In this document: positions 1 through 57,407 of the stretch, piece by piece
Layout: each line of letters starts with the position of its first letter
How positions within the stretch are numbered: position 1 is the first letter of the stretch
Assembly (NCBI GenBank): GCA_937922705.1
Contig: CALAIW010000003.1
Span: 1-57,407, forward strand
Source: an uncultured bacterium
Lineage (GTDB): Bacteria; Atribacterota; Atribacteria; Atribacterales; Caldatribacteriaceae
DNA length: 57,407 nt
Reading direction: 5' to 3'
The notes under the pieces: model-generated
What the model was told of the DNA's origin: nothing
The model's database searches: none
Seen by the model: the letters and a program-made list of their open reading frames with translations, nothing else
Translations under genes and position numbers: made by a program

Positions 1-128
1 TTGGCGAGGTTATGTTTCGAAAGGACTAGAGTCATGGCCGCGGTAAGAGTCGTCTTTCCATGATCTACGTGCCCAATGGTTCCAACATTGACATGGGGTT
101 TTTTCCTTTCAAATTTCTGCTTGGCCAT
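1..128 (-). CDS. tuf: Elongation factor Tu, N-terminal fragment (cut by window edge)
   Basis: Only the first 42 codons lie in the window. The translation opens [20 protein letters not shown] and continues through the P-loop GHVDHGKTT, which identifies EF-Tu, the GTPase that brings aminoacyl-tRNA to the ribosome. The ATG at 128 has a GGAGG ribosome binding site 6-7 bases upstream. It follows fusA by 13 bases, giving the classical str-operon order rpsL-rpsG-fusA-tuf. The rest of the gene lies to the left of the window, so nothing can be said about its completeness. Confidence 0.97.
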
Positions 129-141
129 AGGGTATCCTCCT

Positions 142-2250
142 CTATTTCGCTTTTTCTATAATTTCTTTCATCAGATTTGCAGGAACTTCTTGGTAATGAG
201 AGAACTGCATGGTATAAGTAGCTCTCCCCTGAGTAAGGGACCGGAGAACCGTAGCATACCCAAAAAGCTCTGCGAGAGGAACTTTGGCGCTAACGATTTG
301 AGTTTCACCTTTTGCCTCAACGCTCTCTATTTTCCCCCGGCGCGCGTTGAGGTCTCCGATAACCTCCCCAAGGTACTCTCGAGGGACAATAACCTGGACT
401 TTCATAACAGGTTCAAGAAGCACGGGACTTGCCCTCTCAATTGCGTGTTTAAGGGCAATAGAACCTGCAATCTTAAACGCAAGATCGGAAGAATCAACAG
501 GATGATACGAACCATCAATGAGCTTCACCTTAACGTTAATCACTGGGAAACCAGCTATGACGCCGTTGTCAAGCGCTTCTCGCACTCCAGCTTCCACTGC
601 CGGAATATACTCCCTTGGAATTGTGCCTCCTACAATATGGTCTTCAAAAACAAACGGTTCTTCACAGGGCTCTACCTCGAGCACCACATGACCGTATTGT
701 CCCCGACCACCTGTCTGACGAATAAACTTCCCCTCAGCACGAGCAGATGACTTGATAGTTTCTTTATACGCTACTTGTGGTTTCCCAACGTTAGCCTCAA
801 CCTTGAATTCTCGCAAAAGTCGATCAACGATAATCTCAAGGTGCAACTCTCCCATGCCAGAGATAATAGTTTGCGCTGTTTCCTCGTCACTACGTACTCG
901 AAATGTGGGATCCTCTTCAGCAAGCTTTGCGAGAGCAATACTGAGCTTATCCTGGTCTGCTCTTGTTTTTGGTTCGATAGCTACTGAAATGACCGGCTCA
1001 GGGAAAGATGGTGCCTCAAGAATGATGGGATACCTTTCGTCACAAAGCGTATCCCCAGTTGTCGCTCGGCGCAGACCAACAACCCCACAGAGGTCTCCCG
1101 CCTTGACCTCTTCAACATCCTCACGATGGCTAGCATGAATGATCAAAAGACGGCTTACTCGCTCCTTCTCCCGCTTAGAAGCGTTGTAAACATAGGTACC
1201 ACTTCGCAAGGTCCCTGAATATACTCGAACAAAGGAAATCTTCCCAGCGTGTGGGTCCATAACAATTTTAAACACAAGTCCCACAAAAGGCTCCTTTGCA
1301 AGAGGAAGCCGAGTTTCCTCTTCCCTTGTCTCGGGATGAAACCCTCGAACAGGAGGAAGATCAAGGGGTGAGGGAAGATAGAAAACGACAGCATCAAGAA
1401 GAGGTTGAATACCTTTGTTTTTCAGAGCTGACCCTCCAAGAACAGGGACAAATTTCCCCGCAATGGTCCCTCTTCGAATCGCCTCGCGGAGAAAGTCAGG
1501 TGAAAGTTCCTCGCCCTCAAGGTATCGAGAAAGAACTTCCTCGTCGATTTCAGCTAAAGCCTCGATAAGGTGTTCCCGTGCCTTTAAGGCTTCTTCCCGA
1601 AGGGAGGAAGGAACCTCTTCTACCCGGTACATGGCCCCTGTTTCATCAATATCGTAAAAGTAGGCCTTCATCTCGACCAAGTCTACAACACCCACAAAGT
1701 CTGCTTCTTTCCCAATGGGGATTTGGATTGGATGCGCATTAGCGTTAAGCTTTTCCCGAATGGCTTTAACAACGGCAAAGAAATCTGCTCCAACACGATC
1801 AAGTTTATTTACAAAGGCGATGCGGGGAACACCATATTTATCCGCTTGGTGCCAAACGGTTTCAGACTGGGGCTCAACTCCACCAACTCCACAGAATACC
1901 GCAATGGCTCCATCAAGCACTCGAAGACTCCGTTCTACCTCTACTGTAAAGTCCACGTGCCCTGGCGTATCAATAATGTTAATGCGACAATCTCTCCAAA
2001 AACACGTCGTTACTGCAGAACTTATAGTAATACCCCGCTCCTGCTCTTGAGGAAGAAAGTCCATGGTAGCAGTACCTTCATGGACCTCCCCCATGCGGTG
2101 AATCTTCCCGGTATAGTACAGAATTCGCTCAGTGACCGTTGTTTTTCCCGCATCAATATGAGCCATGATACCAATATTGCGTATTTGCGATATAGCGTAA
2201 TCACCAAAACTTTGATAATTTTGCTGGACCTTGTTCATCGCCTTACTCAC
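142..2250 (-). CDS. fusA: Elongation factor G
   Basis: This 702-aa protein is normal length for EF-G, the GTPase that drives ribosomal translocation. Visible G-domain motifs are AHIDAGKTT (about residues 30-38), the switch I segment ERGITI, DTPGH and NKLD. The C-terminal two thirds carry the usual domains II-V, including [12 protein letters not shown] and the C-terminal segment ending in [10 protein letters not shown]. The start is GTG at 2250, with an AGGAGG stretch about 14 bases upstream; an ATG at codon 5 would be further from it. It sits 21 bases after rpsG and is part of the rpoBC-str operon. No inserts or missing residues were noticed. Confidence 0.98.
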
Positions 2251-2271
2251 GCCTTATTCTACACCCTCCTC

Positions 2272-3120
<849 letters not shown>

Positions 3121-3134
<14 letters not shown>

Positions 3135-3387
3135 ACCCATCCTCCTCTACTATAGCTGCACAGGAAGAACGAACTTCAATACCACAAGCTCTTCCCAACT
3201 CCTGAGCACTTGGAACGTACTCAAGAGGAATGTCTTTCTCACGGGCAAGGGCAGCAACAGCCTCTCGAATAGCTTCATCTACATCAAGAGCGACAAAGAC
3301 TTTTTTTGCCCTTCCCCGCTCAATGGCTCTCTGTGTTTCCCGAAAACCTACAACCCTTTTGGCTCCACGAAGTTCCTCAAGACCCAT
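3121..3387 (-). CDS. L7Ae/L30e-family K-turn RNA-binding protein (YbxF-like)
   Basis: This 88-aa protein lies between rpoC and rpsL, exactly where Bacillus and relatives carry YbxF. Segments supporting the L7Ae/L30e/Gadd45 fold are the N-terminal [20 protein letters not shown], then the DVDEAI helix and the strand leading to [15 protein letters not shown], which is the family's typical RNA-contact loop followed by a glycine. YbxF binds kink-turn RNA in vitro; a ribosome-associated role is likely but not proven here. The stop overlaps rpsL by 14-20 bases. No strong Shine-Dalgarno precedes the ATG at 3387. Confidence 0.9.
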
Positions 3388-3426
3388 ACCAGAAAGCGAC
3401 AGAGGAATTGTAGCAGCCCAAGGAGT

Positions 3427-6400
3427 TTATGTCAATTCCCCGCCGTTCTCATCTTCTTCAAAATCGAATCCCTCGTAATCTTCAAAGACCTCTTCCTCAA
3501 ACCCTTCCTCAAACTCTTCTTCTGTCACATCGACACTCATAAGCTCTCTAAGATCAAGAATCTCTTCGGAAACCTCTTCTTTTGGAAGCTCTTCGCCCTT
3601 TTCTGTAGAGAGACGAATTTTACGGTACTTTTCGAATCCTGTCCCAGCAGGAATGAGTTTTCCTATAATGACATTTTCTTTAAGCCCGATGAGCTGGTCA
3701 ATCTTTCCCTTAACTGCTGCATCGGCAAGGACATGGGTTGTCTGCTGGAACGATGCTGCCGAGAGGAAGCTTTCTACCGCAAGGGAAGCCTTTGTAATAC
3801 CTAAAGCCACGGGGCGACCTGTAGCTACTTGCTTCAAACCAGGGAGATAGATAACTTCCTCCACAAGGGTGCGGATTTCTTTCTCTCCTTCTGGATCGCG
3901 AAGAAGGAGAAAACCTACGTTGTCCTCGGCAATCTTGGCTACATCATCTCGATCAATAACTTCCCCAGCTCGCACAAGAATATCACCATCACTTCCCACA
4001 ACAATGTCTTGAGCAGCGACTTTTCCAACGACCTCTTTTTCAAGAAGTTCAATGAGACGCCCTTCAATGGAGAAGAAGCGGCCATCACTCAGAGGAACTT
4101 CCTTGATGCCTTCTACGACAAGTCGCCGGGCAACGCTTCGGCTTATGGCCTGCCCTGCCTGAATTATTACCTCACCGGTTTGCGGACTCACGATATCCTT
4201 TGCCACTTCCTTATTCAGAATCTCTTCACGTAGAACCCGCACCAGACTCTCCTTTACCTGGAAAACTCGAACGTTTTTCCAGATAGCTACCCGTTCCACG
4301 TCGTGCGCTTCAAGGATAGCGATTTCTCCCTGGTCAAGACGTGTATTTACTGAGAGAAGCACTTTGCCCGTCGCGGGATCCACAACATCCTCAGCAAGTA
4401 TGGCGCCCCGAAGCCTCTCCCAGGTTGCCTGTTCTCGAACCCGGAGTCTCAAGGGTCCAATTTCGCCGAGACGTTCAAGAAGATGTTCTCGAAGAACTTC
4501 CCCAGCTCGTACAAGGACCTTACCGGAGGTGTCCCGAACCTCTTCAACACAGATACGGTTTACAAGCTCATTTTCAAGATTCTTTTGGCCTCGAAGAACC
4601 CTGAAGAAAGTACTATCCCTACGGACAAGGAATGGACGACAATCGTTGGAGAGAATAGTTTCAATGTCCTGAGCATCAAGCACTCGACCTTTCGAAAGAA
4701 GCACGTTGCCTGAAGCATCAAGTACATTCTCTTCAAGGACGCAACTTTCAAGGAGTTCCTGCGCCTTCTCCTTAAGGCGAGCATTCTCTTCGCGGACACG
4801 AGCGTTCTCCTTCTCAAAGTCCTCGAGAAATACCATCTCGCCGGAAAGGAGATTCGTATCTCCTGCATTTTCAACCATGATTTTGTTAAGGCGAGCAATT
4901 TGCCGGATAATAATCTCGATGTGCTTATCGTTAATAGACACTCCTTGTGAAATATACACTGATTGAATCTCTTCAAGGAGATACTTCTGTACTGCTCGGA
5001 TACCTTTAATGCGGAGAATATCCTTGGGATTGATAGGGCCAAGGGTAAGACGATCACCAGCACGGACTCTGTCGCCTTCGGTAACCGCAATCTTCACGTC
5101 ATGTGGAACAAGGTAGGTGCGAACCTCCTGATTTTCTTCATCTTCACTCGGTCGAACGTAGATTTTTCGCCGATTCCCAATAACTTCGATCTTCTCCACT
5201 ACTCCATCAACATCGGAGAGAATAGCAGCCTTTTTGGGCTTGCGTACTTCAAAGAGCTGCTCTACCCGTGGAAGACCTTGGGTAATATCTTCTCCCGCAA
5301 TACGCACACCCCCAGTGTGGAAAGTCCGCATAGTAAGCTGTGTTCCCGGTTCTCCAATGGATTGAGCAGCCACAATACCCACCGCCTCACCCACATCAAC
5401 AAGGCGACCAGTGGCAAGGTTTCTCCCATAACACTTGGCACAAACCCCATATTTTGTGCGGCAGGTGAGTACAGATCGTACCCAAGCCTGACGGATATTG
5501 CGCTTTTTAAGTTCCTCAACGACTCTCTCATCTATCTCTTGGCCAGCTCGAACGAGAACTTCACCCGTTGTGGTATCCACAATGTCCCGGAGAGCGATAC
5601 GGCCGAGAACTCGCTCTTCAAAGGGCTCGATGACGTTGTCATTTTCGTCTTTGAGGTCTTCAAGAAGAATACCATCATCTGTACCACAGTCTTCCTCCCG
5701 GACGATGACGTCCTGGGCGACATCCACAAGTCTCCGAGTAAGGTACCCTGACTTTGCCGTTCGCAAGGCTGTGTCAGCAAGTCCTTTTCGAGCACCGTGG
5801 GTGGAAATAAAGTACTCAAGAACACTGAGTCCTTCGCGGAAATTGGCCTTAATCGGGTATTCGATGATGCGGCCAGAAGGATCAGCCATAAGGCCGCGCA
5901 TGCCACAGAGCTGGCTCACCTGACGGACGCTTCCTCGAGCTCCAGATTTAGCCATCATGTTTACTGGGTTGAAATCAGGAAGAATCTCAAGGATAGCGTC
6001 TGCAATTTTGTTTGCCGCATCCGTCCATACATCCACAACTTTTTGCTCTCGTTCTTCAGCAGTGATAAGACCCTGAGCATAATGCTCGTTGATCTCCTCA
6101 ACCCGGCGAGCAGCCTCCTCAATAATTTGCTCCTTGTTCGAAGGGATCTCAAGGTCAAGTACGCTGATTGTGGCGCCAGACTTTGTCGCGTAGTGGAATC
6201 CCGCCTCTTTAATCCGGTCGAGCATCTCAACAGTAACTTTGTTACCAAATTTGCGGTAACAGAGATCTACAATATCTGAGAGTTTCTTCTTTGTCACTGG
6301 CTCGTTGTAGTAAGGCATTCCCTCGGGAAGGAGACTATTGAAAATCACCCTTCCAACGGTTGTTTCTTGAACCTCAGGATGTTTTTCAGTGATTTCCCTA

Positions 6401-8406
6401 ATAAATACCGGCTCGTGGAGATCGACTATACCAAACTCATAACCAAGAAGAGCCTCATCGACACTCCAGAATACCTTCTTTGGCTCCCTCCGTGCACCAA
6501 GAAGAGTAAGATAGTAACACCCAAGGACCATGTCTTGAGTCGGAACAGCAATGGGCTTCCCATGAGCTGGAGAGAGAATATTGTGAGAGGAGAGCATAAG
6601 AATTTGAGACTCTGCCTGGGCTTCTGCCGAAAGTGGCACATGAACAGCCATCTGGTCACCGTCAAAATCTGCATTAAACGCTGGACAGACTAAGGGATGA
6701 AGCTGGATAGCATTCCCTTCTATAAGGACAGGCTGAAATGCCTGGATACTCAAGCGGTGAAGCGTTGGTGCTCGGTTGAGAAGCACAGGGTGCTCAGCAA
6801 TAACCTCCTCAAGCACACCCCAAACCTCTTCCCTTGCTCTTTCCACCATCTTCTTGGCACTCTTTATGTTGTGGGCAAGACCTTTATCCACGAGCTTTTT
6901 CATGACAAAAGGTTTGAAAAGCTCCAGAGCCATCTTCTTCGGTAATCCACACTGGTCAAAGCGAAGCCTCGGTCCTGCAACAATGACTGATCTTCCCGAG
7001 TAGTCAACCCGCTTTCCAAGAAGGTTCTGACGGAACCGACCCTTCTTACCCCGGAGCATATCGCTTAAAGACTTTAGGGGACGGTTCCCAGGACCAAGCA
7101 CTGGTCGCCCACGACGGCCATTGTCAAAGAGCGCATCAACTGCCTCTTGGAGCATACGTTTTTCGTTCTTAACGATAATCTCTGGGGCACCAAGCTGCAG
7201 AAGCCGCTTTAAGCGATTGTTCCGGTTGATAACCCGACGGTAGAGATCATTGAGGTCTGAAGTGGCAAATCGCCCACCATCGAGTTGAACCATGGGCCGA
7301 AGGTCTGGAGGAAGTACCGGAATGACCTCAAGGATCATCCACTCCGGTCGGTTCCCAGATTTCAGGAAGGCTTCAACCACTTGGAGACGTTTAATAATTT
7401 TTTTCGCTTTTTGTCCTGTTGCTTCCTTAAGTTCTTTTCGGAGATCTCGGGCAAGTTGTTCAAGGTCCATATTCTTCAAGATCTCTCGAACAGCTTCTGC
7501 ACCCACTCCCGCCTTAAACTCAGGGTCATAACGGGAGAGGAGTTTAGCTTCAGTCTCAAGAATCATTTGAGCAACCTTTAACCCTGTCTGCCCTGGATTG
7601 ATAACAATGTAGCATGGCTCCTCTACAGTTTCAGAGAGGATGGTTTCTTCGAAGAGATTACCAAAAATCTCTCGGAGCTCATTAACTTCAGATTCTGAAA
7701 GCTCATCATCTCGTTGGTATGGAAAAGCCCGAATATCAACAACCTCAAAGGTATTATCGTCAATCTGCTCAACAGAAAAACTCTCTTTGTACTTTGCCCG
7801 GTATCTAGCGTAGTCCTTGAGACTCAGGCGATCACCAATAGAGAAAGGAAGAGTATGGACCTCAGTGATTCGATGAGCAAGTTCAGCCCGAAAGGCAGGA
7901 TCGTATTTGCTGTAAATCTTGTACTCAGTTTCACGGATAGTAGCCCCCACTTCGAGGTTCGTTCCTCCCGGCTCGATAACCTTATAGCAGTCCTCCCGTT
8001 TCCTTCCAGAGGCAAAGTAGAGCACTTTTTCAAGGTTTTTGGGAAGAATGCCAAGAAGAAGCGCCATTTTACTGGGAACGCTTTTGAAATACCAGATATG
8101 CGACACAGGAGCAGCAAGCTCAATATGCCCAAGTCGCTCACGCCGTACCGAAGCCCGAGTAACCTCTACACCGCAACGATCACAAACAACTCCCTTGTCG
8201 CGGACTCTCTTGTATTTTCCACAGTAGCATTCCCAGTCCTTTGTAGGGCCAAAGATTTTCTCACAGAAGAGCCCGTCTTTTTCTGGTTTCAGGGTACGAT
8301 AGTTTATCGTCTCGGGTTTCTTTACTTCCCCGTGGGACCATTTGCGAATTTCCTCAGGAGAAGCCAACCCAATTTGAATCGCTCCAACGTCATTGACATC
8401 CACCAA
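3427..8406 (-). CDS. rpoC: DNA-directed RNA polymerase subunit beta' with large C-terminal insertion
   Basis: At 1659 aa this is much longer than Bacillus (about 1200) or E. coli (1407) beta'. The N-terminal zinc ribbon (CYCGKYKR...CDRCGVEV, about residues 60-83), the catalytic [12 protein letters not shown] (about 576-587) and the second zinc site [11 protein letters not shown] (about 980-990) are intact. A segment around residues 130-285 duplicates the xPGxTxL element usually present once in conserved region A-B. Between [12 protein letters not shown] and [13 protein letters not shown], where other enzymes are nearly contiguous, about 330 residues are inserted (about 1197-1525). They open with a predicted coiled coil and continue with about five repeats. 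The proposed start is TTG at 8406, with GTG as codon 2; a G-rich ribosome binding site fits either. It lies 19 bases after rpoB in the same operon. Confidence 0.98.
3890..4770 (-). repeat. Five imperfect ~46-residue protein repeats inside the RpoC insertion
   Basis: Five units can be read by eye, beginning at about 4765, 4568, 4420, 4225 and 4035. Each follows the pattern (A/V)xxDVxDxxTGxVLVxAGxxIxxxxxxxLxxxxV, for example [18 protein letters not shown] and [16 protein letters not shown]. The same pattern occurs once in the ordinary beta' body at about 5467-5608 ([20 protein letters not shown]), just before the second zinc site. The insertion therefore looks like amplification of a resident barrel-like element, similar to the sandwich-barrel hybrid motifs described in lineage-specific RNA polymerase inserts. 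The match to that fold is inference from the pattern. Confidence 0.75.
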
Positions 8407-8425
8407 GGATTTCTTCCCCCTTCAC

Positions 8426-11400
8426 TTACTTTTTCTCTCGACCCTGGAGATTCACACCAAGGCTTGGAACCTCTTCCTCAGTGCTTTCCATTTCCTCTAG
8501 GGAGATCTCCCTCCCCTTGTTATCAAAAATCTTTACACTCAAGCAAAGACTCTGGAGTTCTTTCACAAGGACCTTAAAGGACTCAGGAAGAGATGGCTGC
8601 AAGACGTTCTTTCCTTTGACAATCGCCTCGTATGCCTTGACCCTTCCTGCGATGTCATCAGATTTGACAGTGAGCATCTCCTGGAGAGTATAGGCTGCGC
8701 CGTATCCCTCAAGCGCCCACACCTCCATCTCTCCAAAGCGTTGCCCGCCAAACTGGGCTTTTCCGCCAAGGGGTTGTTGGGTGACAAGAGAGTACGGTCC
8801 AGTCGAACGAGCATGAATCTTAGTCTCCACAAGGTGAGCAAGCTTCATCATGTAGATATATCCCACAGTCACCTCGTTATCGAAAGGTTCACCAGTCCGA
8901 CCATCGTAAAGAACCGTTTTTCCCTGGGGGAAAAGATGAAAATCCTCTGATACTCGATGGTCAAAGAACTCGGCAAAAGGAACGTCTCCACTGGGGGTTT
9001 GAGCACGATACATAGCATCAAGGATTTCCTCTTCCCGTGCTCCATCAAAGGGAGGACTAGTCAGGAACCTTCGCTCCTTATTCGCTACCCATCCAAGGTG
9101 AGTTTCAAGAATTTGTCCAATATTCATTCGTGAAGGGACACCAAGAGGATTGAGAACAATGTCAACCGGTGTTCCGTCAGGGAGATACGGCATATCTTCC
9201 TCAGGAAGAATACGGGCAATAACTCCTTTATTTCCATGGCGTCCTGCCATCTTGTCTCCTACAGTAATCTTCCGCTTCTGTGCCACATACACCTTCACGA
9301 GTTTATTAACCCCAGGAGCAAGTTCATCGCCATTTTCCCGAGAAAAGACTTTCACATCGATGACTTTACCATACTCTCCATGAGGCATCCGCAAAGATGT
9401 ATCACGAACCTCTCGCGCCTTCTCACCAAAGATTGCCCTGAGAAGCTTTTCCTCTGGAGTAAGCTCGGTTTCCCCCTTTGGGGTGACCTTACCCACGAGG
9501 ATATCTCCTGGTTTCACGTCAGCACCAATGCGGATGATACCGTCCTCATCGAGGTTGCGAAGCGCTTCCTCGCCAAGATTGGGGATATCTCGCGTGATCT
9601 CTTCTGGACCAAGCTTCGTATCCCGTGCCTCAACCTCATACTCCTCAATGTGAATGGAAGTGAAAATGTCCTCCTTCACCAGGCGTTCGCTGATCACTAT
9701 AGCATCCTCAAAATTTTCTCCCTCCCAGGGCATAAAGGCGACAAGAACATTACGACCCAAGGCAATCTCACCCATAGAAGTACATGGACCATCAGCAATG
9801 ATTTGATTCGCCGTGACGTAGTCTCCCTTTCGCACAATAGGTTTGTGGTTCATGCAAGTACTCTGGTTTGAACGCTGGAATTTATCAAGGTAGTACACGT
9901 CCTTTGTCCCGTCTTCCGCCTCGATCTCGATACGGACTGAGTCTGCATAGACGACTCTACCGGCCCTTCGAGCGGTAACCGTAGCTCCTGAATCCTGAGC
10001 CACCTTGTACTCTATACCCGTACCAATGTACGGAGGCTGGGAAACAAGGAGAGGTACCGCCTGCCGTTGCATATTCGCTCCCATGAGAGCCCGGTTTGCA
10101 TCGTTATGTTCAAGGAACGGAATGAGCGAAGCCGAAGCGCTGAGAATCTGCTGCGGTGAAACATCCATAAAGTCCACTCGATCTCTGGGAACCTCGATAA
10201 TCTTCCCTCTAAAACGAACCACCACAGGGTCAGAAACTATAGAACCGTCACTATCGAGTTTTGTATCTGCAGGAGCAATATGGTACCGATCCTCCTCATC
10301 AGCGGTTAGGTACACAATCTCATTTGTAACTTTTCCATTAACGACCTTTCGATAGGGCGTTTCGATAAAACCATACTCATTTACCCGCCCATAGATGCAC
10401 AAAGAAGTGATAAGGCCAATATTCGGTCCTTCTGGCGTCTCGATTGGGCACATACGTCCATAGTGCGTGTAGTGCACATCACGTACCTCAAATCCTGCTC
10501 GCTCTCGGCTTAAGCCTCCAGGACCAAGGGCACTCAAGCGTCTCTTGTGAGTAAGCTCGGAAAGAGGGTTGACCTGGTCCATAAACTGAGACAAAGGACT
10601 ACTTCCCAGAAACTCTCGAAGCGCAGCTATGACAGGGCGCACATTAATGAGGCTCTGGGGTGTTGGAGATTCCGTATCTGGTTGAATAGTCATCCGTTCT
10701 CGAATAACCTTCTCCACCCGAAGAAGACCTGTGCGGAACTGGTTCTGCAAGAGTTCTCCTACAAGACGCGCTCGACGGTTTCCCAGGTGGTCGATGTCAT
10801 CACTATACCCGATGCCATCGATAAGGTTAAGGAGGTATCGAATACCTCCCACCACGTCCTCAGGAGCAAGGGTACGTCCCTTCTCAACCCTGACCTTTGT
10901 AATACCAAGTTCCCGAAGGTCCCGAATGGTTTCAAAAGTCAAAACAGTCCCTTTGGGAAGAAGAACCCTTCCTGTTTCCAGATCCACAACGTCTTTACTA
11001 AGCACACGACCTTCAAGATCATCCGAAAGAACTTCAAGGGTATCGTTTGTTTCTATGTAAACCTTAACAGGGAGGTTCTCGCTGTTAAAGACCGTAACAT
11101 ACTCAACAGGATACTCCTCATTAAGTTGTTCAATTTCCTGGGCTATCTTCCGGGTAATACGGGTTCCAGCTCGGAGGACTACCTTGTACCTTTCAGGGTC
11201 AAAATGCTCGCCAAGACTTTCAATGTTTCTAATACATCGCTTCTCCTGAAGATCGATGACGAGATCCTCCGCAGCAGCAAGCTCTTCAACTCGAACAATA
11301 CGCTCTTCAAACTTAAGCTTATTGTTAATCTTATACCGACCAACCTCACCAAGATCGTAATGACGTGGGTTGAAAAAGAGGTACTTGATAAAATCCCTTG

Positions 11401-12163
11401 TATTCTCTTCTGTAGGCGGCTCACTTGGGCGAAGACGTCGGAAAATTTCCACAATGGCCTCTTTCGTCGTTGTAGATGGATCACGCTCCAAAGTCTTTCG
11501 GATATATGGATGGTAGTCGAAAAGAGCAAGAATCTCTTCGTTAGAGCTATACCCAAAAGCTCGCACAAGAGTACAAGCATTGATCTTTCGTCGTCTGTCA
11601 ACTCTTACAAAAATAATATCTCCCGGATCGATACCAAACTCAAGCCACGCCCCTCGATTAGGGATAATTTTAAAGCCGTATTCAACCCTTCCAGTTGGAG
11701 TTACTTCCCGAGAAAAGAAGATACCTGGAGAACGAACAAGTTGCGTAACAACAACTCTCTCTGCTCCATTGACTACGAATGTCCCTTTGTCCGTCATAAG
11801 GGGAAGGTCCCCCATATAGACGTCTTGTTCCTTAATTTCATTTGTGTGCTGGTCAATGAGACGGACACGGACATAGAGAGGTGCCGCATACGTCCTTCCC
11901 TTCTCCTTCGCCTCTCGAACTGTCAGAGGAGGCTCCTCAAGACGGTACCCTAAGAACTCAAGAACAAATTTCCCTGTAAAATCCTGTATAGGGAAGACTT
12001 CAAGAAAAACCTCCTGTAATCCTTGGCGCTTCCGCTTCTCGGGTGGCACATCCTTTTGGAGAAACCACTCAAAAGATTTCTTCTGAATCTCTATAAAGTT
12101 TGGTAACTCGGCACACGAGGGGATTTTGGCAAAACTCTGCCGCTTGATGTAACCAACGCTCAC
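8426..12163 (-). CDS. rpoB: DNA-directed RNA polymerase subunit beta
   Basis: This 1245-aa protein is the beta subunit. The rifampicin-pocket region contains [20 protein letters not shown] followed by [11 protein letters not shown]. Other hallmarks are [45 protein letters not shown] and the C-terminal [20 protein letters not shown]. Residues about 383-430 hold one copy of the repeat seen in RpoC ([20 protein letters not shown]), just before the conserved [10 protein letters not shown]. The GTG start at 12163 has a purine-rich AAGGTGG upstream. No rplL precedes it; instead a consensus promoter lies in the 139-base gap upstream, so rpoB heads its own transcript here. Confidence 0.98.
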
Positions 12164-12254
12164 TGATCACACCACCTTCGGGGGATTTCAATTAAGGATA
12201 CGCCTCTTCGAAAACGCAGAGAAAAATCACACCCGCTTAAACCGACAATTGGTC

Positions 12255-12283
12255 ATTGTAGAAGATTATCCTTCACGTGTCAA
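12255..12283 (-). promoter_or_regulatory. Consensus sigma70 promoter for the rpoBC-str operon
   Basis: On the minus strand TTGACA (12278-12283) is followed after exactly 17 bases by TACAAT (12255-12260). Transcription would begin near 12248, giving a leader of about 85 bases before the rpoB GTG at 12163. No obvious hairpin terminator was seen between this promoter and the end of the MEMO-like gene upstream. Confidence 0.85.
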
Positions 12284-12302
12284 TAGGAGGAGCGGTTTTT
12301 AA

Positions 12303-13133
12303 TTACGAGAGTGGGAAGAAAATCGCAGCGTAACCGACAACCTGATGCGTATCACCCGTAACTTCCCCGCTTGTGGTGTAGTGGAGAAGTACTGCTTCTT
12401 TTCCTCCGCGTTGCGCATGGTATACCATAAGCGCTGCAATGCCCCCCGGCCCACAGACGCTTATATCTTTCTCCCGCAAAACGCGAAAGAAACCTTCTAC
12501 ATCAAGCGCACAAATACGCTCAATCACTTCTGCATCTTTGGATCGTGCGACTGCCTCCCGCTCGTAGTGGGAAAAATCGCTGCTTGCCAAAAGAAAAAGG
12601 CGTTTCCTCTGCGAAAGGGCAAACAGCGCTTCCCCGATAGCCCTAGAAGTCGCAAGATCCTGAGAGAAAAGAGAAATTGGGAGGATGGAGAAAGAGTAAG
12701 GAAGAAAGTACTGAAGGAATGGAAGTTGTACTTCAATGGAATGCTCAAACTGATGCGCACGATCATCGATAGAGAAAATTGTGGAGTACGAAAGGAGGAA
12801 CTCTCGGGACTCTATATCCACAGGAACTAATCCAAAAGGTGTTTGCCAACGCTGTGCACCACTTAGAGCAACCCTTTCCCCTATTCCCCTGTGGTTTGGA
12901 CCGAGAAGGACAATGGTTTCCGCCGGGGGAAGAAGAGAAAGAAGGTAATGCGCATAGGAAGCCGTCACTCCTGAATAGATATATCCTGCATGAGGACTTA
13001 TGACCCCACTCACATCCTTAATGCCTGGATACTCCTTAGAGATTACCACTTCCTTGAAACGCTCGAGAAGCGACTGAAGTTCTCCTGCTTCACCAGGATA
13101 AAAGTACCCTGAAACCGCTTCTTTTCTCACCAT
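12303..13133 (-). CDS. amrB: MEMO1-family protein (AmmeMemoRadiSam system protein B)
   Basis: This protein of about 276 aa belongs to the MEMO family, which resembles non-haem-iron extradiol dioxygenases. Conserved segments are VRKEAVSGYFYPGEAGEL, ISPHAGYIYSG, LLGPNHRG, EHSIEVQLPFLQ, SSDFSHYE and CGPGGIAALM. The His, His and Cys that bind metal in human MEMO1 have counterparts in SPHAGY, PNHRG and CGPGG. The usual partners, an AMMECR1-domain protein and a radical SAM enzyme, are not in the window. Two ATGs are possible, at 13142 and 13133. The second is 9 bases after AGGAG and is preferred. It overlaps the NHL gene upstream. Confidence 0.9.
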   Translation of the reverse strand: MVRKEAVSGYFYPGEAGELQSLLERFKEVVISKEYPGIKDVSGVISPHAGYIYSGVTASYAHYLLSLLPPAETIVLLGPNHRGIGERVALSGAQRWQTPFGLVPVDIESREFLLSYSTIFSIDDRAHQFEHSIEVQLPFLQYFLPYSFSILPISLFSQDLATSRAIGEALFALSQRKRLFLLASSDFSHYEREAVARSKDAEVIERICALDVEGFFRVLREKDISVCGPGGIAALMVYHAQRGGKEAVLLHYTTSGEVTGDTHQVVGYAAIFFPLS

Positions 13134-14479
13134 CGTCGCCATCTCCTTTCTCGCTCCGCACGCAAGCGCAGATACACAAAAAGAAGAAGCCCCAAAATCC
13201 CAAGAAGCACCAAAAGCCCTAGGTATTCACCTCCCGCCTGGAGAAAACTCACCATAAGATACGGGAGAAGGGAGACAAAGCGGCCATACCGAAACGATTT
13301 GAGAAAGAAGGTCTTTGCATCGTCCAAGGATCCCTTCCTAAAGAACTCGTGTCCCCTTTCGGCGTAGAGAACCCCAAGCGTTTTTTTCCACTCGCTTCTC
13401 CCCTTCTCGTCTGTAAGGAAGAGTTCCTCTGCCTGGGAAATAGACGCCTCAAGGTCACCTCTTTTTCGGTACCACTCAAAGAGAAGACGACCAACATCTG
13501 GACTTTTCTTGACCTCGGGGGATAAGCGCTCAAAGACCTTGAAAAACTCCTCCTCTTTTCCTTTAGCAAGAAGCGTTTCTAAATACTCTGCAGGACGAGC
13601 TAAATACCCGAGATCAACCCGAATAATTCGGTTATTACCTGCATCGGCAACCCAAAGCTTTCCCTCTTTGTCAACTACAAGACCCTCGGGAAAAGAGAAA
13701 AGCCTTTCTTCTTCCCCAATAGACCCTTGAAGCCGCCCCTCAAGATCATACACTAGAATACGATGATTTCGGTAATCCGAGAGAAAGGCGAGATTTCCAA
13801 AAAAAGTAACGTACCGAGGCTGATTCAAGCCCTCACCAAAGCGAAAAAGGTACCGCCTCCGTTCGTCAAAAACCTTCACACAATGGTGGAGTGTGTCCAC
13901 GACCCAAAGGTTTGAAGAGGGATCAAGGGCTACACCCCTTGGATGATAGAACTCATCGTCACCCATACCCTCCCGGCCAAAGGAGAAGACTTCCACTCCG
14001 TCCTTATCAAAGGCTACAATCCTTGATTGTCCTGTATCAGCAACATATGTTGTGCCGTCTTCCGCAACCCATATGCCCCGAGGTTCAGAGAGGGGTTTTT
14101 TCTGGACCTTGAGGCTACCCCGCAGAGCCAGGGTTTCCAGGTCAAAGACGGCAACTCGGTTGGCCTTTTGTTCTACAACGAGGAGTCTTCTCCGCTCTGC
14201 ATCAACAGCTACACCAGCAGGATTCTTCAACCCCGAAATTTCCTGAAACAGTTGTCCATCTTTCCCAAGTACAAGAACCCTATTATTTCCCCAGTCACTC
14301 ACAAAAACCCTCCCATGCGTCTCATCTATAGCAATTCCCACGGGGTAATCCAAAAAAGGCGTTTTCCCCCCCACTTCATCGATAACCATATCAACACTGT
14401 ACACAAGACAGAAGGCAAAAGAAAAAGACCACAAAAGAAGGCCAAGAAAAGTATGCAAAAAGAGCAGCCTAAAAAGCAA
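13127..14479 (-). CDS. NHL-repeat beta-propeller protein with N- and C-terminal membrane segments
   Basis: This protein has about 450 aa. A hydrophobic N-terminus (FLHTFLGLLLWSFSFAFCLV) is followed by about six NHL-type blades, each with a motif such as YPVGIAIDETHGRVFVSDWG, PRGIWVAEDGTTYVADTGQS or FPEGLVVDKEGKLWVADAGN. Next comes a helical region resembling TPR repeats, then a C-terminal transmembrane segment (YLGLLVLLGILGLLLFVYL) and a basic tail. The propeller is probably outside the cytoplasm and may bind a protein or polymer; no catalytic motif is visible. The open frame extends upstream into plsC. A TTG at 14479, 9 bases after GGAGG, is the best start and reduces the overlap to 11 bases. 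Function unknown. Confidence 0.75.
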   Translation of the reverse strand: MLFRLLFLHTFLGLLLWSFSFAFCLVYSVDMVIDEVGGKTPFLDYPVGIAIDETHGRVFVSDWGNNRVLVLGKDGQLFQEISGLKNPAGVAVDAERRRLLVVEQKANRVAVFDLETLALRGSLKVQKKPLSEPRGIWVAEDGTTYVADTGQSRIVAFDKDGVEVFSFGREGMGDDEFYHPRGVALDPSSNLWVVDTLHHCVKVFDERRRYLFRFGEGLNQPRYVTFFGNLAFLSDYRNHRILVYDLEGRLQGSIGEEERLFSFPEGLVVDKEGKLWVADAGNNRIIRVDLGYLARPAEYLETLLAKGKEEEFFKVFERLSPEVKKSPDVGRLLFEWYRKRGDLEASISQAEELFLTDEKGRSEWKKTLGVLYAERGHEFFRKGSLDDAKTFFLKSFRYGRFVSLLPYLMVSFLQAGGEYLGLLVLLGILGLLLFVYLRLRAERERRWRRW

Positions 14480-15053
14480 GAAAAGCAGCCTCCATTCGCC
14501 TACGCACCTCGTTTTCAAGAGCTTCCAGGGTAAAATCACCTGGCATAAAAGGGGGGGAGAACACAACCTTTATGGGAAAGGGACGAGGGAATTTACGGTG
14601 TCTTGAGAAACTTTCATACGTCCCCTTAACACTTGCCACAATTACAGGAACGTTACCCCTTACAAGGAGTTTAAGCGCTCCCCTCCGAAAAGGTTTTATC
14701 GCACCATCATTCCGGGTGCCTTCGGGGAAGAAACACACCACTTTTCCTTCTCGTACAAGTTGCAGAATAGTACGCACTGCCTCTTTATCTACCTCACCCC
14801 GACGCAAGGGAAAGGCTCCAAGTTGTCGCAAAAAGAACGAAGCTACAGGGTTTCGGAAGAGTTCCTCCTTGGCTACAAAGTACACGCGCCGCGGAGCAGC
14901 GCATCCTAAAACGATAGGATCAAGGTAACTTGAATGGTTAGAAATGAGAAAACAGGGACCTTTGCGGGGAAAGTGCTCTCTCCCGCGAACCTGAAAGAAA
15001 CAGAACACCTTAAGCAGAAAGAGAGCAAGGTATTTACACAAATAATAAATCAT
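14469..15053 (-). CDS. plsC: 1-acyl-sn-glycerol-3-phosphate acyltransferase
   Basis: This protein of about 194 aa has the acyltransferase signature NHSSYLD (the HX4D catalytic motif) and FFPEGTRND, plus a basic hydrophobic N-terminus that would hold it to the inner face of the membrane. It should add the second acyl chain to lysophosphatidic acid to give phosphatidic acid. The frame opens with a GTG at 15062 that overlaps the likely Shine-Dalgarno AGGTGG. The ATG at 15053, 5 bases after that site, is the better start. It lies directly downstream of the tRNA-Pro gene on the same strand and overlaps the NHL gene by about 11 bases. Confidence 0.92.
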   Translation of the reverse strand: MIYYLCKYLALFLLKVFCFFQVRGREHFPRKGPCFLISNHSSYLDPIVLGCAAPRRVYFVAKEELFRNPVASFFLRQLGAFPLRRGEVDKEAVRTILQLVREGKVVCFFPEGTRNDGAIKPFRRGALKLLVRGNVPVIVASVKGTYESFSRHRKFPRPFPIKVVFSPPFMPGDFTLEALENEVRRRMEAAFLAF

Positions 15054-15070
15054 TTGTTCCACCTGAAAGA

Positions 15071-15148
15071 TGGTCGGGGCGAGCCGATTTGAACGGCCGA
15101 CACCACGGTCCCGAACCGTGTGCGCTAACCAGGCTGCGCTACGCCCCG
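15071..15148 (-). tRNA. tRNA-Pro (anticodon CGG), 3' CCA encoded
   Basis: Read on the minus strand, a full cloverleaf forms. The acceptor arm is CGGGGCG with CGCCCCG. The D arm is GCGC with GCGC. The anticodon stem is CACGG with CCGTG around the loop TTCGGGA, so the anticodon is CGG. The variable loop has five bases. The T arm is GGCCG with CGGCT around TTCAAAT. The discriminator A is followed by genomic CCA (15071-15073). C at position 1 is typical of tRNA-Pro. Confidence 0.95.
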
Positions 15149-15160
15149 ACGCTATTCGTA

Positions 15161-15166
15161 ATTGTA
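15161..15166 (-). promoter_or_regulatory. Possible -10 element for tRNA-Pro
   Basis: A TACAAT hexamer on the minus strand lies 12 bases upstream of the tRNA 5' end. The -35 position is pyrimidine-rich with no good match to TTGACA, so this is a weak call based on position. Confidence 0.4.
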
Positions 15167-15172
15167 CACATT

Positions 15173-15216
15173 TCCCAAGAAAAAGAAAAGCCCCAGGAGG
15201 TCTTCCTGGGGCTTTT
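15173..15216 (-). terminator. Intrinsic terminator after hsp20
   Basis: A 10-bp G/C-rich stem (AGCCCCAGGA with TCCTGGGGCT, tetraloop-sized loop) is followed on the minus strand by TTTTCTTTTTCTT. It lies 14 bases beyond the hsp20 stop and would end that monocistronic transcript. Confidence 0.88.
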
Positions 15217-15229
15217 GTATGGTACTTCT

Positions 15230-15715
15230 TTACGCCACTTCGATTTCCACTTTTCGAGCCTTAGGCTTGCTTGGTTCAACCTTGGGAAGCGTAATGGTGA
15301 GAATACCATCCTTGTACTGCGCTTTGACCTCGTCCTGCTTCACTTTGGCTGGGAGTGCGATAGTGCGTTCAAAGGTGCCGCAGTACCGCTCTCTGCGGCA
15401 GTATCCAACGTCTCTTTCCTCCCACTCATCCTTGATTTCACCCTTAATATCTAAAGAGTCTTCGGTAACGTGTACTTCAAGGTTTTTCGGGTCAATACCT
15501 GGGATTTCTGCCTTTACGATAACCTCATTCTCAGTCTCAGCTACGTCCACAGCTGGAAAGTTTCCAAACCAGGATGGAGCAGTGAAGAAAGGAGCCTCCA
15601 TGAGTTCGTCAAAGATTTCGTCAAGGTCACTCCGAAGATCAAAGAGATCCCAAAGGCGCCGAATTGGACTCACCCGGCGTTCCTCTCTCCGAGCAGGAAC
15701 TCCTCTCCGTACCAT
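15230..15715 (-). CDS. Small heat-shock protein, Hsp20/alpha-crystallin family
   Basis: This 161-aa protein has the usual layout of a bacterial Hsp20. A basic N-terminal arm is followed by the alpha-crystallin domain (about residues 50-150, starting FPAVDVAETENEVIVKAEIP), with the signature DGILTITLPK near its end and a short tail. It should act as an ATP-independent holdase chaperone. The tail lacks an obvious IXI motif (the end is RKVEIEVA, with VEIEV perhaps serving). The ATG at 15715 has AAGGAGG 8 bases upstream. It is transcribed alone between a near-perfect promoter and a strong terminator. No CIRCE-like inverted repeat was seen in the leader. Confidence 0.95.
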   Translation of the reverse strand: MVRRGVPARREERRVSPIRRLWDLFDLRSDLDEIFDELMEAPFFTAPSWFGNFPAVDVAETENEVIVKAEIPGIDPKNLEVHVTEDSLDIKGEIKDEWEERDVGYCRRERYCGTFERTIALPAKVKQDEVKAQYKDGILTITLPKVEPSKPKARKVEIEVA

Positions 15716-15757
15716 AGCTCATCCCTCCTTTCACATCGGTTCTTGTTGCCGCTCCCA

Positions 15758-15786
15758 ATTATAATCAGATAAGGTCAAACTGTCAA
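15758..15786 (-). promoter_or_regulatory. Perfect-consensus promoter for hsp20
   Basis: On the minus strand TTGACA (15781-15786) and TATAAT (15758-15763) are separated by exactly 17 bases. This perfect housekeeping promoter would start RNA near 15751. It suggests high basal expression rather than use of a dedicated heat-shock sigma factor. Confidence 0.9.
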
Positions 15787-15805
15787 GAGTCTTCGTCAAA
15801 AAAAG

Positions 15806-16693
15806 TCAAAAATCCAGATGGTACTCCACAACTTGTTCTGGCCGCAAATCTGGAATTCCAAGAACATTACCCGCAAGAGCAACTAATGCTTCCAACGGAA
15901 CAAGACCAATAATCTCTGCTCCAGCAACATCAACCCCAAAACGCCGGGCCTCAAGTTTTACGAACTCTAAAATATCGAGGAGTGTGTTTTTGCGAAAATC
16001 AAGAATGTTCACTGAAACCTGAACCATATCCCTGGTTCTGAGGTGCACGCCTATAGCCTTCACCGCTTTAAGCCCTTCACGGAGTCGCATAGCAATCCTT
16101 TTTGCTATCTCAACATCAGTCGTTTTCAGGTTGACGTTAAAGGCCACAAGGACTTCTCGAGCTCCCACTGCAGTAGCACCAAGGGTAGGGTGAACGTTAA
16201 GAGGGCCGACATCAGGGTGGCGTTCTGGAAGAACAGCAATCTCTTCCTTTAAAGCTTCATACCCTCCCCGACGTATCACTGAGAGATCGCGACGCTCTGG
16301 CCTTTTTGCCGCCTCACCATAAAAGTACACAGGAACCTGGAAACGCTGAGCTATCGTTTCTCCCACCTGCCATGCAAGGATCTTACAATCGTCTAAGGTT
16401 ACCCCCTTCCAGGGGGTAAAGGGAACAACATCGACAATACCAATTCGTGGATGCTCTCCCTTGTGGAGACGAATATCAAGGTGCTCCATGGCAACCTCAA
16501 AGATAACCGATATCCCCTCCTTGAGAGCATCCCGGCAACCAAGAAGGGTGATCACTGAACGATTGTGGTCAGGATCAGAGGAAAAATCAGCTACTTTGAG
16601 ACCATGAATGGAGCTGAGACGCCTCACCATTTCCTCAACAACCTTTGAAGAAGCTGTACTCACATTCACTGCAGACTGAATGACCTCACGCAT
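15806..16693 (-). CDS. Glutamate formimidoyltransferase-like protein (FtcD N-terminal domains)
   Basis: This 295-aa protein covers the two formiminotransferase domains. Conserved segments are KGEHPRIGIVDVVPFTP (with the His counterpart of the catalytic histidine), CKILAWQVGETIAQRFQVPV, YFYGEAAKRPERRDLSVIRR, the domain hinge PTLGATAVGAREVLVAFNVN and the C-terminal LVPLEALVAL. It would transfer a formimino group between formiminoglutamate and tetrahydrofolate. The usual N-terminal ECVPNFSEGR motif is absent, replaced by SAVNVSTASSKVV, and no cyclodeaminase domain follows, so the substrate may differ. The ATG at 16693 has GGAGG 8 bases upstream and abuts the stop of the nicotinamidase-like gene (TGAATG). 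Confidence 0.85.
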   Translation of the reverse strand: MREVIQSAVNVSTASSKVVEEMVRRLSSIHGLKVADFSSDPDHNRSVITLLGCRDALKEGISVIFEVAMEHLDIRLHKGEHPRIGIVDVVPFTPWKGVTLDDCKILAWQVGETIAQRFQVPVYFYGEAAKRPERRDLSVIRRGGYEALKEEIAVLPERHPDVGPLNVHPTLGATAVGAREVLVAFNVNLKTTDVEIAKRIAMRLREGLKAVKAIGVHLRTRDMVQVSVNILDFRKNTLLDILEFVKLEARRFGVDVAGAEIIGLVPLEALVALAGNVLGIPDLRPEQVVEYHLDF

Positions 16694-17212
16694 TCATCGG
16701 ACCTCCGCCTTAAGGGTCTTCTCCATCTCACGAAGAGCCCATTCATGGGCTCCAAGGTCAAAGGAAGTCACCCCCTCGCGGAAAACCGTGACCTCGTAGT
16801 GAAGCATTCTGGCCCAGGCACAGGTATAGAGAACACAGATATTGGTACACACCCCAACAAGCTCAAGAGAGACAATGCCTTCCTCCCTAAGGATAAGGTC
16901 AAGAGGAGTACCGCAAAAAGCGCTAAATTTGGTTTTGGGAAGGAGAATCTCGCCTTCTTTTGGAGCAAGTTCCGTTACTACTTGTGCTCCCCAACTGCCA
17001 ACTACACAGTGAGGAGGAAAAAGCCGAAATTCCGGGTCATTTTCCCGGTGGGCATCGCAAACGTAAATGATAAGGTCTTTCCTTTGTCTTCGCTCCTCAA
17101 GAAGGTCACGAACCACGGCAGTAACTTTCTTTACCTGTTCACCCACAAAGAGCACCCCGTCAGGGTGGACAAAATCATTGAGCATGTCTACAATAAGGAA
17201 AGCTCGCTTCAT
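16694..17212 (-). CDS. Isochorismatase-family hydrolase, probably nicotinamidase
   Basis: From the ATG at 17212 (AGGAG 7 bases upstream) this is a 172-aa protein with the cysteine-hydrolase triad of the family: Asp9 in IVDMLNDF, Lys95 in KTKFSAF and Cys126 in VCTNICVLYT. The reaction is probably nicotinamide to nicotinate in NAD salvage, though related amidohydrolases look similar. The open frame extends 89 codons further upstream into a basic low-quality sequence that crosses the divergent promoter region. That extension is rejected. The gene is followed without gap by the formimidoyltransferase gene. Confidence 0.85.
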   Translation of the reverse strand: MKRAFLIVDMLNDFVHPDGVLFVGEQVKKVTAVVRDLLEERRQRKDLIIYVCDAHRENDPEFRLFPPHCVVGSWGAQVVTELAPKEGEILLPKTKFSAFCGTPLDLILREEGIVSLELVGVCTNICVLYTCAWARMLHYEVTVFREGVTSFDLGAHEWALREMEKTLKAEVR

Positions 17213-17224
17213 CTTTGTTCTCCT

Positions 17225-17253
17225 TTGACCTCCTTTACAATATTTGCTATATT
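17225..17253 (+). promoter_or_regulatory. Promoter for the SSS symporter operon
   Basis: TTGACC (17225-17230) and TATATT (17248-17253) are separated by 17 bases on the plus strand. They lie about 30 bases upstream of the small membrane protein at 17285. Confidence 0.7.
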
Positions 17254-17256
17254 GTA
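17236..17256. promoter_or_regulatory. Palindromic operator candidate between divergent genes
   Basis: A perfect 8-bp inverted repeat, TACAATAT-TTGCT-ATATTGTA, covers the spacer and -10 of the plus-strand promoter. It sits 24 bases upstream of the nicotinamidase ATG on the other strand. A dimeric repressor bound here could control both directions. No regulator gene lies next to it. Confidence 0.6.
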
Positions 17257-17284
17257 GCAAAATGCTCAAAATGAGAGAGGAAAA

Positions 17285-17458
17285 GTGAGAAAGGCTTTTC
17301 TTGTGGTTTTTGCTCTTCTTGTCACTCTTGCTTACACTGTACCATTCACGCTCCTTGCAGAGACACCACGCTTCGTAGGCAGTTTCCTCTTCTGGATTGT
17401 TTTTGCAGGGACTGCTATTGGTATCCTCTTTTTGGCCATGAGGTCCTGGCATGAGTGA
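17285..17458 (+). CDS. Small membrane protein upstream of SSS symporter (accessory-subunit-like)
   Basis: A 57-codon frame starts at GTG 17285, 4 bases after an AGAGAGG ribosome binding site, and ends at TGA 17458, overlapping the symporter ATG (17451) by 8 bases. The protein has two hydrophobic helices: VRKAFLVVFALLVTLAYTVP, a loop containing AETPRF, and FLFWIVFAGTAIGILFLAMR. Small two-helix proteins of the DUF3311 and DUF997 type are often encoded just before sodium:solute symporters. This one has that size, topology and placement. Assignment to a named family is inference. Confidence 0.75.
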   Translation: MRKAFLVVFALLVTLAYTVPFTLLAETPRFVGSFLFWIVFAGTAIGILFLAMRSWHE

Positions 17459-18893
17459 GTACCTTCTTTTTCTCGCCATTGCCCTTTACGCGGTGTGGGG
17501 AAGCATTTTTGCCTTAGCGGTCCGAAAAAGGGCCCATTTGAGTCTTATAGAGTACTTTTTAGCAGGTCGAAAGCTTCATTGGCTTGTCGCTTTTCTCTCT
17601 TACGGTGCAACAACATACAGCGCCTTTATGATGCTTGGCCTTGTGGGTCTCACCTATCGAGGAGGCGTAGGGGCTCTGGGATTTGAACTCATTTACCTCT
17701 CAGGGCTCTTTTGGGCAGTCCTTGTAGGTCCAGAGTTTTGGAAACTTGGAAAAGCTTTTGGATGCGTGAGCCCTGGAGAGGTGTTGCGGGTAGCATATCA
17801 AAATCGCCTTGTAGGAACTACCTATGCCCTTATTGCCTGCGGATTCCTTATTCCCTATACCTCCGTACAACTTACTGGTATTGGGTATCTGTTTGAAGTG
17901 CTCTCTCAGGGGAAAATAACCTACTTCCAGGGACTCCTTCTTGCCACATTCTTCATCATTCTTTGGACAGCAATTGCTGGCCTCCGTTCGGTCGCAGTAA
18001 CAGACAGCCTCCAAGCAGGAATTATGATGGCAAGTTCTCTAGCCTTCGTATTTTTCTTTGTGAGTCGATTCTTCGGGGGATTTGCAAACTTCTTCCGAAA
18101 CCTTGAGGCCACATATCCCCAATGGCTTACTGTCCCAGGGAACGGATTCTTTACCTTTCGGACATTTGTGAACCTTTCGCTCCCCTGGTTCTTCTTTAGC
18201 ATTTCTAATCCCCAAGTTCTTCAGCGACTCCTCGTTCCGGCAAATCTTCAAGAAATGCGAAAGACTATCACTGGGTTTTTAGGATACGGCTTTGCGTACA
18301 CCATCATTACCGTTACCCTTGGTTTTATTGCTCTTGTTCTTCTTCCTGGGCTTCCGAACCCCGACCTTGCAACACCGAGGCTTCTTTTAGATTTCCCCAT
18401 CCCCTCCTGGATTACTCTCTTTGTTGTTATGGGGATACTCTCTGCTGCAGTTTCCACGGCTGATTCAATCATTCTTACTCTTTCCTCGATGTTTCTCCAA
18501 GACATTCTCCCTGAACGTGTGCCAGAGAAAACAAAGCTTCTCCTCGCACAGTACGCTTTTATTCCTCTCCTCTGCGGAACTGTCTTTTTCTTTGCCCTTG
18601 GACGATTCAACCTCATTGCCCTTCTCTCGGTCACGTCCTCTCTTGGGCTTTTGAGCGTTGTACCCACAATCCTTGGATTACTTACAAAAGGAGGAAAAAG
18701 CCCCAAAGCAGCATTCATCAGCATGCTCTCAGGAGCAGGAATTGTCCTTGCACAACTTGCGGGGGTTAACCTTTTCCATGGGTGGACAGCTCCCTCTACC
18801 CTTGCAGTAGCTTCAGGAGTTTATTTCCTAGTGTGGACTATTGATTCTCCTCGATCAGAGGGACAAAAACACATCCCCCGTGGTTCTCAATAA
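17451..18893 (+). CDS. Sodium:solute symporter (SSS family)
   Basis: This 480-aa integral membrane protein has about 13 hydrophobic helices and SSS hallmarks: an N-terminal helix followed by EYFLAGRKLHWLVAFLSYGA and TTYSAFMMLGLVGLTYRGG, the segment GLRSVAVTDSLQAGIMM in the middle, and GILSAAVSTADSIILTLSSM, which resembles the Na+-site helix. Members import sugars, amino acids, pantothenate or organic acids with Na+; the substrate cannot be read from the sequence. It is co-transcribed with the upstream 57-aa protein. Its last 56 bases overlap the end of the convergent pcm gene. Confidence 0.92.
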   Translation: MSEYLLFLAIALYAVWGSIFALAVRKRAHLSLIEYFLAGRKLHWLVAFLSYGATTYSAFMMLGLVGLTYRGGVGALGFELIYLSGLFWAVLVGPEFWKLGKAFGCVSPGEVLRVAYQNRLVGTTYALIACGFLIPYTSVQLTGIGYLFEVLSQGKITYFQGLLLATFFIILWTAIAGLRSVAVTDSLQAGIMMASSLAFVFFFVSRFFGGFANFFRNLEATYPQWLTVPGNGFFTFRTFVNLSLPWFFFSISNPQVLQRLLVPANLQEMRKTITGFLGYGFAYTIITVTLGFIALVLLPGLPNPDLATPRLLLDFPIPSWITLFVVMGILSAAVSTADSIILTLSSMFLQDILPERVPEKTKLLLAQYAFIPLLCGTVFFFALGRFNLIALLSVTSSLGLLSVVPTILGLLTKGGKSPKAAFISMLSGAGIVLAQLAGVNLFHGWTAPSTLAVASGVYFLVWTIDSPRSEGQKHIPRGSQ

Positions 18894-19476
18894 TAAGCTT
18901 TTCGCCCCTCTTGCAAGCACGAATAAGATTCTGCCCCCTTTTGTCCTCAAGGGGCAGAACAATAAGGCCACCATCCTTGAGTTCCTCAATCCAAACTTCA
19001 TAGATGCGTCTTGCACAGGCACTCACAATGATTCGGTCGTAAGGAGCAAATTCTGGGAGGCCCTTACTCCCGTCCCCAGCAAAAAGGAAAACGTTGGTGT
19101 ACCCAAGATGGCGAAGGCGTTCCCTTGCCTCATCAAGAAGTTCCGGGATGCGCTCAATACTATAAACCTCAGAAACAAGCTCAGCAAGAAGTGCTGTCTG
19201 GTAACCAGATCCAGTGCCAATTTCAAGAACCTTATGGTCCTCACGAAGCTCAAGGAGCTCAAGCATCAGAGCTACAATATAGGGCTGAGAAATTGTCTGT
19301 CCACTCCCTATAGGAAGCGGAGAGTCCTGATACGCTAGGTCCTCATACTCCTTTGGTACGAAAAGATGACGAGGAACTCGAAGAAAAGCCTCGATAACAC
19401 GGCGGTCTGATATTCCACGAGCAACAAGCTGACTCTCCACCATTATCTTACGGCGATATGCCGCTTCTTCGTGCAT
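18838..19476 (-). CDS. pcm: Protein-L-isoaspartate O-methyltransferase
   Basis: This 212-aa protein repairs isoaspartyl damage by methylating the abnormal carboxylate with S-adenosylmethionine. It shows FVPKEYEDLAYQDSPLPIGS, the family signature GSGQTISQPYIVALMLELL and the SAM-binding motif VLEIGTGSGYQTALLAEL. The ATG overlaps the stop of acyP by one base (TGATG), so the two are translationally coupled. It is the last gene of the long rlmN-to-pcm operon, and its end overlaps the convergent symporter gene by 56 bases. Confidence 0.96.
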   Translation of the reverse strand: MHEEAAYRRKIMVESQLVARGISDRRVIEAFLRVPRHLFVPKEYEDLAYQDSPLPIGSGQTISQPYIVALMLELLELREDHKVLEIGTGSGYQTALLAELVSEVYSIERIPELLDEARERLRHLGYTNVFLFAGDGSKGLPEFAPYDRIIVSACARRIYEVWIEELKDGGLIVLPLEDKRGQNLIRACKRGEKLIIENHGGCVFVPLIEENQ

Positions 19477-19760
19477 CAGTAGTAACCTACCCGGAAATCA
19501 TGATAGAGGCCACTAAAAGGAAACCACTCCTCAGTCCAGGAGACAACATGCGCAGCTGCGGGACCCTTTTTTACCTCCTCAAAAAAGCGCCGTACCTCTT
19601 CCTCCTCACCTTCAGCTATGACTTCTACTTCCCCCGTTGGGAGATTACGCACTACACCAGTGATGTCAAACTCCTGGGATTTCCGAAGCACAAAATATCG
19701 GTACCCAACACCCTGTACTCTTCCTCGAAGCACTAACCGACCTTGAACCCACTTCCTCAT
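19476..19760 (-). CDS. acyP: Acylphosphatase
   Basis: This 94-aa protein has the two signatures of the family: GRVQGVGYRYFVLRKSQ, with the catalytic arginine, and GVVRNLPTGEVEVIAEG, which includes the catalytic asparagine. It hydrolyses acyl phosphates such as carbamoyl or acetyl phosphate. AGGAG abuts the ATG at 19760, so spacing is tight. It sits 6 bases downstream of surE and one base over pcm, which places it among housekeeping repair and phosphatase genes. Confidence 0.95.
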   Translation of the reverse strand: MRKWVQGRLVLRGRVQGVGYRYFVLRKSQEFDITGVVRNLPTGEVEVIAEGEEEEVRRFFEEVKKGPAAAHVVSWTEEWFPFSGLYHDFRVGYY

Positions 19761-19766
19761 CTCCTC

Positions 19767-20522
19767 TCACCCCTTGAGGAGCTCAACAAGCCTTCTCCAC
19801 ACAAGGTGATCTGTGAGATTTGGTCGTAGGGGGGTTACAGAGACCTTGTTCTCCCAGACTGCCTGGAAATCTGAATTCTCGGGAAAAAGAAGATTCCGTT
19901 TCACTTCTTCGAAAACAAAAACTCGCTCTTTTGCATTACCCTCAATTTCTCGCACTTCCGTAAAGTAAAAGCGGTCTCCAAGCTCGGTAATACTCAAACC
20001 ACGGAGAGCTTCCCGACAAGGCACATCAGGAACATTGACATTAAGGACAAGGTTACGCTCCCCTCTTAAGATGTCACCAAAAAGTTTCCATACCTCAACA
20101 GCTACCGAAGCAGCAAGCTCATAATTTGCCCAATCTCCAAGAACAAGAGATACAGCAAGTGACGGAATCCCAGACATGGCGGCTTCAAGACCGGCCGCTA
20201 CTGTCCCCGAGTAAAATACATCAAAACCAAGATTGGGCCCTCGATTAATGCCCGAAACGACAAAATCAATGTTTCGGAAGAGGTTAAGCCCCAAGATAAC
20301 CGTGTCTGCCGGGGTTCCATCAACCGCATACCCTCGGATTCCTTCAACCTCAACTTCATACACTCGCAAAGGATGCCGAGCGGTGATACTGTGACTTGAG
20401 CAACTGCGTTCATCCTTCGGAGCTATAAGGATAACCTCTGCCTCTTCCTGAAAAGCCCGAACCAAAGCCCGTATGCCTGGACTCTCAAAGCCATCATCGT
20501 TAGTAATGAGGATGCGTTCCAT
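19767..20522 (-). CDS. surE: 5'/3'-nucleotidase SurE
   Basis: This 251-aa metal-dependent phosphatase has the family motifs: ILITNDDGFESPGI with the metal-binding Asp9-Asp10, APKDERSCSSHSIT, AVDGTPADTVILGL, VVSGINRGPNLG and VFYSGTVAAGLEAAM. It removes phosphate from nucleoside 5'- and 3'-monophosphates and is often linked to pcm, as here. The ATG directly follows the stop of the upstream FAD-protein gene (TGAATG), so the two should be coupled. Confidence 0.96.
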   Translation of the reverse strand: MERILITNDDGFESPGIRALVRAFQEEAEVILIAPKDERSCSSHSITARHPLRVYEVEVEGIRGYAVDGTPADTVILGLNLFRNIDFVVSGINRGPNLGFDVFYSGTVAAGLEAAMSGIPSLAVSLVLGDWANYELAASVAVEVWKLFGDILRGERNLVLNVNVPDVPCREALRGLSITELGDRFYFTEVREIEGNAKERVFVFEEVKRNLLFPENSDFQAVWENKVSVTPLRPNLTDHLVWRRLVELLKG

Positions 20523-21905
20523 TCACATCCCTACCCTTCGCAGGATTTCCCGCGCAACTACTACCCCTGAGGCCGAAGCCTGAACAAGCCCTCTGGTAAT
20601 ACCCGCCCCGTCTCCGATAAGAAAGAGGTTAGCCACGTTACTCTCTAAACCTCTTTGAAGCTGTACTCGGGAAGAATAGAACTTGACCTCAACGCCGTAA
20701 AGAAGTGTATGTGGGGAATTGATGCCTGGAATGAAACGATCCAGAGCGGCAAGCATCTCAAGGATATCCTGAAGAAAACGATAGGGGAGAACAAAGCTTA
20801 AATCCCCAGGACTTGCTCCCTCGAGGGTCGGCTGTACAACCGATTTGGCAATGCGCTCAGGAGTGGAACGCCGCCCAAGCTGAAGGTCACGGAGTCTTTG
20901 AATAATGACCCCCCCGCTTAGGGTATTTGCAAGCTGCGCAACATATCGTCCAAAAGCAATAGGCTCGTGAAATGGCTCGGTAAAATTTGTGCTCACAAGG
21001 ATGGCAAAGTTCGTGTTTGGGGTTTGCTTCCCTTCATAGCTGTGTCCATTCACCGTGATAATACCATCGTTGTACTCTGTAACCACCTCTCCATACGGAC
21101 ACATACAGAATGTCCGCACCCGATCGTCAAAGGTTCGCGAGTAATATACCAGCTTGAGCTCGTACATGACGCTCGTATACTCTTCCATAATAGATGCAGG
21201 AACTTCTACACGAACTCCAAGATCCACCGGGTTGCTTTTAAGAGGCAACCCAAGACGAAGACACTCCCTCCGCAGCCAGTCTGCACCAACCCTTCCTGGG
21301 GCAACAATAACGAAGGAACTCTCAATCTCCTCCCCCCCCTCAAGGCGTACACCACAAGCAACCCGATCTCGAACAAGAATCTCATCTACCGCAGTTGATG
21401 TTCGAATTTCCACCCGCTCCTTAAGATAATCAAAAATGTTCCGAAGGATGTCACGGCAGCGATCTGTACCAAGATGGCGAACCTGGGAGGGAACAAGGAT
21501 AAGCTCTGCTTTCTCGGCCCTTTTTCGAAGCTCCTCAACCCGTTCTCCATCTGTCCCATAGATACGAGATGTTCCTCCGAAGCGAAGGTACGTCTTGTCA
21601 ACGTATTCGAGGACCGAGGCAAACTCCGCTTCGTCAATGTAATCGGTAAGTTGTCCACCTACTTCCCGAGAAAGAGTGAGTTTTCCATCACTAAAGGCAC
21701 CTGCTCCCCCCCAACCACAAAGGAGTGAGCAAGGGTTACATTTCTGGCAAATGCGGCTATTCTCCCGAGCAGGACAAACACGTTTCTCAATGTTTTTACC
21801 ACGATCCACAACAAGAACCCTAAGGTTACTCCGCTCAGCAAGTTCAAGAGCCGCAAAGATTCCCGCTGGTCCAGCACCAACAATAATCACGTCATACTTT
21901 GCCAT
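20523..21905 (-). CDS. FAD-dependent oxidoreductase (COG2509-type)
   Basis: From the ATG at 21905 this is a 460-aa flavoprotein. The N-terminal Rossmann motif is IIVGAGPAGIFAALELAE. A cysteine-rich stretch follows, CPARENSRICQKCNPCSLLC, leading into GWGGAGAFSDGKLTL. Near the C-terminus, LFLIGDGAGITRGLVQASAS should complete the FAD site. This combination marks a widespread family of uncharacterised FAD-dependent dehydrogenases. The in-frame start 11 codons upstream would overlap the Gfo/Idh gene further. The chosen start has GGGTGG 5 bases upstream and overlaps that gene by 14 bases. The substrate is unknown; the cysteines may bind a metal or be redox-active. Confidence 0.85.
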   Translation of the reverse strand: MAKYDVIIVGAGPAGIFAALELAERSNLRVLVVDRGKNIEKRVCPARENSRICQKCNPCSLLCGWGGAGAFSDGKLTLSREVGGQLTDYIDEAEFASVLEYVDKTYLRFGGTSRIYGTDGERVEELRKRAEKAELILVPSQVRHLGTDRCRDILRNIFDYLKERVEIRTSTAVDEILVRDRVACGVRLEGGEEIESSFVIVAPGRVGADWLRRECLRLGLPLKSNPVDLGVRVEVPASIMEEYTSVMYELKLVYYSRTFDDRVRTFCMCPYGEVVTEYNDGIITVNGHSYEGKQTPNTNFAILVSTNFTEPFHEPIAFGRYVAQLANTLSGGVIIQRLRDLQLGRRSTPERIAKSVVQPTLEGASPGDLSFVLPYRFLQDILEMLAALDRFIPGINSPHTLLYGVEVKFYSSRVQLQRGLESNVANLFLIGDGAGITRGLVQASASGVVVAREILRRVGM

Positions 21906-22836
21906 CAGTGCCACCCTGATTCCTCTGAATTTCTTCAAGAATCCGCAGGGCTATTTCGAGAGCATTTTTCCCCTCTTCAAGACCAACAAGGGGTCTCTCC
22001 CCATTACGCACACAATGAATGAAATGTTCAAGCTCAAGCCGAAGAGGTTCTCCCTTTTGTATCACCGGCTTTTCAATAAGGAGCTGAGGAAGAGGCGAAG
22101 AGGCTTTCTTATACACTGCAAGTTCCTGCTCCAGATAATCAATGGAAATGAAGGAGTCTGCTTGGGTAATTTCCATGCGGCGGATTTTCTTTCGCGTGAC
22201 CCGGCTTGCGGTAAGATTTGCAATGCAGCCATTCTCGAAAACAAGCTGAGCATTTGCAATATCTTCCTGACGGGAGAAGACAGAGCGTCCGAAAGCACTT
22301 ACCTTAACGACACTGCTTTTAACAATACTTACCACTATATCGATATCATGAATCATGAGGTCAAGAACAACTCCAACGTCTGTGTTTCGGTTCACGTATG
22401 GACCCATGCGGCAACACTCAATAAAGATCGGTCGATCAACGATTTTAGCAAGCTCCATTACTGCAGAATTAAAGCGTTCAATATGCCCAACCTGGAGAAT
22501 AACGTTTTTCTTCGCAGCCATTTCCATAAGCTCCTTTGCTTCTTCAAGCGTTGTAGTAACAGGTTTTTCAATAAGGATATTGACGCCCTCCTCAATGAAA
22601 TGGGCGGCAATATCCCGGTGTAGCACCGTAGGCACTACAATACTTACCGCATCTACCTTTCCGAAAAGGTCACGGTAATCAAAAAAAGGGGTCGTGGCAT
22701 ACCGCCGAGCAACTTCTCTAGCTCGCTCTCTGTTGACGTCCACAACGCCAACAAGCTCAACCCCAGGAATTTCCGAGTATACCCGAGCATGGTGCTGTCC
22801 AAGGTATCCAACACCAACAACACCAACCCTAACCAC
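21892..22836 (-). CDS. Gfo/Idh/MocA-family sugar dehydrogenase, UDP-GlcNAc 3-dehydrogenase (GnnA)-like
   Basis: This protein of about 314 aa has an NAD-binding N-terminus (VGVVGVGYLGQHHARVYSE), the family lysine in ILIEKPVTTTLEEA, then VGHIERFNSAVMELA and LDLMIHDIDIV with the catalytic-region His and Asp residues. The VGHIERFNPA-like motif and the adjacent DegT aminotransferase resemble the GnnA/GnnB pair, which makes UDP-2,3-diamino-2,3-dideoxyglucose for lipid A in some diderms. That function is inference. The frame opens with TTG at 22842. The GTG at 22836 is better spaced (7 bases) from GGAG. It overlaps the aminotransferase stop. Confidence 0.8.
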   Translation of the reverse strand: MVRVGVVGVGYLGQHHARVYSEIPGVELVGVVDVNRERAREVARRYATTPFFDYRDLFGKVDAVSIVVPTVLHRDIAAHFIEEGVNILIEKPVTTTLEEAKELMEMAAKKNVILQVGHIERFNSAVMELAKIVDRPIFIECCRMGPYVNRNTDVGVVLDLMIHDIDIVVSIVKSSVVKVSAFGRSVFSRQEDIANAQLVFENGCIANLTASRVTRKKIRRMEITQADSFISIDYLEQELAVYKKASSPLPQLLIEKPVIQKGEPLRLELEHFIHCVRNGERPLVGLEEGKNALEIALRILEEIQRNQGGTDGKV

Positions 22837-22838
22837 TT

Positions 22839-23954
22839 TCAAACTCCATCACCCACAGAGTCACAATCTTCTAAGAATTCCTGGATAAGCCTGGCAACCT
22901 CTTCAAGGTCATTTCGAGAAAGTCCAGGGTGTACCGGTATTGATAATACCTCACGAGACAGCCTTTCAGCAACTGGAAAAGGACCGCACCCATAAGGTTC
23001 AAGAAATGCTTGCTTATGGAGAGGAAGAGGGTAGTACACCTCACACCCCACTCCCCGTTCTCGCAAAAACGTAAGAAGGGCATCCCGCCTTTTAGGTACT
23101 TTCACCGTGTACTGGTGAAAGACAGGGAGTGTCCCCGGAGGTACGAAGGGCACCTCAATCCCCTTAAGGTCTGCAAGTTTCTCTGAATAGAATGACGCGT
23201 TCTCCCTCCTCTTTGCATTTCCTTTCTCGAGCTTCCGCAGTTGCACTCTTCCGATAGCAGCAGCAATGTCCGTCATACGAAAGTTGTATCCAAGAATCTC
23301 GTGGTAGTACCGTCTTCGGCTTCCGTGGTTGATGAGCATCCTGCAACGCTCAGCAACTTCGGGAATATTCGTGACCACCATGCCTCCCTCGCCAGTGGTC
23401 ATATTCTTCGTAGGATAAAAGCTGAAAATCCCTGCGCTACCAAAACTTCCAACCTTTTTCCCTTTGTATTCTGCACCGTGAGCCTGAGCGCAGTCCTCTA
23501 CAAGAAAGAGATTTCTCAACCTTACAATGGTGAGAATTTCATCCAAAGCACAGGGAATTCCATAGAGATGAACAATAACAACACCCTTCACCTGAGGATC
23601 TTTCTCAACAACTTCCCGCAGGCTCTCGGGATCAATGTTTCCTGTTCTCCAATCCACATCACAAAAGACCGGAATACCCCCACAGTGGAGGATAGCACTT
23701 GCCGTAGCCACAAAAGTGAAGGGTGTAGTCACTACCTTATCCCCCGGTTGTACACCAAGCGCCTTTAAGGCGATAAAGAGAGCAGTAGTGCCGCTACTTG
23801 TGGCCACCGCCTCTCTTGTTCCTATATACGCCGCAAATTCTTGCTCAAAACACTCCACTTCTTTTCCCTGGGCAAGATACCCAGACTCAAGGACTCTCAG
23901 CACCGCTTCCTTTTCTTCCTCACCAATCATTGGCCGACTCAAGGGTATACGCAT
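22839..23954 (-). CDS. DegT/DnrJ/EryC1 aminotransferase (GnnB-like)
   Basis: This 371-aa PLP enzyme transaminates a keto-sugar nucleotide. It shows IPLSRPMIGEEEKEAVLRVL, GTREAVATSSGTTALFIALK, LVEDCAQAHGAEYKGKKVG with the PLP-contact Asp, and GIFSFYPTKNMTTGEGGMV with the Schiff-base lysine. It ends with the typical PLHKQAFLEPYG and SIPVHPGL segments. With the overlapping Gfo/Idh gene it could oxidise and then aminate C3 of UDP-GlcNAc. Antibiotic or surface-polysaccharide aminosugars are alternatives. The ATG at 23954 has AAGGTG 7 bases upstream. It lies 15 bases after aroC in the operon. Confidence 0.88.
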   Translation of the reverse strand: MRIPLSRPMIGEEEKEAVLRVLESGYLAQGKEVECFEQEFAAYIGTREAVATSSGTTALFIALKALGVQPGDKVVTTPFTFVATASAILHCGGIPVFCDVDWRTGNIDPESLREVVEKDPQVKGVVIVHLYGIPCALDEILTIVRLRNLFLVEDCAQAHGAEYKGKKVGSFGSAGIFSFYPTKNMTTGEGGMVVTNIPEVAERCRMLINHGSRRRYYHEILGYNFRMTDIAAAIGRVQLRKLEKGNAKRRENASFYSEKLADLKGIEVPFVPPGTLPVFHQYTVKVPKRRDALLTFLRERGVGCEVYYPLPLHKQAFLEPYGCGPFPVAERLSREVLSIPVHPGLSRNDLEEVARLIQEFLEDCDSVGDGV

Positions 23955-23969
23955 CGGTCAACACCTTTC

Positions 23970-25142
23970 TTACGATTTAAAGCTCTCAAGGTACGAGCAA
24001 TACGCACGAAAGCTTTCTAAGGCCTCTTCAAGAGTATCCCCGCCGAATTTCTCCATGTAGGCATCAGCAAGAACCCAGGCAAGCATCCCCTCTCCCACAA
24101 CGAGAGCTCGAGGAACAGCACACACATCAGAGCGTTCGTACCGAGCAACAACTTCTTTTTTTGAGACTATATCTACCGAGGGAAGGCCCCGGCGAAGGGT
24201 GGGGATGGGTTTCATGGCACATCGTGCCCATATGACTTCTCCTGTTGCAACCCCTCCTTCAATGCCACCGCTCCGGTTCGTTTTCCGGAAGAAAGGAAAA
24301 GGAGAACGCCGGGCATCGTAAAAGATTGCATCGTGTACCGCGCTTCCGGAAAGTTCCGCTCCACGAAAGCCATCCCCAATTTCCACACCCTTTATTCCAG
24401 GAATGCCCATGAGGTAAAAGGCAAGACGGCTATCGAGGCGCTTGTGCACCTCAACGTAACTTCCTACACCTGGCACAACCCCAAGTGCTGCCACAACGAA
24501 GGTCCCTCCCAGTGTGTCGCCTTCGGCCATAGCCTGAGCAATACGTGCTTTCATTTCCTCCTCACGGTCAACGGTAGCAAGGGGCGAAGATAAGGCCCTT
24601 TCAAAAGCCTCTTCCCAGGAAATCTCCCCAAGAGAAACCCGAATGCCTCCAATGCTCTCTACAAACCCTCCAACTCGAACTCCAAAAGGAGCAAGAAAGA
24701 GCTTTGCCACTGCCCCCGCAATGCACCGTCCCACTGTCTCCCGAGCACTAGCACGCTCAATGACATTTCGAATGTCCTTGAAGCGGTATTTGACAAGACC
24801 CGAAAGATCGGCATGCCCTGGTCGGGGAATGGTGACCTCCTCGTAATCTTTCGGTCTTTCTCCTTCTGGGTCCATAAGGGGCTGCCATTTATCGTATTCG
24901 GTGTTTTGCACCCAAAAAGCCAGAGGACTTCCAAGTGTCTTTCCCCACCGGAGCCCCCCAAGAACTTCTATCCTATCTTCCTCAAGATGCATACGGGGAC
25001 TTACTCCAAACCCTTTTCTGCGGCGAGCAAGCTCCTGCTTAATAAACGAAAGGTCAATAGACACCCCTGCAGGAAGCCCACTTATAAAGACAAGAATGCC
25101 TTTTCCGTGAGATTCTCCCGCGGTACGAAATTCAAGGTTCAT
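23970..25142 (-). CDS. aroC: Chorismate synthase
   Basis: This 390-aa protein catalyses the last shikimate step, 5-enolpyruvylshikimate-3-phosphate to chorismate, with reduced FMN. All three family signatures are present: EFRTAGESHGKGIL at the N-terminus, TIPRPGHADLSGLVKY, and the central RASARETVGRCIAGAVAK, plus SGGIEGGVATGEVI near the C-terminus. Its start overlaps the end of the tyrA C-terminal frame by 11 bases. The neighbours (DAHP synthase, prephenate dehydrogenase) make an aromatic amino-acid block inside a larger operon. Confidence 0.97.
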   Translation of the reverse strand: MNLEFRTAGESHGKGILVFISGLPAGVSIDLSFIKQELARRRKGFGVSPRMHLEEDRIEVLGGLRWGKTLGSPLAFWVQNTEYDKWQPLMDPEGERPKDYEEVTIPRPGHADLSGLVKYRFKDIRNVIERASARETVGRCIAGAVAKLFLAPFGVRVGGFVESIGGIRVSLGEISWEEAFERALSSPLATVDREEEMKARIAQAMAEGDTLGGTFVVAALGVVPGVGSYVEVHKRLDSRLAFYLMGIPGIKGVEIGDGFRGAELSGSAVHDAIFYDARRSPFPFFRKTNRSGGIEGGVATGEVIWARCAMKPIPTLRRGLPSVDIVSKKEVVARYERSDVCAVPRALVVGEGMLAWVLADAYMEKFGGDTLEEALESFRAYCSYLESFKS

Positions 25143-25467
25143 GATGCAAACGCTCCTTTAAGCTTGCCACTTCTTCAAGGAAACGATACATCTTTTCTGC
25201 ATCACCACTCTCAAGAAGAATGAGAAAACGCTCAAGATTCCCTACAAAGGCCCGAAGAACCTCAGGAAGTCTCCGGTTAGTGAGAAAGATGTCGCTCCAC
25301 ACCTTCGGAGAAGAACCGGCAATCCGCGTTATATCCCGAAACGAAGGTCCTCCAAAGCGTACCGCTTCTTCTCGCTTTGCCATAACAGTCTGCAGGAAAA
25401 CACTGGCCAGCGCATGAGGAAGGTGACTCACAAGAGCGCAAATCGTATCATGCTCTGCAGGAGTCAA
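25132..25467 (-). CDS. tyrA: Prephenate dehydrogenase, C-terminal domain (separate frame after T9 run)
   Basis: This 111-codon frame begins TTG-ACT-CCT (LTPAEHDTICALVSHLPHAL), exactly the sequence that follows the Rossmann domain in intact TyrA proteins, and continues as the helical dimerisation domain. It lies in the -1 frame relative to the N-terminal part. The junction is a run of nine T residues (25466-25474 on the plus strand) ending in TTTTGA, so the upstream stop TGA and this TTG overlap. One extra T, or a -1 slip on the run, would restore a single protein of about 280 aa. It may be a separately translated subunit, a slippage product, a mutation or a sequencing error. Confidence 0.8.
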   Translation of the reverse strand: MTPAEHDTICALVSHLPHALASVFLQTVMAKREEAVRFGGPSFRDITRIAGSSPKVWSDIFLTNRRLPEVLRAFVGNLERFLILLESGDAEKMYRFLEEVASLKERLHHEP

Positions 25468-25979
25468 AAAAAAACTTTGCCCCCAATAACCTCGCCAAGC
25501 TCAAAAAGAAGCTCTCTTGTCTCTTCCCGAATAGTAGCCGGAACGACGAGAACTGGCATACCGCGGAAAAGTCCTACTCTTGCCTGGTCGATACCACCTT
25601 TCACAGCGCCACCCATGGGATGGAAACCAACATACTCTATGTTCTTTTCGTCAAGATGTATCGTTTCGAAAATCCACTCTTTTGAGCTCCCGGTATCAAG
25701 AACTCGTGTTCCTTCTCGTAAGAAAGGTAAAGCCTCGTAGAAAACCCGGGGAATTTCCCGAACAGGTGTAGCAATGAAAAAGAGGTCCGACGCCCCTGCC
25801 ACTTCCCCAACGCTCTCCCCTAGAAAGTCCACGGCTCCTCGCTCTTTCGCCTTCTGCGCGGCTTCCCAAGACACGTCATACCCAATAATGCACCTTTTTT
25901 TCTTCCAGAGAGCTAGGTCAAAACCTAAAGAACCACCTATAAGACCAAGACCTACAATACCAATTGTAAAGCTTTCCAA
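25464..25979 (-). CDS. tyrA: Prephenate dehydrogenase, N-terminal NAD-binding domain (frame ends at T9 run)
   Basis: This 171-aa fragment has the NAD-binding motif IGIVGLGLIGGSLGFDLAL, then DLFFIATPVREIP, TRVLDTGSSKEWIF and YVGFHPMGGAVKGGIDQAR, the last including the catalytic-region histidine. It would oxidatively decarboxylate prephenate to hydroxyphenylpyruvate. It stops at KVFF-TGA immediately after a T9 run, without the C-terminal dimer domain needed by known enzymes. That domain continues in the next frame (25132-25467). The start is TTG at 25979, which directly follows the aroF stop (TGATTG) and has GGGAGGG 8 bases upstream. Confidence 0.85.
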   Translation of the reverse strand: MESFTIGIVGLGLIGGSLGFDLALWKKKRCIIGYDVSWEAAQKAKERGAVDFLGESVGEVAGASDLFFIATPVREIPRVFYEALPFLREGTRVLDTGSSKEWIFETIHLDEKNIEYVGFHPMGGAVKGGIDQARVGLFRGMPVLVVPATIREETRELLFELGEVIGGKVFF

Positions 25980-26996
25980 TCACACTTCCCTCCCCATGAG
26001 AACTGCAAGTTTTCGGAGTTCCTTCATAAGTGATGCAAACTGATCCGGGGTAAGCGATTGTGGGCCATCGGAGAGAGCCTCAATAGGATTGGGATGCACC
26101 TCAATGATCAGACCATCAGCCCCGCAAGCCAAGGCAGCAAGGCTCATGGGTATAACGAGGTCACTTCGACCCGTACCGTGGCTTGGGTCAACAATGATGG
26201 GAAGGTGGCTCTTTTTTTTCACCAGAGGAATACAGCTCAAGTCAAGGGTGTTACGAGTTGATGGTTCAAAGGTGCGGATACCTCGCTCACAGAGAACGAC
26301 CTGATAGTTCCCCTGCGCAAGGATATATTCAGCTGACATAAGGAGCTCATCGACAGTATTCATCATGCCACGCTTCAAAAGCACTGGCTTCCGAAGACGT
26401 CCAACTGCTTCAAGAAGCCTAAAGTTTTGCATGTTTCGTGCTCCAATTTGAATCATGTCAGCATACTCCGCAACTAAAGGAAGCTCCTCAATGCCCAGTG
26501 CTTCAGTGACAAAAGGAAGGCCAGTCTCCTCACGAGCTTTAGCAAGAAGACGAAGTCCCTCTTCCCCAAGCCCCTGAAAACTGTATGGCGATGTCCGCGG
26601 TTTAAAGGCTCCTCCACGGAGAATTTTTGCCCCTGCTTCCTTAACTCGATACGCCGTCTCGATAATTTGAGCCTCAGACTCAATAGCACAAGGACCAGCC
26701 ATGACCACAAATTTTCCAGGGCCGATTTCTACATCTCCAACGCGAACCACAGTGTCTGCCTCTCGGAATTCGCGACTGGTGAGTTTATAGGGCGTCAATA
26801 TAGGAATGACACGTTCTACAAAGGGAAGAACCCCAATTTTCTCTTCAAGGTTTACCCCCCGTTCATCTCCTATGGCTCCAATAATCGTCCGTTCAACGCC
26901 CTGGGAAATGTGCACTCCAAATCCCAAGCGTTTCAAACGTCGCACAACCTCATCAATTTCCTGCTGTGTAACGCCGCTTCGTAAAACAATGATCAT
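25980..26996 (-). CDS. aroF: 3-deoxy-7-phosphoheptulonate synthase, type I-beta with N-terminal regulatory domain
   Basis: This 338-aa enzyme condenses phosphoenolpyruvate and erythrose 4-phosphate, the entry step to aromatic biosynthesis. Residues 1-70 form a ferredoxin-like domain ([20 protein letters not shown], then [11 protein letters not shown]) like the tyrosine-sensing domain of the Thermotoga enzyme. The catalytic barrel shows [31 protein letters not shown], the metal and substrate residues in [11 protein letters not shown], and [15 protein letters not shown]. Feedback inhibition by tyrosine is likely but inferred. Its start overlaps the end of rlmN by 44 bases; the conserved N-terminus shows the overlap is genuine. 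Confidence 0.96.
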
Positions 26997-28035
26997 CCTC
27001 TATCTCTCCCCCCAAACCATGAATACGGTAAAGCTCTCCACACGCAGCTTGGATATCATGCCCGCGGGACCTCCTCAGAGTAACAGGTATCCCTTGTTCC
27101 CGCAAAAGTGCGGCAAACATCTCAAGACGCTTTCGGGACGAAGGCACAAAAGGCGTTCCCCGAACTCTGTTCCCGGGAATCAAGTTCACGTGTACAAGGA
27201 GACCCCGAAGGATCCTCGAAAGTTGCAAGGCGTGTTCCCGCTTATCGTTCACGTCCTGCCAAAGGGTGTACTCGATAGTCACCCGCCGGCGGGTGCGATG
27301 AAGGTATTCTCGGAGCGCCACAAGAAGAGAACGAATCGGATATACTCTGTTGAGTGGGACAAGAAAATTCCGCAAATCGTCCGTTGGAGCGTGGAGCGAA
27401 ACAGCAAGATTCACCTCCGGCCAGTCCTGGCCAAGTTGTATGATTTTCTCTGGAATGCCAACCGTAGAAACAGTAATGCGGCGAGACCCAATGTTGAAGC
27501 CCTCAGGACTATTAAAAACCTGAAGAGCTCTGTGCAAAGATTCGTAGTTAAGGAGCGGTTCCCCCATGCCCATAAAAACGAGATGGGTAATACGTTGGTT
27601 CTCTTCTTTGCTCACCCTCCACGCTTCCTCAACAATTTCCTCCGGAGCAAGAGAACGCCGAAACCCTGCTCTACCTGTAGCACAGAAGGGACAACGCACG
27701 GGGCATCCTACCTGCGTGGAGAGGCAAACTGTATACCAAGACCGGTGGGGAATAGCTACCACTTCCACAGTATCAGAGGAAGGAAAAGCAAGCAAGAACT
27801 TTTTCGATCCATCTGCGGAAGCACGGACTTCCACACACCTTGTCACACCAAGGGAAAAAGAAGCCGCAAGTTCTTCTCGAAGCCTTAGGGGTATGTCGCT
27901 CATATCTTGAAAAGAGGCAACCTTTCTTTCGTATACCCACCGGAGAATTTGTTTCGCCCGGTATGAGGGTTCCCCTCTTTCTCCAAGCCAAGGAATAAGG
28001 TCTGAAGGAAGCATTCCAATAATATTCTGCTTCAT
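26953..28035 (-). CDS. rlmN: 23S rRNA/tRNA adenine-C2 methyltransferase RlmN
   Basis: This 360-aa radical SAM enzyme methylates A2503 of 23S rRNA and A37 of some tRNAs. The cluster motif is [11 protein letters not shown] (CX3CX2C), preceded by [28 protein letters not shown] and the C-terminal AACGELY with the second catalytic cysteine are present. The frame opens at a GTG (28047), but the ATG at 28035 lies just after GGAGAG and is preferred. It is the first gene of the operon that runs to pcm. A candidate promoter lies in the divergent gap before the DksA-like gene. Confidence 0.95.
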
Positions 28036-28057
28036 GATTCTCTCCACGTACCGTAAT

Positions 28058-28085
28058 TTTACAATACTCCCTTTTGGTTTAAAAT
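28058..28085 (+). promoter_or_regulatory. Candidate promoter for the DksA/TraR-like gene
   Basis: TTTACA (28058-28063) and TAAAAT (28080-28085) are 16 bases apart on the plus strand, about 22 bases before the ATG. The same AT-rich gap must also hold the rlmN promoter, for which only weak matches (TTTAAA, TAAAAT) were found. Confidence 0.5.
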
Positions 28086-28107
28086 ATATTCAAGGGAAGT
28101 GACCACC

Positions 28108-28449
28108 ATGAACGAAACGGAAAAAAGGGAATTTCAAGAGGAACTCTTGAGGCTTCGGGAAAGAGTCTGCCAAGCCTTAGCACGAAGAGTGAATGAAACT
28201 CCACAAGAAGTGTTTGACGAGGCTGACCTCGGAAATACTACGCTCTCCATGGAACTTGAAGTTTCTTCTCGGAGGCAACTTACTGAAACCCTTGAGATGA
28301 TTGAGAAAGCCCTCCGGAGGATTGAAGCAGGAACCTACGACACTTGCGAAATCTGCCGTCGGAAAATCCCTCTTGAGCGCCTCCGGGCAATCCCCTACGC
28401 CTCTTTGTGTGTGGAGTGCCAGGAAAGACAGGAAAGGGCAAAAAAATAA
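28108..28449 (+). CDS. DksA/TraR-family C4 zinc-finger protein
   Basis: This 113-aa protein has an N-terminal coiled-coil-like helix pair rich in Glu, Arg and Leu (ETEKREFQEELLRLRERVCQ), the conserved DEADLGN-type segment and a C-terminal zinc finger, CEICRR...CVECQER, spaced as in TraR/DksA relatives. Such proteins bind the secondary channel of RNA polymerase or have general stress roles. The canonical DksA acidic tip (DxxDxA) is not clear, so it is more like the Bacillus YteA/YocK type. A GTG at 28099 is also in frame, but the ATG at 28108 fits the upstream AGGG better. Confidence 0.88.
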   Translation: MNETEKREFQEELLRLRERVCQALARRVNETPQEVFDEADLGNTTLSMELEVSSRRQLTETLEMIEKALRRIEAGTYDTCEICRRKIPLERLRAIPYASLCVECQERQERAKK

Positions 28450-28488
28450 AGGGCGAGTGGCTTTTTCCTTCTTTCCACCCGCCTTTAT
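28440..28488. terminator. Bidirectional intrinsic terminator between dksA-like gene and speD
   Basis: A 10-bp stem with one mismatch (GGGCGAGTGG with CCACCCGCCT, 14-base loop) lies between the convergent genes. On the minus strand it is followed by TTTATTTTTTT, a strong signal for speD. On the plus strand the tail (TTATCC) is weak. Confidence 0.7.
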
Positions 28489-28502
28489 CCGAAGCTCGTG
28501 AG

Positions 28503-28955
28503 TCAAGTGTACGCCATTTTCTCAAGCGTTTCCAGTCGTTCCTCAAGCACAAGAGGTACGCTGGAAAAAAGGTCTTTGGGATACTCCACACCACGGTCAA
28601 AGACCTGGCGACGAAACTCCACAAGCTGGAAATACTCCACAAGCCCTCGTACTGCCTCATCAACGTCAAAAGGCTTGCAGGAAAAGATATCTACACTTAC
28701 ATACCGCTTAGCAGGGAAGGTATGAACGCTAATGTGACTTTCTGCAATAATAACAATGCCTGAGATACCGCTCTCTTCCGCTGTAGACCCCTGGTACCGA
28801 AAGACATAAGGTGGGGTCACTTTGGTCATGCCCATGTACTGCGGAAATTCGTCAAGAAATTTTCGGACGCGATCCACATCACTTATAATCTCTGGATCTC
28901 GACTGTAACCATCAAGGATAAGGTGCATCCCCACCTCGAGAGTGGCTTTTTCCAT
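28503..28955 (-). CDS. speD: S-adenosylmethionine decarboxylase proenzyme (prokaryotic class 1B type)
   Basis: This 150-aa proenzyme makes decarboxylated SAM for spermidine-type polyamine synthesis. The self-cleavage site is AESHISVHTFP. Ser73 should become the pyruvoyl group, and His78 and Cys93 match the conserved processing and catalytic residues, with the same spacing as in the Thermotoga enzyme. The ATG at 28955 has GGGAGGG 7 bases upstream. No promoter is visible in the 45 bases between the last hairpin and the gene. Transcription probably comes through the structured leader from the promoter at 29261-29288. No spermidine synthase is in the window. Confidence 0.95.
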   Translation of the reverse strand: MEKATLEVGMHLILDGYSRDPEIISDVDRVRKFLDEFPQYMGMTKVTPPYVFRYQGSTAEESGISGIVIIAESHISVHTFPAKRYVSVDIFSCKPFDVDEAVRGLVEYFQLVEFRRQVFDRGVEYPKDLFSSVPLVLEERLETLEKMAYT

Positions 28956-28983
28956 CGCTCATCCCTCCCCCCAGACTTTCAAG

Positions 28984-29019
28984 GATTAAAAACAAAATTG
29001 CTATCCCCAGAGGGGATAG
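28984..29019 (-). terminator. Second terminator-like hairpin in front of speD
   Basis: CTATCCCC-TCT-GGGGATAG forms a perfect 8-bp stem (29001-29019), followed on the minus strand by a TTTTGTTTTT tract. It lies about 45 bases upstream of speD and about 20 bases downstream of the first terminator, so it would also stop transcription approaching speD unless antagonised. Confidence 0.7.
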
Positions 29020-29028
29020 ATACTTTGA

Positions 29029-29067
29029 GCAAAAACAATGGCCACGGCACATTGCCGCACCGTGACC
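29029..29067 (-). terminator. Strong intrinsic terminator ending the structured RNA
   Basis: On the minus strand GGTCACGGTGCGG and its partner ending GTGCCGTGGCC form a long stem with a short loop, followed by ATTGTTTTTGC. It defines the 3' end of the RNA that starts near 29254. Confidence 0.85.
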
Positions 29068-29254
29068 GTTGTTTTATTCACTTCCCAAGGACAGAAGGAA
29101 CACCACTCTTCAGTTCAACACACACTGGTGCTCCCCTTTTCTTTCCAGAAACCATACAAGGGGGGCACTTCCACCAGGGAAGGAGCAATTCCCTGCATGG
29201 ACCACACGGAGAAACCTCATTTCTGAAGCTCCCATTCCACCCCCTTAGTTTTCG
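29029..29254 (-). ncRNA. Structured non-coding RNA or speD leader, about 225 nt, class unassigned
   Basis: This 329-base gap has no credible protein gene. On the minus strand a strong promoter (29261-29288) is followed by a sequence with nested complementarities. CTAAGG near the 5' end pairs with CCTTGG near 29085. GGAA and CTTCAG pair with TTCC and CTGAAG further in. Two inner hairpins form (CAGGGA with TCCCTG, and GTGC-CCCCTT with AAGGGG-GCAC). A strong terminator follows. A long irregular closing stem with these ends and length resembles 6S RNA. Equally it could be a terminator-controlled leader regulating speD. No known riboswitch core motif was recognised. Confidence 0.65.
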
Positions 29255-29260
29255 GTGGTT

Positions 29261-29288
29261 ATTATATACCTTTCCCCCAAGATGTCAA
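29261..29288 (-). promoter_or_regulatory. Consensus promoter for the structured RNA / speD
   Basis: TTGACA (29283-29288) and TATAAT (29261-29266) are 16 bases apart on the minus strand. The -35 overlaps the stop codon of the upstream lipoprotein gene. RNA should start near 29254. Confidence 0.88.
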
Positions 29289-29719
29289 CGATTTGAGAGA
29301 GAATTTTCCCGCTCTTCCTCAGCAGACCAAACCTTCTCTACTTCGAGAAAAACCCAAGGTTTGCACCCAGGAACCCCACAGACGCCCTCCCCAACCCTAC
29401 CTAAAGCAGACAGAAGCACACATTTTACAAAGCTCTCTCCGTAATAGGCGTTAAGTTTCTCCCGGATATACTCTGTTTGCTCGGCGAACTCAAGGTAAGC
29501 GACACCACTTTCATCCCTAAGGTAAGGCACACAATCCTCTGGAAAATACGCATCCACAAAGCTTGGACAGGAAAACTTTAAACACCCTGTAACTACAACC
29601 TTTTGTCCTACCCACAAGGAAAGTTCTCCACACAGAACTTTAGGGGGTATCTCATTTTGGGGAAGGCATCCAAAAATAGCCATACTCAGCATGCTGAGAA
29701 AGAAAAAAGCAAACTTCAT
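29285..29719 (-). CDS. Cys-rich putative lipoprotein, function unknown
   Basis: From the ATG at 29719 (AGGAGGGG about 6 bases upstream) this is a 144-aa protein. It has a lipoprotein signal peptide MKFAFFFLSMLSMAIFGC, whose cysteine would be lipidated. The mature part begins with strands such as LWVGQKVVVTGCL, reminiscent of an OB-fold. It contains seven further cysteines (in VLCGE, GCLKFSC, EDC, VKC, GVCGVPGC), suggesting disulfides or metal binding outside the cytoplasm. No family is recognised. The open frame upstream of 29719 crosses the divergent promoters and is rejected. It has its own promoter (29743-29771). Confidence 0.75.
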   Translation of the reverse strand: MKFAFFFLSMLSMAIFGCLPQNEIPPKVLCGELSLWVGQKVVVTGCLKFSCPSFVDAYFPEDCVPYLRDESGVAYLEFAEQTEYIREKLNAYYGESFVKCVLLSALGRVGEGVCGVPGCKPWVFLEVEKVWSAEEERENSLSNR

Positions 29720-29742
29720 CTTTTCCCCTCCTCTTTTTTTCC

Positions 29743-29771
29743 ATTGTAATCCTTGACTGGCTAAGTTGCAA
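29743..29771 (-). promoter_or_regulatory. Promoter for the lipoprotein gene, sharing its -35 with rpsT
   Basis: On the minus strand TTGCAA (29766-29771) is followed after 17 bases by TACAAT (29743-29748). TTGCAA is its own reverse complement and also serves as -35 for the plus-strand promoter. Confidence 0.7.
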
Positions 29772-29794
29772 ACCAGGTCTTGCCATGCTACAAT
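29766..29794 (+). promoter_or_regulatory. Promoter for rpsT
   Basis: TTGCAA (29766-29771), 17 bases, then TACAAT (29789-29794), with a TG one base before the -10 (extended -10, TGCTACAAT). The start would be near 29801, about 29 bases before the rpsT ATG. Confidence 0.75.
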
Positions 29795-29829
29795 TGGCAT
29801 TGCTTTACTTCTGGAAAAGGGGTGGAACG

Positions 29830-30105
29830 ATGCCAAACACCAAGTCAGCACTGAAAAACCTTCGAAAGAGCGAAAAGCGGCGGTTGCGAAACAAAGCGAT
29901 TAAGTCGGCAACAAAGACGTACATCAAGAAGTTTCTGAAGTTCCTGGAAAGCGGAAAGGTTGAGGAAGCTCAAGCGTTTTTAAGCGAGGTATACAAACGC
30001 GTTGACATGGCGGTAAGCAAGGGTGTGTTCCACAAAAACAAGGCTGCCCGTATCAAATCGCGACTTACCCAAAAGCTTAACCGGATTCTTTCCCAAGCTG
30101 CGTAA
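29830..30105 (+). CDS. rpsT: 30S ribosomal protein S20
   Basis: This 91-aa basic, helical protein is bS20, an early-binding 16S rRNA protein. It begins MPNTKSALKNLRKSEKRRLR and has the typical pattern of Lys/Arg-rich helices ending in KSRLTQKLNRILS. The open frame extends 15 codons upstream, but that part lies in the promoter region and lacks the family N-terminus, so the ATG at 29830 is taken. Its 3' end overlaps the convergent holA gene by 29 bases. Neighbouring holA is a common arrangement (holA-rpsT), here convergent rather than divergent. Confidence 0.96.
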   Translation: MPNTKSALKNLRKSEKRRLRNKAIKSATKTYIKKFLKFLESGKVEEAQAFLSEVYKRVDMAVSKGVFHKNKAARIKSRLTQKLNRILSQAA

Positions 30106-31033
30106 TTCCAGATACAAGCAACACGCACCAGAGTCGGGGATCAACGCTTTGGGTCTTTAGGATTCTGTCTGCCGTTCTGAGGACTGCAAAAATCCTCGGG
30201 ACGTCAGAAGAAGTAAAGTGTTTTTTCATCTTCTCGATTTTCCTTGCTTCCAAGGGATTTATTTCTTTCCCTTGCCAGAGATCCCTCCGCGTTTCCCCAC
30301 TTTCACAGAACTGTGCAAAAAGTCGAAAGCGGCGGGCAAGATGAGTCACAAGCAAAGAGGGAGGAAATTGCTGATCTAGTAGACGATATACATACCGAAG
30401 GGCTGAAGCTGCATTCCTTTCCCCTAAGGCATCAAGGAACCGGAAAAGAAGTGCCTTTTCACTTTGGGTAAAGAAGGCTTCAACCTCGTCTTTCGTAACC
30501 CGTCCTCCTCTACATCTCTCAAGAAAATCCACAATGTCTCCTCTCTGCAACTCGTACTCAGAAGCAAGGCGAAAAAGGCTTTCCCGTGCATCATCTTCAA
30601 GAACAAGATCAAGACGAGCTTCTTCCTCTCTCAAGAAATGCAAAAAGACCTCTCGACTCTCTTCCACTATAATTCGGGGAAACTTTCGCCAGAAAGGCTC
30701 TTTTAGGGTTTCGGCGGGGGAAAGAAGAAGGAAAAAAAGGACCTCAAGATACCGAGGTGCCTCCTGTGCGATTTTAAGAACTCCCTCTTCTTTAAAACCT
30801 TCCAGAAAAATCACTTCCCTCCTAGGAAAGAGAGAGGGAGATACGAGTTCCTGTCGTTTCTTTTCCCATTCACTTTCTCCGTGAACCCAAGAAATTCCTG
30901 AAGCCTTACATTTTTCCTGGATTTCAGGAACGCATATCTCTCGAAAATAAACCTGCGAAACCCGGCGCTCACAAAGAAAGAAATTCCCCGAAAGCTCACT
31001 CCGCAGCCATTCTTCAAATCTCTGTCTTTCCAA
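30077..31033 (-). CDS. holA: DNA polymerase III delta subunit
   Basis: This protein of about 318 aa is diverged but has the delta-subunit layout. An N-terminal AAA+-like domain contains VFFLLLSPAETLKEPFWRKF-type strands. A helical domain follows with ESLFRLASEYELQRGDIVDF and the C-terminal collar LLDQQFPPSLLVTHLARRFR, ending with a segment carrying KKHF and the conserved RILKTQS pattern. Delta opens the beta clamp in the clamp loader. The position directly after comEC is the standard comEC-holA-rpsT neighbourhood and supports the call. The TTG at 31033, 8 bases after GGAGGG, is the likely start, overlapping comEC by 20 bases. Confidence 0.88.
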   Translation of the reverse strand: MERQRFEEWLRSELSGNFFLCERRVSQVYFREICVPEIQEKCKASGISWVHGESEWEKKRQELVSPSLFPRREVIFLEGFKEEGVLKIAQEAPRYLEVLFFLLLSPAETLKEPFWRKFPRIIVEESREVFLHFLREEEARLDLVLEDDARESLFRLASEYELQRGDIVDFLERCRGGRVTKDEVEAFFTQSEKALLFRFLDALGERNAASALRYVYRLLDQQFPPSLLVTHLARRFRLFAQFCESGETRRDLWQGKEINPLEARKIEKMKKHFTSSDVPRIFAVLRTADRILKTQSVDPRLWCVLLVSGITQLGKESG

Positions 31034-33299
31034 AGGTTCGTACCCTCCCCCGTCCAAAAATAGGATAGTACTCTATTGCCCCATCTCTCAAGGTTATAAA
31101 GTAGGGAACCCTCATTTTTTCAAGCACAGAAAGAGTGCGAGAATCGGGATGCCCATAGGGGTTCTCTCCCACTGAAAGAATAGCCACATGGCAGTGGGAG
31201 GCCTGAATAAGAGAGGCCAGGGAATCACTGTAACTCCCATGGTGAGGAAGCACAAGAACCTCAGCCTCAAGAAATGAAGGATTGAAACGCACAAGTTCGC
31301 TGAAGGCTTCTTCAACATCACCACAAATAAGAACGCGACCATAAGGAGTATGAAGTCTAAAAAGCAGGGCCCTCTCACCCCCTTCGAGAACAGGAACAAT
31401 TTCGAGGAACACATCGGGAAAAATCTGTAAACGCTCAAAGGAGGAAAAATCGCAGGGTGTAAAAAGTGGTACCTCAGGAAAAGCTTTCCGAAGGGGGATA
31501 ACTCCTCCAGTATGGTCTTTGTGGTCATGGGTTAGGAAAATCCCCTGGATATGTCTAATCCCCCTGAATCGCAAGAATGGAAGGAGGATACTCTCTCCCA
31601 CATTCCCGTATCCACGAATAATGCCACCTGTGTCGATAAAGATTCCCTTTCCTCCCGCAAAAAAGCCGCAGGCAAGACCCTGGCCAACATCAAAGACAAG
31701 AAAGCTCATTTCCGGAAAAAGAAAACCCTCCAAAATCAAACCTCCCAAAATAAGGGGGACCACAAGGATACAAAGAAACCACTTTCGCGTAAAAAAACTA
31801 ACTAACCCAAGTACTATCACTCCCCACACAATCATTCCCCAAAGCATCAGGCGACCGTCACGAAAGTCAAAAACCCAGTGAGGAATAGAGTTTCTGAGAA
31901 AAGAGGAAACCGAGAAAAGCGCTTGTAAGAGAAAGCGAAGGACAAATCCAAGAAGCACCCGACCCACAGGAAAAACCCCTAGAATAGGAGTAAAGAGGGC
32001 CACAAAAAGCGACCCTTCAACCAGAGGAACAATAAGAAGATTTCCTAAAAGAAAAAGAGAGGTAAAAGAAAATCCGTTCCTCACAAGAAGTGGGAAACTC
32101 GCCAAAGCAGCACAGAAGGTAGCATATACAGTCCCAAGGAGGTACCGCATAATGAAAGGCTTTTGTGCTTTGTCCACAAAAAGCAAAGGAACAAGAACCA
32201 CAAGCCCCGCGGTAGATGCAAAGGAGAGTTGTGCACCAGGCATAAAAAGAATCTCTGGCTCAAGCAAGAACATAATGAAAAACGCAGAAAGAAGAATTCC
32301 TAAAACTCTTGCAGTACGGCCGATTCTTTGACTCAAAAGAAGAAGGCTTGCCATAATCCAAGCACGGAGCGATGAGGCTACAAAACCACAGAAAGCGAGG
32401 TATAAAAAGGTAAAGGGAAGTACACAGAAAACTACAAGGCGGCGAGGGAGCAATCGTCGGAACAGGGACCAAAGAAGCGTTCCAAGAAGAGCCATATGGA
32501 AACCTGAAACACAGAAAAGATGGTATACCCCTGTCTCCTGAAGGAGAGTAACTTCCTTTGTAAAATCCCCCTCTTTCACCCCAAGAAAGAGTGCTCCAAA
32601 AAAGGGGAAAGCATCCTGGAGTTCTTCCTTCCAACTCTCAAGAAAACGTGTACGTTGTACGTGAATCCAGCGCAGAAAAGCAAACCATGGGTTCCGAGAA
32701 GGAACGTGAGAAATTTTCTCCACCTCAAGGTACCCAACAATCCTCTGCTTAAAGAAGTAGAAGCGCCAATCCCTTCCTCCAGGATTCACACAAGATGAAA
32801 AACTCCGGAAACGCCCTGATACTGTGACTTTCTCGAAGAGGAAAGGGGAATAGTCCCTCTTCTCTCCCCGAAGGAGCACTCTCGGTGTATACAGTGGAAA
32901 ACCACGAATTCGGGTAAGGAGGAACTGCTCACCCCGAGGAGTAACGTATCCTTCAAGCACAATTTGCTCTCCCTCACGCTCTTGAAAAAATTCCCTGGGA
33001 ATTTCAAGACTTACCGCGTAAAGGAGAACGCCAAAAATCCAAAAGCTAGCAAAAAAGATGGGGAAAAATATCCTGGAGGGGAGAACAATAGTCTGGAGCA
33101 CAAGGATAATCCCCAGGAGAAGGAAGAAAGGTCCAAAAGACGGCCGGAAGTACACTCCAGTGAGAAATCCAGAAACCGTACCAAGGATAATCCAGAAAAT
33201 AGGATATTGGAAAAAGGAAAGGGAGGGAAGAACGTTCTTCCCTCCCTCGATATCCTCAGGAAACAAGGTGTCCGAAACGCTTCTTGAAGGATTCCACAT
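31014..33299 (-). CDS. comEC: ComEC/Rec2 DNA-uptake channel protein
   Basis: This protein of up to 761 aa has the full ComEC layout. N-terminal membrane helices and a soluble OB-like domain (DUF4131) occupy about residues 30-210. The competence-domain helices follow, with ETGVYHLFCVSGFHMALLG and FVASSLRAWIMASLLLL. A C-terminal metallo-beta-lactamase domain has VFDVGQGLACGFF, FLTHDHKDHTGG and VLPHHGSYSDS. It should carry single-stranded DNA through the inner membrane. No comEA is in the window. The ATG at 33299 lies inside the pfk end and has no clear Shine-Dalgarno. A terminator-like palindrome falls within codons 18-27, so the true start is uncertain. Confidence 0.92.
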   Translation of the reverse strand: MWNPSRSVSDTLFPEDIEGGKNVLPSLSFFQYPIFWIILGTVSGFLTGVYFRPSFGPFFLLLGIILVLQTIVLPSRIFFPIFFASFWIFGVLLYAVSLEIPREFFQEREGEQIVLEGYVTPRGEQFLLTRIRGFPLYTPRVLLRGEKRDYSPFLFEKVTVSGRFRSFSSCVNPGGRDWRFYFFKQRIVGYLEVEKISHVPSRNPWFAFLRWIHVQRTRFLESWKEELQDAFPFFGALFLGVKEGDFTKEVTLLQETGVYHLFCVSGFHMALLGTLLWSLFRRLLPRRLVVFCVLPFTFLYLAFCGFVASSLRAWIMASLLLLSQRIGRTARVLGILLSAFFIMFLLEPEILFMPGAQLSFASTAGLVVLVPLLFVDKAQKPFIMRYLLGTVYATFCAALASFPLLVRNGFSFTSLFLLGNLLIVPLVEGSLFVALFTPILGVFPVGRVLLGFVLRFLLQALFSVSSFLRNSIPHWVFDFRDGRLMLWGMIVWGVIVLGLVSFFTRKWFLCILVVPLILGGLILEGFLFPEMSFLVFDVGQGLACGFFAGGKGIFIDTGGIIRGYGNVGESILLPFLRFRGIRHIQGIFLTHDHKDHTGGVIPLRKAFPEVPLFTPCDFSSFERLQIFPDVFLEIVPVLEGGERALLFRLHTPYGRVLICGDVEEAFSELVRFNPSFLEAEVLVLPHHGSYSDSLASLIQASHCHVAILSVGENPYGHPDSRTLSVLEKMRVPYFITLRDGAIEYYPIFGRGRVRTFGKTEI
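33209..33246 (-). terminator. Perfect palindrome with T-rich tail after pfk, inside 5' end of comEC
   Basis: GGGAGGGAAGAAC and its exact reverse complement form a 26-base perfect palindrome (33221-33246), followed on the minus strand by TTTCCTTTTTCC. It lies 9 bases past the pfk stop. It probably reduces read-through into comEC and holA. Its GGGAGGG arm would also base-pair with any nearby ribosome binding function. Confidence 0.7.
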
Positions 33300-34557
33300 C
33301 CATGTTAGCTACCCGAGCCATGGTGGCTACCATATCAGGGTTCTCAAGGTCCTCTTTTTCGAGGCGGATCATGTACGAACGAGCAACCTGGTATGCGTAA
33401 GAGCTAATATCAACGGTGCGAACACGGGTTCGGCCAGTCACCGGATCCATTATGGCATCAAAGGGAATCGGATTGAGCTTTCCACCAAGAATACTAATCA
33501 TAGCACCGCTCTTTTTCATTTCCTCGCTATAGTTTTGACTCGTAAGGTATTCCACCGCTCCATACCCAAGGTCTCGAGTGTACTCGATATCAAAAGGAAT
33601 AGGAGGAGCGCAGCGGAGTTCATACCCTACGTCTTTCGTGACGATGGTGATTTTCTTGCCGCGTTCCTCAAAGCGTCGGGTCATCTCGTTTTTCAGAAGT
33701 TCCCCAAGAGGCACTTCGGCAAGACGGACATGTCCGTGGGGATCCCGCGGGATAGACTTTCCAAGGATCCTCTCGATTTCTTCCACATCTCCAAATTTCA
33801 AAGCAACACCCTCAGCAACGATGGCGATGCCATCGTCTCGCCCAAGGGCTTTGCGCTTAATCATGGCCCCCTCAATAATGTCACAAACATCCTCCACTCG
33901 AACCTTCCGGTCTCCAAACTCCTCAGGGATAATCGTCAGCGTTGCTCCCGCGGCTTTTCCGGTTCCCAAAGCAAGATGTCCAGCTGAACGCCCCATGATA
34001 ACCACAAAGTACCAACGGTTTGTCGTTCGTGCATCTTCCATGAGGTTCTTAACGATATTCGTAGCTACCTCGCGAGCAGTCTGGAAACCAAAGGTCGGCA
34101 TGTCCCCAGGAAGAGGAAGGTCGTTGTCTATAGTTTTCGGAACGTGGGCAACATAGAGATTTCCCTGCATGGCCTTAGCTACGATACTCGCGCTGAAAGC
34201 CGTATCATCCCCACCAATAGTAACAAGGTAACCCACGCTCAGGGACTCCATAACCTTCCGAACATTCTCTACCTTTGCTTCGTCAATCGCTCCTCCCTTG
34301 ATAAGACTATCCCGAGCAGTACGAAGAATAGAGCCACCCTCAAGATGAATCCGGGAAACACGGGCAATGTCAAGAGAAACAGTGTGCACTGCTGGATCAA
34401 AAGAGGGATTGGAAATCCACTTGAAACCATCATAAATGCCGATAACTTCAATGCCTCTTTTGCGAGCTGCAATGGTTACTGAACCAATGACCCCGTTAAT
34501 GCCGGGTGCTGGACCACCTCCAACAAGAATTGCCAATCGCTTGCCCTGCATCACCAC
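33256..34557 (-). CDS. 6-phosphofructokinase, PPi-dependent-type signature
   Basis: This 433-aa protein belongs to the PfkA superfamily, with GGGPAPGINGVIGSV, IGGDDTAFSA, PKTIDNDLPLPGDMPTFGFQ and MGRSAGHLALGTG. In ATP enzymes the corresponding motifs read GGDGS and PGTIDND. The Asp in GGDD and the Lys in PKTIDND are the pair that define pyrophosphate specificity in characterised enzymes. PPi:fructose-6-phosphate phosphotransferase activity is therefore predicted, which would save ATP in glycolysis and be reversible. Start choices are GTG 34557, GTG 34554 and ATG 34551, all within reach of AGGAGG. It lies 18 bases after transketolase in the same operon. Confidence 0.93.
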   Translation of the reverse strand: MVMQGKRLAILVGGGPAPGINGVIGSVTIAARKRGIEVIGIYDGFKWISNPSFDPAVHTVSLDIARVSRIHLEGGSILRTARDSLIKGGAIDEAKVENVRKVMESLSVGYLVTIGGDDTAFSASIVAKAMQGNLYVAHVPKTIDNDLPLPGDMPTFGFQTAREVATNIVKNLMEDARTTNRWYFVVIMGRSAGHLALGTGKAAGATLTIIPEEFGDRKVRVEDVCDIIEGAMIKRKALGRDDGIAIVAEGVALKFGDVEEIERILGKSIPRDPHGHVRLAEVPLGELLKNEMTRRFEERGKKITIVTKDVGYELRCAPPIPFDIEYTRDLGYGAVEYLTSQNYSEEMKKSGAMISILGGKLNPIPFDAIMDPVTGRTRVRTVDISSYAYQVARSYMIRLEKEDLENPDMVATMARVANMDVESFKKRFGHLVS

Positions 34558-34575
34558 ATCCTCCCTTTCTGAGAT

Positions 34576-36627
34576 TCACCTTGCTAATAGAGCCCTGGCC
34601 TTAGCCAGGAGATTCTCGACGCTGATACCAAACTTCTCAAGAACAAGTTTTCCTGGAGCCGAAGCACCAAAACGGTCAATGCCGATAACCTCACCCTCGC
34701 TCCCTACGTACTTGTACCACCCAAGCGTTGCCCCTGCCTCAATGGCAATACGCTTCTTTACCCTCTTTGGGAGCACCTCTTCTTTGTAGCTTTCAGGCTG
34801 CTCTTCAAAGAGCTCAAAAGAAGGCATACTGACTACCCGCACTCGAATTCCCTCCGCAGCAAGTTTCTCGTAAGTTTCTAAGGCCACATGCACTTCAGAC
34901 CCTGAAGCAATGATAATAAGTTCAGGATCACCACTAGAGTTGTCAGCAAGAATATAGGCACCATTGCGCAAACCCTCAGCTTTCCCATACTTACTTTGGT
35001 CAATGATAGGAACGTTTTGTCGGGTAAGGATAAGTGCCACTGGTCCTTTTTGCCATTCAAGAGCTACCTTCCATGCCTCTCGAGTTTCGTTGGCATCAGC
35101 AGGGCGAATACACACCATGTTTGGCATAACCCGAAAACTCATAAGATGCTCCACTGGCTGGTGCGTAGGACCGTCTTCACCAACTCCCACTGAGTCATGG
35201 GTCCACACGTAAATAACCTTGCAATGGGAGAGCGCAGCAATACGAACCGCTGGGCGCATGTAATCGGAAAACACGAAGAAAGTCGCTCCAAATGGAATGA
35301 GACCGCCATGAATAGCAATACCATTAAGAATAGCCCCCATGGCATGCTCTCGTACCCCAAAAGCAATATTCCGCCCCTCATACCCAATGGGCCCATCAAC
35401 AAGACCCTGGGTACCAGAAGGCAAGGACATAGGCGCCTGAAAGCTTCCCTTGCCCTTAAGGACAGTGTTCGTTGAAGGGTCAAGATCAGCAGAGCCGCCA
35501 ATAAGCGAAGGGATACGATCGGCCAAGATGTTTAAGATTTTTCCCCCTACGGAACGAGTAGCCACAGGCCCCGCATCAGGTGTGAAAAGGGGAAGGTCCT
35601 TGTCCCAATTCTCTGGAAGTTCACCTTGTATCATCATCTGCAAAGTTTTTGCCTCTTCAGGATACTCTCGTGCATAAGCTGCAAAAAGCTCCTGCCATTC
35701 TTTCTCCTGCTTCTCACCCCGGGTCACGACCTCACGCATGTGGGTAAGGACTTCAGAAGGAACATAAAACTCCTGATCCAAAGGCCAGTTAAAGAATTTC
35801 TTTGTTTCTACAACTTCTTCAGGTTTTAAGGGTGAACCGTGTACTTCAAAAGTGTCCTGCTTTGGGCTCCCATAACCGATATGAGTTGTAACCATAATAA
35901 GGGAAGGGCGCTCAGTGTCTCTTTTCGCTTCCTCAATAGCTTGGGCAATCGCCTCAAGGTCATTGCCATCGGGAACTTCAAGGACCTGCCATCCATATGC
36001 AGTGAAATGGGCCCTAACGTCCTCAGTAAAGCAAATTTTTGTTTCCCCCGAGAGGCTTATGTGGTTGTTATCATAGATATAAATGAGCTTTCCGAGCTTA
36101 AGGTGCCCAGCTAAAGAAGCAGCTTCCTGGGCTACTCCCTCCATAAGGTCACCATCACTCACCAGAGCGTATGTGTAATGGTCAATAACGGGAAATCCCG
36201 GTTTATTGAACCGGGCAGCAAGGTGAGCCTCAGCAATAGCCACACCAACGCCAGTTGCGAATCCCTGTCCAAGAGGTCCAGTTGTCGTTTCTATACCACA
36301 CGCAACACAACGCTCCGGATGACCAGGGGTGCGACTTCCCCACTGGCGGAAATTCTTGAGCTCTTCAAGGCTTATACCTTCATACCCACAGAGGTAAAGG
36401 AGAGCGTAAAGCATTGCCGATCCATGACCAGCAGAGAGAATAAATCGATCCCTATTAAACCACTGGGGATTCTTTGGGTTGTGCTTCATGATGCGCCGAA
36501 AAAGCACATACCCTATTGGAGCAGCCCCAAGTGGTAAACCTGGATGCCCAGACTTCGCTTTCTGAATCGCGTCCAAAGCTAACATACGAATAGTGGTAAC
36601 CGCAAGTTGCTCAAGAGTTACTTCCAT
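34576..36627 (-). CDS. tkt: Transketolase
   Basis: This 683-aa thiamine-diphosphate enzyme moves two-carbon units in the pentose-phosphate pathway. It has [55 protein letters not shown], the ThDP motif [19 protein letters not shown] ending in YIYDNNHIS, the pyrimidine domain with [16 protein letters not shown] and [20 protein letters not shown], and the C-terminal ASGSEVHVA. From the ATG at 36627 (AAAGGAG upstream) the length is standard; the 30 codons before it are rejected. With pfk next to it, this is a sugar-phosphate metabolism pair. Confidence 0.98.
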
Positions 36628-36661
36628 GCTTTCTTCACTCCTTTTTCCATTGTCGCCCCCT

Positions 36662-36670
36662 ATTATATCA
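36662..36670 (-). promoter_or_regulatory. Extended -10 promoter candidate for tkt-pfk
   Basis: TGATATAAT on the minus strand (extended -10) lies about 35 bases upstream of the tkt ATG, at the end of the UroD-like gene. No good -35 is seen 17 bases upstream, which is acceptable for an extended -10 promoter. Confidence 0.5.
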
Positions 36671-36671
36671 G

Positions 36672-37964
36672 TCACAACCCAAAGACTCGTGCCGCCTCTT
36701 CCTTCGCTATGCGGCACCAGGTAATAACGTTATTTGGGTTTCCACCTATCGTGTGATTGTCCTTCATGATAACTTCTACCCTACATCCTCTTGTAATTTC
36801 AAGAGCTTCGCGGAGTTTTTTACGGATATATCCCTCGTCAATCCAGGGAGTAGCAAGGTCAGTAGGACTTGGCTTCAAGGAGTAAATATACTTGTCCCCA
36901 AGGTACTCAGCCATTTTCTTAAGATCTGCCCAAGGAGAGACAGAAACCCTTCGCAGGCGAGGAAAGCGCTGTACCACATGCCAACGCGGGTGCAAGGGTT
37001 CGCAGCACCCATAACAGTTGAGACCGAAACGTTCAAGAATGGCATATTGATAAGGGAAGACAAACTCCTCAAACATTTCAGGAGAAACGTAACAGGTTTC
37101 CTGGCTCTCCGCAAAGCCCCACATGTCAATGGTTCGAACATGGACTCCGTCAAAGTCCTTCTGCGGCAATTCATGGGTATACCCAAATCCTCCCGACCCC
37201 ACATACGTTCCATCATTGTTAAGAGAAAGGAGGTTGTGCTTTTCAAGAAAGTCAAGCTTCGCAAGATGCCCGTCTCGAAGGAAAGCCATGAGCCTATGGA
37301 GCTCTTGAGGATGGTCATACATGTCAAGCATGACTTGTTCCAACCCTCGAAGATTAACCAGGGTCCAGGTCATACCAAGGGTCCACCACCAGATGGTCTT
37401 TCTCCGGACAAAGAGGATATCCCCAAAGACCTCCTGGGCAAGGGTAAAGAGTTTTTCGCTTGCCTCTTCGTCGATACGGATTTCAGGGAAACGGAGCTTA
37501 TCCATATCCCGATAGTCCTTAAGCGGTGGATCCCAACGATACGAACCCCACTCTTCAACCTTTATAATCCGTTCCTCAAGCCCCCACCCAGTCTCCTCAT
37601 AAACATAGGGAACATCAAAGTATGGCTCTATGACTTTATCGTCTCCCATGGATTCCCCCCAAAAGATTTCTTTGCGAAGGTACATTTCCCAGTGGCGAGC
37701 AAGTCTTCCTTCACACACAAGACTTGCGGGAGGGATGATTTCGTTCCAACCGTTTTCTGGGTCACAGAAAATGACTGGGCGGGTTTCCTCAAGAGCATTA
37801 TGCCGGTACCAAAGCTCTCGTTTCTCCTTCTGTTCCTCGAGTTCAGCAAGTTCCCGTACTCGACAAGCAAGAGAGCGGAGTATTTCTCGTTCCCGAGGGG
37901 TAACCCGGATTTCCTCAGAGCCGAACGAAACCCGATACAGCGAGGCTACTGTTTGATCGGTCAC
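36672..37964 (-). CDS. UroD-like (methyltransferase-superfamily) protein, long form
   Basis: This 430-aa protein is a member of the uroporphyrinogen-decarboxylase fold group. Features are [20 protein letters not shown] near the N-terminus, [18 protein letters not shown] with paired cysteines and a histidine where zinc-binding relatives hold their metal, then [20 protein letters not shown] and KPSP near the C-terminus. True haem-pathway UroD is shorter (about 340-350 aa) and has other motifs, so a corrinoid methyltransferase-type or carbohydrate-linked role is more likely. It is divergent from a second UroD-like gene and shares a symmetrical promoter region with it. The GTG start at 37964 has GGTGG upstream. 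Substrate unknown. Confidence 0.75.
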
Positions 37965-37984
37965 AGAAGCACCACCCCTGTATC

Positions 37985-38033
37985 ATTATACTCAGGAAAG
38001 ACCCTATACGGAGAATATTCTATCGAGTATAAT
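37985..38033. promoter_or_regulatory. Symmetrical divergent promoter/operator between the two UroD-like genes
   Basis: ATTATACTC (37985-37993) and GAGTATAAT (38025-38033) are exact inverted repeats, each supplying a TATAAT -10 on its own strand. Between them lies a perfect 10-base palindrome AGAATATTCT (38012-38021). No strong -35 boxes are visible, which would fit activator dependence. Confidence 0.6.
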
Positions 38034-38057
38034 TAGTACCCAGAGGAGGAGGAATTT

Positions 38058-39170
38058 TTGGTTTCTGCAGAGCGTCTGAAGGTGGCGCTGTCTCACAAGG
38101 AACCAGATAGAATACCTCTGGACCTTGGAGGTATCGTTACTGGAATCACTCTTAAAGCCCACCACGCTCTCTGTTCTTTTCTTGGGATTCCTCGCGAAGA
38201 TACTCTTGTTGATCGCGTCCAGTATCTCGTACAACCCTCCGAAAAGATACTCAAACGCTTTGCCATAGACACCCGATATGTGTATGATGTCGTTCCTCAG
38301 AATGTATGGTCCTCCGACCAGGAAGGATCTTTTTGGGAAGACAGCTTTGGAGTCAAACGTCGCTTTACAGGTTACTACTTCGATATGGTTGCCCATCCTC
38401 TTGCCCATGCTGCTTCTTTAGATGACCTGAAATCCTATCGCCCTCCCTGTCCGCGTCTTCCTGAAAATTTGCGAGCCCAGGCAGAGTCCCTAAAAAAAGA
38501 AGGCTATGCAGTCATAGTGAACCGTATTGGGTCTGTTTTTGAGTTTGCCTGGTACCTTCGAGGTTTTTCCCAATTCATGGCCGACCTTGCCTTAGAACCC
38601 CGTCTTGCCTGTGCTATCATGGACATAGTGCTTGAGTTTGAGTTACAACAATTTGAACTTCTCCTCCAGGAAGTGGGGGATCTTGTGGATGTTGTCCTAG
38701 TGGGAGATGACCTTGCCACCCAGCGTGGCCCTCTCATGTCTCTTGATATGTACAGAAAGTACGTGAAACCAAGACAGAAAAAGCTCTATGAAGCTATAAA
38801 AAAGCAAACTCAAGCCTTTCTTTTTTACCATTCCTGCGGAGCTGTTGCCCCTTTCCTTGAGGACCTTGTAGAGATTGGCATTGACATTCTGAATCCAGTC
38901 CAAGTGAGCGCCTCGGGAATGAATCCGAAGTGGCTGAAAAAGCACTTTGGGGATGTTCTTTCCTTTTGGGGCGGCATTGACACCCAACATGTTCTCCCGT
39001 ATGGAACTCCTGATGCAGTCCGCGAAGAAGTCAGAAGACGTATTGACGAGCTTGCCCCAGGAGGAGGATATGTACTTTGTGCGGTGCACAACATCCAACC
39101 CGATGTCCCACCAGAAAATATTGTTGCTATGTATGAAGAAGCGCTATACTATGGAAGTACAAGGGGGTGA
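38058..39170 (+). CDS. UroD-like (methyltransferase-superfamily) protein, short form
   Basis: This 370-aa protein resembles MtaA/MtbA-like methylcobamide methyltransferases within the UroD fold. It opens with the typical SAERLKVALSHKEPDRIPLD. It has FLFYHSCGAVAPFLEDLVEI, whose HxC resembles the zinc ligands of that group, DILNPVQVSASGM, SFWGGIDTQHVLPYGTP and YVLCAVHNIQPDVPPENI, with a possible third ligand cysteine. The TTG start at 38058 has GGAGGAGG 5 bases upstream. It is followed by a sugar-type ABC importer on the same strand, suggesting action on an imported, perhaps methylated, compound. No corrinoid protein is in the window. Confidence 0.8.
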   Translation: MVSAERLKVALSHKEPDRIPLDLGGIVTGITLKAHHALCSFLGIPREDTLVDRVQYLVQPSEKILKRFAIDTRYVYDVVPQNVWSSDQEGSFWEDSFGVKRRFTGYYFDMVAHPLAHAASLDDLKSYRPPCPRLPENLRAQAESLKKEGYAVIVNRIGSVFEFAWYLRGFSQFMADLALEPRLACAIMDIVLEFELQQFELLLQEVGDLVDVVLVGDDLATQRGPLMSLDMYRKYVKPRQKKLYEAIKKQTQAFLFYHSCGAVAPFLEDLVEIGIDILNPVQVSASGMNPKWLKKHFGDVLSFWGGIDTQHVLPYGTPDAVREEVRRRIDELAPGGGYVLCAVHNIQPDVPPENIVAMYEEALYYGSTRG

Positions 39171-39264
39171 GATGGGAAAGTTCTTGTGTTGTGAGTCAAA
39201 CCTTTGAAGTGGGATCTTGAGAAGGCTTGTGAATCTCTGCAAATACTTGAGAGGAGGGATGGTA

Positions 39265-40248
39265 ATGCAACGGAGCCTATTTCTTGTGGTGTTTGTCTGT
39301 GTGCTTCTTGTGAGTGCGCTAGCACTCGCTCAGGAGAAAAAGCCGGCGGAAGGCATGTACTTTCGTCTTGTCACTCATGGCGGCGATGACCCCTTCTGGG
39401 CGGTAGTACAAAAGGGCGCAATGGATGCGGCAAAGGAGCTGGGATGCAAAGTCGATATTGACCTTTGTGGCGGTGACCTTACCCTGCAGCTTAAGCGGTT
39501 TGAGGAAGCAGTGGCTATGAAACCAAACGGCATTGCTCTCGTCATTAATGACGATACCGCCTGGGACGAACCAGTACGGAGAGCTCTAGAACAGGGTATT
39601 CCGGTCATAGGAATGAACAATGATGACTCGGAAGGAGCAGTAGGTAATCCTCGGCTTTGTTACATTGGTCAAAGTGAAAAGGCCGCAGCGTATCGCCTGG
39701 CTCGACGGCTCTTTGATGAAGCCAAAGCACGGGGCATTGATCTCTCCAAGGCCCATGTAGCTATGGCTGCTGAAGTTCCTGGGGCAAACTACGCAAAGAT
39801 TCGTGCAAGTGGTATTCTTGAGGCAATGAAGGAGTACGGTATAACTTCGTACGAGATTATCGACGCCGGTGGTCTTGAGATGACTACAGTAGAATCCCGG
39901 GAAACAGCGTATCTTCTTGCTCACCCCGAAACAACCTTCCTCATCGGTCTTGGAGGCATTTGTACAGACCGTCTTACCGCCTCCTTGAAGGCAGCAGGAA
40001 AGCAACCGGGAGAAATCATTGCTGGTGGTTTCGACACTACACCTGATACATTGGCTGGAATTAAGGAAGGGTACGTTACTGCTACTATTGATCAGCAGCA
40101 GTACCTCCAGGGTTACTTTGCAGTATATGTTCTCTATCTCTACAACAAGTACGGTTTTACTCCAAACATCGACACCGGTGGGTATCTTGTGGACTCTCCT
40201 GAAAAGATTGCTCTTATTGAAAAGCTTTCACCAGAACACATTCGCTAA
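39265..40248 (+). CDS. Sugar-type ABC transporter substrate-binding protein
   Basis: This protein of about 327 aa has a signal peptide (MQRSLFLVVFVCVLLVSALA, cleavage after ALA) and a type I periplasmic-binding fold of the ribose/xylose class: GDDPFWAVVQKGAMDAAKEL, ALVINDDTAWDEPVRRALEQ, GIPVIGMNNDD and AGGFDTTPDTLAGIKEGYVT. ATGs at 39259 and 39265 are both in frame; the second is 7 bases after AGGAGG. A strong partial terminator follows it, so the binding protein should be made in excess over the membrane subunits. The ligand is not predictable from sequence alone. Confidence 0.92.
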   Translation: MQRSLFLVVFVCVLLVSALALAQEKKPAEGMYFRLVTHGGDDPFWAVVQKGAMDAAKELGCKVDIDLCGGDLTLQLKRFEEAVAMKPNGIALVINDDTAWDEPVRRALEQGIPVIGMNNDDSEGAVGNPRLCYIGQSEKAAAYRLARRLFDEAKARGIDLSKAHVAMAAEVPGANYAKIRASGILEAMKEYGITSYEIIDAGGLEMTTVESRETAYLLAHPETTFLIGLGGICTDRLTASLKAAGKQPGEIIAGGFDTTPDTLAGIKEGYVTATIDQQQYLQGYFAVYVLYLYNKYGFTPNIDTGGYLVDSPEKIALIEKLSPEHIR

Positions 40249-40286
40249 AACCAAAGCCCCCGGCAGACCCGGGGGCTTTGGTTTTT
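40247..40286 (+). terminator. Intrinsic terminator between binding protein and first permease
   Basis: A very stable stem (AAACCAAAGCCCCCGG with CCGGGGGCTTTGGTTT, 5-base loop) starts at the binding-protein stop codon and ends in a T5 run. The permease gene begins 15 bases later without a visible promoter, so this probably works as a leaky expression valve. Confidence 0.85.
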
Positions 40287-40300
40287 GAGGAGTGGCCACG

Positions 40301-41269
40301 ATGGAGTGGGTGCGAAATTTCCTGCGGTATCGAGCATCAAATACTTTTCTCGTCTTTGTGGGTCTTGTGGTTTTCTTTTCCCTCCTTACTCCAAATTACC
40401 TTTTTATAGACCGCCGCAACATTGCTGCGCTGGGGAAACTTTTTCCTGACCTTGGTATCGTTGCTCTAGGCGTTGGAGTCCTCATGATCTGCGGCGAGTT
40501 TGACCTCTCGGTAAGTTCGGTTCTCCCTTTTTGTTCTTACATTTTTGTCCGACTTCTCTACCGGGGGATTCCACCATTTTGGGCTTTTTGGGCTGCCTTA
40601 GGCGTGGGAGCACTTCTTGGCCTTGTGAATGGATTTATCACGGTCAAAACGAAAATGCCCTCCTTTATCACTACCCTCGGAACTATGATGTTCTGGCGAG
40701 GAGTGCTCTATATCTGGTCAAAAATGATGCCCGCAGGTATCCGTAACCTCGTACCACCAGGGTCGACTTTCGAGCGGGTTTTTGCCGGAACAATAGGGTC
40801 CTTTTTCCCGGTGCAAGCTCTATGGTTTACGCTTTTTGCTGGTATCCTTGGTGTCCTCCTCCACTACCACCGCTTCGGGAACTGGATTTATGCCACTGGA
40901 GATAACCGAGATGCTGCCAGAGCCATGGGAATAAACACAGATTTTGTAAAGATTATTTGCTTCATGATCGTAGGTATACTGTGCGGGTTTTCCGCCTGCA
41001 TGCAGGCCGTACGCATTGGATCCTTTGCAGCAACACAGGGTATCGGATTCGAGCTTCGGGCTATCGCTGCCTGCGCGGTTGGAGGAACGTCGCTTCGAGG
41101 TGGTGTTGGAAGTATGCCGGGTATCGTCCTTGGAGCACTTACCATTCCCATTTTGGACAATGGTCTTATTCTTCTTCGTGTTCCAGTATTTGGCATCAGT
41201 GCCTTCATTGGCATCGCCACCATCCTCTTTGTAGTACTTAACAGTTACGTGGAGCGGAGGACACGTTAA
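40301..41269 (+). CDS. RbsC-type ABC sugar permease 1
   Basis: This 322-aa membrane protein of the BPD_transp_2 family has about 8-10 helices, with GVGVLMICGEFDLSVSSVLP (the family's conserved helix and loop) and NGFITVKTKMPSFITTLGTM. It also has the cytoplasmic loop YATGDNRDAARAMGINTDFV and GGTSLRGGVGSMPGIVLGAL. It should pair with permease 2 and the ATPase to import a sugar or polyol-like ligand. ATG 40301 is 8 bases after AGGAG; an in-frame GTG lies 9 bases earlier. A 144-bp stretch (40847-40990) is almost identical to permease 2. Confidence 0.92.
   Translation: MEWVRNFLRYRASNTFLVFVGLVVFFSLLTPNYLFIDRRNIAALGKLFPDLGIVALGVGVLMICGEFDLSVSSVLPFCSYIFVRLLYRGIPPFWAFWAALGVGALLGLVNGFITVKTKMPSFITTLGTMMFWRGVLYIWSKMMPAGIRNLVPPGSTFERVFAGTIGSFFPVQALWFTLFAGILGVLLHYHRFGNWIYATGDNRDAARAMGINTDFVKIICFMIVGILCGFSACMQAVRIGSFAATQGIGFELRAIAACAVGGTSLRGGVGSMPGIVLGALTIPILDNGLILLRVPVFGISAFIGIATILFVVLNSYVERRTR
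40847..40990 (+). repeat. 144-bp near-identical repeat, copy 1 (in permease 1)
   Basis: This segment matches 42600-42743 with a single difference (ATCG versus GTCG near its 3' end), while sequence on both sides diverges at once. It encodes the stretch from GVLLHYHRFGNWIYATGDNR through the ATPase-facing loop to GILCGF. Confidence 0.93.
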
Positions 41270-41283
41270 GGGGGAAATACGGT

Positions 41284-42033
41284 ATGGAACGAAACGGCGA
41301 ACTTCTCGTGCGTATGGTAAACATCCATAAATGGTTTGGTCGGGTCTATGCCCTCCGAGGGGTAGACTTTGAGGTTCGGCGAGGAGAAACGGTTGGGCTC
41401 ATCGGAGACAACGGAGCAGGAAAATCCACCCTTATTAAAATCCTTTCTGGATACCACCAGGCCGATCAAGGAGAAATTTACTTCGAGGGCCAGAAGGTGC
41501 GTATTTCTTCCCCCAAAGACGCTCGAAGGCTTGGCATTGAAACCGTGTATCAGGAACAGGCTCTGGCCCCAAACCTAAGTATCGCTCGCAACATCTTTAT
41601 GGGACGGGAACCAGTGAAACGCTGGGGTCTTATCGACCGAAAAGTAATGAACGAGGAAAGCATGAAGGCCCTTGCCAATCTTGGTCTTCGCCTCCGTTCG
41701 CCAGACCTTCCTGTTGCAACCCTTTCTGGAGGCGAACGGCAAGGTGTAGCCATCGCCCGGGCACTTCATTTTAAGGCAAAACTCGTAATTCTTGACGAGC
41801 CAACCGTAGCGCTTTCGGTGAAAGAAGTAGAAGAAGTCCTCGAATTTGTTCGTCAGCTCCAGCGGGAAGGAATCTCGGTCATCTTTATCACCCATAACCT
41901 CTACCATGCGTATGACATTGCAGAACGCTTTGTCGTTATGGCCCGAGGAAAAAAGATGGCCGATGTCGAGAAGAAAGATACTTCTCCTGAAGAACTCTCT
42001 CAGCTTGTTATAAAAAGTGCTTTTGCCGAATAG
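41284..42033 (+). CDS. ABC transporter ATP-binding protein, single-domain sugar type
   Basis: This 249-aa ATPase has Walker A GDNGAGKST, the Q-loop region VYQEQALAPNLSIARNIFMG, the signature LSGGERQGVAIARAL, Walker B LVILDEPTVALS and the switch histidine in FITHN. RbsA/XylG-type importers usually have two fused ATPase domains of about 500 aa; here one domain of half that length would act as a homodimer with two different permeases. The ATG at 41284 follows an AAGGGGG site. It lies between the two permease genes and is clearly co-transcribed. Confidence 0.95.
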   Translation: MERNGELLVRMVNIHKWFGRVYALRGVDFEVRRGETVGLIGDNGAGKSTLIKILSGYHQADQGEIYFEGQKVRISSPKDARRLGIETVYQEQALAPNLSIARNIFMGREPVKRWGLIDRKVMNEESMKALANLGLRLRSPDLPVATLSGGERQGVAIARALHFKAKLVILDEPTVALSVKEVEEVLEFVRQLQREGISVIFITHNLYHAYDIAERFVVMARGKKMADVEKKDTSPEELSQLVIKSAFAE

Positions 42034-42053
42034 CAGAGAAAGGAGTTGTACCT

Positions 42054-43034
42054 ATGGGCCTTTGGCGAAGAATGCTCTTTTCTCGCTCTTTAAGTATTCT
42101 TGTTGTGCTTGTGGCTCTCGTTGCAATCTTTGCCATCCTCTCCCCTGAGCACCGCTTTGTGGACCCTGATAACCTCAGGGTTCTCCTCTCCCTTGGTTCA
42201 GAATTCAGCATCGTTGCTCTCGGTGTCGGACTGCTTATGATTTGTGGAGAGTTTGACCTTTCCATCGGGTCGATTCTTGTGTTTTGCTCTTTTATCTTTC
42301 TGCGGCTTTTTGAGGCCCAGGTCTCTCTCTTTTTCATCGCCCTTATTACCATCCTCACCGGCGCTGCTTTGGGTGTCCTTAATGGTCTCATCACCGTACG
42401 GGGCCAAATTCCTTCCTTCATCACCACTCTTGGAACCATGATGATGTGGCGGGGCCTTGCGCTTCTTCTTTCTGGTGGGGAACAGAAAGGATGTGACGTC
42501 TCTACAGTTCCCTCTCGATACTTTTTGCCCTTTTTCACAGGGCGAATCGGCGGTATTCTTCCCTCTCAAGCTTTCTTCTTCATTGTCTTTGCCATCTTTC
42601 TTGGTGTCCTCCTCCACTACCACCGCTTCGGGAACTGGATTTATGCCACTGGAGATAACCGAGATGCTGCCAGAGCCATGGGAATAAACACAGATTTTGT
42701 AAAGATTATTTGCTTCATGGTCGTAGGTATACTGTGCGGGTTTGTGGCTTGTGCTCAAATTGCCCGCACGGCCTGTTTCACCTCTCGAGCCGGAGAGGGA
42801 TGGGAGCTTAAGGCAGTAACTGCAAGCGTTGTGGGAGGAACGTCCCTTCGAGGCGGTATTGGAAGCATGGTGGGAATCTTTATAGGAGCTCTCACTATCT
42901 CGGTCATTGAAAATGGACTTGTAGTTATGCGCATACCCTACTTCTGGACGTACGTTGTTTTTGGACTTGTGATCCTCTTCTCAGTGCTTTCAAGTATGTA
43001 CATTGAAAAGAGACAGCAAGAAGTACATCGATAA
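42054..43034 (+). CDS. RbsC-type ABC sugar permease 2
   Basis: This 326-aa paralogue of permease 1 has the same helices and motifs (VGLLMICGEFDLSIGSILVF, NGLITVRGQIPSFITTLGTM, GGTSLRGGIGSMVGIFIGAL) but is clearly diverged apart from the shared 144-bp patch. It carries a distinctive loop with two cysteines (GGEQKGCDVSTV) after the GTM helix. Together the two permeases suggest a heterodimeric channel. It is 20 bases after the ATPase gene and abuts the EamA gene (TAAATG). Confidence 0.92.
   Translation: MGLWRRMLFSRSLSILVVLVALVAIFAILSPEHRFVDPDNLRVLLSLGSEFSIVALGVGLLMICGEFDLSIGSILVFCSFIFLRLFEAQVSLFFIALITILTGAALGVLNGLITVRGQIPSFITTLGTMMMWRGLALLLSGGEQKGCDVSTVPSRYFLPFFTGRIGGILPSQAFFFIVFAIFLGVLLHYHRFGNWIYATGDNRDAARAMGINTDFVKIICFMVVGILCGFVACAQIARTACFTSRAGEGWELKAVTASVVGGTSLRGGIGSMVGIFIGALTISVIENGLVVMRIPYFWTYVVFGLVILFSVLSSMYIEKRQQEVHR
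42600..42743 (+). repeat. 144-bp near-identical repeat, copy 2 (in permease 2)
   Basis: This is the partner of 40847-40990, with 143 of 144 bases identical by direct reading. It is a direct repeat about 1.75 kb away, in the same reading frame of a paralogous gene. Confidence 0.93.
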
Positions 43035-43850
43035 ATGACTCGCCAAAGAGCTATAGCTTATCTCTTTGCTTCGGCTATACTCTGGAGCCTTGGAGGGCTT
43101 TTAATAAAGCTTGTTCACTGGAATCCTCTGGCGATTGCTGGAGCACGCAGTACCATTGCTTGCGGATTCCTGCTGTGCTTTTTTCGGCCGCGACTTCGCT
43201 TATCTTCTCTTGAAATCCTTGGGGGTATAGCCTACGCGGCGACGGTAATCCTCTTTGTCCTGGCCAACAAACTTACTACTGCCTCTAACGCTATCCTCCT
43301 CCAGTATGGCGCTCCGGTATACGTTGCTCTTCTAAGCCAGTGGCTCCTTGGGGAAGCTCCTTCCCGATTCGACTGGATTTCAGTGGGCATGGTCCTTGGA
43401 GGAATGGTGCTCTTTTTCCTTGATCGCCTAAGCCCGGGAAATATGCTTGGGAATTTTGTAGCCATAGGAAGTGGCATTGCCTTTGCTTTCCTCATTGTGC
43501 TTCTCAGAATGCAAAAGGATACAGAACCCTTGCAATCAGTCTTCGTGGGAAATCTCTTTGCCGCCTTTGCAGGTCTACCCTTCTTTTTCACCACTGCCCT
43601 TGACAGGCAAGGGTGGATTGGGCTTCTCCTTCTTGGAACGGTGCAGATCGGACTCTCCTACCTCCTCTATGCCCAGGCTATACGAAAGGTAAAGGCCCTC
43701 GAAGCAAGCCTTATTCCGATGATTGAGCCAGTGCTTAACCCCCTTTGGGTTTTTCTTGCCCTTGGAGAGTCTCCAGGGCGTTTTGCACTCTTTGGAGGAG
43801 GAGTCATTCTTTTTGCCGTTTTTCTTCGGTACCTTGTGCAAAATCGGTAG
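43035..43850 (+). CDS. EamA/DMT-family transporter
   Basis: This 271-aa protein has ten predicted membrane helices in two EamA repeats, the first starting AIAYLFASAILWSLGGLLIK and the second around LGNFVAIGSGIAFAFLIVLL. Family features GARSTIACGFLL and LEASLIPMIEPVLNPLWVFL are present, the latter being the typical EPV helix. Such carriers move metabolites such as amino acids or nucleotide precursors, often outward. The ATG directly follows the permease 2 stop, so it belongs to the transporter operon. Its stop directly abuts the stop of the convergent beta-helix gene with no terminator between. Confidence 0.9.
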   Translation: MTRQRAIAYLFASAILWSLGGLLIKLVHWNPLAIAGARSTIACGFLLCFFRPRLRLSSLEILGGIAYAATVILFVLANKLTTASNAILLQYGAPVYVALLSQWLLGEAPSRFDWISVGMVLGGMVLFFLDRLSPGNMLGNFVAIGSGIAFAFLIVLLRMQKDTEPLQSVFVGNLFAAFAGLPFFFTTALDRQGWIGLLLLGTVQIGLSYLLYAQAIRKVKALEASLIPMIEPVLNPLWVFLALGESPGRFALFGGGVILFAVFLRYLVQNR

Positions 43851-44861
43851 TTACTCTTCGAGAAAAGGGATACGGTTTTCTGCAACCACGTTTCCCGGCC
43901 CCCAGAGGATGTTTTTGTCTCTGGGCCAAACCACACCTACGGGGTTTCTAAGAATCTGGTTTCCTTCAAAGACTCCTTCCGTTCCTTGGAGAAGACATAA
44001 CCCCCCAGTCGCACTCTCTGCAACCTCATTCCCCTCAAAGAGGCAAAGCGTTCTACACGTCATCCCCCAAGCATTGCGGAGAAAACGGGAACGACGCACT
44101 ATAAGGGTTGATCCTCGCTTTGCCAAAATCCCTTCTCCCTGGTTGCTCACAAAAACCGAGTCTTCCACCGTAACCGTAGTTTCTGCTTCCGCAAGGATTC
44201 CCGCCGCCTCGTTCCCAAGAAATACACAGTTTCGAAACAGGAGAGAAGCTCCCCGAGCCGCTACCACACCATTTCCCATCCAGCTCAGCTTTTCTCGAAC
44301 TCCCCCTTGGAAGACACAGTTCTCAAAGGCCACCCGAGCCCTCAAAACTACAACTACATTGCCAGCCTTTCTCCCCTGCAGGGAAAAGGCCACATTCTGC
44401 ACAACACCCTCTCCTTTCCCCTCAACACGAAGCACCTCGCCCTCACGGAAAAGGACAACCCCACCCATACCTGCAAAGTGGAAGGGTGGGGTAAGAGTAA
44501 GCCGCTCTGTAAGGAAGTAATCCCCCGGACTGAGAAGTACTGAGCCACTTTGGGGGAAAAGAGGATTCTCAGGAAATGCGGGCTGAAAATCTTCAAGGGA
44601 GGAATGCTTTTCTTCAGCCTCAAGAACGAGCTCAAGGAGCTTTTCTTTCCTACCCCACAGGAAGGTTACCATCCCCAAAAGTATACGTCCCCGGACATCA
44701 CCTCGAAGGCGAAAGGAAAAAGGAGACAAAGGATCCGGGACAAGAAAGGAGGGATAAGAAAGGACACGTACTTTCTTAGGAACCACGAAAGTGAGACACT
44801 CTTCATTTGAGGGAAGGGTAATCCGCTTTGCCTTATCCTGATAGCGAACCACGACATCCAT
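43851..44861 (-). CDS. Right-handed parallel beta-helix protein linked to the TerY-P triad
   Basis: This 336-aa protein has no signal peptide. The first 100 residues are of unknown fold. From about 110 onward it is a pectate-lyase-like beta-helix with short repeating rungs, for example VVLRARVAFENCVFQGG, GASLLFRNCVFLGNEAAGIL and TTVTVEDSVFVSNQGEGIL, introduced by the typical LSPGDYFLTERLTLTPP. No carbohydrate-active catalytic triad is obvious. The ATG at 44861 (GAGG 9 bases upstream) is preferred over 44888. The start overlaps the kinase gene by 29 bases, so co-translation is likely. It could be a kinase substrate, scaffold or sensor; this is inference. Confidence 0.8.
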   Translation of the reverse strand: MDVVVRYQDKAKRITLPSNEECLTFVVPKKVRVLSYPSFLVPDPLSPFSFRLRGDVRGRILLGMVTFLWGRKEKLLELVLEAEEKHSSLEDFQPAFPENPLFPQSGSVLLSPGDYFLTERLTLTPPFHFAGMGGVVLFREGEVLRVEGKGEGVVQNVAFSLQGRKAGNVVVVLRARVAFENCVFQGGVREKLSWMGNGVVAARGASLLFRNCVFLGNEAAGILAEAETTVTVEDSVFVSNQGEGILAKRGSTLIVRRSRFLRNAWGMTCRTLCLFEGNEVAESATGGLCLLQGTEGVFEGNQILRNPVGVVWPRDKNILWGPGNVVAENRIPFLEE

Positions 44862-46218
44862 CTTCCTCAACCTCGAGGAGGAATCCATCGATTTCGAGGA
44901 GAAGACGAGAGTAAAACACTGTTGGTTCCCCTCTCTCCTTTGTGTGCCATTCTCCAGAAGGAGTAAGAACGCGAAACTTTCGCCTACCTAGAAAAATGTA
45001 GCGTCCTTCTTCCTCTCTCCACTGCACCTCTCCAAGAATCTCCTGTGCATCCTTCTGTCCAGAAAGCATTTTCTCCACAAGGAGAAACCCATGGCCAAGA
45101 ACAAGCCTACGTTTTGTAGCGCTGTATACTCCCTCGCTCTTTCTTTCAAAAACTCGAATAACAACAGGGTACGGTAAGCGAACCAGAGAACCACAGAAAG
45201 GACATCTCCTAAGGAGCAAAGGAAGCCAGTACGGATATGGAAAGTACTGAGCACACCGGTTGCACCGCCAGAGCTCAAAAAAGGAAAAGAAAAGAGCCCG
45301 TTCCCATTCTCGAGCCAGAGGTCGACGCTCAGGAACAAAAAGACCGTCAAGAAAACTCTGCTCCACAAGTTCCTGAAGCGAGGGAGGAAGTATGCGGTAA
45401 CTTAAAACCCCCCGACGAAAAAGGGGTATACCAAGCCGCTTCGGCCGGTGGCGAAAGTCACAGGGATGTTCACTGAAAAGAGCCATTTTTCCCCATCCTA
45501 AGCGCTCATCTTCTTCTGGATCTTCCGCGTAACACACAAGGGGTTGTAGAGGATTCCGAAAAAGGAGAGTGTGAAAGAGAAGCACAGCAAGACTGTGCCG
45601 GTCAGTTTTTTGACTTGGTGTGGCATTCCTCAAGACAACTTCAGGAGCCATAAAGGGCATCATGCCCGCCACCTGAGGAGGAAGAAAGCCTGGCACCACA
45701 AGACCATCAAGGTCAATGAGTACTGCAAGGCCTTTGGTAATGTCTACAAGGAAATTGCTAAAGTGGAGGTCTGCATGGGCACATCCTTTTCCATGGAGAG
45801 CTGCAACAATACGGGCAATGCTATGAGCAATTTGAAGGTAATTGAGCCAGTTAGCCCCTTTCTCTACCGCTTCTTTGAATTCCCTGGGACTAAAGATGTA
45901 ATCCACAAGCTCTCGAAAAGGTGGTCGAGGCACGCGTTTGGTAACTACCCCAATGCGTCTCCAACCATCAAGCTCTTGCACAAGCGCCACAGGCCAGCAA
46001 AGGAAATTTGCTTCCTCTCCAAGGTTTTTCCCAAGCTCAAGGACTCGCTGGAGTAATGCTCCTTTCTCCTGAGGAAGAGCCTGATCGTGGTATACCTTGA
46101 CTACGAAATTCCCACAGCGGCTAAAATAGACTTCTCCTTCACCACCGACAAAAACGGGACCTTCTACTTCAAACCGTTTCGGCACAAAAGAGAAAGGAGA
46201 AACCGCAGTTACCCGCAT
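44833..46218 (-). CDS. Serine/threonine protein kinase-like protein with zinc ribbon (TerY-P triad kinase)
   Basis: This 461-aa protein has a glycine-rich loop FVGGEGEVYF, the ATP lysine in FVVKVYHDQ, the catalytic loop GCAHADLHFSNFLVDI (HxDxxxxN), the metal-binding segment LIDLDGLVVPGF in place of DFG, and FMAPEVVLR as the APE equivalent. About residues 335-365 form a zinc ribbon (CNRCAQYF...RRCPFCGSL). A C-terminal beta-rich domain follows. The catalytic residues suggest activity despite DLD for DFG. The start overlaps the PP2C gene by 10 bases. The kinase, PP2C and VWA set is the TerY-P triad described by comparative genomics of tellurite-resistance-linked systems. Confidence 0.88.
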   Translation of the reverse strand: MRVTAVSPFSFVPKRFEVEGPVFVGGEGEVYFSRCGNFVVKVYHDQALPQEKGALLQRVLELGKNLGEEANFLCWPVALVQELDGWRRIGVVTKRVPRPPFRELVDYIFSPREFKEAVEKGANWLNYLQIAHSIARIVAALHGKGCAHADLHFSNFLVDITKGLAVLIDLDGLVVPGFLPPQVAGMMPFMAPEVVLRNATPSQKTDRHSLAVLLFHTLLFRNPLQPLVCYAEDPEEDERLGWGKMALFSEHPCDFRHRPKRLGIPLFRRGVLSYRILPPSLQELVEQSFLDGLFVPERRPLAREWERALFFSFFELWRCNRCAQYFPYPYWLPLLLRRCPFCGSLVRLPYPVVIRVFERKSEGVYSATKRRLVLGHGFLLVEKMLSGQKDAQEILGEVQWREEEGRYIFLGRRKFRVLTPSGEWHTKERGEPTVFYSRLLLEIDGFLLEVEEDGCRGSLSG

Positions 46219-47219
46219 CGGTACACCACCACAAGAGTCCGATCGTCAAAGCTTCCAGGAAGGGTATACGTACCAAGCCAGGTAACAAGACGTCGAGCCG
46301 CTCTCTCAAGACTCCCTGAAGAGGAAACCTCGCGAAGGAGATCACGGACAAAGCGATCAGTCACGTCCTCCGGAGGACCGTAGAGACAATCATCTGCCAA
46401 ACCATCTGTCATAAGGAGGAGAGCTTCAAGCCGTTCCCTTCGAAAGTCAAAAGACCCCACTCGGCAGTACCTCTGCCAGTCGGGCTGCGTTAGTACTGCT
46501 GTCTCTCCAAGGTCGCAGTCTTCCTGAACGCTCAAAAGAAGACTTTTTCCACCTCGTTGAACCCCAAGAATGGCTCCATCACCGAGGTGAAAAAAAAGCC
46601 CCCTCTTCTGGGACACATTACAGAGACAAAAAAGAAGAGTTGTCGCAAAATCACTCTCTGGTCGTGCCTCCCTCTGAGCAAGGTTCCGTAAAAAAGTATG
46701 CGTGTACGTCCCTGCTTCATAAAGGTACTCTAAAATGACATCCCACGAAGGAGGTTCTTCACCTTCTTCTCCTTTCTCTTCAAACCAACTTAGTACTCCA
46801 ATCTCATTCCATCCAGAATAGGGCTCGTCGGACTCTCCTGCGCAAGACGCACTTGTCCTCAAGCGGAAGCGACGCCTCCGGGATACGACTAAGGGGAGCT
46901 TGGTCAAGACATAATCGGCAAAAACGCTCACTGCAAAGGTAGCACCCCACACACTTTTTGGAGCGCTGCCAACTCCATCGGCTAAGGCTACAGCAAGCCA
47001 ATCACCTTTCGAACGTACAAGAAGGCTGTCTTCTCTGCCTCTCTGCATTTTTCGATGAAGCCTTCCAACGACGCTCCCCCCAACAAAAGCAAATCCCCCA
47101 AGGTGTCCAAAAACAGCAAGCCAGTCAGGATGTGTGTTGAACGAAGAGAGTACTCGATCGCCAGCGATAAATCCTTGCGAGATACACCCCACCTCCTCAT
47201 GGGATATACTGGAGAACAT
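46209..47219 (-). CDS. PP2C-family protein phosphatase (TerY-P triad)
   Basis: This 336-aa protein shows PP2C metal-binding motifs: REDSLLV and LAVALADGVGSAPKSVWGA (DGxG), SDFATTLLFCLCN, FFHLGDGAILGV, ALLLMTDGLADDCLYG and the terminal GSFDDRTLVVVY. It should remove phosphate from targets of the adjacent kinase. An acidic, low-complexity loop (EEKGEEGEEPP) interrupts the domain in the middle. The ATG at 47219 overlaps the VWA gene by 23 bases. No clear Shine-Dalgarno is seen, so translational coupling is likely. Confidence 0.9.
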   Translation of the reverse strand: MFSSISHEEVGCISQGFIAGDRVLSSFNTHPDWLAVFGHLGGFAFVGGSVVGRLHRKMQRGREDSLLVRSKGDWLAVALADGVGSAPKSVWGATFAVSVFADYVLTKLPLVVSRRRRFRLRTSASCAGESDEPYSGWNEIGVLSWFEEKGEEGEEPPSWDVILEYLYEAGTYTHTFLRNLAQREARPESDFATTLLFCLCNVSQKRGLFFHLGDGAILGVQRGGKSLLLSVQEDCDLGETAVLTQPDWQRYCRVGSFDFRRERLEALLLMTDGLADDCLYGPPEDVTDRFVRDLLREVSSSGSLERAARRLVTWLGTYTLPGSFDDRTLVVVYRCG

Positions 47220-47895
47220 CAGGAGGAATCGGTATAGGCATTGAGGAGGTTTCTCCCTGTCCCTGTGGTCGGCTTAAGGTTTTACTCACCGAGCGAACAG
47301 TTTGCGAAACCCAGCGGAAAAATGCCGCAAAAGAGGCTGCATCGGAATCCATCTTAAAGCTTGGTCCGATAGCAATTTCTCTCAGCGTTGCTTCATCAAT
47401 ATCCGGTCCACACCCCACGGTGATGACATTGAGCACTTTTCGTTCCTTTCGGGCAAGAAGTTCTTCCCGAGGCGTACGCCAGTCGTCGGTCGGCTTCCCA
47501 TCAGTGAGGATAAACACAAGAGGTTTCCAATCCCCCTTTTCTCCCCCAGGAATAGCCTTTTTTACATCCCGATCGAGAGAATCGATAAGAAGCCGAAGCG
47601 CTTGCCCAAGAGGCGTGTACCCTTCTGCTTCCAGAGGTGGTAGGGAAAGCTGATCAATAGGTACAAGCCCTCCGGTAAGATTTTGTACTTCCCTTCCAAA
47701 GGTGATGACCGAAACCCATACCGTTTCCCGGGCAAAAGTGTCGTTCTCAACCTCGCGTTTGAAAAGCACCACCCCCTCCTGAAGGGCTTGGATAGGGGCT
47801 CCAGCCATACTTCCCGAAGTATCAAGAAGCAGATACACCGGTAAACGACGCAGACCTTGACTCAGCGCAACATCCATCGTGATGTGCTCATCCAT
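47197..47895 (-). CDS. TerY-like von Willebrand A domain protein
   Basis: This 232-aa protein (ATG 47895; an alternative in-frame ATG lies 6 codons later) is a single cytosolic VWA domain. It has the metal-ion-dependent adhesion site residues in YLLLDTSGSMAG (DxSxS), the threonine in EGYTPLGQAL and the aspartate in FILTDGKPTDDW. The spacing and the GRPTDxW-like motif match TerY. A proline-rich tail (SSMPIPIPPDVL) ends the protein. It is the first gene of the four-gene operon and is divergent from the ECF transporter gene. VWA proteins of this class assemble metal-dependent complexes. Confidence 0.9.
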   Translation of the reverse strand: MDEHITMDVALSQGLRRLPVYLLLDTSGSMAGAPIQALQEGVVLFKREVENDTFARETVWVSVITFGREVQNLTGGLVPIDQLSLPPLEAEGYTPLGQALRLLIDSLDRDVKKAIPGGEKGDWKPLVFILTDGKPTDDWRTPREELLARKERKVLNVITVGCGPDIDEATLREIAIGPSFKMDSDAASFAAFFRWVSQTVRSVSKTLSRPQGQGETSSMPIPIPPDVLQYIP

Positions 47896-47936
47896 GAATC
47901 TCAACCCCCAGTATAAGGATGAAGAATCATGCCATG

Positions 47937-47965
47937 TTGTCAGAGCATAGACCATAAGCTACAAT
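47937..47965 (+). promoter_or_regulatory. Promoter for the FolT-like ECF gene
   Basis: TTGTCA (47937-47942), 17 bases, TACAAT (47960-47965) on the plus strand, 25 bases before the ATG. No clear promoter was found for terY in the same gap on the other strand. Confidence 0.75.
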
Positions 47966-47990
47966 AATCAAAAACACAGGGGGTGAACCA

Positions 47991-48512
47991 ATGCGCGAAA
48001 GGACTCGGGAAATCGCCTTTGTAGGAATTCTCATCGCTATGAGTGTAGTTCTCACCCGTTTCGCAAGCATTAGAATCGCTATCGGTGGTATCGAGGGAGT
48101 GCGTATCGGCTTTGGAACATTTCCCATTATTCTCAGTGGTATTCTCTTTGGACCCGTTCTTGGTGCTCTTACCGGCGCACTTGCTGACATCATCGGCTTT
48201 GCCCTAAGTCCTATGGGGCCGTACTTTCCCCACTTTACCCTTACTGCATCGCTCTACGGAATCCTTCCAGGGATCCTCGTGCACTTTCCCTTACGCTCAA
48301 GAACGTACCGAATATTTCTTGCTGTTGTCGTACCCCAGATAGGGGTCGGATGCCTCCTTACTCCGTACTTCCTTCACACCCTCTTCGACATGCCCTGGAA
48401 AGTTCTCCTCATCCCCCGACTTATAAGCACCCCCCTCAACGTCCTTTTCTATGTGCTTCTTCTTTTCAGCCTCTCACGCGTTCCCCTTTTTGCCGCTCTT
48501 CGGGAACAGTAA
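47991..48512 (+). CDS. ECF transporter S component, folate (FolT)-like
   Basis: This 173-aa membrane protein has about six helices. The N-terminus carries the typical RTREIAFVGILIAMSVVLTR, followed by the helix-loop RIGFGTFPIILSGILFGPVL and GALTGALADIIGFALSPMG, which match folate-type and related S components. It would bind a vitamin such as folate and work with an EcfA/EcfT module encoded elsewhere. The ATG at 47991 has AGGGGGTG 5 bases upstream. It is monocistronic and convergent with the epimerase gene. Substrate assignment is by motif resemblance only. Confidence 0.8.
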   Translation: MRERTREIAFVGILIAMSVVLTRFASIRIAIGGIEGVRIGFGTFPIILSGILFGPVLGALTGALADIIGFALSPMGPYFPHFTLTASLYGILPGILVHFPLRSRTYRIFLAVVVPQIGVGCLLTPYFLHTLFDMPWKVLLIPRLISTPLNVLFYVLLLFSLSRVPLFAALREQ

Positions 48513-48517
48513 CTGAA

Positions 48518-48558
48518 GCTTTGGGGAGTTTATGTCCTTCTGCAGAACTCCCCAAAGC
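48518..48558. terminator. Convergent-gene hairpin without U-tract
   Basis: A perfect 13-bp stem (GCTTTGGGGAGTT with AACTCCCCAAAGC, 15-base loop) sits between the ECF gene and the end of the epimerase gene and includes the latter's last codons. Neither side has a run of T, so it may be a weak terminator or an RNA-protecting hairpin. Confidence 0.45.
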
Positions 48559-49201
48559 GCCGGGCAGCAACTTCAAGGTCTTCTTTTCCTGAGAAAATGC
48601 TTGAGGTTCCAGCCACAAAGACATTGGCTCCTGCTTCTTTCAAAAGAGGTACCGTCTCTTCGCTGATCCCCCCATCCACAGCAACATCCACATCTACCCC
48701 AAGCTCACAAGCAATTTCTCGGACTCGGCGGACTTTTGCCACCACCTCAGGAACAAATTTCTGCCCCACGAATCCAGGATCCACGGTCATACAAAGGACA
48801 AGGTCGACATAAGGAAGAAGGTAGGAAAGAAACTCAGGGTCTGTTGCAGGGTTCAGGGCAATGCCAACCTTCTTTCCCAGCCTTCTAACCGCAAGAGCAA
48901 GATGATGCAGTCTTGCATTTCCCTCAGCATGGAAAGTGATATAATCTGCCCCAAGCTGGGCAAAGAGAGAAAAATGGGGCTCCGGATTCACCACCATAAG
49001 GTGCACGTCGAAGGGGAGATGCGTCATGGGACGAAGTTTTCGAAGAAGATTTGTCCCAATGGCAAAATTTGGAACAAATACCCCATCCATAACGTCTATG
49101 TGAAGCATATCTACTCCACCACGCTCGAGTTTGCGTACGTCCTCAAGAAGAGCAAGGTAATTTGCGCAATCCAAAGAAGCAGAGATTTTTACGTCCCTCA
49201 A
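48530..49201 (-). CDS. rpe: Ribulose-phosphate 3-epimerase family protein
   Basis: This 223-aa TIM-barrel protein has HIDVMDGVFVPNFAIG, FDVHLMVVNPEPH, the histidine in YITFHAEG, CMTVDPGFVGQKF, VDVAVDGGISEETV and FVAGTSSIF. These supply the metal-binding histidines and aspartates of D-ribulose-5-phosphate 3-epimerase. The N-terminal ISASLDCANYLALLEDVRKL differs from the usual IAPSILSADF, so a related epimerase (allulose-6-phosphate, for example) is possible, particularly beside two polyol-type dehydrogenases. The start is TTG at 49201, overlapping the stop of the upstream dehydrogenase gene. Confidence 0.88.
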   Translation of the reverse strand: MRDVKISASLDCANYLALLEDVRKLERGGVDMLHIDVMDGVFVPNFAIGTNLLRKLRPMTHLPFDVHLMVVNPEPHFSLFAQLGADYITFHAEGNARLHHLALAVRRLGKKVGIALNPATDPEFLSYLLPYVDLVLCMTVDPGFVGQKFVPEVVAKVRRVREIACELGVDVDVAVDGGISEETVPLLKEAGANVFVAGTSSIFSGKEDLEVAARRFGEFCRRT

Positions 49202-50223
49202 GGGATAAGCACCACCTTTACGTAAGGAATCCTTCGCTCCCGCATACCCAGAAGAAAAGCCGGGGCTTCTTCAAGGCGAATCCGATGAGAAATAAGGGAA
49301 GCAAAGGATACCCGTCCAGAGCCGGCGAAATCCAAAACCTTTTTCCAATCCGAGTCAAGAAAAGCAAAACTTGAATTCCAGCTGCCAAAAAGAGTGAGTT
49401 CCTTTCGAAGGATGCGGCTAAAATCTTCAGGGGAAAGAAGCACATTTTTTTCTTGATTCCCTAAGAGGAGAACTCTTCCCCTTTTTCGAACAAGTTTTAA
49501 GGCATCCACAAAGGCTTGAGCGCTTCCTGAGGCTTCCACCACAAGGTCTATCCCCTCTGGTTCTGCCGGAAAAAAGGAAGGGTATAAGGTTACGTCAAAC
49601 CCCATACTTCGAGCAAGAGAAAACTTTCGCTCATCTACGTCATATCCAATAAGCTTTCGAACTCCCGAAAGCTTAAGCCACATGCCAGCAAGTAATCCCA
49701 AAGGACCAAGACCAAACACTGCTGCAATCTCTCCAAAGGTCCTCCCCACCCGCCGTAAGGCATGAAGCGCTACTGCCGCTGGTTCTGTAAGCGCCCCTTC
49801 CTCAAAGGAGAGACTTTGAGGAAGGGGAAGAAGATTCGTCACCGGAACCACCACATACTCAGCAAACGCTCCATTCTGGCGAGAACCAAGGTACCCATAA
49901 TCCTCACAGAGTGCATACTCCCCAAGCCTACAATATGGGCACTTCCCACAAGGGATAAGAGGATACACAACGACTCCTTTTCCTATCCACTCTTCGTCCT
50001 TAGGGCTCCCCGTGGCTACGACTTCCCCCGCAAATTCATGCCCAGGAATAAGCGGATAAAAGTATGCAGTATCACCAAAGATTCGAGGGAGGTCTGAACC
50101 ACATACTCCACAAGCTCGAACTCGAACAAGCGCCTCGCCCTCTTTAGGTTCTGGGAGTGGTACCTCAGCAAGGCACAAAGAACCCTTTCCTTCAAGGACA
50201 AGTGCTCGCATTGTCCTTGTCAC
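49198..50223 (-). CDS. Zinc-dependent alcohol dehydrogenase, galactitol-1-phosphate dehydrogenase-like
   Basis: This 341-aa MDR-family protein has the catalytic zinc ligands in RACGVCGSDLPRIFG and PGHEFAGEVV, the structural zinc cluster CGKCPYCRLGEYALC, and a Rossmann domain VFGLGPLGLLAGMWLKLSGV. The segment ELTLFGSWNSSF resembles galactitol-1-phosphate and related polyol-phosphate dehydrogenases. It would oxidise a polyol or polyol phosphate with NAD(P)+. The GTG at 50223 overlaps the preceding dehydrogenase gene by 4 bases; an ATG four codons later is an alternative start. Confidence 0.88.
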   Translation of the reverse strand: MTRTMRALVLEGKGSLCLAEVPLPEPKEGEALVRVRACGVCGSDLPRIFGDTAYFYPLIPGHEFAGEVVATGSPKDEEWIGKGVVVYPLIPCGKCPYCRLGEYALCEDYGYLGSRQNGAFAEYVVVPVTNLLPLPQSLSFEEGALTEPAAVALHALRRVGRTFGEIAAVFGLGPLGLLAGMWLKLSGVRKLIGYDVDERKFSLARSMGFDVTLYPSFFPAEPEGIDLVVEASGSAQAFVDALKLVRKRGRVLLLGNQEKNVLLSPEDFSRILRKELTLFGSWNSSFAFLDSDWKKVLDFAGSGRVSFASLISHRIRLEEAPAFLLGMRERRIPYVKVVLIP

Positions 50224-51257
50224 GGGTTCACCACAACCTTTAACCCTTCGTGAGATTCAGCCACCTGGAAAGCCTCGTGGATTTTGTCAAGGGGAAACCG
50301 ATGAGTGATATACCAGGAAGGATGCACCATGCCCTTTGCCATAACTTGCAGAGCTTTCTTATGATGGCGGGGAAGACTTCCATGGGTTCCAAGAATCATG
50401 CATTCCCGGTAGTGGATGAGGTTGCTCGGAATGGAGATGTTTCGGGCATCTTTTGGAAGACCTCCAAAGAAATTAATACGTGCCCGATGGCGGGCAAATC
50501 GAAGCGCTGCTTCTTGTGCCTCAGGCGAGGCACAAGTAATCATGATGACATCGGCGCCCTCTCCCTCAGTAACCTCAAAAACTTTAGCCTCAAGATCTGG
50601 ATCATCAGCGAGGAAATAGTGGTCAGCCCCAAAACGCCTAGCCATCTCTAAACGGTGCGCCGAGCGCTGGATAACGATAATGTTTGTAGCTCCCATGAAA
50701 CGGCCCATTTCGATCATCATACACCCAATAGGACCGGCACCGATGATAAGGAGCGTGTCACCCACACTAAGACCACTCATCTCAAGACCATTAATAGCAC
50801 AAGCTAAGGGCTCAGCAAGAGAAGCCTCATCGTACGAGAGACTATCCGGTATCCGATGTACCGCCCCCTGGGTGACTGTAAGAGCGTTAAGGAGAATGTA
50901 CTCAGCAAACCCTCCCGGGAATTGATATCCAATGGCGTAGTTAATAGCACAGTTTGTTCCCATCCCATTTTGGCACCAAAAACAGGCACCGCAGGGGACA
51001 TCAGCACCGATAGCTACCCGGTCACCAACTCTGAACTTAGTTACCCCAGGACCTACTGCGACTACGTCCCCAGCAATCTCGTGACCGATAATTTGAGGGA
51101 ACTGGACCCGAGGGTTCCCAAAGTGAAAAATACGAATATCCGAGCCACATACTGAACATGCCCGAACACGAACAAGAACCTCCCCCTCTTTCGGGTAAGG
51201 ATCGGGAACCTCCCGGACCACGAGGCGATTATAGTCCTCAAGGACCGCAGCGCGCAT
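50220..51257 (-). CDS. Zinc-dependent alcohol dehydrogenase, sorbitol dehydrogenase-like
   Basis: This protein of about 345 aa has catalytic zinc ligands in RACSVCGSDIRIFHFG and IIGHEIAGDVVAVG. The structural zinc cluster is partly altered: CGACFWCQNGMGTNCAINY holds three cysteines in the usual positions with the fourth displaced. The NAD-binding motif is LLIIGAGPIGCMMIEMGRFM. It should be a polyol or threonine-type dehydrogenase paired with the overlapping gene downstream. The ATG at 51257 is 5-6 bases after GGGAG and is preferred over the GTG two codons earlier. Confidence 0.87.
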   Translation of the reverse strand: MRAAVLEDYNRLVVREVPDPYPKEGEVLVRVRACSVCGSDIRIFHFGNPRVQFPQIIGHEIAGDVVAVGPGVTKFRVGDRVAIGADVPCGACFWCQNGMGTNCAINYAIGYQFPGGFAEYILLNALTVTQGAVHRIPDSLSYDEASLAEPLACAINGLEMSGLSVGDTLLIIGAGPIGCMMIEMGRFMGATNIIVIQRSAHRLEMARRFGADHYFLADDPDLEAKVFEVTEGEGADVIMITCASPEAQEAALRFARHRARINFFGGLPKDARNISIPSNLIHYRECMILGTHGSLPRHHKKALQVMAKGMVHPSWYITHRFPLDKIHEAFQVAESHEGLKVVVNP

Positions 51258-51269
51258 AAGCACTCCCTT

Positions 51270-51710
51270 CTACATACTCTCAATGCGTCCTTCAACCTGG
51301 GTACCGTTACTCAGCACATCAGAAACAGGACACCGCTTCTTGACCTCATCAAGAAGCAGGGTAAGGTCGTCTGGTGAAAGCTTTCCACTCACCTTAACCA
51401 CAAAGCGCACCGCCAAAAATCCAGGACGCACAAGGTTATACTGCCCCATAAAACCCCGAGGATCGAGATCCCCTTCGGCCTCGATGGCAATTTTCTCCAC
51501 CGGGAGGTTCTTCTCGCGGGCAACGACAACGGTCACAATACCCAAACAACCAATAAGGGCGGCAAGGAGTCCCTCTACAGGATTTGGCGCAGAGTCTTTC
51601 CCGCCAAGAGAAGGTGGCTCATCAAAACTCAACGAGAAATCCCGTACCTTCGTGTCAATTCGCAAACCCCCAGTCCACTCACCTGAAGCACGAAAAGTCA
51701 ACATACTCAT
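51270..51710 (-). CDS. OsmC/Ohr-family protein
   Basis: This 146-aa protein has the OsmC fold signature. An N-terminal strand is followed by PPSLGGKDSAPNPVEGLLAALIGCLGIVT, containing the first peroxidatic-type cysteine, and the second cysteine lies in DEVKKRCPVSDVLSNGT. Such proteins reduce organic hydroperoxides with thiols. Between the two, EAEGDLDPRGFMG is typical of the YhfA-like subgroup. The ATG at 51710 follows AGGAGG. It is upstream of the two dehydrogenases on the same strand, about 12 bases from the first. Confidence 0.9.
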   Translation of the reverse strand: MSMLTFRASGEWTGGLRIDTKVRDFSLSFDEPPSLGGKDSAPNPVEGLLAALIGCLGIVTVVVAREKNLPVEKIAIEAEGDLDPRGFMGQYNLVRPGFLAVRFVVKVSGKLSPDDLTLLLDEVKKRCPVSDVLSNGTQVEGRIESM

Positions 51711-51728
51711 AGTACCTCCTCCTTCCTT

Positions 51729-52307
51729 TTATAATCGGGGCATACACAAAATCTCTCGGACTTTAAGGTCGAAAAACGAGTTTTGGTGGCAGGGACGAAG
51801 GACAATCGCTGTGTCCACACCTTTTTCCTTTCCCCCAAGAGCGATAACGTCTTCGGTAGTGGGAATGGCTCCAAAATCAGCTGCCATAATGGCCACTTCA
51901 ATTGCTACCTTGAATCCCTCTGAAATTCGCCGAAAACTCTCGGCCACAATTTCGGGAATGCTTAAGCCCCCAAAGCGCTGCCGGAACGACCGAGAAATTC
52001 CGCTCAAGGCATGGACCCCTTGCACGACCACCATACCCATTGCCTCAAGAAGTGCTCGCCGCTCCAAGGGAAGAGAAATGGCGTCACCCCCTGAGAACCC
52101 TGCGTGATATGTGCACACCACAATTTTCCCCTGATATCCTTCACGTTTTGCCTCTTCTCCCAGGCGAAGCGCTGTCTCTCCAGAGCTTGAAGCTACCACA
52201 ATGTATCTGATGTCTTTCTCTTTTGCCCGACGTAGCGCGCATGCTAGAACAACACCAGTATTCTGGGGTCCTGGAGCATCAAAGTACACAATAGTCCTCT
52301 CTTCCAC
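51729..52307 (-). CDS. Free-standing pyruvate kinase C-terminal (alpha/beta) domain protein
   Basis: About 192 aa from GTG 52307 (GTG 52310 is also possible). It shows the PK_C-like pattern NTGVVLACALRRAKEKDIRY, VASSSGETALRLGEEA, the strand KIVVCTYHAGF and MAADFGAIPTTEDVIALGG. Pyruvate kinase uses this domain for allosteric regulation; solitary copies with no catalytic barrel occur in many anaerobes and archaea with unknown function. The open frame upstream of 52310 overlaps phoU and has no matching sequence, so it is rejected. It is in the phoU operon, 13 bases after the phoU stop. Confidence 0.82.
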   Translation of the reverse strand: MEERTIVYFDAPGPQNTGVVLACALRRAKEKDIRYIVVASSSGETALRLGEEAKREGYQGKIVVCTYHAGFSGGDAISLPLERRALLEAMGMVVVQGVHALSGISRSFRQRFGGLSIPEIVAESFRRISEGFKVAIEVAIMAADFGAIPTTEDVIALGGKEKGVDTAIVLRPCHQNSFFDLKVREILCMPRL

Positions 52308-52320
52308 CACGCCCACCCCC

Positions 52321-52983
52321 TCACTGATGGAGCTCGAGCATCTCTCCAGTCTCCATATAGTAAATGCGCTCGGTGATATTGGTGATGTGATCACCAATGC
52401 GCTCAAGGTAGCGGGCAATCATAAGCACCCAAATGGCCTGGCGAGCAATTCGGGGATCGGCTTCGATGCTCTGTACCACGTCTTCGTGGATAGCTCGGTA
52501 CAACGCATCCACTTGGGCATCAGCATCAACCACTTTCTGGACAATCCCAAGGTCCCGGCGCAGGAAAGCGGCAATAGTCTCCTCAAGCATATGGATAACA
52601 ACTTCTGCCATCTTTGGTACTTCCACGAAGGGGCGAAAAACGGGGTTTTCAGCGAGACGAATGCTGAATTTTGCAATATCAATGGAATAGTCACCAATCC
52701 GCTCAACGTCGGTAATAATCTTAAGAATTGCCGCAATGATTCGAAGGTCCTTTGCTACTGGCTGCTGCAACGCAATCATCCGAAGGCATTTCTCCTCAAT
52801 CTTGAAATTGTAGTCATCCACAACATCATCCAGAGCAATAACTTCCCGGGCCTTCTCTACATTCCGCTCTTTCAAAGACTCTACCGCCATCTCGAGCATC
52901 TTTCTTGCCGCATGCGTCATGTTCACCAGGTCTTCCTGAAGCTCAGTAAGCTGTCGGACAAAATGTTCCCGCAGAATTTCCAT
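52321..52983 (-). CDS. phoU: Phosphate transport regulator PhoU
   Basis: This 220-aa all-helical protein has two PhoU repeats, each with the metal-binding E/DxxxD motif (ITDVERIGDYSIDIAKFS and ARYLERIGDHITNITERI). PhoU links the Pst phosphate transporter to PhoR signalling. Neither pst genes nor a phoR/phoB pair is in this window, so its partners are elsewhere. The ATG at 52983 has AGGAGG 6 bases upstream. The downstream gene is a solitary pyruvate kinase C-terminal domain. Confidence 0.96.
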   Translation of the reverse strand: MEILREHFVRQLTELQEDLVNMTHAARKMLEMAVESLKERNVEKAREVIALDDVVDDYNFKIEEKCLRMIALQQPVAKDLRIIAAILKIITDVERIGDYSIDIAKFSIRLAENPVFRPFVEVPKMAEVVIHMLEETIAAFLRRDLGIVQKVVDADAQVDALYRAIHEDVVQSIEADPRIARQAIWVLMIARYLERIGDHITNITERIYYMETGEMLELHQ

Positions 52984-53016
52984 GTCAAGCCTCCTAAAGA
53001 ACTTGCCAATATTAAA

Positions 53017-53496
53017 TCAAATGTCAAGGAGTTTTGCTACCTTTCGCTCAAGGTCGCAGAGGGCCACAGTAGGTCGCCCACTCAAAAGGCCACAGACCTC
53101 ACCAGGATTCACAAGAATTGTTTTTCCTTCCTCCTTGATGATGGCCTCATGAGTATGGCCGTACACCACAAGGTCATAGTGACCACTGGCAAAAGCAAGT
53201 TTTGCCGGCTGGTAAAAGTGGGAAACAAAAATCCGGTATCCCTTTTCCTCAAGCTCAAGAAAGGGAGCCTTAATGCGTCCCTCCGATTTCTGAAAAATAC
53301 CGAGAACCTCCCCATCGTTATTCCCAAGAACCCCCCACCAGGGGATGGAAAGCTCTGCAAGGATAGCTACCGAAAATGGAGCGACATAATCCCCCGCATG
53401 GAGAATAAGCTCTGCGCCCTCCTTTTGCAAAACTTCAAGAGCTTTTCGAAGAAGCGACACATGGTCGTGGCTGTCAGAAAGCACGCCAACCTTCAT
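53017..53496 (-). CDS. YfcE/MJ0936-family metallophosphoesterase
   Basis: This protein of about 159 aa has the calcineurin-like phosphodiesterase motifs: LSDSHDHVSLL (DxH), LILHAGDYV (GD), GVLGNNDGEVLG (GNxD), ISHF-equivalent FVSHFYQPA and VVYGHTHEA (GHxH). Relatives cleave phosphodiesters, with the physiological substrate unknown. The ATG-ATG pair at 53499/53496 follows AGGAG at 4 and 7 bases; the frame upstream overlaps the nitroreductase gene and is rejected. It sits between phoU and the nitroreductase gene. Confidence 0.93.
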   Translation of the reverse strand: MKVGVLSDSHDHVSLLRKALEVLQKEGAELILHAGDYVAPFSVAILAELSIPWWGVLGNNDGEVLGIFQKSEGRIKAPFLELEEKGYRIFVSHFYQPAKLAFASGHYDLVVYGHTHEAIIKEEGKTILVNPGEVCGLLSGRPTVALCDLERKVAKLLDI

Positions 53497-53509
53497 CATT
53501 TCACTCCTC

Positions 53510-54007
53510 TCAAAACTTCTCCCAGTGAAGAACTTCCCGAAGCTCCCGCTTAAAAATGGGACCCCGCGGTACATCAGCCGGATACCCTATGGCTATGAGG
53601 CTCACCAATCGATATCCCTCTGGAACCCCAAGAAGACGACGAACGTCCTCAGCATAGGGTTTCTTGTCTCCAGCAACCCAGCACGATCCAAGACCCAAAG
53701 CCCAGGAGGCAAGGAGAATGTTTTCTGTTGCAGCACATCCATCTTCAAGGTAGTACTTCGTATCTTTGCAAAACACTGCCAAAAGAACAGGGGCCTCACG
53801 AATAAATTTCCCGTAGTCGGTAAGTCGTGCCACTTCTTCCCGTGTCCTTGCGTCCGTTACTACAACAAACTCCCAAGGCTGGAGATTATTCGCCGAAGGG
53901 GCAAGACGAGCACAGTCAATAATAGTCTCAATCTTTTCCCGCTCTACAGGCTGTGCCTTGAATCGCCTTATGGAACGACGGGTCCTCAATGCCTCCAAAG
54001 CATCCAT
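53510..54007 (-). CDS. Nitroreductase-family protein
   Basis: This 165-aa FMN enzyme shows LRTRRSIRRFKAQPVEREKI with the FMN-binding RRSxRxF motif, ARLAPSANNLQPWEFVVVTD, and GLGSCWVAGDKKPYAEDVRR followed by LGVPEGYRLVSLIAIGYP. It would reduce nitro compounds, quinones or a flavin with NAD(P)H; the physiological substrate is unknown. The ATG at 54007 is 6 bases after GGAGGG. Its start overlaps the end of the DUF763 gene by 22 bases. Confidence 0.92.
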   Translation of the reverse strand: MDALEALRTRRSIRRFKAQPVEREKIETIIDCARLAPSANNLQPWEFVVVTDARTREEVARLTDYGKFIREAPVLLAVFCKDTKYYLEDGCAATENILLASWALGLGSCWVAGDKKPYAEDVRRLLGVPEGYRLVSLIAIGYPADVPRGPIFKRELREVLHWEKF

Positions 54008-55098
54008 TGCTTTCCCTCCTCTCCACTGAGCAACTTCAGCTGCTCATATACCTTGTTCTTCTCCGAAACCCCAATCCTCATTCGTTCCACCACTTGGGCA
54101 AGAAAACCAATAGTGGTGTCATAAGTTTTCCGATCCACTGGGAAGGGCGTGCCATCCTTCCCTCCGTGAGCAAAGGAAAAACTCACTGGATCCGTGTAGC
54201 TTGGAGGTGTTCCAAGCACAATTTCCACGGTCAAGGCCAGAGCACGCAAGGTTTTCTGTCCTACTCCCTGCGCTTTGAGAACTTCAAGGAATGAGGAAGG
54301 CCTCCTTTCACATAGAAAAGCAAGGGTTTTTTCAATTCGGGAAAGGTCAAAATCTTTCTCTTGGATTCTGTGGCGTTTCGGAAGTACAAGGTAACGCAAT
54401 GCGTCTTGCACATTCCGCCGCACGACAGTAAATCCCTCTCCAAGCATTGCTACAATCCCTTCCTGACACGCTTTGCTCTCACGAGCGACAAGGTTGAGTA
54501 CTTCCGCCTCTTGGATGCCACAAATGCCGCTGTGGGGCTCACAAGTGAAATCCTCGACTCGTTCCCCCAACCAGTGATACCGTCGGGCAAAGCACGTTAC
54601 AGGATTCATCCCCTGCTGGACTACCGACCATTTCCCAGAGGTAGTGAAAAAGAACGCGTGGTGGTAGAGGGTATACCCATCCTGGATGGCAGTGTTGTCC
54701 ACCTTTGCGCTGATTCGGCTGTAGTTCACAAGAGCCTCCCCAAAAGGTAACGCATCACGCTCACTGTAACGAAGAATCTCCTCAGGGGTTTTTCGAGATG
54801 TTCCACCTTTTCCTCCACAGATGTAAAGTCCCAAGTCCTTCTCTCTTCCTCGAACCGCTTCTTTGAGTGCTCCACAGAGCGTTGTGGTGAGACCGCTTGA
54901 GTGCCAGTCAAATCCAAGGAGACACCCTAGAGACTGGAAGAAAATCGGGTCAGCAATACGGCGAAGAAATTCCTCAGGCCCAAAGAGAGCAACTATAGCC
55001 TCAATAATGTGCCCACCAAGCCTTTTCATCCGCTCAAAAAGCCAAGGAGGGCACTGTCCTCCATGAAGAGGTAAATCGGCAAATCCACTCCGTTTCAT
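53986..55098 (-). CDS. DUF763 protein of unknown function
   Basis: This 370-aa protein begins MKRSGFADLPLHGGQCPPWL, the recognisable start of DUF763 proteins, which are found mainly in archaea and thermophilic bacteria. Other conserved blocks are LGCLLGFDWHSSGLTTTLCG, GLYICGGKGGTSRKTPEEI and KVDNTAIQDGYTLYHHAFF. Late in the protein a helix-hairpin-helix-like segment, LKAQGVGQKTLRALALTVEI, suggests DNA contact, followed by FSFAHGGKDGTPFPVDRKTY. It may be a nuclease or DNA-repair factor; that is inference. The ATG overlaps the stop of the adenosine-specific kinase gene (ATGA). Confidence 0.9.
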   Translation of the reverse strand: MKRSGFADLPLHGGQCPPWLFERMKRLGGHIIEAIVALFGPEEFLRRIADPIFFQSLGCLLGFDWHSSGLTTTLCGALKEAVRGREKDLGLYICGGKGGTSRKTPEEILRYSERDALPFGEALVNYSRISAKVDNTAIQDGYTLYHHAFFFTTSGKWSVVQQGMNPVTCFARRYHWLGERVEDFTCEPHSGICGIQEAEVLNLVARESKACQEGIVAMLGEGFTVVRRNVQDALRYLVLPKRHRIQEKDFDLSRIEKTLAFLCERRPSSFLEVLKAQGVGQKTLRALALTVEIVLGTPPSYTDPVSFSFAHGGKDGTPFPVDRKTYDTTIGFLAQVVERMRIGVSEKNKVYEQLKLLSGEEGKQWMLWRH

Positions 55099-55577
55099 AA
55101 TTTGTACCCAATTTTCCGAAGGAGAGCTTTCCGCTCAGCAATATCCTGTTCGGTTTCCACACCCTTTGTTTTCAGTCCATCCACTACCCCCAAAACTCCT
55201 CGTCCCTGCGCAGTCTCAACAAGGATAACCTCAATGGGGTTAGCACTTGCGCAGAAGATGCGACAGACTTCCGGAACCATCTTTACTGCATTGAGAACGT
55301 TAATCGGGTAACCATCCTTAAGGAAAATCACGAATACATGTCCTGCAGAAAGAAGCAAGGCGTTTCGCTTTGCAAGTTCCACAAGTTCCTCATCATTACC
55401 ACTGTAGCGAACAAGACAGGGACCAGAGGACTCGCAAAAAGCAACACCAAACTTCAAAACCGGCGATGAGGTAGCAAGTGCTTCGTGAAGGTCCTCAACC
55501 GTCTTGATAAAGTGCGCCTGTCCAAGAATGACGTTGTACCCTTTGGGATTCTCAAGAGCCACAACCTTAAGTTCCAC
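55095..55577 (-). CDS. Adenosine-specific kinase-like protein (DUF355/COG1839)
   Basis: This 160-aa protein matches the small archaeal-type family typified by Pyrobaculum PAE2307. Blocks are NPKGYNVILGQAHFIKTVED, GVAFCESSGPCLVRYSGNDE, ALLLSAGHVFVIFLKDGYPI, NVLNAVKMVPEVCRIFCASA and a glycine-rich GRGVLGVVDGLKTKGVET. The archaeal member binds adenosine and was reported as adenosine-specific kinase-like; the in vivo role is unclear. The GTG at 55577 has GGGAGGG 6 bases upstream. It overlaps the P-type ATPase stop by 11 bases. Confidence 0.9.
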   Translation of the reverse strand: MELKVVALENPKGYNVILGQAHFIKTVEDLHEALATSSPVLKFGVAFCESSGPCLVRYSGNDEELVELAKRNALLLSAGHVFVIFLKDGYPINVLNAVKMVPEVCRIFCASANPIEVILVETAQGRGVLGVVDGLKTKGVETEQDIAERKALLRKIGYKL

Positions 55578-57407
55578 ATCTATCCCTCCCTACTAAGACT
55601 TTCCGAACTTCAAAAGCAAGGAAAGAAAGGAGCGAAAAAGCCAAAGCAAACATCCATTGAGAAAAGGTTAAAAAGTGGGTATCAAAAACCCTTCGAAGAA
55701 AGGGGAGAAAGACGCTTGCCAAGATAACGGCAAGGGAGATGCTACAAGCTTCAAGAAGAAAGAGATTTGTTCTTGGGTCCACCCTCCAAGCATTGAGGCG
55801 CTCGGAACGGAAACTATACGCCCGCCAGAGCTCACCAAGGCTCAGAGTGACAAAAGCTACGGTCCGCGCAGTGTGTAACCCCCAAAGGCGCATTCCAAAG
55901 ACGAAAGCCAAAACAACCGCCACAGTGATAAAGAAAGCCCCAAAAAGGATCGTCCGCATATGGAGAGGAGTAATGATACCCTCCTCAGGCTTGCGGGGGC
56001 GGCGGAACATAAGATCTGGCTCCGGTGCTTCCAATCCTAAAGCCAAGGCAGGAAGTCCGTCAGTAACAAGATTCACAAGGAGTATCTGTACCGGAACAAG
56101 AGGCCGCGCAAGTCCAAGAAGAATTGGTACAAACACCGCACCAACTTCCCCGAGGTTACAGGAAAGAAGATACACCACAAACTTCCGAATGTTATCAAAT
56201 ATAACTCGCCCCTCCCGTATCGCTTGCACGATGGTAGCGAAATTGTCGTCAGCAAGAATCATATCGGCAACCTCTTTGGCCACATCCGTTCCTGTAATTC
56301 CCATGGCAATGCCAATATCGGCTTTTTTCAGAGCTGGTGCGTCATTCACTCCGTCTCCAGTCATTGCCACTACTTCACCATTTTCCTTAAGGGCCTCAAC
56401 AATACGAAGTTTTTGCTCTGGCCAGACCCGGGCAAAAACCCGAATCCTTTTAATTTTCCTCCTCAGTTCCTCTTGAGGCATACGCTCAAGCTCTTGACCC
56501 GTGAGTACTTCATCCCCAGGCTCAAGCATCCCGAGTTCCCTGGCAATAGCTTGAGCAGTAAGGGCACTATCACCAGTAATCATAACCGTTTCGATACCCG
56601 CTTGCTTTGCCTCCACAAGTGCGCTATGGGCTTCCTTTCGCGGTGGGTCTATCATCCCAAGCAGTCCCACAAACACGAGATTCTCTTCCACCTCTTCAGA
56701 AAGCGCTCCATTAGGAAGGGCTCGAAAGGCAAAAGCAAGAACCCTCAAGGCTTCTGAGGCCATAGATTCTTGTTCGCGGCGAATGCGTTCCCGTTCTTCC
56801 TCACCAAGGGGAAGAACGTGACCTCGTACCTCGTAGAACGAACACCGTTCAAGGAGAACCTCAGGAGCTCCTTTAGTGAAAAGCATATACTGGCCATCGA
56901 TGAGGTGAAGAGTAGACATCCGTTTTCTTTGGGAATCAAAAGGAATTTCATCTTGGCGAGGGTACATGGCACGCCATTCCTGCCAGGGGAACCCTTGTTC
57001 TTTCGCATAGGCAAGAAGGGCGATTTCTGTAGGGTCTCCAGAACGCTCATTATCTCCCTCCCCAAGGAAGGCATCGTTACAGAGCGTAGCTATGGCCAAA
57101 AGGCGTTCAAGGTTCTCTCCAGGGGTCCAAATCCTTCGAACAGTCATACGGTTCTCGGTTAGCGTTCCTGTTTTGTCCGTGCAAATATAGGTGGTGCAAC
57201 CAAGTGTCTCCACTGCCGGAAGCTTACGAATAATGGCATTGTACTTACTCATACGAAAAACCCCCAGAGCCAGCACCACAGTCACAACTGCAGGAAGCCC
57301 TTCCGGAATTGCCGCTACGGCAAGGCTTACTGCTGTCATAAACATTTCGAAAGGTGGTTCCCCACGCAAAAAGCCGATGAGAAAAACGAGAGCGCAAATC
57401 CCTATAG
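55567..57407 (-). CDS. Ca2+-type P-type ATPase, C-terminal two thirds (5' end beyond window)
   Basis: The frame is open to the window edge (the apparent start at 57369 is internal), giving at least 613 residues of a P2A-type ATPase. TM4 contains AAIPEGLPAVVTVV. The phosphorylated aspartate is in CTDKTGTLTENRM. Further blocks are MTGDGVNDAPALKKADIGIA and TGTDVAKEVADMILADDNFA. TM5 has CNLGEVGAVFVP and TM6 NLVTDGLPALALG. The Glu of PEGLP, Asn/Glu of NLGEV and Asn/Thr/Asp of NLVTDG match the calcium ligands of SERCA, so Ca2+ export is predicted. The N-terminal actuator domain is outside the window. Confidence 0.95.
   Translation of the reverse strand, partial: IGICALVFLIGFLRGEPPFEMFMTAVSLAVAAIPEGLPAVVTVVLALGVFRMSKYNAIIRKLPAVETLGCTTYICTDKTGTLTENRMTVRRIWTPGENLERLLAIATLCNDAFLGEGDNERSGDPTEIALLAYAKEQGFPWQEWRAMYPRQDEIPFDSQRKRMSTLHLIDGQYMLFTKGAPEVLLERCSFYEVRGHVLPLGEEERERIRREQESMASEALRVLAFAFRALPNGALSEEVEENLVFVGLLGMIDPPRKEAHSALVEAKQAGIETVMITGDSALTAQAIARELGMLEPGDEVLTGQELERMPQEELRRKIKRIRVFARVWPEQKLRIVEALKENGEVVAMTGDGVNDAPALKKADIGIAMGITGTDVAKEVADMILADDNFATIVQAIREGRVIFDNIRKFVVYLLSCNLGEVGAVFVPILLGLARPLVPVQILLVNLVTDGLPALALGLEAPEPDLMFRRPRKPEEGIITPLHMRTILFGAFFITVAVVLAFVFGMRLWGLHTARTVAFVTLSLGELWRAYSFRSERLNAWRVDPRTNLFLLEACSISLAVILASVFLPFLRRVFDTHFLTFSQWMFALAFSLLSFLAFEVRKVLVGRDRCGT

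Follow-up and report, generated by a model that had tools for sequence, protein, structure and literature searches.

A TerY-P triad with a co-inherited beta-helix partner on the chromosome of Candidatus Caldatribacterium

The window, the whole stretch of 57,407 nucleotides analyzed here (contig CALAIW010000003.1), belongs to a Candidatus Caldatribacterium genome. It contains four overlapping, intact minus-strand open reading frames (ORFs) that encode a TerY-like VWA protein, a PP2C phosphatase, a kinase with a zinc ribbon, and a right-handed beta-helix protein. The genes and the parts of their products are as follows.

47197..47895 (ORF to 47955), minus strand: TerY-like VWA protein (Pfam VWA, 1e-10; alignment; comparison with plasmid TerY tails)
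46209..47219, minus strand: PP2C phosphatase (Pfam PP2C_2, 3e-27; alignment)
44833..46218, minus strand: protein kinase with zinc ribbon and predicted FHA-like C-terminal domain (Pfam Pkinase, 6e-9; alignment)
45184..45270, minus strand: kinase zinc ribbon, with Cys 319, 322, 339, and 342 invariant (alignment including the distant G024 kinase)
44884..45171, minus strand: kinase FHA-like domain, a predicted fold with approximate borders (AlphaFold2 pLDDT 88.6; Foldseek matches mostly FHA)
43851..44861 (ORF to 44888), minus strand: beta-helix protein (Pfam Beta_helix, 2e-13; alignment; AlphaFold2 pLDDT 89.7)
44607..44861, minus strand: N-terminal beta-sandwich (Ig-like) domain of the beta-helix protein (AlphaFold2 strands, 2-82; alignment gap in G001 and G003)
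44262..44312, minus strand: hyper-conserved loop of the beta-helix protein, residues 184-200, FQGGVREKLSWMGNGVV (column conservation)

The TerY start at 47895, taken from an earlier reading, is plausible. The beta-helix start is best placed at 44861 (MDVVV...), because the orthologues from G002, G006, and G008 also start with MDV here. Neighboring genes overlap by 23 bp (TerY/PP2C), 10 bp (PP2C/kinase), and 29 bp (kinase/beta-helix; 56 bp if counted from the first ATG at 44888). The original prediction read these overlaps as a sign of fixed stoichiometry, which goes further than the translational coupling that they suggest. A promoter scan gave no excess of sites over shuffled sequences and no site before the beta-helix start.

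The operon is flanked by a divergent gene for an ECF-transporter S component of the folate family (folT), at 47991, and by a convergent EamA gene ending at 43850. The window also encodes rpoB, rpoC, EF-G, phosphofructokinase, and transketolase, and thus represents core chromosome. Both folT and rpe adjoin the operon in three genera of the family (g1, g2, and g3), and two dehydrogenase genes are also kept beside it wherever the contig extends far enough. We therefore dropped a mobile-island reading of the locus, as its synteny is conserved across the three genera.

The first three genes form a TerY-P triad by composition, located outside any Ter island. Ter genes commonly, but not obligatorily, accompany such triads. 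The VWA protein has an intact MIDAS with the DxSxS motif, and its proline-rich C-terminal tail matches that of plasmid TerY proteins. Five Ser/Thr positions are conserved in this tail, making it a candidate phosphorylation and docking site on sequence grounds. The tail (47197-47310) ends in LQYIP in seven close orthologues. In the PP2C protein the metal-binding Asp residues are conserved, and the kinase retains its catalytic residues (K41, D150, N155, D169, and D171) along with the four zinc-ribbon cysteines, which it has in common with the distant G024 triad. The kinase tail is homologous to that of plasmid TerY-P kinases (hhalign E value of 1e-6), and plasmid relatives have 31 to 35% identity over 75% of the kinase. 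The best of these relatives come from loci annotated with TerD, VWA, and PP2C genes. No TerD was found in the window's genome or in eight relatives, which extends to nine genomes the original prediction that the window lacks this gene; its assignment of the triad likewise holds, based on Pfam, motifs, and the plasmid relatives.

TerY-P was reportedly defined in a paper of 2012. In published accounts (PMC11090510; PMC4978471), the triad is a cluster of a TerY-like VWA protein, a PP2C phosphatase, and a kinase with zinc ribbon, as in the window. The window locus differs in lacking TerD, in having a beta-helix partner and a beta-strand-rich, predicted FHA-like kinase tail, and in its stable chromosomal position. 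A kinase with a zinc ribbon and a beta-rich domain has also been described together with PP2C and vWA proteins in GAP1-N2 and vWA-centered systems (PMC7159879).

The part of the kinase that follows the zinc ribbon was not recognized as any Pfam family, and AlphaFold2 modeled it with a pLDDT of 88.6. A Foldseek search of the PDB placed FHA domains at the top (MDC1, NIPP1, and GarA; best E value of 5e-3, probability of 1.00). The individual E values are modest, and the top matches agree on FHA, so that the model predicts an FHA-like fold. Canonical FHA domains bind through a conserved Gly-Arg and a Ser-x-x-His motif, with the Arg contacting phosphothreonine. The kinase tail has an invariant His in place of the Gly-Arg and has no Ser-x-x-His. 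Based on its modeled fold, the domain is a candidate reader of phosphorylation, and it hints at how the kinase may organize or read its partners.

The beta-helix protein is predicted by AlphaFold2 (pLDDT 89.7) to consist of a small Ig-like beta-sandwich followed by a right-handed beta-helix. Pfam, AlphaFold2, and Foldseek, whose matches to the model are beta-helix proteins, agree on a parallel beta-helix. No signal-peptide-like hydrophobic start was present in the window protein, as had been predicted for a cytosolic fourth gene product. Searches with its sequence in the PDB and by tblastn in plasmids gave nothing useful. The proteins of G001 and G003 lack the Ig-like domain: in these genomes the gene either overlaps the kinase gene or follows it, which leaves no room for such a domain; thus, this domain is dispensable. 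Another orthologue, in G004, is cut by the contig end.

Polysaccharide lyases, epimerases, and hydrolases are among the closest folds of known structure, and one explanation would make the beta-helix protein an effector enzyme, a carbohydrate lyase or hydrolase fold activated by the triad. Two invariant residues in its conserved loop, Glu190 and Lys191, are consistent with this explanation. Identity to those enzymes is just 7 to 15%, with no PDB sequence match, and a protein without a signal peptide would have no extracellular polysaccharide substrate. We regard the enzyme explanation as quite improbable.

Conservation within the helix is concentrated in this loop, GGxxEKxxWMGNG. Across eight orthologues, 11 of its 17 columns (residues 184-200) are invariant, compared to 28 of the remaining 219 helix columns (Fisher's P = 4e-6). 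Of the Ser/Thr positions, only Ser235 and Ser258 are conserved throughout; the two occupy corresponding sites in consecutive coils and are therefore probably structural. These counts bear on the possibility that the beta-helix protein is the phospho-target of the module, with the kinase phosphorylating it, the PP2C protein reversing the modification, and its assembly or binding changing as a result. Its place next to the kinase in the operon of all nine genomes that carry it, and its fast evolution under constraint (below), fit such a target. In contrast, loop position 193 varies among Ser, Thr, and Gly, and five conserved Ser/Thr positions are found in the TerY tail instead. We consider a phospho-target unlikely. 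Of the roles originally proposed for the fourth gene, it has the least support, with two invariant serines, and a sensor (recognition) or scaffold role fits best.

The beta-helix gene is a true member of the operon. Among 61 genomes, nine, all Atribacterota, have the beta-helix gene; a close kinase and TerY occur in the same nine and in no other. The beta-helix gene adjoins the kinase gene in each intact locus, usually overlapping it. Orthologues scored at least 426 bits, while the next match in 386 genomes scored 52.7 bits. Generic beta-helix proteins elsewhere reached at most this score, without triad genes within 1.5 kb, and were rejected as counterparts. Unrooted trees of TerY, the kinase, and the beta-helix protein have the same topology. 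Absence from all related triads, or a promoter of its own together with an unrelated phylogeny, had been named as grounds against this reading; the fourth gene occurs in related triads, no promoter of its own was detected, and its tree is congruent with those of its neighbors.

Several Ks values are saturated; wherever Ks is usable, Ka/Ks is well below 1. For the same three pairs, it is 0.15 to 0.29 for the beta-helix gene and 0.05 to 0.07 for the kinase gene. The beta-helix gene is thus under purifying selection, yet it is the fastest evolving of the four. Retention of the whole quartet in nine genomes, together with these low ratios, points to more than chance.

To place the quartet among other triads, we surveyed 71 TerY-P-like kinase loci outside this group of nine genomes with an HMM built from the eight orthologues, using flanks of about 5 kb, beyond which partners would be missed. 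VWA and PP2C genes both lie beside the kinase in 58 of these loci. A beta-helix match was found in three, L202, L200, and L245, which represent two distant lineages; the other 68 lack one, compared to its presence in all nine close loci. Our first two surveys had led us to conclude that the gene is absent from every other triad; the wider survey overturned this. In the three loci the beta-helix gene precedes the TerY, PP2C, and kinase genes, and their kinases are among the nearest outside relatives of the window kinase (48 to 51% identity). In a tree of 80 kinases, a single clade of 14 leaves, with support of 1.0, unites all 12 beta-helix loci; its other two leaves are loci with related partner genes. 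The beta-helix protein is therefore, as predicted, not a standard TerY-P member; it is no one-off either, and marks one kinase clade that includes distant lineages. This link may go back to one ancestral gain and not to a repeated need.

The beta-helix parts of the window and sister proteins align collinearly, including the loop (hhalign E value of 2e-13). In the sister proteins, other residues stand in place of the GlxWMGNG segment of the loop, a further point against an enzyme. Their Ig-like domains did not align with that of the window protein by hhalign. Partner genes in the sister loci have a common helical N-terminal module of about 205 residues, which matches no Pfam family and is absent from the window protein. 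This module is joined to a beta-helix in L202 and L245 (L200 shows only the helix, at the contig end), to an FGE-sulfatase domain in L200 and L202, to WD40 in L200, to SH3 in L203, and more distantly to CHAT, also in L203. The genes with WD40, FGE-sulfatase, and SH3 parts are located at L200:3-2930, L200:2924-4438, L202:7157-8599, and L203:169-1362. In other TerY-P-like kinases, WD40 or TPR repeats belong to the kinase chain itself, and in G024 a TPR gene adjoins the kinase gene. Of 11 genomes in its genus, G470 alone carries a copy (L245), which suggests that this copy was gained by transfer. Kinases from the phylum of G371, to which G470 also belongs, carry GUN4, WD40, and TPR domains as in cyanobacteria, and this phylum is presumably the cyanobacteria. 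A second ORF of G470, elsewhere in the genome (L271, G470:C1:1065377), encodes an adaptor and beta-helix protein of 1,737 residues.

Partners are thus swapped in one slot and have mostly binding folds, which favors a recognition or scaffold role for the beta-helix protein over a phospho-target or an enzyme. Tentatively, and with somewhat more doubt than belief, we propose that these loci represent a separate TerY-P subtype, whose VWA-phosphatase-kinase core docks interchangeable recognition proteins (beta-helix, FGE-sulfatase lectin-like fold, WD40, SH3, and CHAT) via the shared, undescribed N-terminal module. Such a subtype would be a phosphorylation-based counterpart of the effector-associated domain (EAD) systems, and Atribacterota would have kept a streamlined, vertically inherited version of it with a dedicated beta-helix. 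EAD-type systems carry one small adaptor domain in several copies on different effectors or sensors, and the sister loci recall them (PMC8195603) in placing one N-terminal module on several C-terminal parts. The window protein differs from EAD and vWA-centered systems in lacking the helical module, and no MoxR, STAND, or GTPase core was seen beside the operon. A general core with swapped partners, as the sister loci suggest, would tie TerY-P to modular bacterial conflict systems.

This resemblance also bears on a defensive function. TerY-P modules shield Pseudomonas aeruginosa from phages (PMC10889362), and the quartet could be an anti-phage system with the beta-helix protein as phage sensor. 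The EAD-like modular partners of the sister loci, including CHAT and FGE-sulfatase, are typical of conflict systems, and the G470 copy looks horizontally gained. In contrast, the window locus is syntenic across three genera beside folT and rpe, in a region with rpoB, rpoC, and EF-G. Stand-alone anti-phage TerY-P also combines VWA, PP2C, and kinase genes in one operon (Gao et al. 2020, as cited in PMC11090510; PMC10889362). As described in PMC11090510, its kinase is fused to an OB fold, whereas the window kinase ends in a zinc ribbon and a predicted FHA-like domain, and its family is without a mobile-island sign. PADLOC returned weak, generic kinase matches only, but it does not discriminate here, since control triads yielded generic kinase matches or none. 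An anti-phage function thus seems improbable for the quartet.

Our preferred interpretation, on which we are evenly divided, treats the quartet as a cytosolic phosphorylation switch of the TerY-P kind, in which the beta-helix protein serves as a dedicated recognition module. The kinase and the PP2C phosphatase would together determine how far a common target is phosphorylated, the simplest candidates being the conserved Ser/Thr-rich tail of TerY or a client protein. The metal-binding VWA domain of TerY would gate or scaffold the two enzymes, and the kinase would hold or read partners with its FHA-like tail. On the surface of its coils, the beta-helix protein would bind a client or ligand; by docking to the core, probably via the conserved loop, it would bring client and switch together. 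We infer all of the binding and phosphorylation steps, the docking role of the loop, and the direction of signaling. Recognition is consistent with the co-occurrence in nine genomes, the shared tree topology, purifying selection, the single kinase clade, the modular partners of sister loci, and a best-conserved loop that sister proteins have in common. Against it stand a possible single ancestral gain, the fastest rate of evolution in the operon, the many beta-helix proteins that are enzymes, the missing helical module, and the Ig-like domains that hhalign did not align. TerY-P switches are widespread, and a small co-inherited partner with a hyper-conserved loop offers a direct handle on the inputs and clients that such a switch recognizes.

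There is precedent for pairing a protein kinase with a parallel beta-helix in the cyanobacterial kinase Pkn22/Alr2502, which contains eight PbH1 repeats (PMC2176072). The two systems are likened by fold: in Pkn22 the beta-helix is fused to the kinase in one chain, whereas here it is encoded by a separate gene of a TerY-P operon.

In G001, G003, G004, G005, and G013, TerY is immediately preceded by a DUF362-ferredoxin gene (L041:6511-7653, L045:3109-4251, L046:10934-12064, and L049:6164-7408), and no full-length match was found in genomes G000, G002, G006, and G008. Considered as a fifth member of the operon, this gene was dropped because the window's genome lacks it; it may have belonged to an ancestral set of five, with at least two later losses. 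In the assembly of G006, a run of N splits the PP2C gene (L047:9397-10460), and mutation is not evident. In G013, a gene for a Sir2-type deacetylase-like product (L049:11740-12480; judged by eye) lies downstream of the beta-helix gene.
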